64,000 nt of DNA from Actinomycetota bacterium (GTDB lineage: Bacteria; Actinomycetota; Thermoleophilia; Gaiellales; Gaiellaceae). A model generated the notes under the pieces. The model was not told the origin of the DNA and made no database searches. It saw only the letters and a program-made list of their open reading frames with translations. The stretch lies in NCBI GenBank assembly GCA_003132665.1, contig PKYN01000017.1, positions 25,996 to 89,995 of the forward strand, in the 5' to 3' direction. Position numbers and translations under genes: made by a program. Shown here piece by piece: positions 1 through 64,000 of the stretch. Positions within the stretch are counted from its first letter, which is position 1. Each line of letters opens with the position of its first letter.

Positions 1-25
1 AGGACGTTTTTCCGGAGGAAAAAAC

Positions 26-1216
<1,191 letters not shown>

Positions 1217-1305
1217 GAGAGACAGGAAGCATTGAACGCGGGAGAGGTCGAAGCGGCGCCGGCTCGGCGCTCGGAGATCTCTCCCATTAACCAGGAGCCG
1301 TAGGC

Positions 1306-1614
1306 TTGCCACAGCACAAGATCCGAATTCGCCTCAAGGGCTATGACTACCAGCAGCTCGACAAATCTGCCTCGCAGATCGTCGAGACGGCCCAGCGCAC
1401 CGGTGCAACGATCACCGGGCCTGTCCCCTTGCCCACCGAGCGCAATGTCTATTGCGTGATCCGCAGTCCTTTCAAGGACAAGGATTCGCGCGAGCATTTC
1501 GAGATACGGACGCACAAGCGCTTGATCGACATTCACTCACCCACGCCGAAGACGGTCGACTCGCTGATGCGGCTCGACTTGCCGGCGGGCGTCGACATCG
1601 AGATCAAGCTCTAG
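1306..1614 (+). CDS. rpsJ: 30S ribosomal protein S10
   Basis: This is a component of the 30S head and also the NusE partner of NusB in antitermination. It has the usual length of 102 residues, with the family signature [27 protein letters not shown]. The start is a TTG with AGGAG about 9 nt upstream; no in-frame ATG or GTG sits near the conserved N-terminus ([14 protein letters not shown]). An 89-nt spacer separates it from tuf. It is the first gene of the S10 cluster. Confidence 0.97.
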
Positions 1615-1631
1615 GTGGGCTGGAAGAGAAC

Positions 1632-2252
1632 GTGAAAGGCATAGTCGGCAAGAAGCTCGGGATGACCCAGCTCTTCGATCCGGAGAGCGGCGTCGTCACG
1701 TCCGTGACCGTGATCGAAGCCGGTCCCTGTCCGGTCGTGCACGTGAGGAAGCCCGAGACAGACGGCTACGAGGCAATTCAGCTCGCGTTCGAGCCGGTCG
1801 CCGAGCGCAAGATCACGAAGGGCGAGCTCGGTCACCTGCGCAAGACCGGCGCCGGCGCGCATCGCCACCTGGTCGAGTTCCGCGGCCCGAGTGAACTTGC
1901 CAGCGGAGACACCATCACCGTCGCGATCTTCCAGCCCGGCGACAAGATCAAGGTTTCGGGCATCTCGATCGGCAAGGGTTACCAGGGCACGATCAAGCGT
2001 CACAACTTCGCCAGCGGCCCCAAGTCGCACGGCTCGCACAACGTCCGCAAGCCGGGCTCGATCGGCGCCTCCGCCTGGCCGTCACGCGTCATGAAAGGCA
2101 TGAAAATGGCCGGGCGCATGGGCGGCAAGCGGGCCACGCAGGTTGGCCTGACGGTGCACGAGGTCGACGCGGAGCGGAACGTGATCATGGTCAAGGGCGC
2201 CGTGCCCGGTCCGAAAAACGGCATCGTCGAGATTCGCGAGGAGGCGAGATGA
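1632..2252 (+). CDS. rplC: 50S ribosomal protein L3
   Basis: L3 binds the 3' end of 23S rRNA and initiates 50S assembly. The frame is open much further upstream, but family homology begins at the GTG giving VKGIVGKKLGMTQLF, so 206 residues is the sensible length. The L3 signature GPKSHGSHNVRKPGSIG and the basic loop KMAGRMGGKRAT are present. The stop overlaps the rplD start by 4 nt (ATGA), which implies translational coupling. Confidence 0.96.
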   Translation: MKGIVGKKLGMTQLFDPESGVVTSVTVIEAGPCPVVHVRKPETDGYEAIQLAFEPVAERKITKGELGHLRKTGAGAHRHLVEFRGPSELASGDTITVAIFQPGDKIKVSGISIGKGYQGTIKRHNFASGPKSHGSHNVRKPGSIGASAWPSRVMKGMKMAGRMGGKRATQVGLTVHEVDAERNVIMVKGAVPGPKNGIVEIREEAR

Positions 2253-2923
2253 GCCCCGAGCAAGCGCCCGAGAGCAAGATCAAAGCTCCGCTCCTCAAGC
2301 TCGGAAAGGCCGCGGGCGAGGTTTCGTTGAGCCAGACCGTGTTCTCCGCCGAGGCCAAGCCGCACCTGCTGCATCAAGCTGTCCGAGCCGAGCTGGCGGC
2401 GGCGCGTCAAGGTACGCGCGGAGCCAAGAGCCGCGGGCTGGTCGCCGGCGGGCGCTCCAAGCCCTGGCGCCAGAAGGGCACCGGCCGGGCGCGAGCGGGA
2501 ACTACGCGGGCGCCTCACTGGACGGGCGGCGGCGTCGCCTTCGCACCCGTTGCCCGCGACTTCGGCTTCAAGGTCAATCGCAAGGAACGCCGCGCCGCAT
2601 TCGCAGGAGCGCTCTCGGAGCACGCCCGCCGCGGTTCGATCGCCGTCGTCGACGGAGCCGCCATTAGCGAGCCCTCGACGAAGAAGGCGCTCGAGTTGCT
2701 CGCCGGCTGGGAACACGCGCTTCCGCTACTGATCGTCGTTCAGCCCGACGAAGAGGCGCTTGTGAAGAGCGTCCGCAACCTTCCCCGCACGTTGGTCGTC
2801 CCGGCCAGCGAGCTGGGAGTCGCGGCTCTGGTCTGGGCGCGCTCGTTGCTGGTCAGCGAAGCCGCGCTACCGCTGGTTCTAACCAAGGCCGAGGCCGCTC
2901 CGCGCAAGGGAGAGTCGAAGTGA
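2249..2923 (+). CDS. rplD: 50S ribosomal protein L4
   Basis: L4 lines the peptide exit tunnel. The protein has 224 residues. The conserved extended loop is visible around residues 55-90 (GTRGAKSRGLVAGGRSKPWRQKGTGRARAG). It is followed by the typical alpha/beta domain with VVQPDEEALVKSVRNL. In other bacteria L4 represses the S10 operon; no leader structure for this was recognised here. It overlaps rplC and rplW by 4 nt on each side. Confidence 0.96.
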   Translation: MSPEQAPESKIKAPLLKLGKAAGEVSLSQTVFSAEAKPHLLHQAVRAELAAARQGTRGAKSRGLVAGGRSKPWRQKGTGRARAGTTRAPHWTGGGVAFAPVARDFGFKVNRKERRAAFAGALSEHARRGSIAVVDGAAISEPSTKKALELLAGWEHALPLLIVVQPDEEALVKSVRNLPRTLVVPASELGVAALVWARSLLVSEAALPLVLTKAEAAPRKGESK

Positions 2924-3216
2924 AGCTCGACCCAACCCAGATTCTGATCGCGCCTGTGGTCTCCGAGAAGAGCTACCACATGATCAACACACGCCAGTAC
3001 TGCTTCCGCGTTCACCAGGACGCTCACAAATTGCAGATACGCCAGGCCGTGGAGGCGCAGTTCGACGTCGAGGTCGAGTCGGTCAACATCATCTCTGTCC
3101 CGTCCAAGCCGAAGCGGCGCGGCCGAAGCAGCGGCCGCCGACCCGGTTGGAAGAAGGCCATCGTGAAGCTGCGCGAGGGCCACTCGATCGAGATCTTCCA
3201 GGGCGCGCAGGTCTAG
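2920..3216 (+). CDS. rplW: 50S ribosomal protein L23
   Basis: L23 sits at the tunnel exit and is the docking site for trigger factor and SRP. It has 98 residues, starting at a GTG that overlaps the rplD stop. The conserved IAPVVSEKSY motif is near residues 10-19 and the basic hairpin KPKRRGRSSGRRPGWKKA near 61-78. Its place in the S10 cluster confirms the call. Confidence 0.96.
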   Translation: MKLDPTQILIAPVVSEKSYHMINTRQYCFRVHQDAHKLQIRQAVEAQFDVEVESVNIISVPSKPKRRGRSSGRRPGWKKAIVKLREGHSIEIFQGAQV

Positions 3217-3234
3217 CAGAGAGGATCGAGCGAG

Positions 3235-4080
3235 ATGGCCGTACGCAGATATAAACCCACCACCCCCGGACGCCGCTTCATGTCGGTTGCGACCTTCGAC
3301 GAGGTCACCAAGACGACGCCCGAGAAGAGCCTGCTCGAGCCCTTGAAGAAGCAAGGTGGGCGCAACGTCTACGGCCGCATAACCACTCGCCATCAGGGTG
3401 GTGGCCACAAGCGCCGCTACCGCCTGATCGACTTCAAGCGGCTCAAGGACGGTGTTCCGGCCAAGGTGGCCGCAATCGAGTACGACCCCAACCGTTCGGC
3501 CCGCATAGCTCTACTCCACTACGTCGACGGCGCCAAGGCGTACATTCTGGCTCCTGCCGGCTTGATCGTGGGCGCCACCGTCGAGTCGGGGCCGAGCGCC
3601 GACATCAAGCCGGGCAATGCCTTGCCGATCGCCAACATTCCAACCGGCACGATGCTGCACAACGTCGAGCTGAAGCCGGGCAAGGGCGGCCAGATCGCTC
3701 GCAGCGCCGGCGCCAGTGTCCAACTCGTCGCCAAGGACGACCCTTACGGCGTGCTGCGTCTCCCCTCGGGCGAGATGCGCCGCGTACCGCTAACCTGCCG
3801 GGCCACGATCGGTCAGGTTGGCAACGTCGACCACTCGAACATCACCATCGGCAAGGCGGGACGCAACCGCTGGCGTGGAAAGCGCCCCACCGTGCGTGGA
3901 TCAGCCATGAACCCGGTTGACCATCCGCACGGCGGCGGCGAGGGCAAGTCGAAGGGCGGGCGCCATCCGGTGACTCCGTGGGGCGTGCCGACGCTCGGTA
4001 AGCGCACTCGCCACAAGCACAAGGAATCGAACAAGTTGATCGTCCGTCCGCGCAGGCGCGGCAAGGAAAGAAGCCGCTAG
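3235..4080 (+). CDS. rplB: 50S ribosomal protein L2
   Basis: L2 is needed for subunit association and for the peptidyl-transferase centre. It has 281 residues. The diagnostic [30 protein letters not shown] stretch near the C-terminus contains the conserved histidine of HPHGGGEG. The N-terminal OB region carries [20 protein letters not shown]. It is preceded by a short gap after rplW with GAGAGGA as ribosome site. No unusual features. Confidence 0.98.
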
Positions 4081-4130
4081 CCCGCCGGGCGCGCGTGCTG
4101 TCGAGAACGAGTCAGAGAGGGATTTAGAGC

Positions 4131-4415
4131 GTGAGCAGATCGTCGAAAAAGGGGCCGTTCGTGGAAGAGCGCCTGTTGGCGCGGGTCAAGAGCATGAACG
4201 ACACCGGCAGCAAGCAGGTCATCAAGACCTGGTCGCGCGCCTCGACCATCTTCCCGGAGATGGTTGGGCACACGATCGCCGTTTACGACGGGCGCAAGCA
4301 CGTGCCGGTGTTCATCGACGAGGCCATGGTTGGACACAAGCTGGGCGAGTTCGCCCTCACGCGCACTTTCCGCGGCCACGCCGGCGACCGGCAGGCGAAG
4401 GTCAAGAGACACTGA
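4131..4415 (+). CDS. rpsS: 30S ribosomal protein S19
   Basis: S19 pairs with S13 in the 30S head. It has 94 residues and a GTG start. The family motif [15 protein letters not shown] is at the N-terminus, and the signature [15 protein letters not shown] near residues 69-83 is clear. It sits between rplB and rplV as expected. Confidence 0.97.
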
Positions 4416-4425
4416 GACAGGCGAG

Positions 4426-5028
4426 ATGGCACAGGCACAAACACAGACAATCCGCGAAGTACGGGCCCAAGCAAAGTGGGTTCACTGCTCGGCGCGCAAG
4501 GCGCGACTCGTGCTGGACGCGATCCGTGGACGCAGCGTGCCCGAGGCGCGAACCGTTCTCGCTTTCTCGACCCGGGACGTCGCGCGCGACATCGACAAGG
4601 TGCTGCGCTCGGCCGTTGCCAACGCCGAGGCGAATCACGGCTTCTACGGCGACGAGATGATCATCTCGGCCTGCTTCGCCGACGAAGGCCCGGTCTTGAA
4701 GCGCTGGAAGCCGCGCGCTCGCGGCCGCGCCGATCGCATGATCAAGGGGACCTGCCACATCACGATCAGGCTTGCATCGCTCACCCCGCCGCACGAGATC
4801 GTCAAGCCGGCGAAGCCGGCCGCGACGAGCGCGTCCGCGCCGAGCGAGGCGCCCGAGTCGACCGTCGCGGGAACCCCCGCAGAGACTGAGGCAAGCGCGG
4901 TAGAGGCCAAGCCGAAAGCGCCGAGGAAGGCAGCCCTCAAACCACGCGCAAAGAAAACCGACAAGGGCGAGGCCAAGCCGAAAGCGGCAAGGAAGCGCAA
5001 GCCCTCGAGCAAGAAGACAGAGGAGTAG
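4426..5028 (+). CDS. rplV: 50S ribosomal protein L22 with Ala/Lys-rich tail
   Basis: L22 lines the exit tunnel. The ATG is preceded by GAGACAGGCGAG; the frame is open further upstream but homology starts here. The core (residues 1 to about 115) carries the signature [14 protein letters not shown] and ends near TCHITIRL. The remaining 80 or so residues are a low-complexity tail rich in Ala, Pro, Glu and Lys, becoming strongly basic ([16 protein letters not shown]). The total of 200 residues compares with about 110-130 in most bacteria. Similar tails are known in other high-GC Actinomycetota. The role of the tail is unknown. Confidence 0.96.
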
Positions 5029-5030
5029 GG

Positions 5031-6362
5031 ATGGGTCAGAAGGTTCACCCGGGCGGTTTGCGCGTCGGCGTCATCCAGAACTGGAAGTCGAACTGGTTCG
5101 CCGGACCGAAGGAGTTCTCGAGTTGGCTGATCGAGGACGTGCAGATCCGCGATCACATCTACGGCAAGCTCGCGCACGCCGGGCTTTCGGACATCCTCAT
5201 CCGCAAGGACAAGCAGCGCGTCACCGTGGATATCTACACGGCTCGCCCGGGCATCGTGATCGGCAAGTCGGGCGTCGAGGTGGACGCTCTGCGCCGCGAG
5301 CTGCACGCCATCACGCACAAGAACGTTCACATCAACATCAACGAGATCAAGCGTCCCGAGCTCGATGCGAAGCTGGTCGCCCAGTCGGTGGCAGAGCAGC
5401 TCCAGAACCGGGTCAGCTTCCGCCGCGCGATGAAGCGCGCGCTTGCCTCGGGCATTCGCTCGGGCGCCCAGGGAATCAAGATCGCCTGCTCGGGGCGGCT
5501 CGGCGGCACCGAGATGAGCCGATCGGAGAGCTACTCCGAGGGCCGCGTTCCGCTGCACACGATCCGAGCCGATATCGACTACGGCTTCACCGAAGCACGT
5601 ACGACGTTCGGACGAATCGGCGTCAAGGTTTGGATCAACAAGGGCGAGATCATGCCCGAAGGCTATGAAGGCCTCCAGGGCGGTCGCGAGTCGCGGCTGG
5701 GCGAGCAGGATCAGGCCCGGCGCAGGGGCTCCGGCGGCGGCGAGGGGCTCGCCGGCGGTCGCGACGGTGGTCGCGGGCGCAGCGTCGACCGAGAAGGATT
5801 AGGACCAGTGCGCAAGAGCCGTCGTTCCGGCTCGCGCGGTCAAGGACGCCCGGGGGGCCGGCCGCGTCCCGATGCCTCGGCCAAGCCGGGCGAGGCGGCG
5901 GCCTCGACCAAGCCGGTCGAAGCGGTGCCGCAGGCTGCGGCGGTCACCGAGCCCGTAACCCCGGTCGAGACGACCGAGGCCGTAGTCGCGAAGCCCGAGG
6001 TCAAGGCCGAGAAGCCCAAGATCGCCCCCGAGGAGACGAAGGCAACGGCCGCCAAGGCCAAGCCCGCCGAGCCGAAGGCAACGGCCGCCAAGGCCAAGCC
6101 CGCCGAGCCGAAGGCAACCGCCACCAAGGCCAAGCCGGCTACCGCCAAGGCCAAGCCCGCCGAGCCGAAGGCAAAGCCAGAGGCAGACGAGAAGGCAGCG
6201 GCCGCCAAGGCCAAGCCTGCCGACGAGAAGGCGAAGCCGGCCGCGAAGAAGGCTCCCGCAAAGAGCAAGGCAAAGGCCTCCGAGCCCGAGACCCCGAGCA
6301 AGCCGGCCGCCAAGCGGGCGCCGCGCAAGAAGTCCGAGACCGAGACCAAGGGTGAGAGCTAG
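5031..6362 (+). CDS. rpsC: 30S ribosomal protein S3 with ~200-residue basic low-complexity tail
   Basis: S3 lines the mRNA entry channel and binds mRNA. The core spans residues 1 to about 210: [13 protein letters not shown] at the N-terminus, the KH domain with [14 protein letters not shown] near 69-82, and the C-terminal signature ending at [14 protein letters not shown]. Beyond it lies an Arg/Gly-rich linker followed by about 180 residues built from Ala/Lys/Pro/Glu repeats ([11 protein letters not shown] units). The total of 443 residues is about twice the usual length. The tail stays in frame to a stop that overlaps rplP, so it is part of the gene. Confidence 0.96.
6042..6113 (+). repeat. 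36-bp tandem repeat inside rpsC tail
   Basis: Two perfect 36-bp units (6042-6077 and 6078-6113) encode [12 protein letters not shown]. Degenerate further copies follow to about 6180. A perfect DNA-level repeat in a coding tail suggests recent expansion by slippage or unequal exchange; the reading frame is kept because the unit length is a multiple of three. Confidence 0.85.
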
Positions 6363-6787
6363 TGCTACTTCCGCGCAAGACCAAGTTTCGCAAGATGCAC
6401 CGTGGGCGGCGGCGTGGCTATTCCAAGGGCCAGACGACCGTGCAGTTCGGCGACTACGGACTCAAGGCACTCGACGCTGGTTGGATCACCAACCGGCAGA
6501 TCGAAGCTGCTCGTATCGCCATGACACGTAAGATCAAGCGCGGCGGCAAGGTCTGGATCAACGTCTTCCCCGACAAGACCTACACCAAGAAGCCGGCCGA
6601 GACGCGCATGGGCAAGGGCAAAGGGTCGCCTGAGGGATGGGTGGCCGTGATCAAGCCCGGGCGAGTCATGTTCGAGCTGGCCGGGGTTGCCGAACCGCTT
6701 GCGAAAGAGGCGCTGCGGCTGGCAGGCCAGAAGCTTGCCGTCAAGACGAAGATCGTCGCGCGGGAGAGTGGTCCATATGAAAGCTAA
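6362..6787 (+). CDS. rplP: 50S ribosomal protein L16
   Basis: L16 organises the A site on 23S rRNA. It has 141 residues. The GTG start shares one base with the rpsC TAG. The family features [19 protein letters not shown] at the N-terminus and [24 protein letters not shown] are intact. The end overlaps rpmC by 11 nt. Confidence 0.97.
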
Positions 6788-6980
6788 GGAGATACGCGAG
6801 CTGAGCGACGAAGAGCTGGAGCGGAAGTTGACAGACACCCGCCAGGAGCTCTTCAATCTTCGCTTCCAGTCTGTGACGGGTGCGCTGGAGAACCCGGCGC
6901 GGATCACGCTCGTGAAGCGTGACATCGCGCGCATCATCACGATTCGCGCTGAGCGCCAAGCGGCGCCGGAGAGGCAATAA
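6777..6980 (+). CDS. rpmC: 50S ribosomal protein L29
   Basis: L29 is a two-helix protein near the tunnel exit. It has 67 residues. The ATG at 6777 gives [18 protein letters not shown] and the conserved [20 protein letters not shown]. The gene begins inside the last codons of rplP, so translation is probably coupled. Upstream in-frame codons lie within rplP and show no L29 homology. Confidence 0.95.
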
Positions 6981-6984
6981 GTAG

Positions 6985-7755
6985 ATGGCAGAGAACAAGA
7001 GCAATTCGAGCGAAGACAAGGCCGCAGCCGAGGCCGCAGCCGAGGCTGCGGAGACGGCCGCCGAGGTGACCGAGCAGGCCGCCGAGGCCACGCCCGAGCC
7101 GGAGACTGCTTCCGAGCAGCCGGGTAGCGACGTCGAGCCGGAAGCGGAAGCTACGCCGGAGCCCGACGCGGCGCCCGAGGCCGAAGCCGCGCCAGACGAG
7201 CCGAAGACCGAAGCGATGCCTGAGGCCGCAGCCGCGCCGGAAGAGCCGGAGGCCGAAGCGACCCCCGAGGCCGAAACCGAGGCAGCACCGGAAGCAGCCG
7301 AAGCCGAGACTGCAGCGAGCGCGCCAGAAGCCGAGGCCACGCCCGAGCCGGAAGCCGCGCCAGCGCAGCGGCCGAAGCGAACACGCCCTCAGCGTCATGT
7401 TCCTCGCAGCGAGCGCCGTAAGCGCCCGGTGAAGGTGCGAGCCACGAAGCCCGCCAAGAAGGGCACTCGCAAGCCGCTCGTCCGGCTACCCAAGCCGGAG
7501 GCAGAGCGCGGAAGCCGCCAGGAGCGCCGTGGTGTAGTCGTCTCCTCAGTGATGGACAAGACGATCGTCGTCAAGGTTGACACGATCAAAGCGCACACCA
7601 AGTACCGCAAGGTAGTGCGCCGCTCGAAGAAGTACCACGCTCACGACGAGGAGAACACAGCCAAGGTCGGCGACATCGTTCGCATCGTCGAGACGCGTCC
7701 TCTTTCGGCCACCAAGTCCTGGCGTGTCGTGGAGATCGTGGAGGTTGCCAAGTGA
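6985..7755 (+). CDS. rpsQ: 30S ribosomal protein S17 with long acidic N-terminal extension
   Basis: The C-terminal 80 or so residues (about 175-256) are a normal S17 OB-fold: [19 protein letters not shown], then [38 protein letters not shown]. In front is an extension of about 170 residues. The first 130 are highly acidic (Glu/Ala/Pro repeats); the rest is basic (Arg/Lys-rich). The ATG has no good competitor closer to the core, and the frame is open without interruption from just after rpmC. Usual S17 length is about 85-100 residues, so this is an unusual extension. Confidence 0.93.
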
Positions 7756-7771
7756 GGACGGAGGCGACCAG

Positions 7772-8140
7772 ATGATTCAGCAAGAGTCGCGTCTCCGCGT
7801 GGCCGACAACACCGGCGCGCGCGAGCTTCTCTGTATTCGCGTCATGGGCGGCTCGCACCGTCGCTACGCCCGCGTGGGCGACATCATCGTCGCCACCGTC
7901 AAGTCGGCGACTCCGCAGGGCCAGGTCAAAAAAGGCGACGTCGTCAAGGCGGTCGTCGTGCGCACCAAAAAGGCCTATGCCCGCGAGGACGGCACCCAGA
8001 TCGCCTTTGACGAAAACGCGGCTGTGATCATCGACGCCCAGCGCAATCCGCGCGGAACGCGCATCTTCGGCCCGGTTGCCCGCGAGCTGCGCGAGAGGAA
8101 TTTCATGAAGATCGTCTCCCTGGCACCAGAGGTGTTGTGA
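7772..8140 (+). CDS. rplN: 50S ribosomal protein L14
   Basis: L14 contributes to an intersubunit bridge. It has 122 residues, the standard length. It begins [28 protein letters not shown] and ends [12 protein letters not shown], both diagnostic. GAGGACGGAGGCGACCAG before the ATG supplies the ribosome site. The stop overlaps the rplX start (TGATG). Confidence 0.97.
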
Positions 8141-8507
8141 TGGCAGTCAAGCTGAAAATCAAGAAGGGCGACCTGGTCGAGATCTTGAGCGGCAAGGACA
8201 AGGGCAAGCAGGGCCGCGTCATCGAATCGCGCCCGCGCGAGCGCCGCGTCGTCGTCGAGAACCTGAACCAGATCAAGCGCCACACCCGGCCGCGGGCAAT
8301 GAAGAACGCCAGTCGCATGGGCAGCCCGCAAGTAGTGCCCGGCGGAATTATCGAGAAGCCGGCTCCGATCGACGCCTCGAACGTGATGATCGTCTGCCCG
8401 GTCTGCAACAAGACAACGCGGGTCGGCGTGAAGGTCGTTGAGCGTCATGGCGAGATGCGCAAGGTGCGCGTCTGCCGACGCGAAGGATGCGGTCAGGAGA
8501 TCGACAA

Positions 8508-8511
<4 letters not shown>
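8140..8511 (+). CDS. rplX: 50S ribosomal protein L24 with zinc ribbon
   Basis: L24 is an early assembly protein. It has 123 residues from the ATG that overlaps the rplN stop; a GTG one codon earlier is possible. The KOW motif region [18 protein letters not shown] lies at residues 10-27. The C-terminal extension carries four zinc-ligand cysteines, Cys86, Cys89, Cys112 and Cys117 (CPVC and CRREGC). This ribbon is absent from E. coli L24 but occurs in various other bacteria. Confidence 0.96.
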
Positions 8512-9093
<582 letters not shown>

Positions 9094-9101
<8 letters not shown>

Positions 9102-9279
9102 GAAGTCACTAGTAGTCAAGCAAGCTAGGTCTCACCGCTTCAGCACGCGTCGGTATTCGCGCTGCCAGCGTTGTGGCCGCCCGCGCGCGGTTTTCCGCAA
9201 GTTCAAGCTCTGCCGCATCTGTTTGCGCGAGCTTGCTCACGAGGGTGTCATTCCTGGGATGACCAAGAGTTCCTGGTAG
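9094..9279 (+). CDS. rpsZ: 30S ribosomal protein S14, zinc-binding (type Z)
   Basis: This is the short S14 of 61 residues. It starts at a GTG inside the end of rplE ([16 protein letters not shown]). The zinc ligands are Cys24, Cys27, Cys40 and Cys43 (CQRC and CRIC). It ends with the usual [11 protein letters not shown]. It belongs to the zinc-dependent class; no zinc-free paralogue occurs in the window. Confidence 0.97.
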
Positions 9280-9291
9280 GAGGGTGCGACC

Positions 9292-9687
9292 GTGCAGACC
9301 GATCCAATAGCCGACATGCTTACCCGTATCCGCAACGCCAACAAGGCGCTGCAGGAAGAGGTGCGCATGCCGACCTCACGCATCAAGGAGTCGATCGCGC
9401 GCATCCTCGTCGAGGAGGGCTACGTGCGCGACCTTCGAGTCGAGAAGGGCGAGAGCTTCGACTCGCTGGTCATTCAGCTCAAGTTCGGACGCAACCGCGA
9501 GCGGGTCATCAGTGGCCTGCGCCGTGTCTCGCGTCCCGGCCGTCGCGTATACGCCAAGGGCGATCGCCTGCCGCGCGTACTCGGTGGCATGGGCACCGCT
9601 ATCCTTTCCACCTCCAAGGGCCTCATCACGAGCCGCCGCGCTCAAGAGGAAGGCATCGGGGGCGAGGTCATCTGCTTTGTTTGGTGA
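9292..9687 (+). CDS. rpsH: 30S ribosomal protein S8
   Basis: S8 binds the central domain of 16S rRNA and in many bacteria represses the spc operon. It has 131 residues and a GTG start ([19 protein letters not shown]). The C-terminal signature [27 protein letters not shown] is intact. A 53-nt gap follows before rplF, the largest in this stretch. Confidence 0.97.
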
Positions 9688-9740
9688 GTACCGACGAGAG
9701 TCCGGCGCTTTTTGCCGGCGAGTGAAGGGCGTTTACTGAC

Positions 9741-10274
9741 GTGAGTCGTATTGGCAGAAAACCGATTGAAGTACCGAGCGGAGTCACCGTCACGATCGCG
9801 CCTGGGCGCGTCGAGGTGAGTGGGCCGCTGGGCACCCTCTCGCAGGTCGTTCCGCAGCGGATGAAGATCGAGCAGGAAGACGGTCAGGTCGTCGTCACCA
9901 GGCCGACCGACCGCGGCGACGATCGCGCTCTGCACGGCCTCACTCGTACGCTCGTCGCGAACATGGTGGAGGGAGTTGCCAGGGGTTTCTCCAAGCAACT
10001 TGAGATTCAGGGAGTCGGTTACCGCGCGACGCTCAAGGGGAAAGACCTCGAGCTTGCGGTCGGCTACTCGCACATGGTGGTCATCAAGCCGCGCGACGGA
10101 ATCGACTTCGAAGTCCCCGCCCCGACTCAGGTCATCGTCAAGGGCACCGACAAGCAGAAGGTCGGGCAGACCGCCGCCGAGATTCGTGCCGTGCGTCCGC
10201 CCGAGCCCTACAAGGGCAAGGGCATTCGCTACGTCGGCGAGCACGTACGCCGGAAGGTTGGTAAGCGGGCATGA
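9741..10274 (+). CDS. rplF: 50S ribosomal protein L6
   Basis: L6 sits near the factor-binding site. It has 177 residues and a GTG start ([17 protein letters not shown]). It shows the two repeated L6 folds and the C-terminal motif [22 protein letters not shown]. The stop overlaps rplR by 4 nt. Confidence 0.97.
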
Positions 10275-10627
10275 GCACTCTCACTACACGTGAAGCACGC
10301 ATTCGTCGCCATCGGCGCGTGCGCAGCAAGGTCGCCGGCACGGCCGAGCGGCCGCGCCTGGCTGTCTTCCGCTCCAACCGGGGCATCTCGGCCCAGCTCG
10401 TGGACGACGAGAGCGGACGTACGCTCGCCGCCTCCGCCTGGACGGGCCTGCCCAAGAGCTTCAAAGGCAACAAGACCGCCCAGGCAGCTGAGGTTGGCAA
10501 GCGCCTGGCGGCGAGCGCGAGCAAGGCCGGGGTCGAGGCCTGCGTCTTTGATCGTGCCGGTTACCTCTACCACGGTCGTGTCAAGGCGCTCGCGGAAGCG
10601 GCGCGCGAAGGAGGACTCAAGTTTTGA
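10271..10627 (+). CDS. rplR: 50S ribosomal protein L18
   Basis: L18 is a 5S rRNA-binding protein. It has 118 residues. It has the expected [37 protein letters not shown] start, and the C-terminus [27 protein letters not shown] is the classic signature. The ATG overlaps the rplF stop, and the end overlaps the TTG start of rpsE. Confidence 0.97.
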
Positions 10628-11163
10628 GAAACGTAGATTCATCCGAGCCGCGTGAGCTGAAAGAGCGCGTGATCGAGATCAACCGCGTCGCCAAGGTAGT
10701 AAAGGGTGGCCGGCGGTTCTCCTTTACCGCGCTGGTGGCGATCGGCGACGAGATCGACCGTGTCGGCGTCGGCTACGGGAAGGCGCGCGAGGTTCCGCTG
10801 GCGATCACCAAGGCAGTCGAGGACGCCAAGAAGAACATCTTCACGGTGCCCAAGCACAACACCACGATCACGCACGGGACAACCGGGAAGTTCGACGCGG
10901 CGCGCGTGATGCTCAGGCCCGCCAGCGAAGGCACCGGCGTCATCGCCGGCGGCGGCGTGCGAGCGGTGCTCGAGCTCGCCGGCATCCACGACATTCTCGC
11001 CAAGAGTCTTGGCACGACCAATCCGATCAACATGGCCAAGGCGACGGTAAACGCTCTCAAGAGCCTGCGCCGGCCCGAAGACGTAGCGCGCATTCGCGGC
11101 AAGTCCATTGCCGAGGTGCTGCCGCCGCGCGCGGCCGCCAAGACGACGGAGGCATCCGCCTGA
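10624..11163 (+). CDS. rpsE: 30S ribosomal protein S5
   Basis: S5 acts in decoding accuracy and the mRNA entry site. It has 179 residues from a TTG that overlaps the rplR stop. The double-stranded RNA-binding motif [33 protein letters not shown] is at about residues 28-60. The signature [22 protein letters not shown] follows. The stop shares a base with the rpmD ATG. Confidence 0.96.
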
Positions 11164-11345
11164 TGGCTCGGCTGCGCATCACTCAGACCAAGAGCGTGAT
11201 CACTCAGAGCCCCCGGCACCGCGGAACGCTGCGCGCGCTCGGGCTTGGACGCATCGGTCGCTCGGTCGAGCACGATGAGAGCCCGGAATTGACCGGCATG
11301 CTCCGGCAGATCAACCATCTCGTCAAGGTCGAGGAAGCGAAATGA
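11163..11345 (+). CDS. rpmD: 50S ribosomal protein L30
   Basis: L30 has 60 residues. The standard pattern ARLRITQTKSVI, then HRGTLRALGLGRIGRSVEHDESPELTGML, is complete. It is tightly packed between rpsE and rplO with overlapping ends on both sides. Confidence 0.96.
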   Translation: MARLRITQTKSVITQSPRHRGTLRALGLGRIGRSVEHDESPELTGMLRQINHLVKVEEAK

Positions 11346-11920
11346 CGGACGAGCTCAATCTCTCGAACCTATCTCCGGCCCAGTCGCGCAAGTCGCGCAA
11401 GCGGGTCGGCCGTGGCCAGGGCTCCGGCAAGGGGCGCTACTCGGGCCGCGGGCTCAAGGGGCAGAAATCCCGGGCCGGCTCGCACAAGATGCGCGCGGGC
11501 TTCGAGGGTGGCCAGATGCCTCTGGCCATGCGCCTTCCGAAGCTGCGCGGCTCGACGTCGAAAGACGCCATGCCTGTAGGCCCTTTCCGCACCGAGACGC
11601 AACCGGTCAACGTTCGCGATCTCGAGCGCTTTGACGCCGGAAGCGATGTGACTCCCGAGCTGCTGCTCGCTCAGGGGCTCGTCTCGAACAACCGCGTCGA
11701 CATCAAGGTGCTGGGTGACGGCGAGCTGACGAAAAAGCTGACCGTCACGGCGCACCGCTTCTCGACCGGCGCCAGGGTGAAGATCGAGAAGGCGGGCGGC
11801 AAGGTTGTGTGCCTGCGCGAGTCGGTCGCCAAGGCCGCGCCCAAGAAGCGCAAGGCGAAGTCTGCGGCGAGCGAAGAGGAAGCTCCGGCCGAAGCTCCGG
11901 TCGCCGAGCCGAAGGAATAA
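11342..11920 (+). CDS. rplO: 50S ribosomal protein L15 with charged C-terminal tail
   Basis: L15 is an assembly protein. The core is residues 1 to about 158, with the glycine/arginine-rich N-terminal arm (RKRVGRGQGSGKGRYSGRG) and the signature near VRDLERFD and VVCLRESVAKAAPKK. The last 30 residues are a short Lys/Ala then Glu/Ala/Pro tail. Total length is 192, against about 145-150 usually. It is followed by secY after 9 nt. Confidence 0.96.
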   Translation: MTDELNLSNLSPAQSRKSRKRVGRGQGSGKGRYSGRGLKGQKSRAGSHKMRAGFEGGQMPLAMRLPKLRGSTSKDAMPVGPFRTETQPVNVRDLERFDAGSDVTPELLLAQGLVSNNRVDIKVLGDGELTKKLTVTAHRFSTGARVKIEKAGGKVVCLRESVAKAAPKKRKAKSAASEEEAPAEAPVAEPKE

Positions 11921-11929
11921 CGAGGACGC

Positions 11930-13183
11930 ATGCTCTCCTGGCTCGCCAACGCCTGGAAGATTCGTGAGCTTCGCAAGCGCGTCATCTTCACTGCGTTCGT
12001 CCTGGCGCTCTACCGGCTTGGTTGCTGGATGCCGGCCCCCGGCGTCGACTCGGTCAAGATCAAGGAAGCCTTCCAGAGCCAGGGCGGCACCGTTCTGAGC
12101 TTGCTCAACCTGTTCTCGGGCGGCGCGCTCTCCAAGTTCTCGCTCTTCGCGCTCGGGATCATGCCCTACATCACGGCCTCGATCATCATGCAGCTCATGA
12201 CCGCGGCCGTTCCCCAGCTCGAGCGGATCCAGAAAGAGGGCGAGTCCGGGCAGGCGAAGATCACCCAGTACACGCGCTATTTCACGCTGGGACTCTCCTT
12301 CATCCAGGCGATCGGCTGGACATACCTGTTCCATCGCCAAGGCGTCCTGCCCGGGAATGGGGGCCGCTTCATGTTGATCATCCTCACGCTCACAGCCGGT
12401 TCGATGCTGTTGATGTGGATGGGCGAGCTGATCACGAAACGAGGCGTGGGTAACGGCATCTCGCTGCTCGTGTTCGCGTCGATCATCTCCGGTCTTTACG
12501 GCGGCCTTACGGTCTGGATCAACGGCAACTCAACCGAGCGCCTCTTCTTTCCGATCCTCGTGATTCTTGTCATCGTGGCTGTCGTATTCGTCCAGGAAGG
12601 CCAGCGAAAGATTCCCATCCAGTACGCGAAGCGCGTGGTGGGTCGCCGCATGACGAGCGGCGGTTCGACCTATATGCCGTTGCGCGTGATCATGGCCGGC
12701 GTAATCCCGGTCATCTTCGCGGCGGCGATCATGTCCTTCCCGCCCACGATCGCGCTCTTCTTCCCGAACACGCAGCATTTCATCAACTTGCACTTCAGGC
12801 CGACGGGCAACCTCTATATCACCCTCGAGGCGCTGCTCATCATCGGCTTCACGTTCTTCTATACGGCCGTTCAGTTCAACCCGCTTGATCAGGCCGACAA
12901 CCTGCGCAAGAACGGTGGCTACGTCCCCGGTATCCGGCCAGGGCCGCCGACCGCGCAGTACTTCGACCGCGTGATGACGCGTCTGACCTTGCCTGGCTCG
13001 CTCTTCCTGGCGCTGATTGCGATCTTCCCCGTGTTCGTGATCAAGTACGCGGGCTTTTCGCACGCGAGCAGCCGAGCTCTCGGCGGAACCTCGATCCTGA
13101 TCGTCGTCGGCGTCGCGCTCGACACGATGCGCCAGATGGAATCGCAGATGATGGCGCGCTCCTACGAAGGGTTCTTGAAGTGA
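11930..13183 (+). CDS. secY: Protein translocase subunit SecY
   Basis: SecY is the channel of the Sec translocon in the cytoplasmic membrane. It has 417 residues with about ten hydrophobic segments. Signatures present are LNLFSGGALSKFSLFALGIMPYITASIIMQL (second membrane region and plug) and the cytosolic loop with QEGQRKIPIQYAKRVVGRR. The C-terminus ends in QMMARSYEGFLK. The adk start overlaps its stop by 4 nt. Confidence 0.97.
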   Translation: MLSWLANAWKIRELRKRVIFTAFVLALYRLGCWMPAPGVDSVKIKEAFQSQGGTVLSLLNLFSGGALSKFSLFALGIMPYITASIIMQLMTAAVPQLERIQKEGESGQAKITQYTRYFTLGLSFIQAIGWTYLFHRQGVLPGNGGRFMLIILTLTAGSMLLMWMGELITKRGVGNGISLLVFASIISGLYGGLTVWINGNSTERLFFPILVILVIVAVVFVQEGQRKIPIQYAKRVVGRRMTSGGSTYMPLRVIMAGVIPVIFAAAIMSFPPTIALFFPNTQHFINLHFRPTGNLYITLEALLIIGFTFFYTAVQFNPLDQADNLRKNGGYVPGIRPGPPTAQYFDRVMTRLTLPGSLFLALIAIFPVFVIKYAGFSHASSRALGGTSILIVVGVALDTMRQMESQMMARSYEGFLK

Positions 13184-13758
13184 GCGAGCTGAGCATCGTG
13201 ATGCTGGGCGCCCCGGGCGCCGGCAAGGGAACGCAGGCGGTGCGCATCGCTGAGACGCACGGAGTTCCGCACATCTCGACCGGTGAGATGCTGCGCGGCG
13301 CGATCGCCGCCGGCTCGGAACTGGGCCGGAAGGTGAAGGAGATCGTCGAAAGCGGGGCACTCGTTCCCGACGAGCTGGTCGTCGAGGTCATCCGCGAGCG
13401 GCTGTCTCAGCCCGACGCCCAAAACGGCTTCGTCCTGGACGGCTTTCCGCGCACGATCGGCCAGGCCGAGGCGCTCGACGCGCTCTTGGCCGAGCTCGGT
13501 CGTCCGCTGGAGATCGTGCTCGAGCTAGAGCTGGCGGAGGAGACTGCGGTGGAGCGCATGCTCGGTCGCGCTGCGGAGCAGGGCCGCGCCGACGACACGC
13601 CTGAGGTGATCAAGAATCGGTTCGAGGTCTATCGCCGCCAAACAGAACCGCTCTCCAACTACTATCGCAGCACGGGGATCCTCGTCGCCATCGATTCCTC
13701 GCCCGGTATGGACGAGGTGTTTGCCGAGATCGAGCGCGTGCTCGCCACCCTTCAATGA
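13180..13758 (+). CDS. adk: Adenylate kinase, short-lid type
   Basis: It catalyses ATP + AMP to 2 ADP in the cytosol. It has 192 residues and a GTG start. The P-loop GAPGAGKGT is at about residues 8-16, the AMP-binding DGFPRT near 87-92 and the lid arginine region GRADDTPEVIKNRF near 131-144. The long zinc-type LID insertion is missing, so this is the short form common in Actinomycetota. It overlaps both secY and map. Confidence 0.97.
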   Translation: MSELSIVMLGAPGAGKGTQAVRIAETHGVPHISTGEMLRGAIAAGSELGRKVKEIVESGALVPDELVVEVIRERLSQPDAQNGFVLDGFPRTIGQAEALDALLAELGRPLEIVLELELAEETAVERMLGRAAEQGRADDTPEVIKNRFEVYRRQTEPLSNYYRSTGILVAIDSSPGMDEVFAEIERVLATLQ

Positions 13759-14543
13759 TCATTCGCAAGTCGCCGTCCGAGATCGAGCGGATGGCGAGGT
13801 CCGGTGCGCTTGTGGCGCGCACGCTCGCCGTAGTCGGAGCCGCGATTAGGCCGGGCGTGACGACCGCCGAGCTCGACGCATTGGCCGAGGAGTTCATTCG
13901 CTCGCAGGGCGCCGAGCCGACCTTCAAGGGCTACCGTGGCTATCCGGCCTCGATCTGCGCCTCGCCGAACTCCATGGTCGTGCATGGCATTCCGGGCGGC
14001 TACACCCTCGCCGAGGGGGACGTTCTCTCGGTTGACGTCGGCGCGACGCTGAATGGTTTCGTCGGCGACGGCGCCTTCACATTTCCGGTCGGAGAGATCG
14101 ATCCGGCAGCTCGCGAGCTGCTCGAGACGTGTCGCGCAGCACTTGCCGCGGGAGTGGAGCGAGCTCGGGCGGGAAGCAGGCTCAGCGACATCTCCCACGC
14201 GGTGCAGCAAACGACCGAGGCCGCGGGTTTCTCGGTCATTCGCACCCTCGTCGGTCACGGTGTCGGTCGAGCCATGCACGAAGATCCGCAGATTCCCAAC
14301 TTCGGTGAGTCTGGGCGCGGCCCGGAGCTGAAGGCGGGCATGACGCTGGCGATCGAGCCGATGATCACGGCCGGCTCGCCGGACGTATTCGTGCATGAGG
14401 ACGAGTGGTCGATCTCGAGCACCGACGGCTCGCTGGCTGCGCACTTCGAGCACTCGATTGCAGTCACCGAAGGCGGGCCGCTTGTCCTTACAACGGCGCC
14501 GGACGTCGATCTAGCCGCATTAGCTGGGCTTTCGGCGAGCTAA
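13755..14543 (+). CDS. map: Methionine aminopeptidase, type I
   Basis: It removes the initiator methionine from nascent proteins. It has 262 residues. The metal ligands of the pita-bread fold are visible: Asp in [17 protein letters not shown] (two aspartates), His in [13 protein letters not shown], Glu in IEPMI and Glu in TEGGPLVLT. No N-terminal zinc-finger extension. It ends the secY-adk-map run; a 127-nt spacer with a likely promoter precedes infA. Confidence 0.96.
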
Positions 14544-14556
14544 AGCGGTCGAAGAG

Positions 14557-14585
14557 TGCGACGACGCGGCTGTAGCTGCTACGAT
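14557..14585 (+). promoter_or_regulatory. Candidate promoter for infA
   Basis: TGCGAC (14557-14562) and TACGAT (14580-14585) are 17 nt apart in the 127-nt map-infA spacer. The predicted transcript would have a leader of about 80 nt containing the palindrome at 14636-14657. The hexamers are only moderate matches, so this is tentative. Confidence 0.35.
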
Positions 14586-14635
14586 TGCCTGCCGCGGCGC
14601 TGCGCGTCCAAGTGCGCGCGCGTACCGCAGGTATC

Positions 14636-14657
14636 ACCGCGCTCAGCTGAGCGCGGT
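14636..14657. promoter_or_regulatory. 22-nt perfect palindrome ahead of infA
   Basis: ACCGCGCTCAG is followed directly by its exact reverse complement, with no loop, and then TTTCC. It ends 13 nt before the infA ATG, close to the ribosome site GAGAAGG. It could be a protein-binding operator or fold into a hairpin in the mRNA leader. Confidence 0.6.
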
Positions 14658-14670
14658 TTCCGTGAGAAGG

Positions 14671-14895
14671 ATGGCGAAGAGCGAAGAGAAAATCGAGGTC
14701 GAAGGCGAGGTCGTCGAAGCGCTTCCGAGCACGATGTTTCGGGTGCAAATAGATGGCGGCGGACACAGCGTGCTTGCGACCATCTCAGGAAAGATGCGTA
14801 AGCACTACATCCGAATCCTCCCCGGCGACAAGGTAAAGGTCGAGCTCTCGCCTTACGACCTGACACGCGGCCGGATCACCTACAGGCACAGGTAA
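14671..14895 (+). CDS. infA: Translation initiation factor IF-1
   Basis: IF-1 binds the A site of the 30S subunit during initiation. It has 74 residues of OB-fold. The family pattern [20 protein letters not shown] and [35 protein letters not shown] is complete. The ATG is preferred over a GTG three codons upstream because homologues start MAK. It is followed 5 nt later by rpmJ. Confidence 0.97.
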
Positions 14896-14900
14896 AAAAT

Positions 14901-15014
14901 ATGAAAGTTCGTCCCTCCGTAAAACCGATCTGCGAGCGTTGCCGCGTCATCAAGCGCCACGGTGTCGTAATGGTGATTTGCTCCAATCCGCGCCACAAGC
15001 AGCGGCAAGGGTAA
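14901..15014 (+). CDS. rpmJ: 50S ribosomal protein L36, zinc-binding
   Basis: This is a very small gene of 37 residues. It begins [14 protein letters not shown] and ends NPRHKQRQG. The zinc ligands are Cys11, Cys14, Cys27 and His32. It lies 5 nt after infA and 12 nt before rpsM, its normal place. Confidence 0.96.
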
Positions 15015-15026
15015 GGGGACCAGTCG

Positions 15027-15401
15027 ATGGCACGTATCGCCGGCGTTAACCTGCCGAATCAAAAGAGACTCGAAGTCGGGCTGACCTACATCTTCGGAGT
15101 CGGGCGCTCGACCTCGCTCAAGATCTGCACCGAGCTCGGCCTCTCGCCCGATACCAAGGTGCGCGACCTCACCGACGAGGAAGTCACCAAGCTTCGCAAC
15201 TACATCGACCAGAACCTCGAGGTCGAAGGCGACCTGCGGCGCGAGCGCCAGCAGGCAATCAAGCGCCTGATCGAGATCGCCTGTTACCGGGGTATCCGCC
15301 ACCGTCGCGGCCTGCCAGTGAACGGTCAGAGGACGAAAACGAACGCTCGCACTCGCAAAGGCCCGAAAAAGCTGATCGGTAAAGGCAAGAAGGGAAAATA
15401 G
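15027..15401 (+). CDS. rpsM: 30S ribosomal protein S13
   Basis: S13 contacts the P-site tRNA and L5. It has 124 residues. It begins [26 protein letters not shown] and has the C-terminal signature [34 protein letters not shown] provides the ribosome site. The rpsK start follows with no gap. Confidence 0.97.
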
Positions 15402-15803
15402 TTGGCACCTCCGAGAAAACCGACGCGCGGTCGTACCCGCCGGCGTGTCAAGAAGAACATCGCAATTGGCCAGGCGCACATCAAGACGTCGTTCAACAAC
15501 ACGATCGTCGCGCTGACCGATCGCGAGGGCGCCGTTATCGTCTGGGAATCGGCCGGCTCGGCGGGCTTCAAGGGGTCGCGCAAGTCGACGCCGTTCGCCG
15601 CGCAGGTGACGGCCGACTCTGCGGCGCGGAAGGGCATGGAGCACGGATTGCAGAAGGTCGAGGTTTTCGTCAAGGGCCCTGGATCGGGTCGCGAGACGGC
15701 CATTCGCTCGCTTCAAGCCGCCGGGTTGGAGATTCTCTCAGTGAAAGACGTCACGCCGCAGGCTCATAACGGCGTCAGGCAAAAGAAACGGCGCAGGGTG
15801 TAA
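15402..15803 (+). CDS. rpsK: 30S ribosomal protein S11
   Basis: S11 lines the E-site platform. It has 133 residues from a TTG directly after the rpsM stop ([19 protein letters not shown]). The conserved [21 protein letters not shown] is present, as is the C-terminal [19 protein letters not shown]. The basic N-terminus is typical of actinobacterial S11. Confidence 0.97.
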
Positions 15804-15809
15804 GCGGAT

Positions 15810-16430
15810 ATGGCACGGAACCTGGGACCAAAGTGCAAGCAGTGCCGCCGCGAGGGCCTCAAGCTCTTCCTCAAGGGAGAGCGTTGCCTGACCGAAAAGT
15901 GCGCCGTCGAGCGGCGCAGCTATCCGCCGGGCGAGCACGGGCGCGGTCGCATCAAGCAGAGCGAATATCTGCTGCAGCTGCGCGAGAAGCAGAAGGCACG
16001 CCGCTATTACGGCCTGCTCGAAAAGCAATTCCGTGGCTATTACCAGAAGGCCGCGCGCGGTTCGGGCATCACCGGCGAGACCCTGCTGCGCCTGCTCGAG
16101 ACCAGGCTCGACAACGTGGTTACGCGCCTCGGTTTCGCCTCTTCGCGCTCGCAGGCCCGCCAACTCGTTCGCCACGGGCACTTCCAGGTGAACGGGCGTC
16201 GCGTCAATATTCCCAGCTATCAGCTCAAGCCCGAGGACGTGATCATGATGAAGCCGGGCTCCGACGCCGAGCCGCTGATTCGCGACGCCACCGATCTCAC
16301 CGCCTCGGTGCCGGGCTGGATGCAGGCCGATCACGAAGGCCTGACGGGAACGATTCTGCGCTTGCCTGAGCGCGAGGAGATCGACACACAGGTGCAGGAG
16401 TCACTAATCGTCGAGCTCTATTCGAAGTAA
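15810..16430 (+). CDS. rpsD: 30S ribosomal protein S4, zinc-binding
   Basis: S4 starts 30S assembly and helps unwind mRNA at the entry site. It has 206 residues. The N-terminal zinc site has Cys9, Cys12, Cys26 and Cys31. The S4 RNA-binding signature is [38 protein letters not shown]. The position between rpsK and rpoA is standard. Confidence 0.97.
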
Positions 16431-16472
16431 CCGACCGGGACACGTTTTAGGGAGAGGGAAAGGAACGGCAAC

Positions 16473-17441
16473 TTGGCTACTCGCACGAGCCTCATGGAAT
16501 TTCAGGTTCCCAAGATCGTCCACGAGGAAGTGGACGAGCGCCGCGGCATCTTCGTGATCGAACCACTCGATCGCGGCTTCGGCTACACCTTCGGGAACTC
16601 ACTTCGGCGCGTGCTGCTCTCCTCGCTAGAGGGCGCCGCCGTCACCTCGGTGAAGATCGAGGGAGTCGCACACGAGTTCACAACCATCCCGGGAGTACGC
16701 GAGGACGTGACCGACATCGTCCTCAACCTGAAGAACCTGATCTGTCGCCTCTACGGCGACTCGCCCGAGATCGAAGTACGGCTCTCGAAGAAGGGGCCGG
16801 GCCCGGTTACGGCCGGCGATCTAGAGGCGCCCGCCGATCTCGAGCTGCTGAATCCGGAGCTGGAGATCGCTCATCTCTCGGATCGCGGCAAGCTCGAGCT
16901 GACGCTCACGATCGGCCGCGGCCGCGGCTACGTCCCGGCCGAGCTCAATCGCGGGCCCGAGCACACGATCGGAGTGATTCCGGTCGACTCGATCTTCTCA
17001 CCGGTTCGCCGCGTCGCCTATGACGTCGAGGCGGCTCGCGTCGGTCAGCGCACCGACTACGACAAGCTTCGCATCGATATCACCACCGACGGCTCGATCG
17101 ATCCACGCGAAGCGGTAGCGCAAGGGGCCGAGATCCTCATCCGCCAGCTCGCCATCTTCACCGACGTGGAGAAGATCGAGGGGCTGACCCAGGTGGCCGC
17201 CGCCGAGATAACGCCAGAGGCAACGGTTGCCCACGGCATGGAGAACTTCCCGATCGAAGAGCTCGAGCTGGGCGTTCGCTCCTACAACTGCCTCAAGCGC
17301 GTCGGCATCGAGACCATCGGCGACCTCGTCACCAAGACAGAGATCGAGCTGGGAGCGATCCCGAACTTCGGCAAGAAGTCGATCGAAGAGGTCAAGGAGA
17401 CGCTTGCGGCTCATGGCCTGAACCTGCGCGGCGAGGACTAG
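16473..17441 (+). CDS. rpoA: RNA polymerase alpha subunit
   Basis: Alpha forms the dimer that nucleates core RNA polymerase assembly. It has 322 residues from a TTG preceded by GGAAAGGAACGGCAAC; an ATG seven codons later is the alternative. The N-terminal domain has GFGYTFGNSLRRVLLSSLEGAAVTSVKIEGV near residues 35-65. The C-terminal domain carries the DNA-binding helix region YNCLKRVGIETIGDLVTKTE and LGAIPNFGKKSIEEVKE. Confidence 0.97.
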   Translation: MATRTSLMEFQVPKIVHEEVDERRGIFVIEPLDRGFGYTFGNSLRRVLLSSLEGAAVTSVKIEGVAHEFTTIPGVREDVTDIVLNLKNLICRLYGDSPEIEVRLSKKGPGPVTAGDLEAPADLELLNPELEIAHLSDRGKLELTLTIGRGRGYVPAELNRGPEHTIGVIPVDSIFSPVRRVAYDVEAARVGQRTDYDKLRIDITTDGSIDPREAVAQGAEILIRQLAIFTDVEKIEGLTQVAAAEITPEATVAHGMENFPIEELELGVRSYNCLKRVGIETIGDLVTKTEIELGAIPNFGKKSIEEVKETLAAHGLNLRGED

Positions 17442-17454
17442 AGGTTTCGGGACG

Positions 17455-17829
17455 ATGCGGCATCAGCACAAAGGCAAGAAGCTCGGACGCGACTCTGCGC
17501 ACAGGCACGCCCTCTACGCGAACCTGGCGTGCGCGCTGATCGAGCACGGGCGCATCAAGACGACCGAGGCTAAGGCCAAGGCCGTCAAGCCGTTCGCCGA
17601 GCAGATGATCACGCTCGGCCGGCGAGGCGACCTGGCCGCTCGTAGGCTAGCCATCTCGAAGCTGCGCTCGGTCGACGTCGTGCACATCCTCTTCACCGAG
17701 GTAGCGCCTCGTTTCGTCGATCGGCCCGGCGGCTACTCGCGCATCGTCAAGATCGGCCCTCGCTCGGGCGACGCCGCCGAGATGGTCTATCTCGAGCTCG
17801 TCGACTACGTGCCCGGCTCGGCCGACTGA
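17455..17829 (+). CDS. rplQ: 50S ribosomal protein L17
   Basis: L17 has 124 residues and begins MRHQHKGKKLGRDSAHRHALYANLACALIEHGRIKTTEAKAKAVKPFAEQMITLGRRGD, the family signature. It is the last gene of the superoperon. In many bacteria truA follows, but here truA lies 10 kb away. No convincing terminator was seen in the 55 nt downstream. Confidence 0.97.
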   Translation: MRHQHKGKKLGRDSAHRHALYANLACALIEHGRIKTTEAKAKAVKPFAEQMITLGRRGDLAARRLAISKLRSVDVVHILFTEVAPRFVDRPGGYSRIVKIGPRSGDAAEMVYLELVDYVPGSAD

Positions 17830-17884
17830 GCCTCGGCGTCCCAGCTCGCTGAAGCGCCCTCGCTCCCGCGGCTAGGCTGTTCGC

Positions 17885-18214
17885 GTGCTCTTGCTAACCG
17901 CGATCGTGCTCGCAGTATTCGTTCTGCCGGCGCCCTGGAACGGGCTCGTGCTGGTTTTCGGGCTCGTCGGGGAGGCCGGCGAGGTGGTATTCGGAATCTG
18001 GTACTCGCGCCGCCGCCGGTCCGCCGCCGGCGCCGCGCAGATGATCGGCAGCACGGTAAGGGTGATCGAGCCCTGCCGTCCGCGCGGCCGCGTCAGCTTC
18101 AAGGGTGAGCGCTGGGATGCCGTCTGCTCCGAAGGAGCGGATGCCGGCGAGCGTGTGCGGATAGCGGCGATTGACCGGTCGACGCTGGTTGTCGAGCGAA
18201 TTGAGAACTCGTGA
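17885..18214 (+). CDS. NfeD-like small membrane protein
   Basis: It has 109 residues, starting at a GTG. One or two hydrophobic segments (residues 1-45) are followed by a basic loop (RRRRSAAG). Then comes a C-terminal domain with the NfeD pattern: IGSTVRVIEPCRPRGRVSFKGERWDAVCSEGADAGERVRIAAIDRSTLVVE. This OB-like fold is found in NfeD proteins that partner stomatin/flotillin-like membrane proteins; none is adjacent here. TAGGCT sits 6 nt before the start, suggesting a leaderless mRNA. The stop overlaps the next gene. Confidence 0.7.
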   Translation: MLLLTAIVLAVFVLPAPWNGLVLVFGLVGEAGEVVFGIWYSRRRRSAAGAAQMIGSTVRVIEPCRPRGRVSFKGERWDAVCSEGADAGERVRIAAIDRSTLVVERIENS

Positions 18215-18696
18215 TAGCGCGGGCCGAGGATCTGACGATCGGGCGCTTCCGAGAGAGCGATCTGAACGAAGTCTGCGAGCTCGTGCGGGAGACGATCGAC
18301 ACGAGCTACGCGGCGGTCTACCCGCCACGCGTGATCGAGTTCTTCCACCAATACCACGAGCGCGCCGTCGTGATCTCCGACGCGGCCTCCGGGCACACGG
18401 TCGTGGTGCATTCGGGCGGGAAACTGGTTGCGACAGGGACTCGTGCCGGGACAACGATCAGGCGGGTGTTCGTCCGCGCCGACCGGCAACGCCGCGGAAT
18501 CGGTCAGATGGTGATGGCGGAGCTCGAAACCGCCGCGCTCGCAGCGGGAATCGAGCGGCTTGACCTGAGCGCCTCGCTGCCGGCGAAGGAGCTCTATCTG
18601 CGCCTCGGCTACGAGGTCGTCTCGGAGGAGGATTACGAGGTCTCTCCCGGCCAGCATCTCGAGTACTACGAGATGGCGAAAGAGCTTCGGCGCTAA
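18211..18696 (+). CDS. GNAT family N-acetyltransferase
   Basis: It has 161 residues, with a GTG start overlapping the preceding gene by 4 nt. The acetyl-CoA binding motif A appears as VFVRADRQRRGIGQMVMAELETAALAAG near residues 88-115 (R-x-x-G-x-G type). Then come LDLSASLPAKELYLRLGYEVVSEEDYEV and a final beta strand. The substrate cannot be told from sequence. Coupling with an NfeD-like gene does not suggest a clear pathway. Confidence 0.85.
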   Translation: MIARAEDLTIGRFRESDLNEVCELVRETIDTSYAAVYPPRVIEFFHQYHERAVVISDAASGHTVVVHSGGKLVATGTRAGTTIRRVFVRADRQRRGIGQMVMAELETAALAAGIERLDLSASLPAKELYLRLGYEVVSEEDYEVSPGQHLEYYEMAKELRR

Positions 18697-18711
18697 AGAA
18701 AAGGCCTGTGC

Positions 18712-19233
18712 TTGCCCTCTCTCAGGCGTATGGACAGGCAGACACGGACGATCGAGGACGTCTATCGGCGCCGCTACCAGAGCTTTCGCGGCGCACTGGC
18801 AGGCATCGTCGGCAGCTACGAGCTCGCCCATGACGTGGTGCAGGAGAGCTTCGCTCGAGCGCTGAAGAGCCGGGCCGATTTTCGAGGAGACGGACCGCTC
18901 GAGGCCTGGATCTGGAAGATCGCCCTGCGAGTCGCGTTCGAGATGCGCGGGCAGGCGAGCCAGGTTGAGCTAGTCGACGCGTTCGAGCCCGAGCTACCGC
19001 AGCCCGAGCGAGACGAGGGGCTGGCGGCGGTGCTCGAGGAGTTGTCTCCGCGCCGGAGGCTGGTGGTCTTCCTCCGCTACGTCGCCGATCTCGACTATCG
19101 CGAGATCGCCCGTGTCTGCGAGATAAGCGAGGGAACGGTGGCCGCGACGCTGGCGCAGGCGAAGGCCGCGCTGGCCGCGTCGCTCGACTGCTCGAATCCG
19201 GAACCGTGCGAGTTGCGAGAGGCGGCGGAGTGA
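18712..19233 (+). CDS. ECF-type RNA polymerase sigma factor
   Basis: It has 173 residues from a TTG preceded by AAAAGG; an ATG six codons later is the other candidate. Region 2 spans about 20-80 (YRRRYQSFRGALAGIVGSYELAHDVVQESFARAL, then EAWIWKIALRVAFE). Region 4 spans about 110-160 (LSPRRRLVVFLRYVADLDYREIARVCEISEGTVAATLAQAKAAL). This is the two-domain layout of extracytoplasmic-function sigma factors. The stop shares a base with the next ATG, so the following membrane protein is probably its regulator or partner. Confidence 0.9.
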   Translation: MPSLRRMDRQTRTIEDVYRRRYQSFRGALAGIVGSYELAHDVVQESFARALKSRADFRGDGPLEAWIWKIALRVAFEMRGQASQVELVDAFEPELPQPERDEGLAAVLEELSPRRRLVVFLRYVADLDYREIARVCEISEGTVAATLAQAKAALAASLDCSNPEPCELREAAE

Positions 19234-20864
19234 TGAAGAGGCAAAAGACAGACGGCCTGGACAGGCAAATTTCCTACCGGCTCACGAAGGCGCTCGACGA
19301 CGACGGGCGAGCCGACTGGCTCGATGTGCGCGAGCGTGCCGGAATGAGCCGGACGCTGTGGCGTTGGTCGCAGCGGCGCGTGCTTCTCGTGGCCGGCGTG
19401 CTCGTTCTGGCCGTTGGAGCAGCCGGAGCGAGTACCGGGATCATTCCCTGGCTCGGTGAGGCGCCGAAGCCGATTCCTCCGACGATTTACCCGATCTGCG
19501 GGGCGAATGACGTCCAGGCGAAGCTCCACCTACATAAGAGCAGTCAATCTCGCGAACTGTCGGGATCGATTGAGCTGATCAACACCGGCGACAAGCTCTG
19601 TGCCCTCGAGGGACAACCCAAGGTCTCGCTCATCGGCTCCGGCGCTGATAGCGCTCGGTTACAGGTCGAGATGTTCAGTCCGGTTGCCAAGCTGAAAGAC
19701 GCCGACAAGACCATGTTCGGCTTTGGGGGCTCTGACCAGACTCTGCTTGGGCGATCACTCGAGCCTCCGGACAGATCGAGTGTCTCATTCGGATGGGAGA
19801 ACTGGTGCGGCTCGGATTCCGGGGAGCTCACTCTGCGAATTCAGATACCGAACGGCAGCGAGTTTGCTTTTTCGGTCACCAAGCTGCCCGAGTGCATCAA
19901 TCCGGCCAGGGCGTCGCGCCTGGTCTTCGGTACTGCGAATGGTGCTCCGCCGCCGGTGGGTCCGAGCTTCCCACTTCGCCCGAAGATCCTTCCCGCTAAG
20001 GACGGAGAGCCCCTAGTAGTCGAGCAGGGAAAGGTGTTCCACTACCGGGTCGCGCTCACCAACACGAGCACGAGCCCCTACCGCTTCGGAGAAGGCTGCC
20101 CGGCCTATGGCGAGCAAGCGCACATGGGTCGCTGGGCTAGCGGCGCGGCTAGCGTCCCAGCCTTCGCCCTGGGTCAGTACGTCCTCAACTGCCACTCGGT
20201 TGGCGTAGTTGAGCCCGGGAAGACGGTGACGTTCGAAATGGAACTACCCGCGTCCAAGGAGCCGCTGGACTCGAAGGCAGAGGGAGAGATCTACTGGGGG
20301 CTAGATTGGCGGCTGATGGCGAAGGCGCCGATTACGATGGTTGGCATTCCACCCAAGCACTCGCCCTCCGACGTTTACGGCGTATTCGCGCGGAGCATTC
20401 CGAACGCAACGTTTTCCGCATACATCGAGAATGTCGTTCGGGAAACCACATCCGGCGAAGGATCAATCGTTCCGGGCTCGAGCAGAGTCTTGCTGCAGAT
20501 GGACAAGGCGAGTGAGTCCGTCTACGCGTGGGAAACTGTGACGGGAAAGTTCTGCTTCTATTTCGACAGGGTCTCCGGCTGCGCCGAAGCGGCGCAGTAT
20601 ATGAAGCCGGTGTTCCTGGCCCTCGACGGTTTCAGCAGCGTCGGGCCTTCCGTAATCGGGGGATTTGCTCAAGACCGAGTGAAGAGGGTCGATATGGCCG
20701 TCGACGGCAAGCTGTCGCCCGTGAAGCTCGAGCGGAACACGTTTTTCGCCGAGTTCCCCCACGGCGTTAGGGTCACCGCGATCGTGGCGACACTGAACGA
20801 TGGCTCGAAGATGGAAATCAAGCACGACCAGTTGGACGCCGCAGGAATGGTCCCTGTGGGTTGA
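19233..20864 (+). CDS. Single-pass membrane protein coupled to the sigma factor; possible anti-sigma factor with DUF4232-like outer domains
   Basis: It has 543 residues. A cytoplasmic N-terminus of about 45 residues (basic, with ISYRLTKALDDDGRADWLDVRERAG) is followed by one membrane segment near 50-70 (VLLVAGVLVLAVGAAGAS). A large outer part follows. Two outer modules resemble the DUF4232 pattern: CGANDVQAKL with INTGDKLCALEGQPKVSLIG, and later VFHYRVALTNTSTSPYRFGEGCPAYG. Membrane topology and the 1-nt overlap with the sigma gene suggest an anti-sigma role, but no zinc-binding anti-sigma motif is visible. Function is inferred from context only. Confidence 0.65.
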   Translation: MKRQKTDGLDRQISYRLTKALDDDGRADWLDVRERAGMSRTLWRWSQRRVLLVAGVLVLAVGAAGASTGIIPWLGEAPKPIPPTIYPICGANDVQAKLHLHKSSQSRELSGSIELINTGDKLCALEGQPKVSLIGSGADSARLQVEMFSPVAKLKDADKTMFGFGGSDQTLLGRSLEPPDRSSVSFGWENWCGSDSGELTLRIQIPNGSEFAFSVTKLPECINPARASRLVFGTANGAPPPVGPSFPLRPKILPAKDGEPLVVEQGKVFHYRVALTNTSTSPYRFGEGCPAYGEQAHMGRWASGAASVPAFALGQYVLNCHSVGVVEPGKTVTFEMELPASKEPLDSKAEGEIYWGLDWRLMAKAPITMVGIPPKHSPSDVYGVFARSIPNATFSAYIENVVRETTSGEGSIVPGSSRVLLQMDKASESVYAWETVTGKFCFYFDRVSGCAEAAQYMKPVFLALDGFSSVGPSVIGGFAQDRVKRVDMAVDGKLSPVKLERNTFFAEFPHGVRVTAIVATLNDGSKMEIKHDQLDAAGMVPVG

Positions 20865-20892
20865 GCTTCGCTTCCTTGGCGCGGTCTCGTTG

Positions 20893-20955
20893 CTGACGCG
20901 CGCGTCTTTCCCGAATAGGATCGACGTCGGGGAGGGAGGAGTGGCGGCCTCCCGG
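20893..20955 (+). promoter_or_regulatory. Promoter plus 5' hairpin leader module, copy 1
   Basis: CTGACG (20893-20898), a 17-nt spacer and TAGGAT (20916-20921) are followed exactly 7 nt later by a 27-nt core (20929-20955). The core begins GGGGAGGGAGG and ends CCTCCCGG; GGGAGG pairs with CCTCCC around the loop AGTGGCGG. The same core, spacing and promoter layout recur at 25558-25620. The predicted transcript start falls at or near the first bases of the core, so the mRNA would begin with this hairpin. It lies 55 nt before the oxidoreductase start. Confidence 0.7.
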
Positions 20956-21010
20956 GCGGCGAGCTCGAGAGTCGTGTGTAGCCGCCGCAGCAGGCGGGAA
21001 GAAGTGACGC

Positions 21011-22204
21011 GTGTCCGATTACGTAATCGTCGGTGGTGGGCGCGCCGGCATCTCAGCCGTGGAAGGGATTCGCGAGCTCGACGCTTCGAGCTCGATCTTG
21101 ATGATCGCCGCCGAGTCTCACCTGCCATACGACCGCCCGCCACTGAGCAAACAGCTCTGGTCGGGCAAGAACGAGGTCTCCGACATCTTCGTTCACGACC
21201 GCGCCTACTTCCAGCGCGCGGGTGTCGAACTGGTGAGCGGCGAGCGGGTCAGCGAAATCGATCCCGCCGAGAAGACGATTCTCACCGAGCGGGGTCGCAG
21301 CGAAAGCTACGGAAAGCTCCTCCTTGCCACCGGCGGAACACCGAAGCGCCTGCGGATTCCGGGCGCCGAGCTCGAAGACGTCATCTACTACCGCACGCTC
21401 GACGACTACGTCGAGCTGAGTCGTGACCCGCAGGGGAAGTCGATACTCGTCGTTGGCGGAGGCTTCATCGGCGCGGAGATCGCGGCGGCGCTGAGCATGC
21501 ACGAGGCGCACGTGACGATGATCTTCCCCGGCCGGCTGATGCTGGAGCGCATCTTCCCCGAGGCGCTCGCCCGCTCGATCCAGGATCAGTACGAGCGGCG
21601 CGGGATTCACATTCTGAGCGAAGACATCCCGATCTCATTTGCGCCCAGGGGCGGCTGGCTGGCGGTCGAGACGCGCGAGGGCGAGCATCTGGCCTGCGAT
21701 TCGATCGTGGTTGGAGCCGGCATCGCTCCGGAGGTCGGACTTGCTTCTTCGGCCGGGCTGACGGTCGAGAACGGCATCGAAGTGAACGAGTTGCTCGAGA
21801 GCTCCACTGCAGGCATCTTCGCCGCCGGCGACAACGCCAACTTCCCTTATGCGGCGCTGGGTAAGCGGATGCGCGTCGAGCACTGGGACAACGCCATTGC
21901 CCAGGGAAGGGCGGCCGGACGCAACATGGCCGGGGCGGGAGAGCCGTTCGACTACATGCCCTACTTCTTCTCCGACCTGTTCGACTTCGGTTACGAGGCG
22001 GTCGGGGACGTCTCCTCGTCGCTCGAGACCTATGCCGACTGGCAGGAGGAGAACGAGACAGGCGTCGTCTACTACCTGGAAGACGAGCGGGTGCGGGGCG
22101 TGATGCTCTGCAACATCTGGGGGAAGCTGGACGAGGCGCGGGCGCTGATCCAGGCCGGCGCACATGTGAGCGAGCGTGACCTGCATGGTGCAGTCCACGC
22201 TTAG
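21011..22204 (+). CDS. FAD/NAD(P)-dependent oxidoreductase (ferredoxin reductase / AIF-like)
   Basis: It has 397 residues and a GTG start. The N-terminal FAD motif is VIVGGGRAGISAVEGI (residues 5-20). The second dinucleotide motif is ILVVGGGFIGAEIAAAL near 146-162. The FAD-contact motif TAGIFAAGDNANFP is near 265-278. The C-terminal part has PYFFSDLFDFGYEAVGDV, typical of AIF-like and ferredoxin-reductase-like flavoproteins. It probably passes electrons between NAD(P)H and a small redox protein. It is transcribed from the hairpin-leader promoter. The pterin gene 24 nt downstream may be cotranscribed. Confidence 0.9.
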   Translation: MSDYVIVGGGRAGISAVEGIRELDASSSILMIAAESHLPYDRPPLSKQLWSGKNEVSDIFVHDRAYFQRAGVELVSGERVSEIDPAEKTILTERGRSESYGKLLLATGGTPKRLRIPGAELEDVIYYRTLDDYVELSRDPQGKSILVVGGGFIGAEIAAALSMHEAHVTMIFPGRLMLERIFPEALARSIQDQYERRGIHILSEDIPISFAPRGGWLAVETREGEHLACDSIVVGAGIAPEVGLASSAGLTVENGIEVNELLESSTAGIFAAGDNANFPYAALGKRMRVEHWDNAIAQGRAAGRNMAGAGEPFDYMPYFFSDLFDFGYEAVGDVSSSLETYADWQEENETGVVYYLEDERVRGVMLCNIWGKLDEARALIQAGAHVSERDLHGAVHA

Positions 22205-22228
22205 GTCGGGAATTCGGAGGGAGAGAAA

Positions 22229-22519
22229 ATGACGGTGCACGGAGAACAGCTTTCAGAGCAGAAAGTAAAAGAGCTGATGGCCTCGGTTCCCGATTGGACG
22301 CTCGGGGAAGACCTCATTTCGCGGGAGTTGAGGTTCGAAAACATCCGCGAGTCGATGACGTTCGCAGAGAGCGTCGTCGACCTCGCAGAGGAGCAGGCTC
22401 ACCACCCTGATATCTACATTTCCATGAACCACGTGACCCTTGTGCTGTCCACGCACAAGGTCGGGGGATTGACGCAAGACGATTTCAGACTTGCGCAGGC
22501 CATAGATCGTCTGCTCTGA
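22229..22519 (+). CDS. Pterin-4a-carbinolamine dehydratase
   Basis: It has 96 residues. It removes water from 4a-hydroxytetrahydropterin. The active-site motif EEQAHHPDIYISMNHVTLVLSTHKVGGLTQDD contains the conserved HHPDI, a later His and Asp. A GGAGGGAG site precedes the ATG. In this window it precedes folate enzymes and no aromatic amino acid hydroxylase is present, so a role in pterin repair or folate synthesis is more likely than phenylalanine breakdown; that is inference. Confidence 0.92.
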   Translation: MTVHGEQLSEQKVKELMASVPDWTLGEDLISRELRFENIRESMTFAESVVDLAEEQAHHPDIYISMNHVTLVLSTHKVGGLTQDDFRLAQAIDRLL

Positions 22520-22529
22520 TCCCTGCAGC

Positions 22530-23297
22530 ATGGAAGTGGCTGCGAGGAGACTCGAAGGGAAAAGCGCGCTGGTCACCGGTGCGGCCAAGCGCATCGGCCA
22601 CGCCATCTCGCTGGCGCTGGCGCGAGAGGGCGCGAACGTCGCCGTTCACTATTCGGGCTCCGAGAAGGAGGCTTTATCGCTCGTCGCGGAGATCGAGAAG
22701 CTCGGCGTTCGCGCCGCGGCGCTGCGCGCCGACCTGTTCGACAAGCGCGAACTGGAAACCCTGCTCGATCGCGCTCGGGAGGCGCTCGGAACGATTGAGA
22801 TCCTCGTCAACAACGCCTCCATCTTCCCCTCGGACACGCTCGGGACGGTCGAGCTCGAGAGCTTGGAGCGGAATCTGGAGATCAACGCCTGGGCGCCGCT
22901 CGTGCTCACCCGCGCCTTCGCCGCGCAGAGCGAGCGCGGCCACGTCATCAACCTGCTCGACTCGCGCGTCTCGGGCTTCGATCACACGCACGCCGCCTAC
23001 ATCTTCAGCAAGCACGTTCTGAGCGCAATCACGCGGACGGCCGCGCTCGAGCTGGCGCCGGGGATCGCGGTCAACGGCATCGCGCCCGGGCTGATCCTAC
23101 CGCCGGCCGGGAAGGACGAGAAATACGTAGATCGCCTGGCCCAGACAGTCCCGCTCAAGCGCCGCGGCTCTCCCGAGGACATCGCCGCCGCCGCGGTCTT
23201 CCTCGCCACGAGCGAGTTCGTCACCGGCGAGACGATTTATGTGGACGGCGGACGCCATCTCAAGGAGTATTTCCCTGATGGACCGGATAGTCGTTAG
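22530..23297 (+). CDS. SDR family reductase, pteridine/dihydromonapterin reductase-like
   Basis: It has 255 residues of Rossmann fold. The cofactor motif TGAAKRIGHAIS (near 16-27) has the TGxxxRxG form with Arg after Lys, as in pteridine reductases and FolM. NNASIFPS replaces the common NNAG motif, again as in that group. The catalytic YxxxK is YIFSK near 152-156. The C-terminus has VTGETIYVDGGRHL. It is embedded between the carbinolamine dehydratase gene and folB, so a dihydropterin or dihydrofolate substrate is likely. The end overlaps folB by 20 nt. Confidence 0.82.
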   Translation: MEVAARRLEGKSALVTGAAKRIGHAISLALAREGANVAVHYSGSEKEALSLVAEIEKLGVRAAALRADLFDKRELETLLDRAREALGTIEILVNNASIFPSDTLGTVELESLERNLEINAWAPLVLTRAFAAQSERGHVINLLDSRVSGFDHTHAAYIFSKHVLSAITRTAALELAPGIAVNGIAPGLILPPAGKDEKYVDRLAQTVPLKRRGSPEDIAAAAVFLATSEFVTGETIYVDGGRHLKEYFPDGPDSR

Positions 23298-23628
23298 CGA
23301 TCTCGTCTGCCGCTGCGTGATCGGCGTCGAGGAGTGGGAACGGCGCGAGCCCCAGGACGTGCTCGTTTCGCTCACGCTCGCGGCCGACCTGACGCCGGCC
23401 GGCAAGAGCGACCGGATCGAGGATGCGCTCGACTACCGCGCGCTCAAGAAAAGAGTGCTGATCGAAGCCGAGGCTTCACACTTCCACCTGATCGAGGCGC
23501 TGGCCGAGCGCGTTGCGGAGATCTGCCTCGAGGACGAGCGGGTGGAAGAGGTGCAGGTGCGAGTCGAGAAGCCGGGCGCGCTGCGCTTTGCGCGCACCGT
23601 CGCGGTCGAGATCAGCCGGCGCAAGTGA
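23278..23628 (+). CDS. folB: Dihydroneopterin aldolase
   Basis: It converts dihydroneopterin to 6-hydroxymethyl-dihydropterin. It has 116 residues from the ATG giving MDRIVVSDLVCRCVIGVEEWERREPQDVLV. The family pattern continues with DALDYRALKKRV, HFHLIEALAERVAEICL and VRVEKPGALRFARTVAVEI. The catalytic Lys of the VEKPGAL motif is present. It overlaps the SDR gene and folK, indicating one transcript. Confidence 0.95.
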   Translation: MDRIVVSDLVCRCVIGVEEWERREPQDVLVSLTLAADLTPAGKSDRIEDALDYRALKKRVLIEAEASHFHLIEALAERVAEICLEDERVEEVQVRVEKPGALRFARTVAVEISRRK

Positions 23629-24158
23629 GCGTGCGCGCCTTCATCGCGGTCGGCTCCAACATCGACTCCGAGCGAAACGTGGCGAGTGCGCTCGAGCTGC
23701 TCGGCCGGCGCGTGCGGATCGTCGCCGCGTCTCGCTTTTTCCGGACGCCGGCGCTGGGAGCGCCGGACAGCCCGGATTTTCTGAACGGCGTCGTCGAGAT
23801 CGAGAGCGAGCTGGGGCCGAGCGAGCTGAAGCGGCTCGTCTTGCTCGAGGTGGAGAACGAGCTCGGACGCGAGCGCGGCGCCGAGAAGAACGCGCCGCGC
23901 ACGATCGACCTCGACCTCGTCCTTCATGGCGAGGTCGTTTGCAGCGAGGAAGGGCTCGTTCTGCCGGCTCCCGAGATTCTCGAGCGAGCCTTCGTCGTTC
24001 TGCCGCTGCTCGAGCTCGAGCCGGAAATCGTGTTGCCGGGGATGGATCGTCCGCTCCGCGAGCTCGCCGCCGGGCTATCGTCCGCTGAGATGGCGCCGGC
24101 TGAGTTGTTCAACGCGCGCCTACGACGTGTAGAGAGGTCGAGGAAGGAAAGCGGATGA
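23625..24158 (+). CDS. folK: 2-amino-4-hydroxy-6-hydroxymethyldihydropteridine pyrophosphokinase (HPPK), copy 1
   Basis: It transfers pyrophosphate from ATP to 6-hydroxymethyl-dihydropterin. It has 177 residues from the GTG overlapping the folB stop. Motifs: [19 protein letters not shown] at the N-terminus, [11 protein letters not shown] in the middle, and [13 protein letters not shown] with the conserved DLD metal ligands near residues 96-98. It then has [20 protein letters not shown]. It carries a longer C-terminal tail than copy 2 at 61076. A second apparently intact HPPK gene in the same window is unusual. Confidence 0.93.
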
Positions 24159-24718
24159 ACAAGCAGAGAGTACAAGAGCTGATCCGCGAGCTGCTGATCG
24201 AGCTCGGCGAAGACCCCGAGCGCGAGGGCCTGGAGCGCACGCCGGTCAGGGTCGCGGAGTCATTTGCGTTCCTGACCTCCGGCTACAAAGCCGAGCCCGG
24301 GGAGCTGATCAACGAGGCCGTCTTCAGCCACGAGGCCGACCAGATGATCATCGCCCGTAACATCGACGTCTACAGCCTCTGCGAACACCACTTGCTGCCC
24401 TTCTTTGGGCGCTGTCACGTGGGCTACATCCCGGGCGGTAAGGTGATCGGCGTCTCCAAGATCGCCCGTCTGGTGGACATGTACGCCCGCCGCCTGCAGA
24501 TTCAGGAGCGCCTGACCGAGCAGATCGCCTGCGCCATCAACAAGGCGATCGAGCCCCGCGGCGTCGGCGTCACGATCGAGGCCCGCCACCTCTGCATGAC
24601 CATGCGCGGCGTCGAGAAGACCGACTCGCTGATGGTCACCTCCTCGGTGCTCGGCTCCTTCCGCGCCTCCGAGGCGACCAGGGCGGAGTTCATGGCGCTG
24701 ATCCGGCAGTCGCAGTAG
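24155..24718 (+). CDS. folE: GTP cyclohydrolase I
   Basis: This is the first enzyme of folate synthesis, GTP to dihydroneopterin triphosphate. It has 187 residues. Zinc ligands are visible in [20 protein letters not shown] (Cys and His) and [12 protein letters not shown] (second Cys). The signatures [15 protein letters not shown] and RGVGVTIEA are complete. It is the last gene of the pterin cluster, with a 4-nt overlap to folK. It has no sign of the zinc-independent type. Confidence 0.96.
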
Positions 24719-25051
24719 GGTCTTGCCGAGTTACGGCGAGGTGGTCGTAGACAGGTTGGGCGCGCGGACGAGAAGGGCGGAGGCGCGCCTTCGTAGAAGC
24801 TTGGTACGTTTCGAGGCGCCAAAGCTGCGCGAAAGAGGCTTTACGCGGCTTCGCAGTGAGAAAAGAACGAGGTACCAACGGCGACGTTAACGACGAGTAG
24901 CGCGATACTTATGCACCTAATGGAATCGCAGGACGTGATGGCGTACGTCGACGTGGTCGGCGCCGAACGGTAGCCGCTGTAGCCTGAGTTTGAGTACGTG
25001 CCTCGAGCGGACATTCAGATAGAAGTCGCGGAACCACAGGAGGAGAGATTG
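24719..25051. other. Non-coding stretch with nested inverted repeats
   Basis: No gene with coding character was found in these 333 bases. An outer pair TTGGTAC (24801-24807) and GTACCAA (24872-24878) encloses an inner pair CTGCG (24825-24829) and CGCAG (24852-24856) and a purine-rich segment. Such nested pairing could be a structured RNA or chance in GC-rich DNA. The promoter of the ferritin-like gene should also lie here but could not be placed with confidence. Confidence 0.4.
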
Positions 25052-25477
25052 ATGACGGAAGTGACCAAGGAGCAACTCGTCGAGCTACTCAACAAGGATC
25101 TCGGGCTGGAGTACACGGCCTGCGTGCAGTACACGCAGCATCAGGCGGTATTGAGCGGCGCGATGTACCAGTCGATTCAGAAGGAACTGATCATTCACGC
25201 CCAGGAGGAGCTGGCCCACGCCACGATTCTGGCCGACCAGATCGATTACCTGGGCGGGGTTCCGACGGTGGACATGCCGGTTCCGGCGATATCGCCGGAG
25301 AACGTGACGATGCTCGAGCAGGATCTGGTGGGCGAGAATGACGCCATTGCGCGCTACAGCGCCCGCGTCAAGCAGGCAGAAGAGCTGGATCTGTATCACC
25401 TTGCCCAGCAATTGCGCGGCATCCTCGCGATCGAGCAGGAGCACGCGATGGATCTCGAGCAGGCGCTCGGGAAGTAG
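25052..25477 (+). CDS. Ferritin-like diiron protein (bacterioferritin/Dps-like)
   Basis: It has 141 residues of four-helix bundle. It starts at the ATG behind the excellent ribosome site AGGAGGAGAG. Putative iron ligands are Glu20 in LGLEYTAC, Glu53 and His56 in EELAHA, then a glutamate of the third helix and the EQEHAMDLE motif of the fourth. It probably stores or detoxifies iron in the cytoplasm. It is shorter than classical bacterioferritin (about 158) and lacks an obvious heme methionine. Confidence 0.83.
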   Translation: MTEVTKEQLVELLNKDLGLEYTACVQYTQHQAVLSGAMYQSIQKELIIHAQEELAHATILADQIDYLGGVPTVDMPVPAISPENVTMLEQDLVGENDAIARYSARVKQAEELDLYHLAQQLRGILAIEQEHAMDLEQALGK

Positions 25478-25557
25478 CTCAGACTCCGTTCGCTGTAGCT
25501 TTCGGGGAAGCTCGGGGTTTCGGCGCGCGTTCGTTACGCGTGCGGCTCGGTCTGTTA

Positions 25558-25620
25558 CTGACACGCGCGCTTTTTCCGATTAGGCTCAGCAGCGGGGAGG
25601 GAGGAGTGGCGGCCTCCCGG
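25558..25620 (+). promoter_or_regulatory. Promoter plus 5' hairpin leader module, copy 2
   Basis: CTGACA (25558-25563), 17-nt spacer, TAGGCT (25581-25586), 7-nt gap, then the 27-nt core (25594-25620) identical to copy 1. A GTG inside the core begins a 14-codon frame (MAASRPASRTKRRR) with stop at 25648-25650, two bases before the nitroreductase GTG. In copy 1 the same GTG begins MAASRAASSR but runs on into the gene in another frame. A leader peptide is therefore possible but unproven. Confidence 0.7.
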
Positions 25621-25652
25621 CCGGCTAGCAGGACGAAAAGGAGGCGCTGAAC

Positions 25653-26213
25653 GTGCAAACGCTCGAAGCGATCAGCAAGCGATGTAGCCTGAAGACCCAT
25701 CTCTCGAAGAAGCCCGTCGAGCCGGAGAAGATCGCCCAGGTTCTCGATGCGGCGCGGCTCGCACCCTCGGCGCGCAACCTTCAACCCTGGCGCTTCGTCG
25801 TCGTGCAGGGCGACGAGGCGGTCGCAGAGCTGGCGAATGCCTTCAACGAGACGAACCAGGAGGTGCGAAACGCGGCGGTCATCATCGTGATCTGCGCCCG
25901 CGAAGAAGACGACGTGACCCGCGACGGTAAGCCTTATTTCCTCTTCGACGCCGGCCTGGCCGTCGAGAACCTCCTGCTCGCGGCGACGGAGCTGGGTCTC
26001 GTCACGCACCCGATTCTCAGCCTCGACGAGGGCGAGACGAGACGAATCCTCGAGATACCGGATGAGTACCGCGTCGTTCTCGCCACGCCGCTCGCCTACC
26101 CGGTCGAGTCGAGCTACGACGAGGCGGCCGAGGAGAGACTGCGCGAGCGAATCAGGAAGAGTCTCGACGAGATCGCGTTCTACGGAAAATGGGAAAAGCG
26201 AGGGACGGTCTGA
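25653..26213 (+). CDS. Nitroreductase family flavoprotein
   Basis: It has 186 residues and a GTG start with AAAAGGAGG upstream. The FMN-binding N-terminus shows ISKRCSLKTHLSKKPVEPEKI, then LDAARLAPSARNLQPWRFVVV near 31-50, with the S-A-R-N-x-Q-P-W motif of the family. Later it has DAGLAVENLLLAATELGL. The C-terminus ends KSLDEIAFYGKW. It likely uses NAD(P)H to reduce nitro or quinone compounds. Transcription starts from the hairpin-leader module shared with the 21011 oxidoreductase. Confidence 0.9.
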   Translation: MQTLEAISKRCSLKTHLSKKPVEPEKIAQVLDAARLAPSARNLQPWRFVVVQGDEAVAELANAFNETNQEVRNAAVIIVICAREEDDVTRDGKPYFLFDAGLAVENLLLAATELGLVTHPILSLDEGETRRILEIPDEYRVVLATPLAYPVESSYDEAAEERLRERIRKSLDEIAFYGKWEKRGTV

Positions 26214-26241
26214 ACCGCGACTAAAAGACCGGCAGACCCCC

Positions 26242-26643
26242 ATGATCGATCACACCGGCATCAACGTCTCCGACTTCGAGCTGAGTAAGGCCTTCTACGC
26301 GAGGGCGCTCGCGCCCCTCGGCTACAGCATCCGCCTCGAGCTCGAGAGCGCCGCCGGCTTCGGCGCGCAGCCCGGCGCGCGAGACGACCCCGGTGGCGAC
26401 TTCTGGATCGCGGCCGGCGAGCCGCAGACGCCGCGCACCCACCTCGCCTTCCGCGCCGCGAGCGAGCAGCAGGTGAGAGAGTTCTACAGCGCCGCGATCG
26501 AAGCCGGCGGCGAGGACAACGGGCAGCCGGGAGAGCGCCCGCACTACCACGCGGGCTACTACGCGGCCTTCGTTCACGATCCCGACGGCTACAACATCGA
26601 GGCGGTCTATCACGGCGCCGCCAAAGGGGAATCCGGGCGATGA
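26242..26643 (+). CDS. VOC (glyoxalase/bleomycin resistance) family protein
   Basis: It has 133 residues. The first beta-alpha-beta module begins MIDHTGINVSDFELSKAFYARALAPLGY. The second has THLAFRAASEQQVREFYSAAIEAGGED and HDPDGYNIEAVYHG with the usual metal-ligand Glu. His4, His in THLAF and this Glu would form a metal site. The substrate is unknown. It overlaps the next gene by 4 nt. Confidence 0.88.
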   Translation: MIDHTGINVSDFELSKAFYARALAPLGYSIRLELESAAGFGAQPGARDDPGGDFWIAAGEPQTPRTHLAFRAASEQQVREFYSAAIEAGGEDNGQPGERPHYHAGYYAAFVHDPDGYNIEAVYHGAAKGESGR

Positions 26644-27143
26644 GGACGGTTCTGTACGTGACCGTGAGCGCCAACGGCCTGGTCACCCAGGCGGACGAGA
26701 CGCATCCGGTTCCGCCCGAGATCCTGAGAGATTTCGCGCAGCAGGTTCAGCGGGCGGGCAACGTAGTCGTTGGCAGGCGCACCTTCGAGCTGATGGCCGC
26801 CCAGGGGGCTTCTGGCGCGATGGCGGGAATCGCGACGGTTGTGGTTACCGGCTCCGGCCTGAAGGTCGACGGCATCGAGACCGCCGTGTCGTCGCAGGAG
26901 GCGCTGGAGCTGCTCGAGCGCAGGGGATGCGAGACGGCGCTCGTCGGCGGCGGCGCCGCGCTGGACGCCTCGTTCCTCGCGCTGGGTCTGGTCGACGAGA
27001 TCAGCCTCAATATCGAGCCGGTTCTCACGAACGCGGGCCTCGCGCTCGAATCGGGCGCCGACCGTGCAATCAGCTTGCGTCTCGTCGACACGGCGACACT
27101 GGGCGATAACGTCGTCCAGCTTCGCTACGACGTGGATCGCTAG
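26640..27143 (+). CDS. RibD C-terminal / dihydrofolate-reductase-like domain protein
   Basis: It has 167 residues: a single NADPH-binding domain of the RibD_C fold. Seen are VSANGLVTQADE near residue 9, GNVVVGRRTFELM near 41-53, ALVGGGAALDASFLALGLVDEISLNIEPVL near 100-129 and a C-terminal strand. It lacks the RibD deaminase half. It is a reductase of unknown substrate; DHFR-like activity should not be assumed. Confidence 0.8.
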   Translation: MRTVLYVTVSANGLVTQADETHPVPPEILRDFAQQVQRAGNVVVGRRTFELMAAQGASGAMAGIATVVVTGSGLKVDGIETAVSSQEALELLERRGCETALVGGGAALDASFLALGLVDEISLNIEPVLTNAGLALESGADRAISLRLVDTATLGDNVVQLRYDVDR

Positions 27144-27344
27144 ACGCCCGACAACGGCTCGTAAGCATCGACCTTCCGCCCGGCTCGAGCGTCGGTGTTT
27201 CAGCCCAGAGAGGGCATGTCTTTTGGCGTAAAACTCTTCAGGCAGGGGAAGAAGAAAAGCTCTCGGGTTTCCGCGGTGGGGAAAGCGCAGCGAGCGCGTG
27301 CCGATCTCGTGCCGGATCGGCGCGGCGGCGAGGTGGGAACGCGA

Positions 27345-27731
27345 ATGGCAACGATAGACACGAGCATCGATCTCGATAGGGATCTCACCATTCACACCGT
27401 CTCCGGAGAGGTCTCGGCCGACGAGATCCGCGGCCGCATACGCTCGTACTACGAAGGCGAGGTCACTCGCCTGCTCCTGTGGGATTTCACCAATGCGGAG
27501 ATCGGGGACATCAGCGCCTCGGACGTGCGCTATCTGGTCGAGCTGACCAACTCGTACGCTGCTCGGCGCCGCGGCGGAAAGACGGCGCTCGTCTTCTCGT
27601 CGGCATCCGCTTTCGGCATGGGGCGGATGTACGACCTCTCCAAGGAAGCCGACGACCGCCTCGTAAGTCACGCGTCGTTCCACGACCTGAAGGCGGCTCT
27701 GGAGTGGTTGGGCGTGGCCACGGACGAGTGA
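27345..27731 (+). CDS. Small conserved protein, possible STAS/SpoIIAA-like fold
   Basis: It has 128 residues from the ATG behind GAGGTGGGAACGCGA. The frame is open about 50 codons further upstream, but that stretch is basic, low in family-like features and has no good ribosome site. The protein alternates strands and helices (IHTVSGEVSADEIRGRIRSYYEGEVTRLLLWDFTNAEI), then SDVRYLVELTNSYAARRRGGKTALVFSSASAFGMGRMYDLSKE. It resembles single-domain STAS-like proteins. Function unknown. Confidence 0.7.
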   Translation: MATIDTSIDLDRDLTIHTVSGEVSADEIRGRIRSYYEGEVTRLLLWDFTNAEIGDISASDVRYLVELTNSYAARRRGGKTALVFSSASAFGMGRMYDLSKEADDRLVSHASFHDLKAALEWLGVATDE

Positions 27732-27758
27732 GCGCGAGCCGCACGCTAGTCTCCGCTG

Positions 27759-28475
27759 GTGCGCCTGAGACTGACGATCGAGTACGACGGCACCGCCTTT
27801 CACGGCTGGGCCGCGCAGCCGGGGCTGGAGACGGTGGAGGGCGAGCTGCGCAAGGCGCTGGAGCGGGTCTTTCCGGACTACCAGGGCCTGGCGGTCGCCG
27901 GCAGGACCGACGCCGGCGTGCATGCGCTCGGCCAGGTGGCGAGCGTCGAGGTCGCGACCGGGCCGCCGCCCGAGCGAGCGGCGGCCGCGCTCAACGCGGA
28001 GCTTCCGCAGGAGGTGGCGGTGATCTGCGCCGAGCAGGCGCCGTCCGACTTCCACGCACGCCACTCGGCTCGCTCGCGCAGCTACCGCTATCGCATCTAC
28101 CGCCGCTCCTTACCCTCACCGTTCGAGTCCGGGCGCAGCTGGTGGTTCCCACGCCCGCTCGACGAAGATCGGTTGGCCCACTCCGCCGAGCTGCTGCTCG
28201 GTGAGCACGACTTTCGCGCCTTCACGCCAACCGACACACAGCATGAGGTCTTCCTGCGCAACGTCATCCGCGCCGCTTGGTTCCGGCGCGGCGACGTGCT
28301 CGAGCTGGAGATCAGCGCGGACAGCTTCCTCAAGCACATGGTGCGCTCGCTCGTGGGCACGATGATCGAGAAGGATCCCGAGGAGATCCGGGCCCTGCTC
28401 GACGGGCGCCCGCGCAGCGAGGGCGGCTCGACGGCGCCTCCTTGGGGCCTGTATCTCGAGTCGGTCGAGTACTGA
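27759..28475 (+). CDS. truA: tRNA pseudouridine(38-40) synthase
   Basis: It makes pseudouridine at positions 38-40 of the anticodon stem-loop. It has 238 residues and a GTG start. The catalytic Asp is in AGRTDAGVHALGQVAS near residues 47-62. RSYRYRIYRR and FLKHMVRSLVGTMIEK are also typical. TAGTCT lies 6 nt upstream of the GTG, suggesting a leaderless transcript. Note its separation from rplQ, with which it is often linked. Confidence 0.95.
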   Translation: MRLRLTIEYDGTAFHGWAAQPGLETVEGELRKALERVFPDYQGLAVAGRTDAGVHALGQVASVEVATGPPPERAAAALNAELPQEVAVICAEQAPSDFHARHSARSRSYRYRIYRRSLPSPFESGRSWWFPRPLDEDRLAHSAELLLGEHDFRAFTPTDTQHEVFLRNVIRAAWFRRGDVLELEISADSFLKHMVRSLVGTMIEKDPEEIRALLDGRPRSEGGSTAPPWGLYLESVEY

Positions 28476-28555
28476 GGCAAGTCCCTGGCCGGTTCTCGCT
28501 CGCGCACCTCACACTTGGTGTCCGACAGCGGGCGCGGCGGCTACGATGGCCGCCC

Positions 28556-29209
28556 ATGCTCCTGGCGGCGATTCTCTTCGATCTGGACGGCACCGTCATC
28601 GATACGGGGCCGCTGATCGCGGAATCGTTCCGTCACGCGGTTCGCACGGTGCTGGGCGAGCCGATCGATGACGAGGAGATGCTCGCCTACGTCGGCGGCT
28701 GGAGCCTGCGCGAGCAGATGTACAGGCTTTCGCCCGACCGCTGCGAGGAGTTGGTCGAGGCCTATCGCGCCTACAACGAGCCCCGCCACAGCGGGCTCGA
28801 GTTCTGCGCCGGCATGCACGAGCTGCTGCTCGAGCTCCACGCGGGCGGCGCGCGGCTCGGCCTGGTCACGGCGAAGCGTCGTTCAACTGTTGAGATTGCA
28901 TTCGGTCATCTGCCGGGGCTGGAGGGTCTCTTCGACGTGATCGTGACCTCCGAGGACACCGAGCTGCACAAGCCCAACCCCGAGCCGCTGCTACTCGCTG
29001 TGCGCAAGCTCGAGACGACGCCCGCCGAAGCGGCCTACGTCGGCGACTCACCCTTCGACGTCGAGGCGGCGAACGCGACCGGCCTGCGCTCGATCGCGGT
29101 CACCTGGGGCGGGATTCATCCCGAAGAGCGCCTGCGGGCCGCCGGTCCTGACCTGGTCGTGACGGCGCCGGCCGAGCTCGTGGCTGCGCTTAGAGCTCGT
29201 TCCAACTGA
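28556..29209 (+). CDS. HAD family phosphatase (phosphoglycolate phosphatase / PpaX-like)
   Basis: It has 217 residues. HAD motif I is ILFDLDGTVIDTG near residues 6-18. Motif II is in LVTAKRR, motif III Lys in TELHKPNPEP and motif IV in YVGDSPFDVEAANATG. The cap domain type and length fit subfamily IA. The exact substrate is not readable. TACGAT sits 8 nt before the ATG. The stop codon overlaps the first bases of a dispersed repeat. Confidence 0.88.
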   Translation: MLLAAILFDLDGTVIDTGPLIAESFRHAVRTVLGEPIDDEEMLAYVGGWSLREQMYRLSPDRCEELVEAYRAYNEPRHSGLEFCAGMHELLLELHAGGARLGLVTAKRRSTVEIAFGHLPGLEGLFDVIVTSEDTELHKPNPEPLLLAVRKLETTPAEAAYVGDSPFDVEAANATGLRSIAVTWGGIHPEERLRAAGPDLVVTAPAELVAALRARSN

Positions 29210-29331
29210 AGCACTCAGCCGCCTGACCGCGCTCGGTGGCGCGCTGTGTCGTCCTCAGTCGCGCTCGTAGCGCCGCTACGAGCACTCCCTGCGTCCTAGC
29301 ATCGCATCCACCGATCGCACCCAGTCGGCAG
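29208..29331. repeat. Dispersed palindromic repeat, copy 1
   Basis: It begins GAAGCACTC within the stop codon of the HAD gene. It contains a perfect 8-bp stem CTCGTAGC-GCC-GCTACGAG (29264-29282) and matches the reverse complement of 50147-50280 over its length. A 25-nt stretch is identical (29292-29316 against 50170-50194). The right terminal inverted repeat seen in copy 2 is degraded here. It fills most of the 185-nt gap before ligA. Confidence 0.85.
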
Positions 29332-29373
29332 GTCGTCAGTCGAAACGAGCTCCTGAAGGTTTCTCCGGCCTAG

Positions 29374-32655
<3,282 letters not shown>

Positions 32656-32695
32656 TCGCCGCCAGAGAATACCCAGACCTTCGGCGTGGGGCTAG

Positions 32696-33748
32696 CTAGA
32701 GGATCGTAATGGTGAGCGTCTGCCGGCCGTATGCGGCGGCTTTCGCGCAGCTTGCTACCCAGAGATCGATGGTCAGCCCCTGGACGGCGGAGCCGGTGTC
32801 GGCGGCGACGGCGTTTCCGTAGCCAGGTACGGAGACGCGCGTGCCCAGTGGAATCACGGACGGATCGCTGGCCATGATGCCGGGGCCGACCGGAAGGCCG
32901 CTGGCCGTGGATCCCTTCAGGCAGTAGTTAGTGGCGGACACCGTCAGCTGCTGCCCTTTTTCGAGCGAGCCGCCCGAGGGAGGAGGCGGAGGCGTGCCGG
33001 ACTCGGTCGTGGTGGTCGGGGGAGCGGGGGCCGCTTGACTCTCTGTCTGGACAGACTTTGTCGCAGCTTTCGTCGCCTGCGTGGAGAGGCTCGCCAGTTG
33101 CCGGCTCGTAAGGGCGCGCGCGCTCGTGAGCCGGTGGATCGTGGCGGCCTTGCTCGAGCGCGCGGCTTCGAGGCTGCGGGCGTTGGCCAGCGCTGTGGCG
33201 TGAAGTCGATCGAGCGCCGCCCGGCGCTCGGCCAGGTCGGCCTTCAGGCGCAGGAGCTTGCTCTGCGTTTGCGTAGCCCGGCGCAAGACCACGTTCTGCT
33301 GGTTGGCGATCTGCCGGATGTTCTCGAGGCGGGTAACGGCGCCGTCGATCGACTCAGCGCCGAGCATGATCGCGATCGGATCGTTTACGTTTCCCGACTC
33401 GTAGAGCGCCCGCGCTCGAGCGCCGAGAGTGCGCCGCGTGGCGGCAATCACGCGCTTTGCCAGGCGCAAGCTCGTCAGCGTGGATGCGCTCTCGCGTTCG
33501 AGCTGGTTTCTCTGCCCGTCCAGAAGCGCGATTTGAGCTCTCGCCCGCTCGAGTCGAGTCTCGATCGAGTAGAGCTCGAGCAACGCGTTGTGAGAGCGCT
33601 GCCCGAGCTGAGCGCGCTGCGCGCTGAGCGATGCCGCGCGCTGACCACCTGGCGCGCCGGTCACGGCCGCCGGCAGTGCAATACCGATCAGTACCGCCGC
33701 ACAGAAGGCGAGCGCTACCAATCGCAGCGTCTGTCTGCGTGCTCGCAC
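32696..33748 (-). CDS. Exported coiled-coil protein with C-terminal 3D domain
   Basis: It has 350 residues and a GTG start. A signal peptide (about 1-32) precedes a long coiled-coil region (about 40-225) and a Thr/Pro-rich linker. The C-terminal 3D domain (about 262-350) contains the three aspartates: GIMASDPSVIPLGTRVSVPGYGNAVAADTGSAVQGLTIDLW. 3D domains occur in lytic transglycosylase-like and resuscitation-promoting proteins acting on peptidoglycan. The coiled coil resembles that of the divergent neighbour at 33913 (ALYESGN.NDPIAIMLGAESID). Confidence 0.87.
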   Translation of the reverse strand: MRARRQTLRLVALAFCAAVLIGIALPAAVTGAPGGQRAASLSAQRAQLGQRSHNALLELYSIETRLERARAQIALLDGQRNQLERESASTLTSLRLAKRVIAATRRTLGARARALYESGNVNDPIAIMLGAESIDGAVTRLENIRQIANQQNVVLRRATQTQSKLLRLKADLAERRAALDRLHATALANARSLEAARSSKAATIHRLTSARALTSRQLASLSTQATKAATKSVQTESQAAPAPPTTTTESGTPPPPPSGGSLEKGQQLTVSATNYCLKGSTASGLPVGPGIMASDPSVIPLGTRVSVPGYGNAVAADTGSAVQGLTIDLWVASCAKAAAYGRQTLTITIL

Positions 33749-33830
33749 GAGGCGCGGACCGTAGCACAGCCGCCCCCACTGCGACCCGGTTTTCGGCGCT
33801 GTAGGTAAGCTTTCCGGGCTCCCTTGTCGG

Positions 33831-33859
33831 TTGCACGCATCCGGACCGCTTGCTAGGGT
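33831..33859 (+). promoter_or_regulatory. Promoter of the NlpC/P60 gene
   Basis: TTGCAC (33831-33836), a 17-nt spacer and TAGGGT (33854-33859) lie in the divergent gap between the two coiled-coil genes. The mRNA leader to the GTG would be about 45 nt. Confidence 0.5.
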
Positions 33860-33912
33860 GCTGAACTTGACCGGGCCCGTTGTTTCCGGCCCCGCTGTCC
33901 CATAAGCAGCCC

Positions 33913-35007
33913 GTGAACGGCTTTACTAAAAGACAGCTCACCGCGTTCCTCGTAGCCGTACCGGTTCTGGTCGGCATACTCGCGCTGGCCGGAAGCGCCT
34001 TCGCCACACCCACGGTCAGTTCCAAGCGCGCCGATGCACAGCGGGCGTGGGAGCAGATCAACCAGATGGACCAGCAGATCGAGGTAGTCGGTAACAAGTG
34101 GCAGGGCGCCCAGTACCACCTGAAACAGACCACCAACAAGCTGAGCGCTACCAGAATCTCGCTCGATCTTGCGCGCAAGAGCCTCGACGCCTCGCGCCAC
34201 GCTCTCGCCCGGCGCCTCATCTCCGTCTACATGGAGCAGGGCGATGCGAGCGATTCCACGGTCGCCATTCTCTTCCAGGCGACGAGCATCCAGGACATGA
34301 TCGATCGGGTCGATGCGGCTCAGCGCATCTCCGATCACGACACGCGAGTCGTCAAGCAGGTCAGGACGCTGCGCGATCAGACCGCCGCCGAGGCTGCGTC
34401 GCTCGAGAAGCTACAGGCGAGGCAGCAGAGTTACTCGAACCAGATCTCGTCGCAGTTGAACGCCCTCAAGAGCAAGCAGGCCGAGCGTGAGGCCTACTAC
34501 AAGAGGGTGAAAAAGGAGATCGCGTCGCTGCAAGCCGAGGCGCAGCGCCAGGCTCGTCTGGCAGCGATACAGGCGAGCCGGACAGTCGCCAGCTACAACA
34601 AGCCGGTCTCCTCTCCCACCAGTCCGTCCACTCCTTACGTTCCCGTTCCTGCGTCGTCGGTCGGGGCGGCTGTCGTACAGGCCGCCATGTCGAGGCTGGG
34701 AAGACCGTACGTCTGGGGCGCCGCGGGACCGGACGAGTTCGACTGCTCAGGGCTCGTGGTCTGGTCGTTCGCCCAGGCCGGCAGGCCGGGCATGCCGCAC
34801 TACACCGGCAGCCTGATGGCCGGCGGAAGCCCGGTTTCCACCAGCGACCTCCAGCCGGGAGACCTGGTCTTCTTCTACGGCGGCAGTCACGTCGGCATCT
34901 ACATCGGCGGCGGGCAGTTCGTACATGCGCCGCACACCGGCACGGTCGTCCAGGTGGCGAGTCTGGGCTCCTACTCGGCTGTCACCGCCGCCGTTCGTTA
35001 CGGCTAG
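33913..35007 (+). CDS. NlpC/P60 peptidoglycan endopeptidase with coiled coil (RipA-like)
   Basis: It has 364 residues from the GTG, which gives a clean signal peptide (MNGFTKRQLTAFLVAVPVLV, then AGSAFA). A TTG 11 codons upstream is possible but adds a proline-rich piece before the signal. The coiled coil is at about 35-235. The catalytic domain is at about 255-364: Cys in DEFDCSGLVVW, His in GGSHVGIYIGG and third residue His in FVHAPH. It cleaves D-Glu to diamino acid bonds in stem peptides, as known for the family, and likely acts in daughter cell separation. Confidence 0.92.
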   Translation: MNGFTKRQLTAFLVAVPVLVGILALAGSAFATPTVSSKRADAQRAWEQINQMDQQIEVVGNKWQGAQYHLKQTTNKLSATRISLDLARKSLDASRHALARRLISVYMEQGDASDSTVAILFQATSIQDMIDRVDAAQRISDHDTRVVKQVRTLRDQTAAEAASLEKLQARQQSYSNQISSQLNALKSKQAEREAYYKRVKKEIASLQAEAQRQARLAAIQASRTVASYNKPVSSPTSPSTPYVPVPASSVGAAVVQAAMSRLGRPYVWGAAGPDEFDCSGLVVWSFAQAGRPGMPHYTGSLMAGGSPVSTSDLQPGDLVFFYGGSHVGIYIGGGQFVHAPHTGTVVQVASLGSYSAVTAAVRYG

Positions 35008-35083
35008 CAGTCACTACAGCGGCACGGGTAAGAGACGAGACGGCGCCGGCGCGTCGGCGCTCCTGATTCTGTCTACGTCAAAG

Positions 35084-35115
35084 CACGGTCGAGCAGGGCG
35101 ATTCGCCCGACCGTG
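35084..35115. terminator. Bidirectional hairpin terminator
   Basis: CACGGTCG (35084-35091) pairs with CGACCGTG (35108-35115), with inner pairing GGGC/GCCC. It lies between the convergent NlpC/P60 and HTH genes. A TTTT run follows on the plus strand after 12 nt. Confidence 0.55.
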
Positions 35116-35129
35116 AGGCGATCTGGCTT

Positions 35130-35300
35130 TTACCTACGAGGCGCCGCTGCGCCCAGCGCCGCGAGTTGCGCCTGGAACAGGTACTTGTCGATCTTGCCGT
35201 GATAGATCGGCACGCCTTCCTTCATGCAGACGCGGATCACTTCGTCACGGTCGATCCCCATTTCCTTGGCGATCTCCTCGGGCGTCAGGTGGTTTGCCAT
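35130..35300 (-). CDS. 56-residue helix-turn-helix-like protein
   Basis: It starts at the ATG behind AAAGGAGCGAG. The sequence LTPEEIAKEMGIDRDEVIRVCMKEG looks like a helix-turn-helix of the kind in small MerR/excisionase-type or IF2 N-terminal domains. It is followed by VPIYHGKIDKYLFQAQL and an Ala-rich end. A longer frame from a GTG 15 codons upstream would run through a terminator hairpin and is unlikely. The function is not known. Its mRNA leader holds a promoter and a strong intrinsic terminator, so expression is probably controlled by read-through. Confidence 0.75.
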   Translation of the reverse strand: MANHLTPEEIAKEMGIDRDEVIRVCMKEGVPIYHGKIDKYLFQAQLAALGAAAPRR

Positions 35301-35313
35301 CTCGCTCCTTTCG

Positions 35314-35351
35314 AAAAAGAAAACCCGCTTGTGCAAACGCACCAAGCGGGT
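35314..35351 (-). terminator. Intrinsic terminator / attenuator in the leader of the HTH gene
   Basis: On the minus strand ACCCGCTTG pairs with CAAGCGGGT. The pairing continues through TGC/GCA after a one-base bulge to a GTTT loop, and is followed by TTTCTTTTT. The U tract ends 13 nt before the HTH ATG, immediately ahead of its ribosome site. This is by far the most classical rho-independent signal in the window. Confidence 0.8.
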
Positions 35352-35417
35352 CTATCCATTCCTCCGCAAATTATGTGTGGCGGCCATCAGGCGCACCGCC
35401 GAACCGAGACACTCATT
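35314..35417 (-). ncRNA. Candidate short leader RNA or sRNA of about 105 nt
   Basis: Transcription from the promoter at 35424-35452 would stop at the U tract near 35314. The RNA holds a first hairpin GGCGG/CCGCC (35379-35400) and the terminator hairpin. Three tiny frames chain through it (MSVSVRRCA, MAATHNLRRNG, MDRPAWCVCTSG...), which may be chance. It is either an attenuated leader of the HTH gene or a small RNA. Confidence 0.45.
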
Positions 35418-35423
35418 AACTGC

Positions 35424-35452
35424 AGCATAGAGCGTTCGGATGACGGAAGCAA
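35424..35452 (-). promoter_or_regulatory. Promoter ahead of the terminator-bearing leader
   Basis: On the minus strand TTGCTT (plus 35447-35452), 17 nt, TATGCT (plus 35424-35429). The predicted start is near 35417. Confidence 0.55.
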
Positions 35453-35461
35453 CGGACCGGC

Positions 35462-36205
35462 CTAAACGGGATTCGGAAGCTCGACGAACTCCCAATCGAT
35501 GCCGAAACGCTCGCCGATTTTGGCGGCCAAGGCCTGGATTCCGAGCCTTTCGGTGGCGTAGTGGCCGGCGGCCAGGAAGTGGATGCCAAGCTCGCGCGCG
35601 GCATGCAGGCTCGGCTCCTTGGGCTCGCCGGTGAGAAAGAGGTCGTAGCCCTCCCGCGCCGCGGCGAGCAGGCTTGGGCCGCCACCGCCGGTGACGATCG
35701 CCACCGTCTGTACGACCTCGGGACCGTGCAGGAAGGCGAGCGGCTTGCGACCGAGCTTTTCCTCCACACGCGCGGCGAATTCCTCGCCCGCGAGCGGCTC
35801 GAGCAGCCGTCCGCCCGTGCCGAACTCGTCGAAGACCCGCTCGGGCTCGATGCCGAGCTCGCGGGCCAGCAGCACGGCGTTTCCGATCTCGGGGTGGGCG
35901 TCAAGGGCCAGGTGATAGGCGACGAGCGAGAGATCGGCGTCGAACAGCGCCTTCAGCCGCCCCTTCTGGCGGCGGTCGATCACGAGCTGCTCGCTCGCCC
36001 AGAAGAGTCCGTGGTGGACGAGCACCATCTGGGCTCCGCGCCCGCGCGCAGCCTCGAAGAGCTCGCGCGAGGCCGAGACGCCGCAGACGATCTTCTCGAC
36101 CTCGCTCGCTCCTTCGACCTGAAGCCCAACCGGTCCGTAGTCGCGGAAGCGGTCTACTTGGAGCAATTCGCTCGCAAAGGCGACTATCGCGTCACGCTTG
36201 GCCAC
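35462..36205 (-). CDS. NIF3-like dinuclear metal centre protein
   Basis: It has 247 residues and a GTG start. Metal-binding signatures of the NIF3/YbgI/YqfO family are present: LVHHGLFW near residues 62-69, YHLALDAHPEIGNAVLLAREL near 96-116, and AGHYATERLGIQALA near 214-228. A TTGTCC-18-TAGAAT promoter ends 6 nt before the start. Known homologues form toroidal hexamers; a role as a GTP cyclohydrolase I type 2 has been proposed for some, but a genuine FolE is already encoded here. Confidence 0.9.
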   Translation of the reverse strand: MAKRDAIVAFASELLQVDRFRDYGPVGLQVEGASEVEKIVCGVSASRELFEAARGRGAQMVLVHHGLFWASEQLVIDRRQKGRLKALFDADLSLVAYHLALDAHPEIGNAVLLARELGIEPERVFDEFGTGGRLLEPLAGEEFAARVEEKLGRKPLAFLHGPEVVQTVAIVTGGGGPSLLAAAREGYDLFLTGEPKEPSLHAARELGIHFLAAGHYATERLGIQALAAKIGERFGIDWEFVELPNPV

Positions 36206-36211
36206 GCCTGG

Positions 36212-36241
36212 ATTCTATGGCTCCATCATCATGAGGGACAA
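36212..36241 (-). promoter_or_regulatory. Promoter of the NIF3-like gene, leaderless
   Basis: TTGTCC (plus 36236-36241), 18 nt, TAGAAT (plus 36212-36217), then 6 nt to the GTG. The transcript should begin at the start codon. Confidence 0.55.
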
Positions 36242-36600
36242 TGCGGCACGGTAAGGGGCTTGTCGCGAGCCAGTTCGCGAGGATCGCGGTCTTCTCTGAT
36301 GTATGCCCCGTAGCGTGGCACTTCGAAGGTGACCGCCCCGCAGCTGGCGAGAACCTCGATCCGGCAGGCGTACAAGCCGTCGCCGCGTTTCTTGCAACCC
36401 GTGACGGACACCTTGTTCGGCGCGATCCGGTCGTACGTGCGCTGGATGTCGCGTTGTGCGCCGGTGGGATCAGCGGGGTAGGGGCCGACGTGTCCCAATT
36501 TCGTAGTACCGCAACCCCATATATCGAAAGCGAGGAGCCCGATCGCAAGGGCGGACAAGACCCCGGTTGCTGCGCTAACCCAGCGGCGTCTCGAGTCCAC
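36229..36600 (-). CDS. Small exported or membrane-anchored protein of unknown function
   Basis: It has 123 residues and a GTG start. A basic N-terminus (MDSRRRW) and a hydrophobic segment to about residue 29 end at Cys30 (AFDIWGC), which could be a weak lipobox. The mature part has four more cysteines (VTGCKKRGDGLYACRIEVLASCGAV and PHCPS), which could form two disulfides. TAGAAT lies exactly 6 nt before the start. The family is not recognised. Confidence 0.65.
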   Translation of the reverse strand: MDSRRRWVSAATGVLSALAIGLLAFDIWGCGTTKLGHVGPYPADPTGAQRDIQRTYDRIAPNKVSVTGCKKRGDGLYACRIEVLASCGAVTFEVPRYGAYIREDRDPRELARDKPLTVPHCPS

Positions 36601-36644
36601 CCTGCGATTCTAGGCTTTCCTCATCTAGGCATCCGCGTTTCTAC

Positions 36645-37004
36645 TCAGGCCGGTACGGCCTCTTTGTTCTTCGCCGGCGCGGTGCCCGCCTCTTTGTGCC
36701 GCGGCTTGGAAAGGAACTGAACGCGGCTTGCGACAACCTCGATCGCGTTGCGGCGCTTGCCGTCGGGGTCTTGCCAGGAGCGGCTGCGCAGGCGGCCGTC
36801 GATCGCCACCTGATCACCGCGGGCGAGATACTCGGCGCAGATCTCGGCCTGCCGGTTCCAGCAGGTGACGCGAACGAAGTCGGCGCCTCCGTCCGCGCTC
36901 TCGCGGTCGACCGCGAGCAGGAAGCTGGCCAGCTTGCGCTCCTCTGCCAGCTCCTTCAGCTCCACGTCGCTCGCCAGGTTTCCTACCAGGGTCACGCAGT
37001 TCAC
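36645..37004 (-). CDS. ssb: Single-stranded DNA-binding protein, short form
   Basis: It has 119 residues of OB-fold. The start is the GTG behind GAGAGGAGGAGAA, giving MNCVTLVGNLASDVELKEL. Typical motifs follow: FVRVTCWNRQAEICAEYLARGDQVAIDGRLRSRSWQDPDGKRR and IEVVASRVQFLS. The C-terminus (KEAGTAPAKNKEAVPA) lacks the acidic DDDIPF-type tip used to recruit replication proteins, so this is probably an accessory SSB like SsbB rather than the replicative one. Confidence 0.88.
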   Translation of the reverse strand: MNCVTLVGNLASDVELKELAEERKLASFLLAVDRESADGGADFVRVTCWNRQAEICAEYLARGDQVAIDGRLRSRSWQDPDGKRRNAIEVVASRVQFLSKPRHKEAGTAPAKNKEAVPA

Positions 37005-37121
37005 TTCTCCTCCTCTCGTTGTCAACACAGGCAACGTAGCGGTCAAACTCAAACGAGAGACGCACGCTTCCGCGCAGCTTCGTGTCGGATCCGCGGCGGA
37101 GTAGCTAACGTATGGGGCGCT

Positions 37122-37195
37122 CGGGGTGTGGCGCAGCCTGGTAGCGCGCTCCGTTCGGGTCGGAGAGGTCCCCAGTTCAAATCTGGGCACCCCGA
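37122..37195 (+). tRNA. tRNA-Pro (anticodon CGG)
   Basis: The cloverleaf was read by eye: acceptor CGGGGTG/CACCCCG, D arm GCGCAGCCTGGTAGCGC, anticodon stem CTCCG/CGGAG with loop TTCGGGT, so the anticodon is CGG for the CCG codon. The T arm is CCCAG-TTCAAAT-CTGGG. The CCA end is not encoded. All stems pair perfectly. Confidence 0.95.
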
Positions 37196-37199
37196 TAAG

Positions 37200-37228
37200 G
37201 CGGCCGGAAATCTACGATTTCCGGCCGC
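37200..37228 (+). terminator. Hairpin after tRNA-Pro
   Basis: A perfect 13-bp stem, GCGGCCGGAAATC with loop TAC, starts 5 nt after the tRNA. No U tract follows, so it may act as a processing or termination structure. Confidence 0.55.
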
Positions 37229-37504
37229 GAGAGCTTCGTAGAGTTGAGCGCGCCTGGCGGCGCTTGCTCAACTCCTGCTCCTTCAAGTGGGGCGGGCTGG
37301 CCGTTGGTGTCTTGCGGTGTCCGAGGTGTGTTGGGGACGGGCGTGTGGTGGGCCGCGCCCGCCGTGTCGGTCGCGGCGGCATCGCGGGCATCGACGCGCT
37401 CTGCGCTTGACCCCCGCGAGCGTCGATGGCCAGTATCTCTTCGGCCTACAGCGTGGGAGCGAACCGCCCCGAGCGGCGAGCACTTGCGGGGCTATCCTGC
37501 GCAG
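37229..37504. other. Non-coding gap between tRNA-Pro and the nitrilase gene
   Basis: These 276 bases have open frames but none with a ribosome site or recognisable product. The only signal seen is TATCCT (37493-37498), 6 nt before the nitrilase GTG, a likely -10 element for a leaderless transcript. Confidence 0.4.
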
Positions 37505-38341
37505 GTGCCCGATTCTGTCCGTATCGCCTGTGTGCAGCTCACGGCCGGCGCCGACAAGGCGGCCAATCTCGAGAACGCTCAGAGGTTCGTCGCCCGCGCG
37601 GCGTCGCTCGGCGCCGCGCTGGTCGTGCTGCCTGAGAAGTGGAATCTCGTCGGCGGCCCGGAGGTGCTTCACGAAGGCGCCGAGACGCTGGAGCACGGCG
37701 AGTCTGTGCGAGCCATGGCCGGCTGGGCGAAGCAGCATGGCGTGGTGCTGATCGGCGGCTCGATCGTGGAGCGGCGCGAGGGGCGCGAGAAGCTCTCCAA
37801 CACGAGCCTCGTCTTCGACGCAGGCGGCGATCTGATCGCGCGCTATCGCAAGCTCCATCTGTTCGACGTCGAGGTCGGTGGTCAGGTCTATCGCGAGTCG
37901 CAGTCGGAAGAGCCGGGCGACGAGGTCGTGCTGACCGAAGCCGGCGGCTGGAAGATCGGCTTGACCATCTGCTACGACCTGCGCTTTCCCGAGCTCTACC
38001 GCTTGCTCGCGCTGGCGGGTGCGGAGCTCGCCGCGGTGCCCGCCAACTTCACGCTGCGCACGGGAATGGCTCACTGGCATGCACTCCTGCGAGCGCGCGC
38101 GATCGAAAATGCGTTCTACGTGGCGGCGCCCGGCCAGATCGGCGAGCCGATGGCGGGCCAGCCGAGCTACGGGCACTCGCTCGTCATCGATCCCTGGGGA
38201 ACGGTGATTGCCGAAGCGCCGGATCGCGAGACCGTCGTCGTGGCCGAGCTCGAGCGCCGGCGTGTGGATGAGAGTCGATCGAGCCTGCCGGTTCTGGCCC
38301 AGCGGCGCCCGGACGTCTACCGCCGCTTCGAGCCGAAGTGA
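37505..38341 (+). CDS. Carbon-nitrogen hydrolase (nitrilase superfamily, omega-amidase-like)
   Basis: It has 278 residues and a GTG start. The catalytic triad is visible: Glu in VVLPEKWNL near residue 42, Lys in YRKLHLFDVEV near 116 and Cys in GLTICYDLRFPELYR near 153. The length and the CYDLRFPELYR motif are closest to Nit2/omega-amidase-type enzymes. The amide substrate is not certain. The HAD gene starts inside its stop codon. Confidence 0.9.
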   Translation: MPDSVRIACVQLTAGADKAANLENAQRFVARAASLGAALVVLPEKWNLVGGPEVLHEGAETLEHGESVRAMAGWAKQHGVVLIGGSIVERREGREKLSNTSLVFDAGGDLIARYRKLHLFDVEVGGQVYRESQSEEPGDEVVLTEAGGWKIGLTICYDLRFPELYRLLALAGAELAAVPANFTLRTGMAHWHALLRARAIENAFYVAAPGQIGEPMAGQPSYGHSLVIDPWGTVIAEAPDRETVVVAELERRRVDESRSSLPVLAQRRPDVYRRFEPK

Positions 38342-39015
38342 ACATCAAGGCCGTTCTCTTCGACGTCGATTTCACGATCTGCCGGCCCGGACCGGAGTTG
38401 CGACCCGAGGCCTACGCCGAGCGCGGTCGCGCCTTCGATCTGCAGCTCGACCCGGATCTGTTCGAGCCGAGCCGGCGAGCGGCGCTGGCCGAGCTACAGC
38501 GCCATCCGGAGCTCGTGCACGAGGACGAGCTTTGGATCGCGTTCAGCGAGGAGATCATCCGCGGCATGGGCGGCGGAGGGGAGGGCGTTCGCGCACTCGC
38601 CGAGGCGATGGTGCTGGCCTGGGAGCAGGCCGAGCACTTCGAGCTCTACGACGACGTGCTGCCGGTCTTCGCCGAGCTACGCGGCTACGGGCTCAAGTTG
38701 GGGCTGGTCTCGAATACGGCCCGCGATCTGCCGGCCTTTGTCGTCCATCACCGACTCGACGTCGACGTTGCGATCGACTCTCGCGTACACGGAAAGACGA
38801 AACCGGATCCGTCGATCTTCTCGGCGGCGCTCGCGGCGCTCGCCGCCCTGCCGGAGCACGCGGCGATGGTCGGCGACTCGCCCGAGGACGACATCGCCGG
38901 AGCGCGTGCGCTGGGCCTTTGCGCCTTCCTGCTCGATCGAGGCGGCGACTACCCGGACTCGCCCGGAAGGCTGCGCGGGCTGGACGAGCTGCCCGGTGCG
39001 CTGGGACTGCGCTAG
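38338..39015 (+). CDS. HAD family hydrolase
   Basis: It has 225 residues and a GTG start overlapping the nitrilase stop by 4 nt. Motif I is AVLFDVDFTICRPG, with Phe in the place usually held by Gly (DxDxT is still complete). Motif II is GLVSNTARD, motif III Lys is in HGKTKPDPSIF and motif IV is MVGDSPEDDIAGARALG. Translational coupling suggests it works with the amidase, perhaps in metabolite repair; that is inference. Confidence 0.86.
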   Translation: MNIKAVLFDVDFTICRPGPELRPEAYAERGRAFDLQLDPDLFEPSRRAALAELQRHPELVHEDELWIAFSEEIIRGMGGGGEGVRALAEAMVLAWEQAEHFELYDDVLPVFAELRGYGLKLGLVSNTARDLPAFVVHHRLDVDVAIDSRVHGKTKPDPSIFSAALAALAALPEHAAMVGDSPEDDIAGARALGLCAFLLDRGGDYPDSPGRLRGLDELPGALGLR

Positions 39016-39101
39016 GCCGCCGCGGAGCCCAGGCATCGGCGTACGACAACTGGCGCCCGCCCTCCGGGAAAGCGCGGGCGCCCTGTCGCTAGAACTCGGT
39101 A

Positions 39102-39680
39102 TCAGGTGGAGGTGATTACCGGTCGGACGTGCCGGCGTGCAGCCGGCAGGTAGAGGTTGGCGCGCTCGCCACAACCTGCGTGTCGAGCGCAGACGAGCGC
39201 GCCTCCCACTGCCTCCGCCGTGTGGCGGAGCGCCGCAAGACTCGGCCGCTCGAGTCGTTGCGGCGATCCCATCCGGGTGGTCCACGCGTTTTCTGCACCC
39301 TCCGACCAGCCCCCTGTGTCGGAGACGCTGACGCGGACGTACTCACCCGGTGGTAAATCGATCTCTTCGCAAGCTTTCTGATCGAGCCTGACCCGCGACG
39401 TCTCGAGCGAGAGAAGCCCGCCCTGATGCATGTGGTCGCAGGCGCGCCGGCTGAGGCCGAGGAGCAGCTCCTCGATCAGCGCGCGGTCGGCTCTCACGCC
39501 CGTCCAGCGGTCGCAAACCAGGCAGAGGCGCACGGCGACGCCGGCATCGCCCAAGAAGTCGAGCGCGCGGACGATTTGCTCCACGAGCTCGTTGACCGGC
39601 GCGGGCGGGCCGACGCGCGCGGGCGTGGCGCTCGCTCTCAGCTCGCGCTGCTCGCAGTCGTCTCGCAGCAGGACGCTCAC
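39102..39680 (-). CDS. Histidine-kinase-type ATPase domain protein (stand-alone, degenerate)
   Basis: It has 192 residues from the GTG that overlaps the stop of the preceding DUF4242 gene. It looks like a GHKL ATPase domain: ALIEELLLGLSRRACDHMHQGGLLSLETSRV (N-box region), YVRVSVSDTGGWSEGAENA (DTGG of the G1 box) and AEAVGGALVCARHAGCGERANLYLP (G2 region). No dimerisation/phosphoacceptor histidine domain or receiver is attached. Several GHKL residues are altered, so activity is uncertain. Confidence 0.6.
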   Translation of the reverse strand: MSVLLRDDCEQRELRASATPARVGPPAPVNELVEQIVRALDFLGDAGVAVRLCLVCDRWTGVRADRALIEELLLGLSRRACDHMHQGGLLSLETSRVRLDQKACEEIDLPPGEYVRVSVSDTGGWSEGAENAWTTRMGSPQRLERPSLAALRHTAEAVGGALVCARHAGCGERANLYLPAARRHVRPVITST

Positions 39681-39943
39681 GGCTCGAGAACCTCTGCTTC
39701 GAGGATGCGATCGAAGGCGATCTGCGCCTTCTCGAAGCACGCCGCGATCGAGTCGGCCGAATCGCTGTTGAAAAGGCAGAAGCTGACTTCGTCGGCCGGC
39801 ATGTAAATGGAGCTCAAGTAGGCGACCGCGCCCTCCTCCGCGCTGCTCAGACCCTTCGCCGCCTTCGTGACGCGCTCACCTTCCGCGCGCAATTCGTTTG
39901 CGGTCGATCGAGGGACGTATCTTTCAACGACGTAGGTAGGCAT
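39677..39943 (-). CDS. DUF4242 (SCO4226-like) small protein
   Basis: It has 88 residues from the ATG giving MPTYVVERYVPRSTANELRAEGERVTKAAKGL. The pattern of a short ferredoxin-like fold with MPADEVSFCLFNSDSADSIAACFEKAQIAFDRILEAE fits DUF4242; one member of the family binds nickel. It shares a 4-nt overlap with the ATPase-domain gene downstream. It belongs to a two-gene unit of unknown job. Confidence 0.7.
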   Translation of the reverse strand: MPTYVVERYVPRSTANELRAEGERVTKAAKGLSSAEEGAVAYLSSIYMPADEVSFCLFNSDSADSIAACFEKAQIAFDRILEAEVLEP

Positions 39944-40112
39944 GAGGTGTTGTCGGCGCGCAGGGGATCTATCCGACACTGACACCTTAGAAAACTGCCT
40001 GCAAAACCGAAATAAGCGATTCCCGCAGACTTTCTCGCGCGCGAATACGTGGTCGAACGCCCAGGAATCCGTGGAAAACGATTGTGGAAACGTTTTCGCG
40101 GACTTTCGGGGG
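39944..40112. promoter_or_regulatory. Spacer with LacI-type operator-like palindrome
   Basis: TGGAAACGTTTTCG at 40085-40098 resembles the CG-centred operators of LacI/GalR regulators. It partly overlaps a 7-bp inverted repeat GAAAACG (40074-40080) and CGTTTTC (40091-40097), and GTGGAAA(A)CG occurs twice in direct order. It is upstream of the DUF4242 gene and downstream of the first LuxR-type gene. No LacI gene is in the window. Confidence 0.35.
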
Positions 40113-42911
40113 CTATGGCGCTGTTTTAGCGTCGCCGCGTAAGCGGCCGGCAAGCTCAGAACGCGACTCGATTTCGAGCTTGCGGAAGATCTTGGACAGA
40201 TTCGCTTCGACCGTGCGCACGCTCACGAACAGGGCGGCGGCGACGTCCTTATTCGATTGTCCGCTCGCGACCAACTCGGCGACGCGACGCTCGGTCGGCG
40301 TGAGCTCGTTGCCGCCGGCGCGCTGGCCCGCGCCCGTTCGAGCGAGCTCGCCCTGTGTTCTCTTCGCCCACCCGGCGGCACCCATCTTCTCGAAGCGCTC
40401 GAGCGCTCGAGTGAGCATGCGTCGTGCCTCGCCTCGGCGTTTCGCGCGGCGCAGCGTCGTTCCGAAGTACAGCTCGGTGCGCGCCAGCTCGAACAGGTGC
40501 GATGTACCGGCATGGGCCGCGAGCGCTTGCTTGAAGTCTTCGCGCGCGGATTCCAGATCGCCGCGTAGTGCCGCGAGCAGAGCGCGTGAGCGGGCTGCCA
40601 GGGCCAGAGCCAGTGGCTGACGAGTCTGCTCGGAGATCTTCGTCAGCTCGTCGACGTAGCGTTCGGCCTGCTCGCTCTCGCCCAGCGCGAGCAGTAGCTC
40701 CGCGGCGAGCGAGCGGGGCAGGATGATGCGCGGATTGTCGACGCTGGGGCGCCCGTCCGAGAGCGCCTCATCCTCGTGAATCTCGAGCAGAGACGAGATC
40801 CACCGCCAGGCCTCGGAGAAGTCGCCCTTCGCCTGGTCGAACAGGGCCAGGTAAGCGATCGCCATGTTGGCGGCCTGGATGTGGGCGCTTCGCAACCCTT
40901 GCTCGTAGGCTTCGATCAGGCCCGAGCGCGCCTCTTCCTCGCCGCGCATCGATCTCAGGCCGAGGTGGATGACCTCGAGATTCTGGACCAGGTAGGAGAT
41001 GTCGACGTCCCGTGCCTCCGGCAGGGATTGCTGGCAGTAGCTCTCGGCGAGATCCCAGTTTCCGACCCGAAGCTCGACGTTGATCAGCATCGGGATGAGA
41101 TGCAGCCACTCGGTCAGCTGGCCTTCGGCCAGCGCCCGCTCGGTCTCGCTCTGCACGATCGGCCGGGCGGCCTCGATCTCGTCCAGCCAGAAGAGCTGCC
41201 ATCCCTGCCACAGGCGCGGGCTGCGCCTCCCCGGCAACCCGCCGATCTCGCGCTCCAGCTCGAGCGCTCGCTGCATCGAGGCCTCGTCGATCGAGCCGCC
41301 CAGAAGAACGACGGCATTCGCCACACCCTGCAGGGCCTCGATCAGGAGCTCCTTGTCACCGGCGAGCTCTGCGTGTTTGAGAGCGATTCGCGCGGCCTCC
41401 AGCTGCTCGGCGTTTCGGTTCTTCCGTCCGAACGAGGCTCCGAGCACGATCGCGGCTTTTGCGGCGCGGGCGTTGTCGCCGGACGCCTCCTCGAGCGCCT
41501 GTCTGCAAAGGCGTACCGCCTCGTCGAGGTCGGGAACCGTCTCGGAGAGAAGGACGAGCGCGTCGGCGCGCTGAGGGCAGGGGCCGAGATCGTCGATCAG
41601 CGCCTCGAGCAGGGTTCGGCAGCGCTCGGCTTCGCCGGTGACGAAGAGCTGCTCGGCGGTCGCGAGGCGCCGTCGTGCGAGCGCTTCGCGGTTTGCAAGC
41701 GGCGTGAGCTTGGCTGCGAGCTCGCTCAGCTCGGCGGCGGAATCGGGGGCCGCTCGGGCGGCCGCGGCGGTCGCGGCTTGCTCCAGTTCCTCCGCCACCT
41801 TCTCGTCTGGCCCGGCGCTGGCCAGAGCGAGGTGGTGTGCGCGCTCGCCGGCGTTTTTCGTCAGAGCGGCGGCACGAGCGTGCGCGGCGCGCCGTTCCTC
41901 GGCCGAGGCTCCGGCGTAGACGACAGAGGCGGGAAGGGGGTGCGTGAAGCGGATGATCCCGCGCTCGATCTCGACGATTCCCGCATCTACGGCTTCGACC
42001 AGGCTCGCGCCGTCGGCTTCACCGAGCACGCTGACGGTGGGTTGCGAGAGCGTGGCCGAGATCAGGAGCGCCTTTCGGGTTGAGGGCTGCAGCGCCTCGA
42101 GTCGCGCTTCGATCAGCCCGCCCAGCGACTCGGGCACGCGCAGCGGCCTCCCGGGCTCGATCTCCGTTCGCTTCAGCTGAGCCCGCGCCAGCTCGAGCGC
42201 GTAGAACGGATTGCCGCCCGACGCGTCGCAAATCGAGACAATTACCTGACGCGGCAGGCGAGCGGCGAGGCGGGTGCGGATCAGGTTCTGGAGCGCACCG
42301 AGGCTGAGCGGACCGATCGTGCGGCGCTCGACCGTCCCCGGCGACCGCGACGCGAGCTCGACGTTGAGCGGCAGGGCCGGCCCGCCTTCCCGTTCGATCC
42401 GTCGAGCCAGTAGCGCTCGGCAGCGGTCGAGCTCGATTCGGCGAAAAACGAAGGCCAGTACGCGAGCCGACGAGGCGTCGAGCCACTGAATGTCGTCGAT
42501 TGCGATCAAGAGCGGCGTCTCGTTCGCAGTGGCCCGAATCAGGGTCAGCGTTGCGAGCGAGACCGCCCGCTGATCGGGCACTCCGCCGTCGGCCTCGCGC
42601 AGGAGCAGGCCGATCTCGAGCGCGCGCCGCTGGGGAGGAGGAAGCTGACGCAGCATCTCTTCGCCCAGCTCGCCGAGCAGGTCGCCGAGCGCCGAGAAGG
42701 CAAGCGGCGTCTCGGCAGGCGAGGGTCTGCAGGACAGAACGCGAAAACCGTGCCCGCGCGCGACCTCCAGCCCCCGGAGCCAGAGGGTCGTCTTTCCGAT
42801 TCCGGCGATGCCCTCGAGCATGAGGATGCCGGGCCCTTTGGGGGCCTGAGTGAATAAACGCTCAACCGCAGCCAGCTCCTCGGTGCGACCGAGCGGTTCC
42901 GCGCTCGACAT
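40113..42911 (-). CDS. LuxR-family large ATP-binding transcription regulator (LAL type), copy A
   Basis: It has 932 residues. The N-terminal AAA/STAND ATPase has Walker A GIAGIGKTTLW near 35-45 and Walker B LLIAIDDIQWLD near 135-146. A long TPR-like helical region fills about 330-860. The C-terminal LuxR HTH is at about 865-930 (LTPTERRVAELVASGQSNKDVAAALFVSVRTVEANLSKIFRKL). TAGGCT sits 6 nt before the ATG with TTGCGG 16 nt further up. It is a clear paralogue of copy B, which lies 84 nt upstream on the same strand. The inducer is unknown. Confidence 0.93.
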   Translation of the reverse strand: MSSAEPLGRTEELAAVERLFTQAPKGPGILMLEGIAGIGKTTLWLRGLEVARGHGFRVLSCRPSPAETPLAFSALGDLLGELGEEMLRQLPPPQRRALEIGLLLREADGGVPDQRAVSLATLTLIRATANETPLLIAIDDIQWLDASSARVLAFVFRRIELDRCRALLARRIEREGGPALPLNVELASRSPGTVERRTIGPLSLGALQNLIRTRLAARLPRQVIVSICDASGGNPFYALELARAQLKRTEIEPGRPLRVPESLGGLIEARLEALQPSTRKALLISATLSQPTVSVLGEADGASLVEAVDAGIVEIERGIIRFTHPLPASVVYAGASAEERRAAHARAAALTKNAGERAHHLALASAGPDEKVAEELEQAATAAAARAAPDSAAELSELAAKLTPLANREALARRRLATAEQLFVTGEAERCRTLLEALIDDLGPCPQRADALVLLSETVPDLDEAVRLCRQALEEASGDNARAAKAAIVLGASFGRKNRNAEQLEAARIALKHAELAGDKELLIEALQGVANAVVLLGGSIDEASMQRALELEREIGGLPGRRSPRLWQGWQLFWLDEIEAARPIVQSETERALAEGQLTEWLHLIPMLINVELRVGNWDLAESYCQQSLPEARDVDISYLVQNLEVIHLGLRSMRGEEEARSGLIEAYEQGLRSAHIQAANMAIAYLALFDQAKGDFSEAWRWISSLLEIHEDEALSDGRPSVDNPRIILPRSLAAELLLALGESEQAERYVDELTKISEQTRQPLALALAARSRALLAALRGDLESAREDFKQALAAHAGTSHLFELARTELYFGTTLRRAKRRGEARRMLTRALERFEKMGAAGWAKRTQGELARTGAGQRAGGNELTPTERRVAELVASGQSNKDVAAALFVSVRTVEANLSKIFRKLEIESRSELAGRLRGDAKTAP

Positions 42912-42917
42912 AGTCGC

Positions 42918-42945
42918 AGCCTATTCGATTGCCACGGCGCCGCAA
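42918..42945 (-). promoter_or_regulatory. Promoter of LAL copy A, leaderless
   Basis: TTGCGG (plus 42940-42945), 16 nt, TAGGCT (plus 42918-42923), then 6 nt to the ATG. It gives copy A its own promoter inside the 84-nt gap after copy B. Confidence 0.45.
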
Positions 42946-42995
42946 GAAGCCGCTCTTCCGCGACCCGCTCCGGCGCCGCGGCGCGCGAAGCGGCG

Positions 42996-45776
42996 CTAGT
43001 TGTCGTCTACCGCCGACAAACGCGCCGCCAACTCGGCGCGCGACTCGAGCCCCAACTGGCGGTAGATCTTGGAGAGAGTCGCTTCGACCGTGCGCACGCT
43101 CACGAACAGAGCGCCCGCGACCTCCTTGTTCGAACGGCCCTTGGCCACGAGCTCGGCGATCCGCTGCTCGGTCGGCGTCAGTCCGAGCTCGCCGCCTCGC
43201 TGTCCGCTGACCCGTTCCAGCGCCGCGTGGGCCTTTTGCGACCAGAGGCGCGCTCCCAGCCGGTCGAAGATGTCGGCCGCCTGCTCGAGCGCCTCGCGCG
43301 CCGTCCGCTTCTGCTTTGCCCTCTGTCTGACCGTTCCCGCAACGAGCATCGTGCGACCGAGCTCGAAGGGATCGGCCAGCGCCTCGTGCCCGGCGATGGC
43401 TCGCTCGATCGCGGCAGCGGCGCCGTCGAGATCGCCCCGGCTGGCGTCGACGAGCGCCCGGCAGCGCGCCGAGCTGACGACCGCGTTCGGGCGCTTCGTT
43501 GCGGCGACGTGCTGCTCGAAGCTTTCGAGCAGGGCCTCGGCTCGATCGAGCTCGTCCAGGGCGATCAACGTCTCGATCGCATTTGGACGGATCGTGAACA
43601 GGGGCAACGAGATCGAGATGTCGCGGCCGAGCTTGTCCTGCAGCCCGAGCGCCGGTTCCAGCCAGCGCCAGGCTTCCTGCGCGTCGCCGAGCGAGAGCTC
43701 GAGAAAGCCCGCGAGCGATGTGAGAGCGAGCGTCCGCCAGTGGGCCTTGGCTCGCTCGGCCTCGGCCATCTGTTCCGCCAGCTCCAGCCTCGACTTCTCG
43801 ACCTCTCCGCGGAACACCGCCAACTGGAGGTGCTGAAAGCCGAGCGCGCGGATGTTGTACTCGTAGCCGGTGTCGATCGCCTGCTCCAGCCCGTCGCCGG
43901 CCATCCGCCCAGCGAGATCCCAATTGCCGCTCCGCATCTCGACCTCGATCAGCGGAGCGAGAATCTGAAGACTGTCGATCAGCTCGCCTTCGTGCTGGGC
44001 TCGCTCGAACTCCGCGCTGAGAAGTGGCCGGGCGCGCTCCAGCTCGTCGATCCAATAAAGCTGCATGCCGTACCAGAGCGAGGGACAGTGGAAGGCAGGA
44101 AGAGTCACCTCTTCGCGGTCGATCGTTATTGCCTGCTGCATGAGCTTCTCGTCGATCGCGCCGCCGCTCAGGACGGTCATGATCCCGACGCCCTGCAGCG
44201 CCTCGACGAGCAGGCGCTTGTCGCTGCCGCGCTTGGCGTGAGCGAGCGCCTCGTGTTGGGCATCGATCTGGCCGGAGAAGTCGCCCATTATCGAGCGGGT
44301 TCTGGCGATAGCGATGTAGGCCGTCGCCAGACGGTCCTCGTCGCCTTCGGCCTCCTTTACCGCCTGCCGGCAGAGCTCGGTTGCCTCCTGCTCGTCTTCG
44401 ACGATATTTGCGAGCAGAACAAGCATGTCGGCTCGCCAGGGACCGCTGCCGGGCTCGTTCAGCGTCTCCTCGGCGATGGCCCGGGCGCGCTCGATGTCGC
44501 CCGCCGCGAAGTGGTGAGAGGCGGCTTCGTGGCGACGGCGGTGGATCTCGCCCGACTGTTCGGGCGGCGTCAGCCGCGCGGCATGCTCGTACAGCTCGGC
44601 GGCCGCTTCGGGCGCTCCGCGGGCGGCGGCGTGCGCGGCAGCCGCGTCGAGCTCCCCGGCCACTTCGGAGTCGGGCGTGTTGTTTCCGAGCGCCAGGTGC
44701 CGCGCGCGTTCCTCGGCGCCCAAGGCGACCGCGGCCAGGCGCTTGTGTAGCTCGTGCCGGCTTTCTGGCGTCGCCTCGGCGTAGAGGACAGAGGCGAGCA
44801 GCGAGTGGGTGAAGCGGATCCGGTCCCCGTCCAGCTCGACAGCGCCGCTGGAGATCGCCTCGCTCAGGCTTCCGCCGCCCGCCGCCTGCACCAGCTCGAC
44901 GGTCGGCTCGGCGAGAGCCGCCGCGATCAGAAGCGTCTTTTGAGTCGCCTCGGGTAGTGCGATCAGGCGCTCCGCGACGAGCGCGCGCAACGGCTCCGGG
45001 ACGGGAATCGGCTCGCCCGGCGCAGCCGGTGTGTCTCCAAGCCCCGAGCGGGCGAGCTCCAGTGCGTACAGCGGATTGCCGCCCGCGGCGCGGTAAAGCT
45101 GATTGAGCACGGCGCGCGGAACGCGGTGCCCGGTGCGCTCGGTGAGCAGGCGCCGGATTGCGCCGAGGCTGAGCGGACCGATCGTGAGGCTCTCGGTGGC
45201 GCCCCCCAGCCCGTCGCTCGTATCCAGATCGAGCGGCGGTTTCCCGCCGGCGCCCTCGTCGCTCCGGCGCGTCATGAGAAGGCCGATCGGGCCTTCGCGC
45301 AGGCGCCGCAACACGAAGGCCAGCACCCGAGCCGACGAAGCGTCGAGCCATTGCACGTCGTCGATGGCGATCAGGATCGGTTTTTTCGCCGCGAGCGAAC
45401 GGACGAGCGTCAGCACCGCAACCGAGACGGCTCGTTGATCGGCCTTTCCGTCGCCGGGCTCGATCAGAAGCAGGCTGGTCTCGAGCGCCTTGCGCTGCGG
45501 CGGCGGCAGGCGCTTGTGACTCGAGAGAGGAACCTCGTCGAGCAGGTCTCCCAGGGCTGCGAAGGCAAGCGGTGTCTCGGTCGGAGTGGCTTCGCAGGCC
45601 AGCACACGAAAGCCGCGCTCGCCTGCCAGCGCGATTCCCTCGCGCCAGAGCGCGGTCTTGCCTATCCCCGCCTCGCCGCTCAGGAGAAGACCGGCCGGGC
45701 CAGCTTTCGCCCGGTCCATCAACTGCCGAAGCACGGCTAGCTCGTTGTCCCGGCCGAGCAGCTCCGCCGTCCCCAT
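42996..45776 (-). CDS. LuxR-family large ATP-binding transcription regulator (LAL type), copy B
   Basis: It has 926 residues. Walker A is GEAGIGKTALW near 36-46, Walker B LIAIDDVQWLD. The rest is arranged exactly as in copy A, ending with the HTH LTPTEQRIAELVAKGRSNKEVAGALFVSVRTVEATLSKIYRQL. Both copies share ATPase phrases such as ETPLAFAALGDLL and SSARVLAFVLRRL, so they derive from a tandem duplication followed by divergence. TAAGCT lies 7 nt before the ATG. It is divergent from the VanW gene. Confidence 0.93.
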   Translation of the reverse strand: MGTAELLGRDNELAVLRQLMDRAKAGPAGLLLSGEAGIGKTALWREGIALAGERGFRVLACEATPTETPLAFAALGDLLDEVPLSSHKRLPPPQRKALETSLLLIEPGDGKADQRAVSVAVLTLVRSLAAKKPILIAIDDVQWLDASSARVLAFVLRRLREGPIGLLMTRRSDEGAGGKPPLDLDTSDGLGGATESLTIGPLSLGAIRRLLTERTGHRVPRAVLNQLYRAAGGNPLYALELARSGLGDTPAAPGEPIPVPEPLRALVAERLIALPEATQKTLLIAAALAEPTVELVQAAGGGSLSEAISSGAVELDGDRIRFTHSLLASVLYAEATPESRHELHKRLAAVALGAEERARHLALGNNTPDSEVAGELDAAAAHAAARGAPEAAAELYEHAARLTPPEQSGEIHRRRHEAASHHFAAGDIERARAIAEETLNEPGSGPWRADMLVLLANIVEDEQEATELCRQAVKEAEGDEDRLATAYIAIARTRSIMGDFSGQIDAQHEALAHAKRGSDKRLLVEALQGVGIMTVLSGGAIDEKLMQQAITIDREEVTLPAFHCPSLWYGMQLYWIDELERARPLLSAEFERAQHEGELIDSLQILAPLIEVEMRSGNWDLAGRMAGDGLEQAIDTGYEYNIRALGFQHLQLAVFRGEVEKSRLELAEQMAEAERAKAHWRTLALTSLAGFLELSLGDAQEAWRWLEPALGLQDKLGRDISISLPLFTIRPNAIETLIALDELDRAEALLESFEQHVAATKRPNAVVSSARCRALVDASRGDLDGAAAAIERAIAGHEALADPFELGRTMLVAGTVRQRAKQKRTAREALEQAADIFDRLGARLWSQKAHAALERVSGQRGGELGLTPTEQRIAELVAKGRSNKEVAGALFVSVRTVEATLSKIYRQLGLESRAELAARLSAVDDN

Positions 45777-45919
45777 GTCTCCGAGCTTATCTCAGCGGTT
45801 TGTAGAAATCGATGACCTGTTGTCAACGGCGCAAGCGGCCCGACCGCACGGGTGTTTTCCGGTCGATACGCATAGATACACTTGCGTGCTCTCTGCAAGC
45901 GCCGTCCCGTCTTTCGGAT

Positions 45920-47806
45920 ATGAGTCCTTACCAGCACACCTCCCGGCCCACCAGCCATCCGCGCAGCCGGCACCGGAAGCGCAAGTCAAGGCGCTCGCTG
46001 GCCCTGATCGTGCCCGCCGTCGCCGCACTCGCCGTGCTCGTCATGGTCGGTTACGCCTTTGCGGGATCGTCCGATCGCATCGCGGCCGGCGTAGAGATCG
46101 CGGGCATCAACGTGGGTGGCTTGACCTCGTCCCAGGCGCACCAGAAGCTGGAAAAGGCTTCGAGGAAGCTGACTTGGGTACCGGTCAAGCTCGTTGCCAA
46201 GGGCAAGCGCTTCGAGGTTGCCCCCGCGCAGCTTGGAATCGCCGTCGACTGGGACGCGGCCATCGCCAGGGCTCGTCGCGACGGCGACGGAACCGGCCCC
46301 TTGCGCGGCTTCAAGCGCCTGGAGATGCGTCTCCTCGGCAGTCACATCAAGCCGCCCGTCAAGCTTTCCCCGCCGGCCCTGAAGGCGCTTCTCGCGACGA
46401 TCGCGAAGAGGGTGGACAAGTCCGCACTCGAGCCGGCGCTCGTCGTCAACGGGTCGCAGCTCAGCGTCGTTCCGGGGCGCAAGGGTAGAGAGCTGGACAA
46501 GAAGCGGGCAGCCGACATGGTCGTCAAGACTCTCGGCTCGCTCACTCGCGGCACGGTCGTGCTGCCCGTGCGCGTCGTCGCTCCGAGGGTTCGCCGCAGC
46601 GATCTCGTGCGCGTCGAGGGCCAGGTTCGGACTGTGGTCTCGGCGCCTGTGCAGCTCAAGCTGGGGGCGGTACGCTGGACGATTCTTCCGGCGCAGATAA
46701 GGAAGATGCTCGAGTATCCGCACGACGGCGAGCGGAATCTGAGCATTGGCGGACACGATGCCGACGTTTTCCTGGCTTCCCTCGCCAAGCAGCTCGATCG
46801 GCCCGCCAAGAACGCCGCGTTCGGGATCGCCGGCCGAAGCATCCACGTCGTTCCGGCTCGCATCGGTCGCGTGCTCGATCGAGAGAGAACCTCGAGCGCG
46901 ATTCTGAGCGCCGCGCGCCGCGCCTTCGGTCGAACCGCTTCTCTGGTGATGAAGAGCACTCAGCCGCGACGGACGACCGAGCAGGCCAAGGCGATGGGTA
47001 TCACCGGGCTCGTCGGCTCCTACGAGACGTCGTTCACCGGGATTGCGAACCGCATTCACAACGTCCAGCTGGTGGCCAAGTTGATCGACAACAAGTTCGT
47101 CGCCCCGGGCGCGGTCTTCTCGTTCAACAAGACCACCGGACAGCGTGACTCGAAGAAGGGCTTCCTGACCGCGCCCGTGATCATGAACGGCGAGGTCACC
47201 GAAGGGCTTGGCGGCGGGGTTTGCCAGGTCTCGACCACGACGTTCAACGCCGCCTTCGAAGCGGGCCTCGACATCCTCGAGCGGACGAATCACGCTCTCT
47301 ACATCAGCCACTATCCGCTTGGACGAGACGCCACGGTGAACTGGCCGAGCCCCGATCTCAAGTTCCGTAACGACACCGACCACTGGCTGTTGATTCGCAC
47401 TTTCTCGGGCTCGGGCACGCTGCTCGTAGCGCTCTACGGAGAGCCCCAGCACCGCAGGGTCGAGTCATCGGCGACTCCGCTTCGCATCACCGGCGGGCCG
47501 CCCCTGAAGAGGATCCTCGATCCCAGCCTGGCCGTCGGGACGAAAGAGATCGAGGACCCGGGACAGTCCTCCAGCACGACGAGCGTTCACCGGCTCGTCT
47601 ACGGCGCGGACGGCAAGCTGCTGCACGACAACACCTGGTATTCGAGCTACCGGTCTTCGCCCAAGATCGTGCGTGTCGGAACGAAGGCGCCGAAGAAGGA
47701 CAAGGGTAAGGGGACGACCGACACGACGACCACCGACACGACGACGACAGATACCACGACGACCGACACCACGACCACCGATACAACGACGATCAGTACC
47801 GGCTAA
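45920..47806 (+). CDS. VanW family membrane-anchored cell wall protein
   Basis: It has 628 residues from the ATG giving MSPYQHTSRPTSH. An upstream in-frame ATG would add 36 residues without a signal. A basic stretch and one membrane segment (about 30-50, LALIVPAVAALAVLVMVGYAFA) are followed by two putative peptidoglycan-binding repeats (about 60-330). The VanW domain is at about 345-500 (GSYETSFTGIANRIHNVQLVAKLIDNKFVAPGAVFSFN, GGGVCQVSTTTFNAAFEAGLDI). A Lys-rich piece and a Thr/Asp repeat tail close the protein. It probably sits outside the membrane in the wall. Confidence 0.9.
   Translation: MSPYQHTSRPTSHPRSRHRKRKSRRSLALIVPAVAALAVLVMVGYAFAGSSDRIAAGVEIAGINVGGLTSSQAHQKLEKASRKLTWVPVKLVAKGKRFEVAPAQLGIAVDWDAAIARARRDGDGTGPLRGFKRLEMRLLGSHIKPPVKLSPPALKALLATIAKRVDKSALEPALVVNGSQLSVVPGRKGRELDKKRAADMVVKTLGSLTRGTVVLPVRVVAPRVRRSDLVRVEGQVRTVVSAPVQLKLGAVRWTILPAQIRKMLEYPHDGERNLSIGGHDADVFLASLAKQLDRPAKNAAFGIAGRSIHVVPARIGRVLDRERTSSAILSAARRAFGRTASLVMKSTQPRRTTEQAKAMGITGLVGSYETSFTGIANRIHNVQLVAKLIDNKFVAPGAVFSFNKTTGQRDSKKGFLTAPVIMNGEVTEGLGGGVCQVSTTTFNAAFEAGLDILERTNHALYISHYPLGRDATVNWPSPDLKFRNDTDHWLLIRTFSGSGTLLVALYGEPQHRRVESSATPLRITGGPPLKRILDPSLAVGTKEIEDPGQSSSTTSVHRLVYGADGKLLHDNTWYSSYRSSPKIVRVGTKAPKKDKGKGTTDTTTTDTTTTDTTTTDTTTTDTTTISTG
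47713..47794 (+). repeat. Low-complexity 15-bp repeats coding TTTTD
   Basis: About five near-identical units encode Thr-Thr-Thr-Thr-Asp at the very C-terminus of the VanW protein. Third bases vary between units, so the repeat is selected at protein level or is old. Confidence 0.7.
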
Positions 47807-47821
47807 CCGCGCTGACCGGAG

Positions 47822-48352
47822 CTAGAAGGCGCCTCCGTCCTGCTTGCCGGGCAGGTACGTCGAGGGGCAGATGAAGCGCAGCGCGCCGGAGATCTTTTCC
47901 GCCCGCTCGAGCTCGGCTTCGCTTTTTGCGTGCTCTGCGGCGAGCTGTGCGTCGAACATCTCCGAGAAGGCCTTCCTGGCCGCGTCGTGGCGAGCTTCCG
48001 CGCTCGGGAACTCGCTTCGGATCACGTTCAGCTCGCCCGCGTCCAGCCAGATTCCGCCACAGCTCGGACACTCGTCAACGGCGGCCTTGCGTGCGACGCT
48101 CTCGAAGTGGCGCATCATCACCGTCTCCGGCCCGCATTTGGGGCAGCTCCGCCGCCGGTCGGGGTCAACCGTCAGCGAGGGGTCGCCGGGTATCGCCAGC
48201 AAGGTCGCGCCCGCAGTCTCGCTCTGCTCGTCCACCTTCTCGAGCTCGAAGTGATCGAGCCAGATCCCCGCGCAGCCATTCGCGCAAACGTCGGCTTCGA
48301 TCGGACCGGCGGTCATCGTCGTCAACTCGCGGCCACAAGCGGGACAGTTCAT
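47822..48352 (-). CDS. Tandem TFIIB-type zinc ribbon protein
   Basis: It has 176 residues. Two zinc ribbons are visible: CPACGRELTTMTAGPIEADVCANGCAGIWLDHFEL near residues 3-35, and CPKCGPETVMMRHFESVARKAAVDECPSCGGIWLDAGEL near 70-108. Each has the WLD-xx-EL ending of the zf-TFIIB family. A helical, charged segment follows. The ATG overlaps the stop of the thioesterase gene. The molecular role of this family is not established. Confidence 0.85.
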   Translation of the reverse strand: MNCPACGRELTTMTAGPIEADVCANGCAGIWLDHFELEKVDEQSETAGATLLAIPGDPSLTVDPDRRRSCPKCGPETVMMRHFESVARKAAVDECPSCGGIWLDAGELNVIRSEFPSAEARHDAARKAFSEMFDAQLAAEHAKSEAELERAEKISGALRFICPSTYLPGKQDGGAF

Positions 48353-48807
48353 CTCATCAGTCCTTTCTGACTCAACTGTGACTTGTCAATCGAGGAGTTG
48401 TTGGATTCGGCCACTTTGATCGCCTCTCTCAACCAAGCCGGCATACGGGTTGGTCGAAAGGTGCGCGAATCGACCAGCGCATGCAGGCTCGAGCCTTCGG
48501 CCAGGCGCTCGCCGTCGCGCTCGACGACGTACTGGCAGCGGAAGCGGGCGCCGCGGATATCGAAGATGCGAGCGTAAACACGCAACTTGTCGTCGAAGCG
48601 GGCCGGGGAAAAGTAGCGGACGCTTATCTCCACCACCGGCGACTCGATTCCCTTATCGCGCAATGCCTGGTATCCGCCGGCATGCTCGGCGAGATATGCG
48701 ACGCGGGCGGCCTCGAACCAGACGAGGTAGGCGGAATGATGAGCGATTCCGGCCGCGTCGGTCTCGGCGAAGCGGACGATCACCTCGGTGGAGAAGTGGA
48801 AGGGCAA
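48349..48807 (-). CDS. Acyl-CoA thioesterase, 4HBT family
   Basis: It has 152 residues of hotdog fold and a TTG start. The catalytic motif is VRFAETDAAGIAHHSAYLVWFEAARVAYL near residues 11-39, with the conserved Asp (TDAAG) as in YbgC/4-hydroxybenzoyl-CoA thioesterases. It releases free acids from CoA thioesters. TAGAGT lies 9 nt upstream of the TTG. It is cotranscribed with the zinc ribbon gene (4-nt overlap). Confidence 0.88.
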   Translation of the reverse strand: MPFHFSTEVIVRFAETDAAGIAHHSAYLVWFEAARVAYLAEHAGGYQALRDKGIESPVVEISVRYFSPARFDDKLRVYARIFDIRGARFRCQYVVERDGERLAEGSSLHALVDSRTFRPTRMPAWLREAIKVAESNNSSIDKSQLSQKGLMR

Positions 48808-49040
48808 GGTGGAGGAACTCTAGAGCCAGGAGAGTCGTGGCGGTACTGCCTGCGGGAACCGGCTCGACTGATGAGGTTCGTCTCTCGGGCGACCGAAACG
48901 CTCGGCTCAGGCCCGCGCCGGGATAAATAGATGGCTCGGCCGCTATTCTCGGCTAAAGCGAAACGGCGCTCGCGCTCGCTGCGATCGCCTCAGCGGGCCA
49001 CGGGCTTCTTCGCTCTCGCAGCTAGGCCTCGAGACGAGCG
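48808..49040. other. Gap without a recognisable gene
   Basis: There is only short, arginine-rich open reading with no family resemblance, and no clear hairpin. It separates two genes read on the minus strand. Confidence 0.4.
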
Positions 49041-49199
49041 TCACGCAGCAGCGCGCCGAAGCGGCCGCTCGGAGAGGATCTCGTGGCATTCGCCGCAGAA
49101 GGTGCGCTCGACCTCGTAGGGCACGCCGCCCTGTTGACCGAGCACGCGAACCGTGACCTGCCTGTGAGTGTGCCCTTTCTTCTTTGCCGGAGCTTTCAT
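49041..49199 (-). CDS. 52-residue protein with CxxCH motif
   Basis: The ATG at 49197-49199 has GGAAGAACGC upstream. The protein begins MKAPAKKKGHTHRQVTVRVL, continues GQQGGVPYEVERTFCGECHE and ends ILSERPLRRAAA. Cys35, Cys38 and His39 could bind zinc with a partner. The motif equals a heme c site, but there is no signal peptide, so cytochrome function is unlikely. The sequence is dense, basic at the start and well formed, and it occupies otherwise empty DNA. No family recognised. Confidence 0.65.
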   Translation of the reverse strand: MKAPAKKKGHTHRQVTVRVLGQQGGVPYEVERTFCGECHEILSERPLRRAAA

Positions 49200-49242
49200 G
49201 CGTTCTTCCAGATTACTTTTAGTATCGGCGGGACACGTTGCG

Positions 49243-49272
49243 TTGTTGAGCCCGGTCCCTTACTTGTATAGA
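49243..49272 (+). promoter_or_regulatory. Candidate promoter of the GAF gene
   Basis: TTGTTG (49243-49248), 18 nt, TATAGA (49267-49272), in the divergent gap. The leader to the ATG would be about 77 nt. Confidence 0.4.
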
Positions 49273-49355
49273 CGGTTCGCTGTGGTGAGGGTTTGCACCG
49301 CGAAACGGGGATCGAAAGAAGAGCCCTGCTATCGATCACCTGAGTAGCGATTCAA

Positions 49356-50132
49356 ATGCAGACTGCGGCCACATCCCCCTTGCTTTCGTCTGATGCAATA
49401 GAGGACGACGCGCGACTCAACGAGCCGCGGCTGGAGAGCGATGAGCTGGCCGCCGCGAAGGCCGAGCTCGAGCAGGTTCGGGCGCAACTCTACGGCGTGC
49501 TCGAGGGAGCGCGGGCGGCATTCTCGGCCGAGGACGGCATCGTGCGGGCTCTCGCCGAGGCCGAGCAGATCGACGAAGTTGCCGATTCCGTGCTCGAAGT
49601 CCTCTGCGAGTCCTTCGAATTCGACACAGCGACCTTCTGGCTGCTCGATCCCGAGGACGGCAAGCTTTGCGCCCTCGCCCACCGCCCGGCTCCGACCCGC
49701 AGGGCGCGTTTCTTGGAGGCGAGGATTCGCTCCACGCAGCTGGCATTGAACGAGGGAATCGCGGGACGCGTGTACGTAGAGAGGAAGGTCTTCCTGAGCG
49801 ACGACGCTCCCTCCGTCTCGGAGAAAGAGCTGGGCATGCTGCTCGAGGACGACAACCTGCGCACTGTCTGCGCCTTCACGATCAGCGGCACGCGCGCACC
49901 CCTCGGCGTAATCGAGCTTGAAAGGCGCTTGCCGCTTGCCCCCGACCAGGCGATCGAGTCGGCGGCGCGCGTCATCGGCGATCGTATCGGCGCGTTCATC
50001 GAGTTCAGCCAGCTTCGCTGGCGCTACTTCTCTCTCGTCGCCGACATCAATCGCGGCGCGCACAAGAGCTCCAAGGCGGCGAAGAGCTCCGAATCGGCAG
50101 AGAACGTAGTTCCGCTCAGGCACGTCGCCTAG
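49356..50132 (+). CDS. GAF domain protein
   Basis: It has 258 residues. A helical N-terminus (SDELAAAKAELEQVRAQLYGVLEGARAAFSAEDGIVRAL) leads into a GAF sensor domain at about 60-215. Within it are FDTATFWLLDPEDGKLCALAHRP, LNEGIAGRVYVERKVFLSDDAP and FTISGTRAPLGVIELERRLPL. The C-terminus is a short Ser/Lys tail. No output domain is attached, so it may act as a ligand-binding partner. Ligand unknown. It has no Shine-Dalgarno sequence close to the ATG. Confidence 0.85.
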   Translation: MQTAATSPLLSSDAIEDDARLNEPRLESDELAAAKAELEQVRAQLYGVLEGARAAFSAEDGIVRALAEAEQIDEVADSVLEVLCESFEFDTATFWLLDPEDGKLCALAHRPAPTRRARFLEARIRSTQLALNEGIAGRVYVERKVFLSDDAPSVSEKELGMLLEDDNLRTVCAFTISGTRAPLGVIELERRLPLAPDQAIESAARVIGDRIGAFIEFSQLRWRYFSLVADINRGAHKSSKAAKSSESAENVVPLRHVA

Positions 50133-50146
50133 GCTCATTTCAGAAT

Positions 50147-50280
50147 GAAGCACTCCGCCGGCTGGGTGTGATCGGTGGATGCGATGCTAGGACGTAGCGC
50201 CTCGGTCGTAGCCAAAGCTACGGGCGAGGCCGAGGACGACGCAGCGCGCCTCCGAGCGCGGCCAGATGGTGGAGTGCTTC
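50147..50280. repeat. Dispersed palindromic repeat, copy 2 (with terminal inverted repeats)
   Basis: GAAGCACTCC (50147-50156) and GGAGTGCTTC (50271-50280) are perfect 10-bp terminal inverted repeats. The interior forms a large imperfect palindrome centred on CGTAGC-CAAA-GCTACG. It matches the reverse complement of 29208-29331, including a 25-nt identical run at 50170-50194. It lies 14 nt after the GAF gene and fills most of the gap before the L,D-transpeptidase. It has no coding capacity and resembles a MITE or REP-like element. Confidence 0.88.
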
Positions 50281-50314
50281 GTTTTGAAAGGAGCCCCTAG
50301 CAGCATCTCGCAAC

Positions 50315-50320
50315 TAGAAT
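50315..50320 (+). promoter_or_regulatory. Candidate -10 element of the L,D-transpeptidase gene
   Basis: TAGAAT lies between the repeat and the transpeptidase gene. It is 16 nt before the TTG chosen as start, and 7 nt before an in-frame CTG. Confidence 0.4.
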
Positions 50321-50336
50321 CATTGCTCTGCGCAGG

Positions 50337-51137
50337 TTGCTGCTTCTCGGTCTCGCTGGGCTCGCCGTGCTGGCGATCGGCTTGCTGGTGCGCGGCTTTT
50401 CCAGCGACGATGCGCGGCGGTCGGTGGGCGACGGGGCGAAGCGGGCGACGGAGACGACTCGCCACTGTCGCGTGGGGGAGGTTGCCCTCGGCTCGCGTCG
50501 CGTCTCGGTCGTCGCCTTTGTGCGCACTCGGGCGAACGTCTACAGGCGCCCGGGCGGCGACCGGCTTAGCATCCTGTCGCGCTCGAGCAAGAGCTTCGTC
50601 GAGACGAGCCGTCGCGGCGTGCCGACAGTAGTCGCCGCGCTGGGCGAGGTGCGAGCAAGTGATTGCCGAGCGCTCTGGTACAGGATCAGGCTCTCCGGCC
50701 GACCGGGAATCTCGGGCGGGAGGGAGGGCTATGTCTCCGCGCGCAGCGTCGCGCTGGAGGAGGTGCACACGCGCGTCCTCGTCGACCTTTCCCGGCGTCG
50801 TTTGACGCTGTACGAGGACGGTGCTCCCGTGCTGCGCGCCGCGGCCACCGTCGGGGCTCTATCGACGCCCACTCCGCGCGGAAGCTTCATCGTGCGAGAG
50901 CGCATCCGCATCGCCGATACCAGCGGGGCGTACGGGGCCGCCGCCATCGCTCTCTCCGGCTTTTCCGAAAAGCTGATCTACTGGCCCGAGGGCGGGCCCA
51001 TCGCCATTCACGGCACGAACGATCCCGGCTCGATCGGCAAAGCCGCGTCCCACGGCTGCGTGCGGCTCGGCGCCGCCGATCTGAAAAAGCTGTTCGAACG
51101 GGTGCAGGTAGGCACTCCGGTCGACATCGTCCAGTAG
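50337..51137 (+). CDS. L,D-transpeptidase (YkuD domain)
   Basis: It has 266 residues from a TTG; the exact start is uncertain because no ATG or GTG precedes the signal segment (LLLLGLAGLAVLAIGLLVRGF). The catalytic domain is at about 140-266: VLVDLSRRRLTLYEDGAPV, then IAIHGTNDPGSIGKAASHGCVRLGAADL with the catalytic Cys in SHGCVRL. It makes 3-3 cross-links in peptidoglycan or attaches proteins to it. The preceding segment (about 40-135) may be an SH3-like wall-binding domain. Confidence 0.9.
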   Translation: MLLLGLAGLAVLAIGLLVRGFSSDDARRSVGDGAKRATETTRHCRVGEVALGSRRVSVVAFVRTRANVYRRPGGDRLSILSRSSKSFVETSRRGVPTVVAALGEVRASDCRALWYRIRLSGRPGISGGREGYVSARSVALEEVHTRVLVDLSRRRLTLYEDGAPVLRAAATVGALSTPTPRGSFIVRERIRIADTSGAYGAAAIALSGFSEKLIYWPEGGPIAIHGTNDPGSIGKAASHGCVRLGAADLKKLFERVQVGTPVDIVQ

Positions 51138-51225
51138 CGCCCGGTCGCCCCGCCCCTTTCGCTACTGCCTCGAGCTAGCTACGCTCCACTTAGCGCTCAC
51201 TACCGAATCTAGGAGGAGATGCCAG

Positions 51226-51507
51226 GTGCCTCAAGGTACGCCGGAAATCGTCAGCAAGCTCGCCGATAGAGGCGAGGAAGCTCTGCAGAAGATCGCTTCG
51301 ACGCCGGCCGCGCAGAAGCTGCTCGACGCTCTGACTGGACTGCGAGACCGCATGGACGAGCTGCAACGGCGCGTCAGCGGGGTAGAGGCGCTCGAAAAGC
51401 GCGTCTCGGATCTCGAGAAGCAGGTCAAGGCCCTGGGCAAGCCGGCCAAGCCGGCCGCGAAAAAGCCGGCCGCCCGCAAGGCGCCCGCGAAGAAGCCCGC
51501 GAAGTAG
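51226..51507 (+). CDS. Small coiled-coil protein with histone H1-like tail
   Basis: It has 93 residues and a GTG start behind AGGAGGAGATGCCAG. The first 70 residues are helical with a heptad-like pattern (ALTGLRDRMDELQRRVSGVEALEKRVSDLEKQVKAL). The tail KPAKPAAKKPAARKAPAKKPAK is Lys/Ala/Pro-rich like histone H1 or HupB tails. It could bind nucleic acid or the nucleoid; this is inference from composition. It is convergent with the lipid kinase gene. Confidence 0.7.
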   Translation: MPQGTPEIVSKLADRGEEALQKIASTPAAQKLLDALTGLRDRMDELQRRVSGVEALEKRVSDLEKQVKALGKPAKPAAKKPAARKAPAKKPAK

Positions 51508-51516
51508 TCGCGTTTT

Positions 51517-52434
51517 TCAGCCGCGCGGAGGCACGCGTAGGCGCAGCGCGCCTGGAATCAACTCGAACTGAACCGGGGTCGTTCCCGGCTGCTCGCCGTC
51601 GAGCTGGATCGGCAGCGGCTCCTCGGCTTCGATCGATACGAGCGTGCCACGCAGGACCTCGACCTTCGGGTGGGAGAGATGAGTTCCCCGATAGGTCTTG
51701 TGCAGGTTGCGGGCGAGGTCGGCCTTGCTCAGGTCGCCGAGGATGAGCACGTCGAACAGCCCGTCGTCCGGGACGGCATCGGGGCAGAGCTTCATGCCGC
51801 CGGCCTGGTAGCGACCGATCGCCGCGATCACCTCGTGCATCTTTCCCTCGCGCTCCTCGGTGTCGACGCGCAGGCGCACGTTGCAGTTGCGCCAGCGCGG
51901 AAAGACCGAGAGCACCGCCAAGGCGTAGCTGCCCTTGGCTCCGAGTCCCTTCGCTCCGTCGTTGACACGGCGGGCGATCGCCCCGCTGATACCGGTGCCG
52001 GCGGCGTTGGCGAAGTACTGCTCGGCCTGTTTCCCGTCCCAGGCGTGAAACGTCGCTTTGCCCAGGTCAACCGGGCGTAGCTCTCCTTCGAGAGCCACCT
52101 GAACCGCCCCTTCCACACTGTGCGGAATCGCGTGCTCGCGGACGAAATCCGAGCCCGTGCCACGCGGAATCAATGCCAGCTCGATCTTGCTCGTGTGCTT
52201 GCCGAGGCCGTTCACGATCTCGTTCAGCGACCCGTCGCCGCCCACGAGCACGAGCCGGCGGGCCCCGGCTTTGACGGCCTCGCGGGCCAGCTCTCCCAGG
52301 TGCCCGGGATGCTCGGAGAAGTACGCATCGCCGACGAGGCCGGCGTTGGCGGCCTGGTGCGCGATCTCGGGCCAGCGCCTGGCGGTGGAGCCTCCGGCCG
52401 AGGCGGGGTTGACGAGGAAGACGGTCTCGCTCAT
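51517..52434 (-). CDS. Diacylglycerol kinase family lipid kinase
   Basis: It has 305 residues. It starts at the ATG giving MSETVFLVNPASAGG. The kinase motif LVLVGGDGSLNEIVNGL near residues 66-82 carries the GGDG phosphate loop. ALIPRGTGSDFVRE and the C-terminal domain with PDAVPDDGLFDVLILGD follow. The substrate is a lipid such as diacylglycerol. It is divergent from the acetyltransferase gene at 52481. Confidence 0.92.
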   Translation of the reverse strand: MSETVFLVNPASAGGSTARRWPEIAHQAANAGLVGDAYFSEHPGHLGELAREAVKAGARRLVLVGGDGSLNEIVNGLGKHTSKIELALIPRGTGSDFVREHAIPHSVEGAVQVALEGELRPVDLGKATFHAWDGKQAEQYFANAAGTGISGAIARRVNDGAKGLGAKGSYALAVLSVFPRWRNCNVRLRVDTEEREGKMHEVIAAIGRYQAGGMKLCPDAVPDDGLFDVLILGDLSKADLARNLHKTYRGTHLSHPKVEVLRGTLVSIEAEEPLPIQLDGEQPGTTPVQFELIPGALRLRVPPRG

Positions 52435-52480
52435 TGCGGGTTCAAGAGTAGTACGCGACCCGCTCTGGCAGGATAGGGAG

Positions 52481-53260
52481 GTGGCGAAGCTCCGCACGCC
52501 GCCGCTGGAACAGGTTCTTGCCTTCTGCGCCGAGAATCCGGTCGAGCGCGTCTTCCTGGAGGATCTCGCTCGGCGTGGGCTGGGGCGCTTTCTCGCCGTG
52601 CCTCAAGACGGCTCGCTCCAGGCTCTCTGTCATTTCGGAATGAACATCGGGCCGGCCGGCCTCGACTGTGGCGTCTTCGCGCGGCGCGCGCTCGCGAGCG
52701 GGGCGCGCATGATCGTAGGCGCCGAGAGCTCGGTGAACGACCTCTGGGACGGCATTGCGAGGCATCGCCCGCCTCCGCGCCGAGACAGCCCCTCGGAGCC
52801 CGTCTACGAACTGCGAGAGAAGCCCGCCCCGGGCGACAGCGGCCTGCGCCTGGCTACGAGCTCGGACCTCGATCTGCTGCTGCCCGCCTGCGCCGCCGCG
52901 CACGAGGAGGAGTTGAGCGTGAATCCGCTCGAGTGCGACCCGGTCGGCTTTCGCCAGCGCACGCGCATTCAAATCGTGTCCGGCCGCTCATGGCTCTGGA
53001 GCGAGGACGGGCACATCCGGTTCAAGGCCGAGGCCTCGGCCTGGACTCCGTCGTCGATTCAGCTCCAACAGGTCTGGACCGATCCGGAGCTGCGTGGGCG
53101 CGGCTATGCACGCCGGGCGCTCGGCGACCTCTGCCGGCTGCTGCTCGAAAGCACGCCGAGTGTCTGCCTCTTCGTTCGCGCCGAGAACGAGCGTGCGATC
53201 GGGCTTTACGAGTCGATCGGGATGAAACAGGTCGGGCTCTTCCGCAGCATCGTTCTGTAA
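52481..53260 (+). CDS. GNAT acetyltransferase with N-terminal DUF4081-like region
   Basis: It has 259 residues and a GTG start. The N-terminal 100 or so residues (ENPVERVFLEDLARRGLGRFLAV, then VFARRALASGARMIVGAESSVNDLW) resemble the DUF4081 half found fused to actinobacterial acetyltransferases. The GNAT domain spans 120-259, with VWTDPELRGRGYARRALGDLCRLLL as acetyl-CoA motif A and FVRAENERAIGLYESIGMKQVGLF as motif B. Substrate unknown. Confidence 0.85.
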   Translation: MAKLRTPPLEQVLAFCAENPVERVFLEDLARRGLGRFLAVPQDGSLQALCHFGMNIGPAGLDCGVFARRALASGARMIVGAESSVNDLWDGIARHRPPPRRDSPSEPVYELREKPAPGDSGLRLATSSDLDLLLPACAAAHEEELSVNPLECDPVGFRQRTRIQIVSGRSWLWSEDGHIRFKAEASAWTPSSIQLQQVWTDPELRGRGYARRALGDLCRLLLESTPSVCLFVRAENERAIGLYESIGMKQVGLFRSIVL

Positions 53261-53348
53261 CGGACGAAGGCTTTTCCATTCGACCTGCGCATGCCGGCGG
53301 GCGCGACGAGAGAGGAACGAGCGCGGCAGTTGCGAATTACTCCACGCC

Positions 53349-54209
53349 ATGCGGCGATTGGCTTTGCTGACCCCGCTCGTGGCTGCGGCGGTGCTCGTGG
53401 CCCCGAATCCGGCTCTCGCGATGGGCAACTCGAAGATCGCGGCGCTACAGGCTGCGCTCTGGCAGAGAGGTCTCTATCACGGAAATGTGAGCGGGATCAC
53501 GAACCGGGCGACGGTGCGGGGAGTGAAACGCCTGCAGCGCTCGTCCGGGCTGGTCGTGGACGGCATCGTCGGGCCCAAGACGCGGCCCTTCTTAGGCCGG
53601 CTCGGCGCCCCGGCGCTTGGTAGCCGTACTCTGCGCCGCGGCCGTGTCGGAGGCGACGTCGTCGAGCTCCAGTACCTCCTCGCCGAGCACGGATTTCCCT
53701 CTGCGCGCTTCGATGGAGCGATGGGCGCGCACGTGGTGGCTGCGTTGCGCCGTTTCCAGCGCTACGCGGACTTAAAGGTAGACGGGCGTACCGGACCGAG
53801 CACACTCGCGGCGCTGGCGCAACCGCCGCCGCAGGCGCCCACCGGCGTCCTCGACAGGCCGCTGGCAGGCCCGATCTCCAGCACCTTCGGTCCCCGCCTC
53901 AACCGCTTTCATGCCGGTATCGATTTCGCCGTCGCCAGTGGCACGCCGGTGCGGGCGGCGGCGGCCGGCAGCGTGGTTTCCGCCGGTCCGGGCGGAAACT
54001 TCGGGCTTCTGGTCGTGGTTGCGCACAGCGGGGAACTGCGTAGCTACTACGCCCATCTCTCGCGCGTCGACGTCACCCCTGGGCAGAGCGTAAATAGTGG
54101 TACTCAGCTCGGGCTGTCTGGGCAAAGCGGCGAGGCGCGCGGTCCGAATCTGCACTTCGAGCTTCGCCTGAGGGGCGCCGCGGTCGACCCGCTTCCCGCA
54201 CTGCGCTAG
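53349..54209 (+). CDS. Exported M23 metallopeptidase with two peptidoglycan-binding domains
   Basis: It has 286 residues. The signal peptide is about 1-24 (LTPLVAAAVLVAPNPALA). Two PG_binding_1 modules lie at about 27-80 and 95-155 (VVDGIVGPKTR and KVDGRTGPSTLAAL). The lysostaphin-like peptidase is at about 170-286: HAGIDFA with zinc His and Asp, YAHLS, and NLHFEL with the last His. It cuts cross-bridges or stem peptides in the wall. Confidence 0.92.
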   Translation: MRRLALLTPLVAAAVLVAPNPALAMGNSKIAALQAALWQRGLYHGNVSGITNRATVRGVKRLQRSSGLVVDGIVGPKTRPFLGRLGAPALGSRTLRRGRVGGDVVELQYLLAEHGFPSARFDGAMGAHVVAALRRFQRYADLKVDGRTGPSTLAALAQPPPQAPTGVLDRPLAGPISSTFGPRLNRFHAGIDFAVASGTPVRAAAAGSVVSAGPGGNFGLLVVVAHSGELRSYYAHLSRVDVTPGQSVNSGTQLGLSGQSGEARGPNLHFELRLRGAAVDPLPALR

Positions 54210-54212
54210 CTT
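54184..54212 (+). promoter_or_regulatory. Promoter of the histidine phosphatase gene, leaderless
   Basis: TCGACC (54184-54189), 17 nt, TAGCTT (54207-54212), then 6 nt to the ATG. The -35 lies within the end of the M23 peptidase gene. Confidence 0.4.
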
Positions 54213-54218
54213 GATCCC

Positions 54219-54818
54219 ATGCAAACGGTTCTAGTCGCCCGTCACGCTGAGAGTGAGTGCTCGGCTCGAGGCATCGTCAACGGCGAGCCGAACAGTCGCT
54301 GTCCCCTGACCGAACGCGGGGAGAAACAGGCTCGCGCGCTCGGTCGCTCGCTGGTGGGGCGCCCGATCGACCTCTTCTCGACGAGCGAGTTCCCGCGGGC
54401 GCGCCGGACGGCCGAGATCGCCTTGGCCGGCCGCGAGCCGCCCTGGCTCGAGCTGGCCGAGCTGAACGACATTCGCGTTGGCGCGTTCGAGCAAGGTCCG
54501 CTCGAGCAGTACACGTCCTGGGCGCACACGCACGGCCCCGAGGATCGGCCGCCGGGAGGAGGCGAGAGCCGGAGTGAGTCAGCGGCGCGGTTTGCCCGCG
54601 GTTTCCGAATCGTGCTCGCTCGCGCCGAGCCCGTCATTCTCGTCGTTACGCACGGTCTGGCCGTCAGATACTTGCTCGAGGCGTCGGCCGGCGAGGGGTT
54701 TCACGCCCATCACGTCCCGGTTCCCTACGCGCGCCCGTTCGAATTCGGCGCCGAGGAGTTTGCCCAGGCGCTCGACCGGCTCGAAGCCTGGCTGCTGGAT
54801 CCGCACTGGAGCGAGTAA
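54219..54818 (+). CDS. Histidine phosphatase (phosphoglycerate mutase family)
   Basis: It has 199 residues. The catalytic RH motif is VARHAESECSARGIVNG near residues 5-21. The second His is in VVTHGLAVRYLLEA near 141-154. Arg and Glu of the family are also present (TSEFPRARRTAEIAL). The substrate is not determined. A decayed copy of its 3' end lies 0.7 kb downstream. Confidence 0.87.
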   Translation: MQTVLVARHAESECSARGIVNGEPNSRCPLTERGEKQARALGRSLVGRPIDLFSTSEFPRARRTAEIALAGREPPWLELAELNDIRVGAFEQGPLEQYTSWAHTHGPEDRPPGGGESRSESAARFARGFRIVLARAEPVILVVTHGLAVRYLLEASAGEGFHAHHVPVPYARPFEFGAEEFAQALDRLEAWLLDPHWSE

Positions 54819-54862
54819 GCACCCGGCCTGACGATGCGGTGCGTCTCGACGGGGGTGAGCTG

Positions 54863-55258
54863 CTATTCGCTCGGTCGCGCCTCACGCAGTGCCTTGATCA
54901 TGGCTGCGAGTTTCGCGTCGGGGTCGAAGCCGCCCGGCCACGGCTCAGCGAGCACCTTGCGAGCGCGATCGTCGAGCGGCGAAAGCAACCCCGCGTCCGC
55001 GAACAACTGAGCCTCCTCGATACGGGGGTCGCGCGGCGGGAGTTTCCGCACGTAGCTGCCAAGATCCTTCGCTTCTCGGATCGGCGGGCTCACTTCGGCC
55101 CGCGTGGAGCCGTACTCGATCATCATCCCGCCGTTGAGCCTTTCCGCCTCTTCGTCGAGCGCCCTGGCGAGCGCGTTTCTCGCGAGTTTGAGCCTCGCAT
55201 CCTCGTCGGCGACGCGGTTCCGCGCGCGCCGCTCCTCGAATCGGTTCCACAAACTCAT
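54863..55258 (-). CDS. Hypothetical DnaJ-related-type small protein (DUF1992-like)
   Basis: It has 131 residues from the ATG behind AGGAGGTTGCGAGGA. The protein is charged and helical: RFEERRARNRVADEDARLKLARNALARALDEEAERLNGG, then PPRDPRIEEAQLFADAGLLSPLDDRARKVLAEPWPGGFD. No membrane part. Parts recall the short DnaJ-homologue subfamily C proteins (DUF1992), but I am not sure of this. The reading frame has normal codon bias and a clear ribosome site, so it is probably real. Confidence 0.6.
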   Translation of the reverse strand: MSLWNRFEERRARNRVADEDARLKLARNALARALDEEAERLNGGMMIEYGSTRAEVSPPIREAKDLGSYVRKLPPRDPRIEEAQLFADAGLLSPLDDRARKVLAEPWPGGFDPDAKLAAMIKALREARPSE

Positions 55259-55390
55259 TCCTCGCAACCTCCTGTTCGGGGTGGAAATCTCAACGCAGTA
55301 TTACGCGCTCGACCGCCCAGAGCGACAAAGACAGTGCGACCAGCAAGGTCGTCTGACTGCGAGTGGGGTTGATAGGGGCGCTCTCCGGTT

Positions 55391-55463
55391 GCCTTTGCCC
55401 GCCCGTTGAGCTCGGCTCCGAGGAGCTCGCCCAGGCGCTCGACCGGCTCGAGGACGGCTGAAA
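55391..55463 (+). pseudogene. Decayed copy of the 3' end of a histidine phosphatase gene
   Basis: About 70 bp match 54717-54791. In one frame GSEELAQALDRLEDG mirrors GAEEFAQALDRLEAW of the intact gene, but a one-base loss shifts the frame just upstream and a stop follows early. It has no start codon or ribosome site. Confidence 0.7.
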
Positions 55464-55464
55464 A

Positions 55465-55596
55465 ATCTGCGCTGGATGTGCCGTTTTCTCCGATCGCACC
55501 GCCAAGTGCTGGGGCCGTAACAGCAACGGTCAGCTCGGAGACGGCAGTACTACGCGGCGCCTGAGCCCCGTTCCCGTGATCGGGCTGAACCGACCT
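55465..55596 (+). pseudogene. Fragment of an RCC1-repeat protein
   Basis: In the frame leading into tilS the translation reads CAVFSDRTAKCWGRNSNGQL followed by GDGSTTRRLSPVPVIGLN. This is one RCC1-type beta-propeller blade (CALL-DGTVKCWG-N-GQLGDGT pattern). There is a stop just before it and no start codon. It is the remnant of a larger, lost extracellular repeat protein. Confidence 0.75.
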
Positions 55597-55626
55597 GGAC
55601 GCCGGCCGCGATGGTCGGGAGCCTGC

Positions 55627-55632
55627 GACAAT
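55627..55632 (+). promoter_or_regulatory. Candidate -10 element of tilS
   Basis: GACAAT ends 6 nt before the tilS ATG. The position fits a leaderless mRNA. No good -35 was seen. Confidence 0.35.
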
Positions 55633-55638
55633 CAACTC

Positions 55639-56688
55639 ATGGACAGTGTTCAGCTCCGCGAGCGAATCGAGCAGCTGATCCGGGCCGAGAACCTGATCGA
55701 GCCCGGCGGCGAGGTGCTCTGCCTGGTCTCGGGCGGCGCCGACTCGACCTGCCTCTGGCACGCGCTCGGGGCGCTCGGCTACCGGGTCAGCGCCCTGCAC
55801 GTGAACCATCACCAGCGCGGAGAAGAGTCTGAACAGGACGCATCCTTCTGTCGCGACGTTCTCGGCGCCGAGGTGGTAGAGGCCGGAGAGCCGGGGATGA
55901 GCGAAGCCGAGCTGCGCGAGCTGCGCTATTCGTTCGGCGCCGGGCGCCTGCGCGCGACCGGGCACACGGCCTCCGATCAGGTCGAGACGATCATCTACCG
56001 GCTGGTCTCGAGCGGGAGTACTCGTGGGATCAAGCTGAGGCGCGAGGACGGCGTCGTGCGCCCGCTGCTCGGCCTCTGGCGCGACGAGACTCGGGCCTAC
56101 TGCCTTGCCGAGGGTCTTGGTTATCGCGAGGACTCGAGCAATCCCGGCACCGTTAGGGGCGTGATTCGCAGTGAGGTCCTGCCCGCGCTTCGCCGTCTGC
56201 ATCCCGCGGCCGAGGAGAACATTCTTGCGTGCGCGCGCGAGCGTCCACGCCTTCCGCGCGGGCTGGAGGGGGCGCTGCTCGAGCTCCTGGGCTCGCACGA
56301 TGGCTCGAAGTCGGTTGATCTGAGCCCGGCGCTGAAGGCCGTGCGGGAGTACGACCGGCTCTTCATCGAGCAGGCGCCCTTGCCGCTCGAGGGCAGGGTG
56401 CGCATCGGCCCCTGGATCCTCGAGTCCGGGATGGAGGGATTACAGGTACGCTGCTTCAAGCCCGGCGATCGCCTCGCCGGACGAAAAAAGAAGATTCAAG
56501 ACGTGTTCGTAGACGCCAAGATTCCCCGTTCGCAGAGGAGCTCCTGGCCGCTCGTGGCCAAGGGCGAGGAGATCGTCGCAGTGCCCGGGATCGTGGCGGC
56601 GCCGGGCTATGAAGACGCTGTGAAGGCGACGAGAGAAGATGAAGCGGCGCCGCCGACGATGAAGTCTCTCGAGCAAGGAGACAGGTGA
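55639..56688 (+). CDS. tilS: tRNA(Ile)-lysidine synthetase
   Basis: It modifies C34 of tRNA-Ile(CAU) to lysidine, changing decoding from AUG to AUA. It has 349 residues from the ATG giving MDSVQLRERIEQLI. The P-loop is CLVSGGADSTCLWHAL near 29-44; then come VNHHQRGEESEQDASFC and ATGHTASDQVETIIYRL (HxAxDQxET signature). RPLLGLWRDETRAYC follows. The C-terminal domain has QVRCFKPGDRLAGRKKKIQDVFVDAKIPRSQR. It is coupled to hpt. Confidence 0.95.
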   Translation: MDSVQLRERIEQLIRAENLIEPGGEVLCLVSGGADSTCLWHALGALGYRVSALHVNHHQRGEESEQDASFCRDVLGAEVVEAGEPGMSEAELRELRYSFGAGRLRATGHTASDQVETIIYRLVSSGSTRGIKLRREDGVVRPLLGLWRDETRAYCLAEGLGYREDSSNPGTVRGVIRSEVLPALRRLHPAAEENILACARERPRLPRGLEGALLELLGSHDGSKSVDLSPALKAVREYDRLFIEQAPLPLEGRVRIGPWILESGMEGLQVRCFKPGDRLAGRKKKIQDVFVDAKIPRSQRSSWPLVAKGEEIVAVPGIVAAPGYEDAVKATREDEAAPPTMKSLEQGDR

Positions 56689-57251
56689 CTGTGAACGATG
56701 CTCATCTCGACCCCGGTGTGGGTGAAGTCCTCGTCTCGGAGGAGCAACTGCGCGAGCGCGTCGCCGAGCTGGGCCGCGAGATAGCGGCCGAGTACGAGGG
56801 GCGCGAACTCCTCCTGGTCGGCGTGCTCAAGGGAGCCGTCTTCTTCATGGCCGACCTGATGCGCGAGCTCCCGCTTTTCTGCGAGGTCGATTTCATGGCC
56901 ATCTCCAGCTATGGCTCGGCGACCGACTCCTCGGGCGTCGTGCGCATCCTCAAAGACCTGGACATCAACATCGAGGACCGCCACGTCCTGGTCGTCGAGG
57001 ACATCATCGATTCCGGGTTGACGCTCTCCTATCTGATGAGAAACCTTCGCTCGCGCGCGCCGGCCTCGCTGGAGGTCTGCGCCTTATTCGTCAAAGAGTC
57101 GGCGCACAAAGTTCGCAAAACGGTGCGCTATGTCGGCTTCGACATCGCCGACCGCTTCGTCGTCGGCTACGGGCTTGATTTCGCCGAGCGCTACCGCAAC
57201 CTCCCTTACGTCGCGGTGCTCGACGATTCGCTGCTTCCCGAAGGAATGTGA
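56685..57251 (+). CDS. hpt: Hypoxanthine (guanine) phosphoribosyltransferase
   Basis: It salvages hypoxanthine and guanine with PRPP. It has 188 residues from the GTG overlapping the tilS stop; a second GTG two codons later is possible. The PRPP motif is VLVVEDIIDSGLTLSYL near 101-117. The Ser-Tyr loop SSYGSATDSSG and the C-terminal VGYGLDFAERYRNLPYVAVL are typical. The tilS-hpt-ftsH order is widely conserved. Confidence 0.95.
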   Translation: MTVNDAHLDPGVGEVLVSEEQLRERVAELGREIAAEYEGRELLLVGVLKGAVFFMADLMRELPLFCEVDFMAISSYGSATDSSGVVRILKDLDINIEDRHVLVVEDIIDSGLTLSYLMRNLRSRAPASLEVCALFVKESAHKVRKTVRYVGFDIADRFVVGYGLDFAERYRNLPYVAVLDDSLLPEGM

Positions 57252-57256
57252 AGCAA

Positions 57257-57274
57257 CCCGGCTCCCGCCGGGTC
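57257..57274 (+). terminator. Hairpin after hpt
   Basis: ACCCGGC-TCCC-GCCGGGT forms a 7-bp stem. It is followed by a second small stem, CGCCCT-CGA-AGGGCG. There is no U tract, so this is a weak terminator or mRNA stabiliser ahead of ftsH. Confidence 0.4.
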
Positions 57275-57354
57275 GGATTAGCGCCCTCGAAGGGCGACTC
57301 AACTAAGGCGGAAAGGGGAAGTACTACTGCTACGCTCCGCGTGGAGGTTTATCT

Positions 57355-59337
57355 ATGGGCCGGTTCTTTCGCAGCGCGCTTTTCCCCTTGGTTCTGATCG
57401 TCGGAGCCGTCTTTCTCGTGTCTCAGCTTCTGCCGAGCTCCAGCAGCTCGAAGAGCAAGGCGCTCACCTATTCGCAGCTGATCCAGTTCACCAAGGCGAA
57501 CAAGGTGCACGAGGTGACCTTCACCCCCAATTCGCAGCAGATCAAGTACGTGCTCGATATCCCCGCGGGATCTCCCACGGGCACCAAGCCCGTCAGCGGC
57601 AAGGTCAACTACCCGAGCGCTCAGTCAGAGGCCAACTTCGAGCAGATTCTCCAGCAGCACCGCGTGCTCTACGCCTCGAAAGGCACCGGCTCCTCGCCCT
57701 GGCTTTCGATCCTCGGATACCTGCTCCCGTTCGTGCTCTTCCTCGGAATCTGGATCTTCATGATGAACCAGATGCAGGGCGGCGGTTCGAGGGTGATGAG
57801 CTTCGGCAAGAGCCGCGCCAAGCGGATGACGCCCGACGCGCCCAAGATCACCTTCCGCGACGTCGCCGGGGTCGATGAGGCCGTAGAGGAGCTGCAAGAG
57901 ATCAAGGACTTCCTCGAGAACCCGAAGAAGTTCCAGGCGCTCGGGGCGCGCATCCCCAAGGGCGTGTTGCTCTATGGACCGCCCGGAACCGGCAAGACGC
58001 TGCTCGCCCGCGCTGTCGCCGGTGAGGCCGGGGTGCCCTTCTTCTCGATCTCCGGCTCCGACTTCGTCGAGATGTTCGTGGGCGTCGGCGCCAGCCGCGT
58101 GCGCGACCTGTTCGAGCAGGCCAAGCAGGCATCGCCCTGCATCGTCTTCATGGACGAGATCGACGCTGTCGGACGGCATCGCGGCGCCGGGATGGGCGGC
58201 GGCCACGACGAGCGCGAGCAGACGCTGAACCAGCTCTTGGTCGAGATGGACGGATTCGAGCTGAAGGACAACATCATCCTGATTGCCGCGACCAACCGGC
58301 CCGACATTCTCGATCCGGCTCTGCTTCGCCCCGGTCGCTTCGATCGGCAGATCGTCGTCGACCGGCCCGATCGCATCGGCCGGCGCAAGATCCTCGAGGT
58401 GCATTCCAAGGGCAAACCGCTGGCCGCGGAGATCGACCTGGATACCCTTGCCGCCGGTACGCCCGGCTTCACCGGTGCCGACCTGGCCAATCTCGTCAAC
58501 GAAGCCGCGCTGCTCTCGGCTCGCCGTGGCCGCAAGCAGATCGGCCAGGAGGAGCTCGAAGAGGGGATCATGCGCGTGATCGCCGGTCCCGAGAAGCGAA
58601 CGCGACTTCTCTCCGAGTCGGAGCGGAAGATCACCGCCTACCACGAGATGGGCCACGCGATCGTCGGCTACTTCCTCAAGCACACCGACGAGGTTCACAA
58701 GATCTCGATCATCAGCCGTGGGCAGGCGCTCGGTTACACGATCTCGCTGCCGCGTGAGGATCGCTACCTGACCACGCGCGCCGCGCTGATGGATCAGCTT
58801 GCGATGTCGCTCGGCGGTCGAGCCGCCGAGGAGATCGTCTTCGAAGAGGCCACCACCGGCGCCGCCAACGACCTCGAGAAGGTCACCGCGACCGCCAAGC
58901 AGATGGTGATGCGTTACGGGATGAGCGAGAAGCTCGGCCCGCGCGTGCTCGGCCATTCGGCCGACATGCCCTTCCTCGGTCGCGAGCTGGGTCGCGAGCC
59001 GGACTACTCGAACGAGATCGCGCGCCAGATCGACGACGAGATCAGAAACATCATCGAAGAGGCTCATCAAACCGCGCTCTCGGTGCTGCGCGAGCACGAC
59101 ACCGACCTGCGCCGGATGGCCGACCTCTTGGTGGAACGCGAGACGATCGACAAGGAGCAGTTCGAGCGCCTACTGGCGGGCGAATCCGAGCAGGACGTGT
59201 TCGCCGATTCCACGCCTCCGGCCCCGACGGGCAGCGAGGGCAAGAAGGCGCGTAAGCCACGCGCGACCAAGACCAAGCCCTATCCGGTGCCCGGCGCGCT
59301 CTCGAAGCCTCCGCCGCCTGAAGCCGCCAAAGGCTAG
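57355..59337 (+). CDS. ftsH: ATP-dependent zinc metalloprotease FtsH
   Basis: It is a membrane-bound AAA+ protease that degrades misfolded membrane and some soluble proteins. It has 660 residues. Two membrane segments (about 5-25 and 118-140) flank a periplasmic domain. The AAA module has Walker [14 protein letters not shown] near 206-218, Walker [11 protein letters not shown], the SRH region [18 protein letters not shown], and then the zinc motif HEMGH near 431-435. The C-terminal tail is Lys/Pro-rich. Confidence 0.97.
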
Positions 59338-60255
59338 ATGAGCGGCAGCGGCGACTCGCGGCGCGTCGTGTACGCGTCGCTCGTCGGTATGGCCGTTTGC
59401 TTCGGCGGGACGTGGCCCGCGGGGAAGGTGGCGGCCGCGCACGTCGCTCCGGCGACCGTGGCGACAGCGCGATTCGCCGTCGCCTGCGTACTGCTTGTGA
59501 TCTGGGCGCGGCTCAGGGGACGACGTATCCGCTTTCCCGCGCGGCGAGAGCTTCCGCTTGTGCTCGCGATGGGCCTGACCGCGGTCGCCGTGTACAACCT
59601 CTGCTTTCTTTACGGGCTGCGGCTAGCGCCGGCGAGTGACGGCTCGATAATCGTCCCGGGTCTGATCCCCGTGCTGACCACGCTGTTGGTCTGGCGGCTG
59701 CTCGGCGATCGGCCCGGGCGATCGACCGCGATCGGCTTTGCGCTCGCACTTGCCGGGCTAGTCCTCGTTGTCGACCCGGTTGGGGGTATCGATGCGCGGC
59801 GGCTCACGGGCGACGCCATCCTGATGGGCGCCGCCTTGTCTTGGGCCTGGTACTCGATGGTCGCGCGCCGAGCTTCGGCTCACTTCGACTCGGTCACTGC
59901 GAACGTCTATCTCGCGGGCGCCGGCGCGTCGCTGCTTCTGCCACTCTCGTTTTTCGGCGGGGGCTGGGGGCGCCTCGCCGAAGCCTCTGGAGCCACCTGG
60001 ACGGCGATCGCCTATCTGGCCGTTGTCGGAACGGTGCTCGGCTTCGTGCTCTTTTCCGAGGGCGTTCGCATTGCCGGCGTAGCCTCGACGTCGGCGTTCA
60101 CGCTGCTCGTGCCCGTGTTTGGCGTTCTCGGCTCTGTGCTCGTTCTCGGCGAGCCGCTACGAGCGACGCTCGCAGCCGGCGGCGCTCTCGTGATAGCCGG
60201 GTTGTGGTTCGTCCACCGCCCGATGACGGGCGGCGTGCGACGATACCGGGAGTGA
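59338..60255 (+). CDS. EamA/DMT family transporter
   Basis: It has 305 residues and about ten hydrophobic segments in two repeated halves (EamA domains), for example GMAVCFGGTWPAGKVAAAHVAPATVATARFAV and VGTVLGFVLFSEGVRIAGVASTSAFTLLVPVFGVLGSVLVLGEPL. The second half carries the typical LVPVF-GEPL ending. It probably exports a small metabolite. The ATG directly follows the ftsH stop and its end overlaps folP. Confidence 0.9.
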   Translation: MSGSGDSRRVVYASLVGMAVCFGGTWPAGKVAAAHVAPATVATARFAVACVLLVIWARLRGRRIRFPARRELPLVLAMGLTAVAVYNLCFLYGLRLAPASDGSIIVPGLIPVLTTLLVWRLLGDRPGRSTAIGFALALAGLVLVVDPVGGIDARRLTGDAILMGAALSWAWYSMVARRASAHFDSVTANVYLAGAGASLLLPLSFFGGGWGRLAEASGATWTAIAYLAVVGTVLGFVLFSEGVRIAGVASTSAFTLLVPVFGVLGSVLVLGEPLRATLAAGGALVIAGLWFVHRPMTGGVRRYRE

Positions 60256-61079
60256 GACTCCCGATCGAGCAGAGATTTCCGCGCCCTGCGGTTATGGGGA
60301 TCGTCAACGTCACACCCGACAGCTTCTCGGACGCCGGCCTCAACTTCGAGCCCGAGGCGGCGGTCGCCTCGGCTCGGCGCATGCTCGCCGAGGGCGCGGC
60401 GATCGTCGACGTCGGCGCCGAATCGACCCGGCCGGGCGCGGACGCGGTGAGTGTCGACGAGGAGTTGCGCCGCGTCGTACCGGTGCTCGAGGAGCTGCAC
60501 GACGCTCCGCTCTCGATCGACACGAGCAAGGCCAAGGTCGCTCGCCGCGCGCTCGAGCTCGGGGCCGAGCTGGTCAACGACGTCACGGCGCTGCGCGGCG
60601 ACCCAAAGATGGTCGAGGTGGTGGCGGAGTCGGGCGCCTATCTCTGCTTGATGCACATGCTCGGCGAACCGCGCACGATGCAGGACGAGCCGAAATACGC
60701 GGACGTCGTCGCGGAGGTGGCCGCGTTCCTCGAAGAGCGACTCACCTTCGCCATCTCGCACGGCGTGCGCGAGGATCGAATCTGCCTCGATCCCGGGTTC
60801 GGTTTCGGCAAGACGGTCGAGCACAACCTGGCGCTCGTGAGGCGGCTCGACGTTCTGCTCGCGCTCGGCCGCCCCGTTCTGGTCGGCTTCTCGCGCAAGC
60901 GCTCGCTCGGGCGCCTGCTTGGCGATCCGAAGGCGACCCGTGGAACGACGGCGGCCTCGATCGGCGCGGCGCTGGCGGCCTTCGATCGAGGCGCCGACAT
61001 CTTTCGCGTGCACGACGTGCGCGAGCACGTCGAGGCCCTGACGATCGCGGCCGCGATCGAGGGCGGCGACGGCTCATGA
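60252..61079 (+). CDS. folP: Dihydropteroate synthase
   Basis: It joins p-aminobenzoate to the pterin pyrophosphate. It has 275 residues from the GTG overlapping the transporter stop. The TIM-barrel signatures are MGIVNVTPDSFSDAG near residues 15-29, VDVGAESTRPGADAVSVDEE near 53-72 and ICLDPGFGFGKTVEHNLALVRRL near 178-200. The last strand is RVHDVREHVEAL. It overlaps folK2 by 4 nt. Confidence 0.96.
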   Translation: MRLPIEQRFPRPAVMGIVNVTPDSFSDAGLNFEPEAAVASARRMLAEGAAIVDVGAESTRPGADAVSVDEELRRVVPVLEELHDAPLSIDTSKAKVARRALELGAELVNDVTALRGDPKMVEVVAESGAYLCLMHMLGEPRTMQDEPKYADVVAEVAAFLEERLTFAISHGVREDRICLDPGFGFGKTVEHNLALVRRLDVLLALGRPVLVGFSRKRSLGRLLGDPKATRGTTAASIGAALAAFDRGADIFRVHDVREHVEALTIAAAIEGGDGS

Positions 61080-61534
61080 CCAGGGCGTACGTGGGTTTGG
61101 GGGCCAACCTCGGCGATCGGGAGGGAATGCTGCGCCTCGCGCTCGAGCGCCTCGCCGCCGAGCCGAGCGTCGAAGTGGTCGCGTCGTCGACGCTGCGGGA
61201 GACCGAGCCCGAGGACTTGCTCGACCAGCCGCGCTTCCTGAACGGCGCCGCGGTCGTCGAGACCGATCTCTCGCCCAGGCAGCTGCTCGCGCGCCTTCAG
61301 TTGATCGAATGCGAGCTCGGCCGGCGGCGCGCCGGTCCGCGCTTCGGCCCGCGGGTGATCGATCTCGACCTGCTTCTCTACGGCTCTCTGGTCATGAGCG
61401 AGCCCGAGCTCGAGCTACCCCATCCTCGCCTGCACCGGCGCCGCTTCGCGCTCGAGCCGCTGGCCGAGCTCGAGCCCGATCTCGAAATCCCCGGCTGGGG
61501 GCCGGTGAGAGCCTTGCTCGCGGGGCTAGACTGA
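61076..61534 (+). CDS. folK: HPPK, copy 2
   Basis: It has 152 residues. It begins MTRAYVGLGANLGDREGMLRLALERL. QPRFLNGAAVVETDLSPRQLL, ELGRRRAGPRFGPRVIDLDLLLYG and HPRLHRRRFALEPLAELEPDL are all HPPK hallmarks, including the DLD metal ligands. It is adjacent to folP, the most common arrangement. Copy 1 (23625) differs in length and in the loop before IDLDL (AEKNAPRT against RFGPRV), so the two are old paralogues or one was acquired. Confidence 0.95.
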   Translation: MTRAYVGLGANLGDREGMLRLALERLAAEPSVEVVASSTLRETEPEDLLDQPRFLNGAAVVETDLSPRQLLARLQLIECELGRRRAGPRFGPRVIDLDLLLYGSLVMSEPELELPHPRLHRRRFALEPLAELEPDLEIPGWGPVRALLAGLD

Positions 61535-61542
61535 CTAGTGCT

Positions 61543-61905
61543 ATGTCACATCTCGATGATCTCGATGAATACGAAGCCGAGCTCGAGTTGCGGCTGAAGA
61601 AGGAGTACACGGCCGTCTTCGGTCTCTTCCGCTACTGCATTCTCACCCCGGATGTGACCTATCTCTGCAACAAGCTCGACGTCGAGCAGGCCAGCCAGCC
61701 GAGCTATCCGTACCTGCACCTGCGCATGGAAGACGTCTGGGTTTGGGACAAGAACCGCCCGGCCCGAATCATCCCGCGCGCCGAGGTCTTCACCTCCGGC
61801 GACGTGACCATCGAGGAGCTGAACAGCGGTGAGGGCTCGCAGCTGACCGCCGCCGCTCTGGCCGAGCGGATCGGAGAGCAGCTCCAGTCCGAAGACGATC
61901 TCTAG
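61543..61905 (+). CDS. DUF2469 family protein
   Basis: It has 120 residues from the ATG giving MSHLDDLDEYEAELELRLKKEY. Characteristic pieces are AVFGLFRYCILTPDVTYLCNKLDV and VWVWDKNRPARIIPRAEVFTSGDVTIEEL, which match the conserved WVWD-R-AR and DVNVEEL parts of the actinobacterial DUF2469. It is acidic and soluble. The function is unknown. TAGACT lies 10 nt before the start. Confidence 0.75.
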   Translation: MSHLDDLDEYEAELELRLKKEYTAVFGLFRYCILTPDVTYLCNKLDVEQASQPSYPYLHLRMEDVWVWDKNRPARIIPRAEVFTSGDVTIEELNSGEGSQLTAAALAERIGEQLQSEDDL

Positions 61906-61908
61906 ACT
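61903..61908 (+). promoter_or_regulatory. Candidate -10 element of coaX
   Basis: TAGACT overlaps the stop codon of the DUF2469 gene and ends 6 nt before the coaX ATG, the spacing expected for a leaderless mRNA. No good -35 was seen. Confidence 0.35.
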
Positions 61909-61914
61909 CTCGGC

Positions 61915-62670
61915 ATGCTGCTCGCCGTCGACGTCGGAAACACGCAGACTGTTCTCGGGCTGTTCGAGGGGGAGCGGCTCGTGCAGCATTGGCGGGTTGC
62001 CACCGAAGCGCACCGAACCGGTGACGAGCTCGCCTCTCTCTTTCGCAATCTGATCGATTTCGAGTCCGTCTCGGGGGTCTGCCTGGCCTCGACCGTACCG
62101 GCGCTCGTTCGCAGCTACGAAGAGCTTTCCGAGCGCTGGCTCGAGCGCGAGCTGATCGTGCTCGGCCCTGGAACCCGTACCGGTATCGCCATTCGCTTCG
62201 ACGATCCGCGCGAGGTCGGCCCCGACCGCATCGCCAACGCGATCGCGGCGCTCGAGCGTCATGGCGCTCCGTGTATCGCGGTCGATTTCGGGACGGCAAC
62301 CAACTTCGACGCGATCTCGGCGGAGGGTGAGTACATCGGCGGCGTCCTGGCGCCCGGGATCGAGATCTCGATGGAGGCTCTCTTTGCCCGGGCGGCGCGA
62401 CTGCGCCAGGTGGATTTCGCCGAGCCGGCGAACGTGATCGGCAAGAGCACCATCGCGGCGCTCCAGTCGGGCCTCGTATTCGGCTTCGCCGGTCAGGTCG
62501 ACGGCATCGTCGAGCGTATGCGCGCCGAGCTCGAGGGGAAGGTCAAGGTGATCGCCACCGGTGGCCTCGCCGAGCTGATCGTGCCGCACTGCCACACGAT
62601 CGAAGCAATCGACGAGTTTCTCACTCTCGAGGGACTGCGTCTCGTCTGGGAGCGCAACCGCCCCGAGTAG
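61915..62670 (+). CDS. coaX: Type III pantothenate kinase
   Basis: This is the first step of coenzyme A synthesis. It has 251 residues. The ASKHA-fold motifs are present: MLLAVDVGNTQTVLGLFEGERL (phosphate 1), the middle GPDRIANAIAALERHGAPCIAVDFGTATNFDAIS with catalytic Asp, and GGVLAPGIEISMEALFARAARL. VIATGGLAELI is near the end. The length is normal. Confidence 0.95.
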   Translation: MLLAVDVGNTQTVLGLFEGERLVQHWRVATEAHRTGDELASLFRNLIDFESVSGVCLASTVPALVRSYEELSERWLERELIVLGPGTRTGIAIRFDDPREVGPDRIANAIAALERHGAPCIAVDFGTATNFDAISAEGEYIGGVLAPGIEISMEALFARAARLRQVDFAEPANVIGKSTIAALQSGLVFGFAGQVDGIVERMRAELEGKVKVIATGGLAELIVPHCHTIEAIDEFLTLEGLRLVWERNRPE

Positions 62671-62706
62671 GCTCGCCGGAGGCGCCCACGGTGTATAAAG
62701 GGCGCC

Positions 62707-64000
62707 ATGCCAACCGCCGGTTCCTCCGCGGCTGACGAGGCCAGGGCTCCTTCGGCGCCGAGCGAAACGGCATCTATGCGGACGCTCCGGTTGAGCAGGC
62801 TTTGGCCAGGTGGTTTCTCCGACCTTGCGATCGCGATTCCTCTCGCCGCGATGTTGATCATGCTCGTGATCTGGGCGGGCGATCAGGGCGGGTTCCCGGT
62901 GACCGTTTGGTATCCGGGAGCGCTGATCGCGCTCTGGCTGCTCGTGATCTGTGTCTTCGACTCGCGCTATTCGCTCCGCCTGCGCGAGTGGCGGACCGCA
63001 GCCCTGGTGCTGTTTGCCCTCTTCACGCTCTGGAGCTTTCTTTCGATCGTCTGGGCCGAGGTGCGGGGCGATGCCTGGGACGGCGCCAACCAGACGCTCT
63101 TCTACTTCACCGTTTTCGCGCTCTTCTCGCGCTGGCGCACGAACGCGAGGATCGCGGCCATGTTCGTATCGCTCTACGCAGTCGCGGTGGCCGCGCTCGG
63201 CCTGATCACCATCGAGCTTGCCGTGCACGGCGGTCACCCCTCGTCGATCCTGTTCGGCTGGCGGCTCTCCTCGCCGATCGACTATCCGAACGGCGAAGCC
63301 GCGCTGTTCTTGATCCCGCTCTGGCCTTTGCTCTATCTCGTCTCGAGAAAGGAGCTGCCACCGCTCGTGCGCGGGCTGCTCGCCGCGAGCGCGAGCCTGC
63401 TCCTACAGATGGCCGTGCTCGCGCAGAGCCGGGGATCGATGTACGCGTTCCCGATCGTGTTCTTGCTCTTCGTCGCCCTCGTCAGCGGCCGCGGCCGGGC
63501 GCTCGTAACGGCGCTTCTCGTGATCGCCGTATCGTTGCTCAACCTGAGCAGGTTACTCGATGTCTACCAGGCGGGACAGCGAGACAACGGCGGGCTCGCT
63601 CGGGCGCTGGCCCAGGCCCGAAACGGCATGATCCTACCCTTCTCCCTTTTACTCGTCCTGGGCACGTTGGCAGCCGTTCTCGACCGGCGCATCGGGTTGA
63701 GCGGGGCAGTCGCCCGCCGGTTCGAGCGCGGCGTTGTTGCCGGATTCGGTCTCGCGCTTGTGTTAGCGGCTTCGATCGCGGTCGTCGCGGTCGGTCATCC
63801 CATACGGCATGTCGATACCGCCTGGCACAACTTCTCGACCGGGGCGGAGGGCGACTCGAACTCGAGTCACTTCACCTCCTTCTACGGCACACACCGTTAC
63901 GACTTCTGGCGGGTCTCGGTGGACGAGTTCCGCGCTCACCCGATTGGTGGAGTGGGCGCCAACAACTTCGCGGTCGAGTACCTCCGCATGGGGCGAAGCG
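62707..64000 (+). CDS. O-antigen ligase-like polytopic membrane protein (3' end outside window)
   Basis: An open frame of 431 codons runs to the window edge. After a Ser/Ala-rich N-terminus (about 1-35) there are many hydrophobic segments. FGWRLSSPIDYPNGEAALFLIPLW and LAQSRGSMYAFPIVFLLF resemble the O-antigen ligase/Wzy_C family. HRYDFWRVSVDEFRAHPIGGVGANNFAVEYLRMG is the outer loop typical of that family. It probably transfers or polymerises surface glycan. TATAAA lies 7 nt before the ATG. The gene is truncated only by the window. Confidence 0.8.
   Translation, partial: MPTAGSSAADEARAPSAPSETASMRTLRLSRLWPGGFSDLAIAIPLAAMLIMLVIWAGDQGGFPVTVWYPGALIALWLLVICVFDSRYSLRLREWRTAALVLFALFTLWSFLSIVWAEVRGDAWDGANQTLFYFTVFALFSRWRTNARIAAMFVSLYAVAVAALGLITIELAVHGGHPSSILFGWRLSSPIDYPNGEAALFLIPLWPLLYLVSRKELPPLVRGLLAASASLLLQMAVLAQSRGSMYAFPIVFLLFVALVSGRGRALVTALLVIAVSLLNLSRLLDVYQAGQRDNGGLARALAQARNGMILPFSLLLVLGTLAAVLDRRIGLSGAVARRFERGVVAGFGLALVLAASIAVVAVGHPIRHVDTAWHNFSTGAEGDSNSSHFTSFYGTHRYDFWRVSVDEFRAHPIGGVGANNFAVEYLRMGRS

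Follow-up and report, generated by a model that had tools for sequence, protein, structure and literature searches.

The trp leader has an early pause hairpin that extends over part of the leader peptide, and leaderless poly-cysteine uORFs of mycobacteria reportedly act as an attenuator. In the ilvB1 attenuator of M. tuberculosis, LVVI codons are regulatory and the antiterminator and terminator exclude each other (PMC13236596), and in Streptomyces coelicolor the are5sc and tiaA leaders place very short uORFs (MLV; MVGDDDISG) before a terminator (PMC12421871). For whiB7/wblC, PMC11550727 describes a uORF whose translation promotes the terminator and whose disruption leads to read-through (Lee 2022, Burian 2018).

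The leader analyzed here lies on the minus strand of a 64,000-nt stretch of DNA (the window, meaning the whole stretch that was analyzed) and precedes a gene for a 56-aa protein with a predicted winged-helix fold. Common to this locus and the poly-cysteine uORFs is a leaderless, or here probably leaderless, short ORF before an actinobacterial gene, but those uORFs encode Cys runs, whereas the uORF here lacks any codon run and is followed by a strong intrinsic terminator. Leaders of the ilvB1 and trp type also have a uORF, hairpins and a Rho-independent terminator, yet neither their regulatory codons nor their antiterminator was found here. The are5sc and tiaA leaders share the very short uORF preceding a terminator and differ in that their antiterminator is demonstrated as a fold, their uORFs have ribosome binding sites and their targets are of the ABCF resistance type (PMC12421871). 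With whiB7/wblC the locus has in common an actinobacterial regulator gene, a leader uORF, a terminator before the gene and, on the reading proposed below, an input from general translation, whereas the antiterminator alternative described there has no counterpart detectable here by a test uncalibrated on a known attenuator (PMC11550727). Our uORF, in contrast to that of whiB7/wblC, spans 8-10 codons, is probably leaderless and ends with a UGA in a hairpin loop, and its target is an unrelated 56-aa winged helix; the likeness that we would claim to whiB7/wblC, the closest precedent for the input, is one of analogy, in the input only. A literature search returned nothing on leaders of such type in Thermoleophilia.

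The leader and its conservation with the 56-aa gene

Beyond the end of the NIF3 gene, the minus strand carries in succession a promoter, a mini-ORF, hairpin 1, a linker, an intrinsic terminator, a Shine-Dalgarno sequence and the 56-aa gene (Table 1). A first-pass annotation had named the promoter, the two hairpins, the terminator and the spacing of its U-tract, and all of these are present in the sequence at the coordinates it gave. The terminator stem is composed of 9-10 bp, a bulged G and 3 bp, and the U-tract ends at 35314, which is 13 nt before the ATG at 35300. A consensus terminator scan overlooked this terminator (35352-35314), apparently because of the bulged G in the stem, while a hairpin scan of the window assigned the stem -20.3 kcal/mol. 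Its description as the only textbook terminator in the window comes close to the mark, one further hairpin below -15 kcal/mol being located on the plus strand at 41815-41854, opposite a long ORF. The whole leader folds at -48.4 kcal/mol, compared with -37.6 kcal/mol in dinucleotide shuffles (z = -3.0).

Table 1. Coordinates of the leader elements and adjoining genes within the window
Feature	Position	Strand	Details and basis
DUF34/NIF3 gene	35462-36205	-	adjoins leader upstream; stop codon 35464-35462
Promoter TTGCTT-17-TATGCT	35424..35452	-	TTGCTT 35452-35447, TATGCT 35429-35424; sequence
Mini-ORF ATG AGT GTC TCG GTT CGG CGG TGC GCC TGA (MSVSVRRCA*)	35387..35416	-	ATG 7 nt past -10 box
Hairpin 1	35379..35400	-	arms GGCGGT 35400-35395 and GCCGCC 35384-35379; RNAalifold
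Linker, hairpin 1 to terminator	35353..35378	-	mildly purine-rich
Intrinsic terminator	35314..35352	-	stem 35352-35322, loop GTTT, T-rich tract to 35314
Shine-Dalgarno AAAGGAG of 56-aa gene	35305..35311	-	immediately past U-tract; sequence
56-aa protein gene, predicted winged helix-turn-helix	35130..35300	-	ATG at 35300; relatives and AlphaFold2

The comparison set comprised 101 homologous loci from 37 genera of the order of Gaiellaceae, class Thermoleophilia. A terminator is predicted in 95/100 homologous leaders with a median of -21 kcal/mol, and its free energy lies below -14 kcal/mol in 92/100 of them versus 5/180 mononucleotide-shuffled sequences; in most loci the distance from start codon to stem end is about 85-100 nt, and the terminator ends at about +90-95 in most of the 95. 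RNAalifold applied to 26 whole leaders recovered hairpin 1 and the terminator and nothing else, both showing compensatory changes. In the stem of hairpin 1, 93% of cells are paired across 50 sequences, compared with 37-53% for slid versions of the stem. Changes on both sides of that stem affect 31 cells versus 6.7 in shuffles of the same 50 sequences, and the covariation score of 0.370 (versus 0.137) was reached by 0/500 shuffles. The UGA at 35389-35387 is unpaired in the loop of hairpin 1 in nearly all loci, and its three letters are the only invariant ones of that loop. From this stop to the terminator the gap measures about 30-35 nt in most loci (median 32 nt), and pairing of the linker with the anti-Shine-Dalgarno sequence gave a z of -0.71 ± 0.22 by genus.

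A covariance model built from the 26 leaders and run on 129 genomes of the order yielded 92 matches in 91/129 genomes, one each except for one genome (G074) with two on two contigs. The matches are positioned directly upstream of the 56-aa gene; three lack the full gene, in one case at an N gap (G002), in another at a contig end right past the gene start (G103) and in the third near a contig end (G106). Because there is essentially one match per genome, upstream of that gene, we regard the leader as cis-acting and tied to the 56-aa gene. That it is a real conserved element is near certain, and its hairpins, on whose persistence in relatives with the helix-turn-helix gene the first-pass annotation had staked its reading, have been retained along with the gene throughout the order. 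A search of the leader with the covariance models of Rfam 15 gave 0 matches at the gathering score (MicC, at E 1.2, is at chance level), so that the leader corresponds to no riboswitch or RNA family described there.

Homologs of the 56-aa protein were found in 51/61 relatives, in 279/399 genomes of the class and in 111/129 genomes of the order, eleven of the latter being weak hits that fall within a reading frame the size of IF2. Residues N3, H4, L5, T6, P7, E9, C25, P31, I32, G35, D38, L41 and F42 are invariant in 31 sequences. AlphaFold2 predicts a winged helix-turn-helix of the order beta-alpha-alpha-beta-beta-alpha (pLDDT 82), for which Foldseek placed RacA and BldC at the top (prob. 0.94-0.98) and Xis and IF2-N below, none with E < 0.001 and with E-values above 0.1; the Pfam matches to IF2_N (1.3e-4) and HTH_17 (5.7e-4) are both weak, and a sequence search against solved structures gave no significant match. 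The product would thus share its predicted fold with the small MerR-type DNA-binding proteins BldC, RacA and Xis, from which it differs in being net acidic and in the absence of a significant sequence match, with the IF2 N-terminal domain scoring alike. We designate it a predicted winged helix of the MerR/BldC/Xis type and a putative DNA binder. Its median net charge of -3 is unusual for a DNA-binding protein, and His4 and Cys25 are among its invariant residues.

Start, frame and stop of the mini-ORF

Over 100 loci the promoter follows the consensus TTGC-n-TCCGTC ... TATnCT, with an extended -35 block in which CCGTC occupies 35446-35442. The exact promoter pattern occurs in 7/41 relatives, once each except for one genome with two, and in the genome under study it stands at the 56-aa gene. 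The -35 region (35442-35452) is conserved past the hexamer, and the 56-aa gene is preceded by a similar block (TTGAGCCCGTCC..GGTATAA) in other orders of the class. The conserved TTGC-n-TCCGTC block is a candidate operator or special promoter. The start codon of the mini-ORF lies 6-10 nt past the -10 box in 100 loci, the transcript start being placed from the promoter position; since the ATG at 35416 is only 7 nt past the -10 box, transcription probably starts at or a few nucleotides from this ATG, and translation of the mini-ORF is probably leaderless or nearly so.

The mini-ORF spans 8-10 codons in 98/101 loci and 36/37 genera, five loci overlooked by the automatic search having been placed by eye, and the automatic set contains 88 ATG and 8 GTG starts and one likely CTG. 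Distances from the -10 box to the TGA of 30, 33, 34, 35, 36, 37, 38, 39 and 52 nt cover all three phases, and the frame is nonetheless kept: in 89/89 loci with an ATG 5-11 nt past the -10 box, this ATG and the hairpin TGA share one frame. In-frame start triplets lie 24, 27 and 30 nt from the stop; a second, out-of-frame ATG follows 4 nt later in 12 of the 89 ATG loci, and loci without an ATG past the -10 box mostly use a GTG start. This frame test is the strongest evidence for translation of the mini-ORF, which is probably translated. One locus (L048) carries a 20-codon insertion inside the mini-ORF and retains the frame to the same UGA.

The stop is UGA in 100/101 loci, whereas the downstream 56-aa genes of the same loci, which supplied the reference stop usage, end with TAG 64, TGA 19 and TAA 16 times (n = 99), a difference with p of about 5e-36 in a Fisher test that treats loci without regard to kinship. 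These genomes seem to prefer TAG stops (64/99 for the small gene and, by a rough count, 54% of long ORFs), which is unusual for GC-rich bacteria. The encoded residues, in contrast to start, frame and stop, are not conserved. Nonsynonymous changes dominate, changes at the three codon positions outside the stem stand at 328:432:451, and there is little purifying selection across the codon positions of the mini-ORF. Across the 101 loci there is no amino-acid codon run and regulatory codons of the trp/ilv type are absent; consecutive Cys codons are likewise absent, with 10 Cys in all mini-ORFs together. Arg accounts for 167 of about 790 residues and ends of the form ..RA[RLE]* are frequent, the Arg codons sitting in the stem arm, where they are swapped for Gln and Pro as the stem changes.

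Search for a structural switch and alternative explanations

The alternative antiterminator pairing that had been suggested as a check was sought and nothing rose above background. The terminator arms pair with the rest of the leader no better than shuffles do, with z of -0.16 ± 0.16 and -0.26 ± 0.19 over 32 genera, and when the ribosome footprint was masked the predicted terminator remained at 0.86-0.93; both tests are uncalibrated on a known attenuator. An antiterminator formed from a hairpin 1 arm and the 5' arm of the terminator (GGCGGGC with GCCCGCC), which is possible in many loci, equals shuffles, and where the hairpin 1 arm has changed (GGCAGG, GCCGG) it tracks its own partner and not the terminator. 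We also rejected UGA read-through as a means of bringing the ribosome through the terminator, as the frame past the UGA is open in 72/93 loci and, by genus, at 0.75 versus 0.76 for the +1 frame, with shuffles at 0.64. Sequestering of the Shine-Dalgarno sequence was likewise rejected, its accessibility being 0.49-0.51 and the same with a ribosome on the mini-ORF. Because arm pairing equals shuffles and masking leaves the terminator intact, any link between translation and termination is without a visible structural basis.

The strong default terminator, the lack of an alternative structure and the covariation of hairpin 1 independent of the terminator would all suit a leader that fixes a dose or makes a small RNA: the terminator would cut most transcripts at ~100 nt and keep the regulator at a low constant level, hairpin 1 would stabilize the RNA and the mini-ORF would do no more than guard its 5' end, sensing nothing. 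This account leaves the preserved frame and the UGA bias unexplained, however, and an RNA that acts in trans has no need of a link to the same gene across genomes, so that we rate the account as somewhat unlikely but deserving of serious consideration. Quite unlikely, in our estimate, is a feedback or ligand mechanism in which the 56-aa protein, another protein or a ligand acts at hairpin 1 (through its UGA loop) or at the TCCGTC block to set termination or initiation. The UGA as the sole invariant loop letters, the conserved TTGC-n-TCCGTC block and the predicted winged-helix fold agree with such a mechanism, but the start codon and frame would then be superfluous, the leader matches no Rfam family and the protein, at its median of -3, is acidic for a nucleic-acid binder.

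Two further explanations carry far less weight. Classical amino-acid attenuation or an arrest peptide, in which the ribosome would stall at given codons of the mini-ORF, might draw on the Arg-rich peptides and their frequent ..RA[RLE]* ends, but the Arg codons follow the stem, no codon run exists and few residues are constrained, and we consider it very unlikely. Upstream of the leader, the 101 loci have NIF3 in 35 cases, tRNA-Pro in 14 (mostly on the opposite strand) and neither detected in 52; since the upstream genes vary in this way among genera, the terminator belongs to the 56-aa gene's own promoter. That it instead closes an upstream NIF3 transcription unit and sits in the leader by chance is hardly credible, for although NIF3 precedes the leader on the same strand in this locus and 34 others, the promoter stands between NIF3 and the terminator, and the terminator stays where tRNA-Pro or no NIF3 adjoins, which largely refutes this explanation. 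NIF3 is also found upstream in other orders of the class, and a functional link is possible. A tRNA-Pro(CGG) gene lies at 37121-37196 on the plus strand of the window, ~1.7 kb from the leader, which such a gene adjoins in other genera, mostly on the opposite strand.

Proposed mechanism and distribution

We slightly favor a reading in which the leader is a transcription attenuator of the winged-helix gene with translation of the mini-ORF as its input, a proposal drawn from comparative sequence evidence in which the use of the start, the function of the terminator and the effect of translation on read-through, with its direction, are all inferred. RNA polymerase would start at or beside the AUG that opens the leaderless mini-ORF, which is about nine codons long; a ribosome would load on the 5' end, translate these codons, melt hairpin 1 and halt at the UGA of the loop. 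The polymerase would reach the terminator about 60 nt later, the state of the ribosome, or that of hairpin 1 should it act as a pause signal, would alter its fate there, and the share that reads through would yield the 56-aa protein. The first-pass annotation had offered either attenuation or a small RNA with read-through, and attenuation of the 56-aa gene is the best reading; its sensor peptides, several frames and antiterminator have found no support, as only the first of three tiny leader frames (35416-35387) is conserved and the residues of that frame are not.

With frame, start and UGA conserved and the amino acids variable, what the leader would sense is most likely the act of translating the mini-ORF (its initiation, the supply of ribosomes or termination at the UGA), and not a given amino acid or an arrest peptide. 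The ribosome footprint, estimated to extend ~12-15 nt downstream, falls short of the ~32-nt gap to the terminator, and the link would therefore be kinetic (pausing, coupling) or borne by a factor. A more specific and tentative version, which we judge rather unlikely, is a peptide-independent sensor in which the leaderless ORF and its UGA loop would report leaderless initiation or RF2-dependent termination and set read-through without an antiterminator fold.

Forty loci from other orders of the class were compared. In one family group (f7) the promoter, the +1 ATG and the terminator are kept and the uORF is longer, often running through the terminator; six loci of a related group (L127, L132, L136, L144, L146 and L159) have uORFs of 25-50 codons, in several of them straight through the terminator. 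In another (f5) the mini-ORF is mostly 10-12 codons long and the hairpin lacks a U-tract, and five loci (L130, L131, L148, L137 and L165, of another family group) have a 10-12-codon mini-ORF in the same place, in some with a strong hairpin without a U-tract. The remaining loci have short leaders with neither mini-ORF nor terminator. Since other orders show different leaders, the geometry of nine codons and a UGA loop is a feature of the order of Gaiellaceae, and the principle of the leader may be older than the order.

The locus represents an undescribed, order-wide, single-copy RNA leader that bears unusually clean marks of translation, in its preserved frame and stop codon, without peptide conservation or a visible antiterminator. 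If translation governs the terminator, attenuation would here dispense with the competing hairpins of the textbook scheme, and a role of RF2 or of slow termination becomes directly testable through the UGA bias. The leader is also a first point of entry to a small regulator that is conserved in Thermoleophilia.
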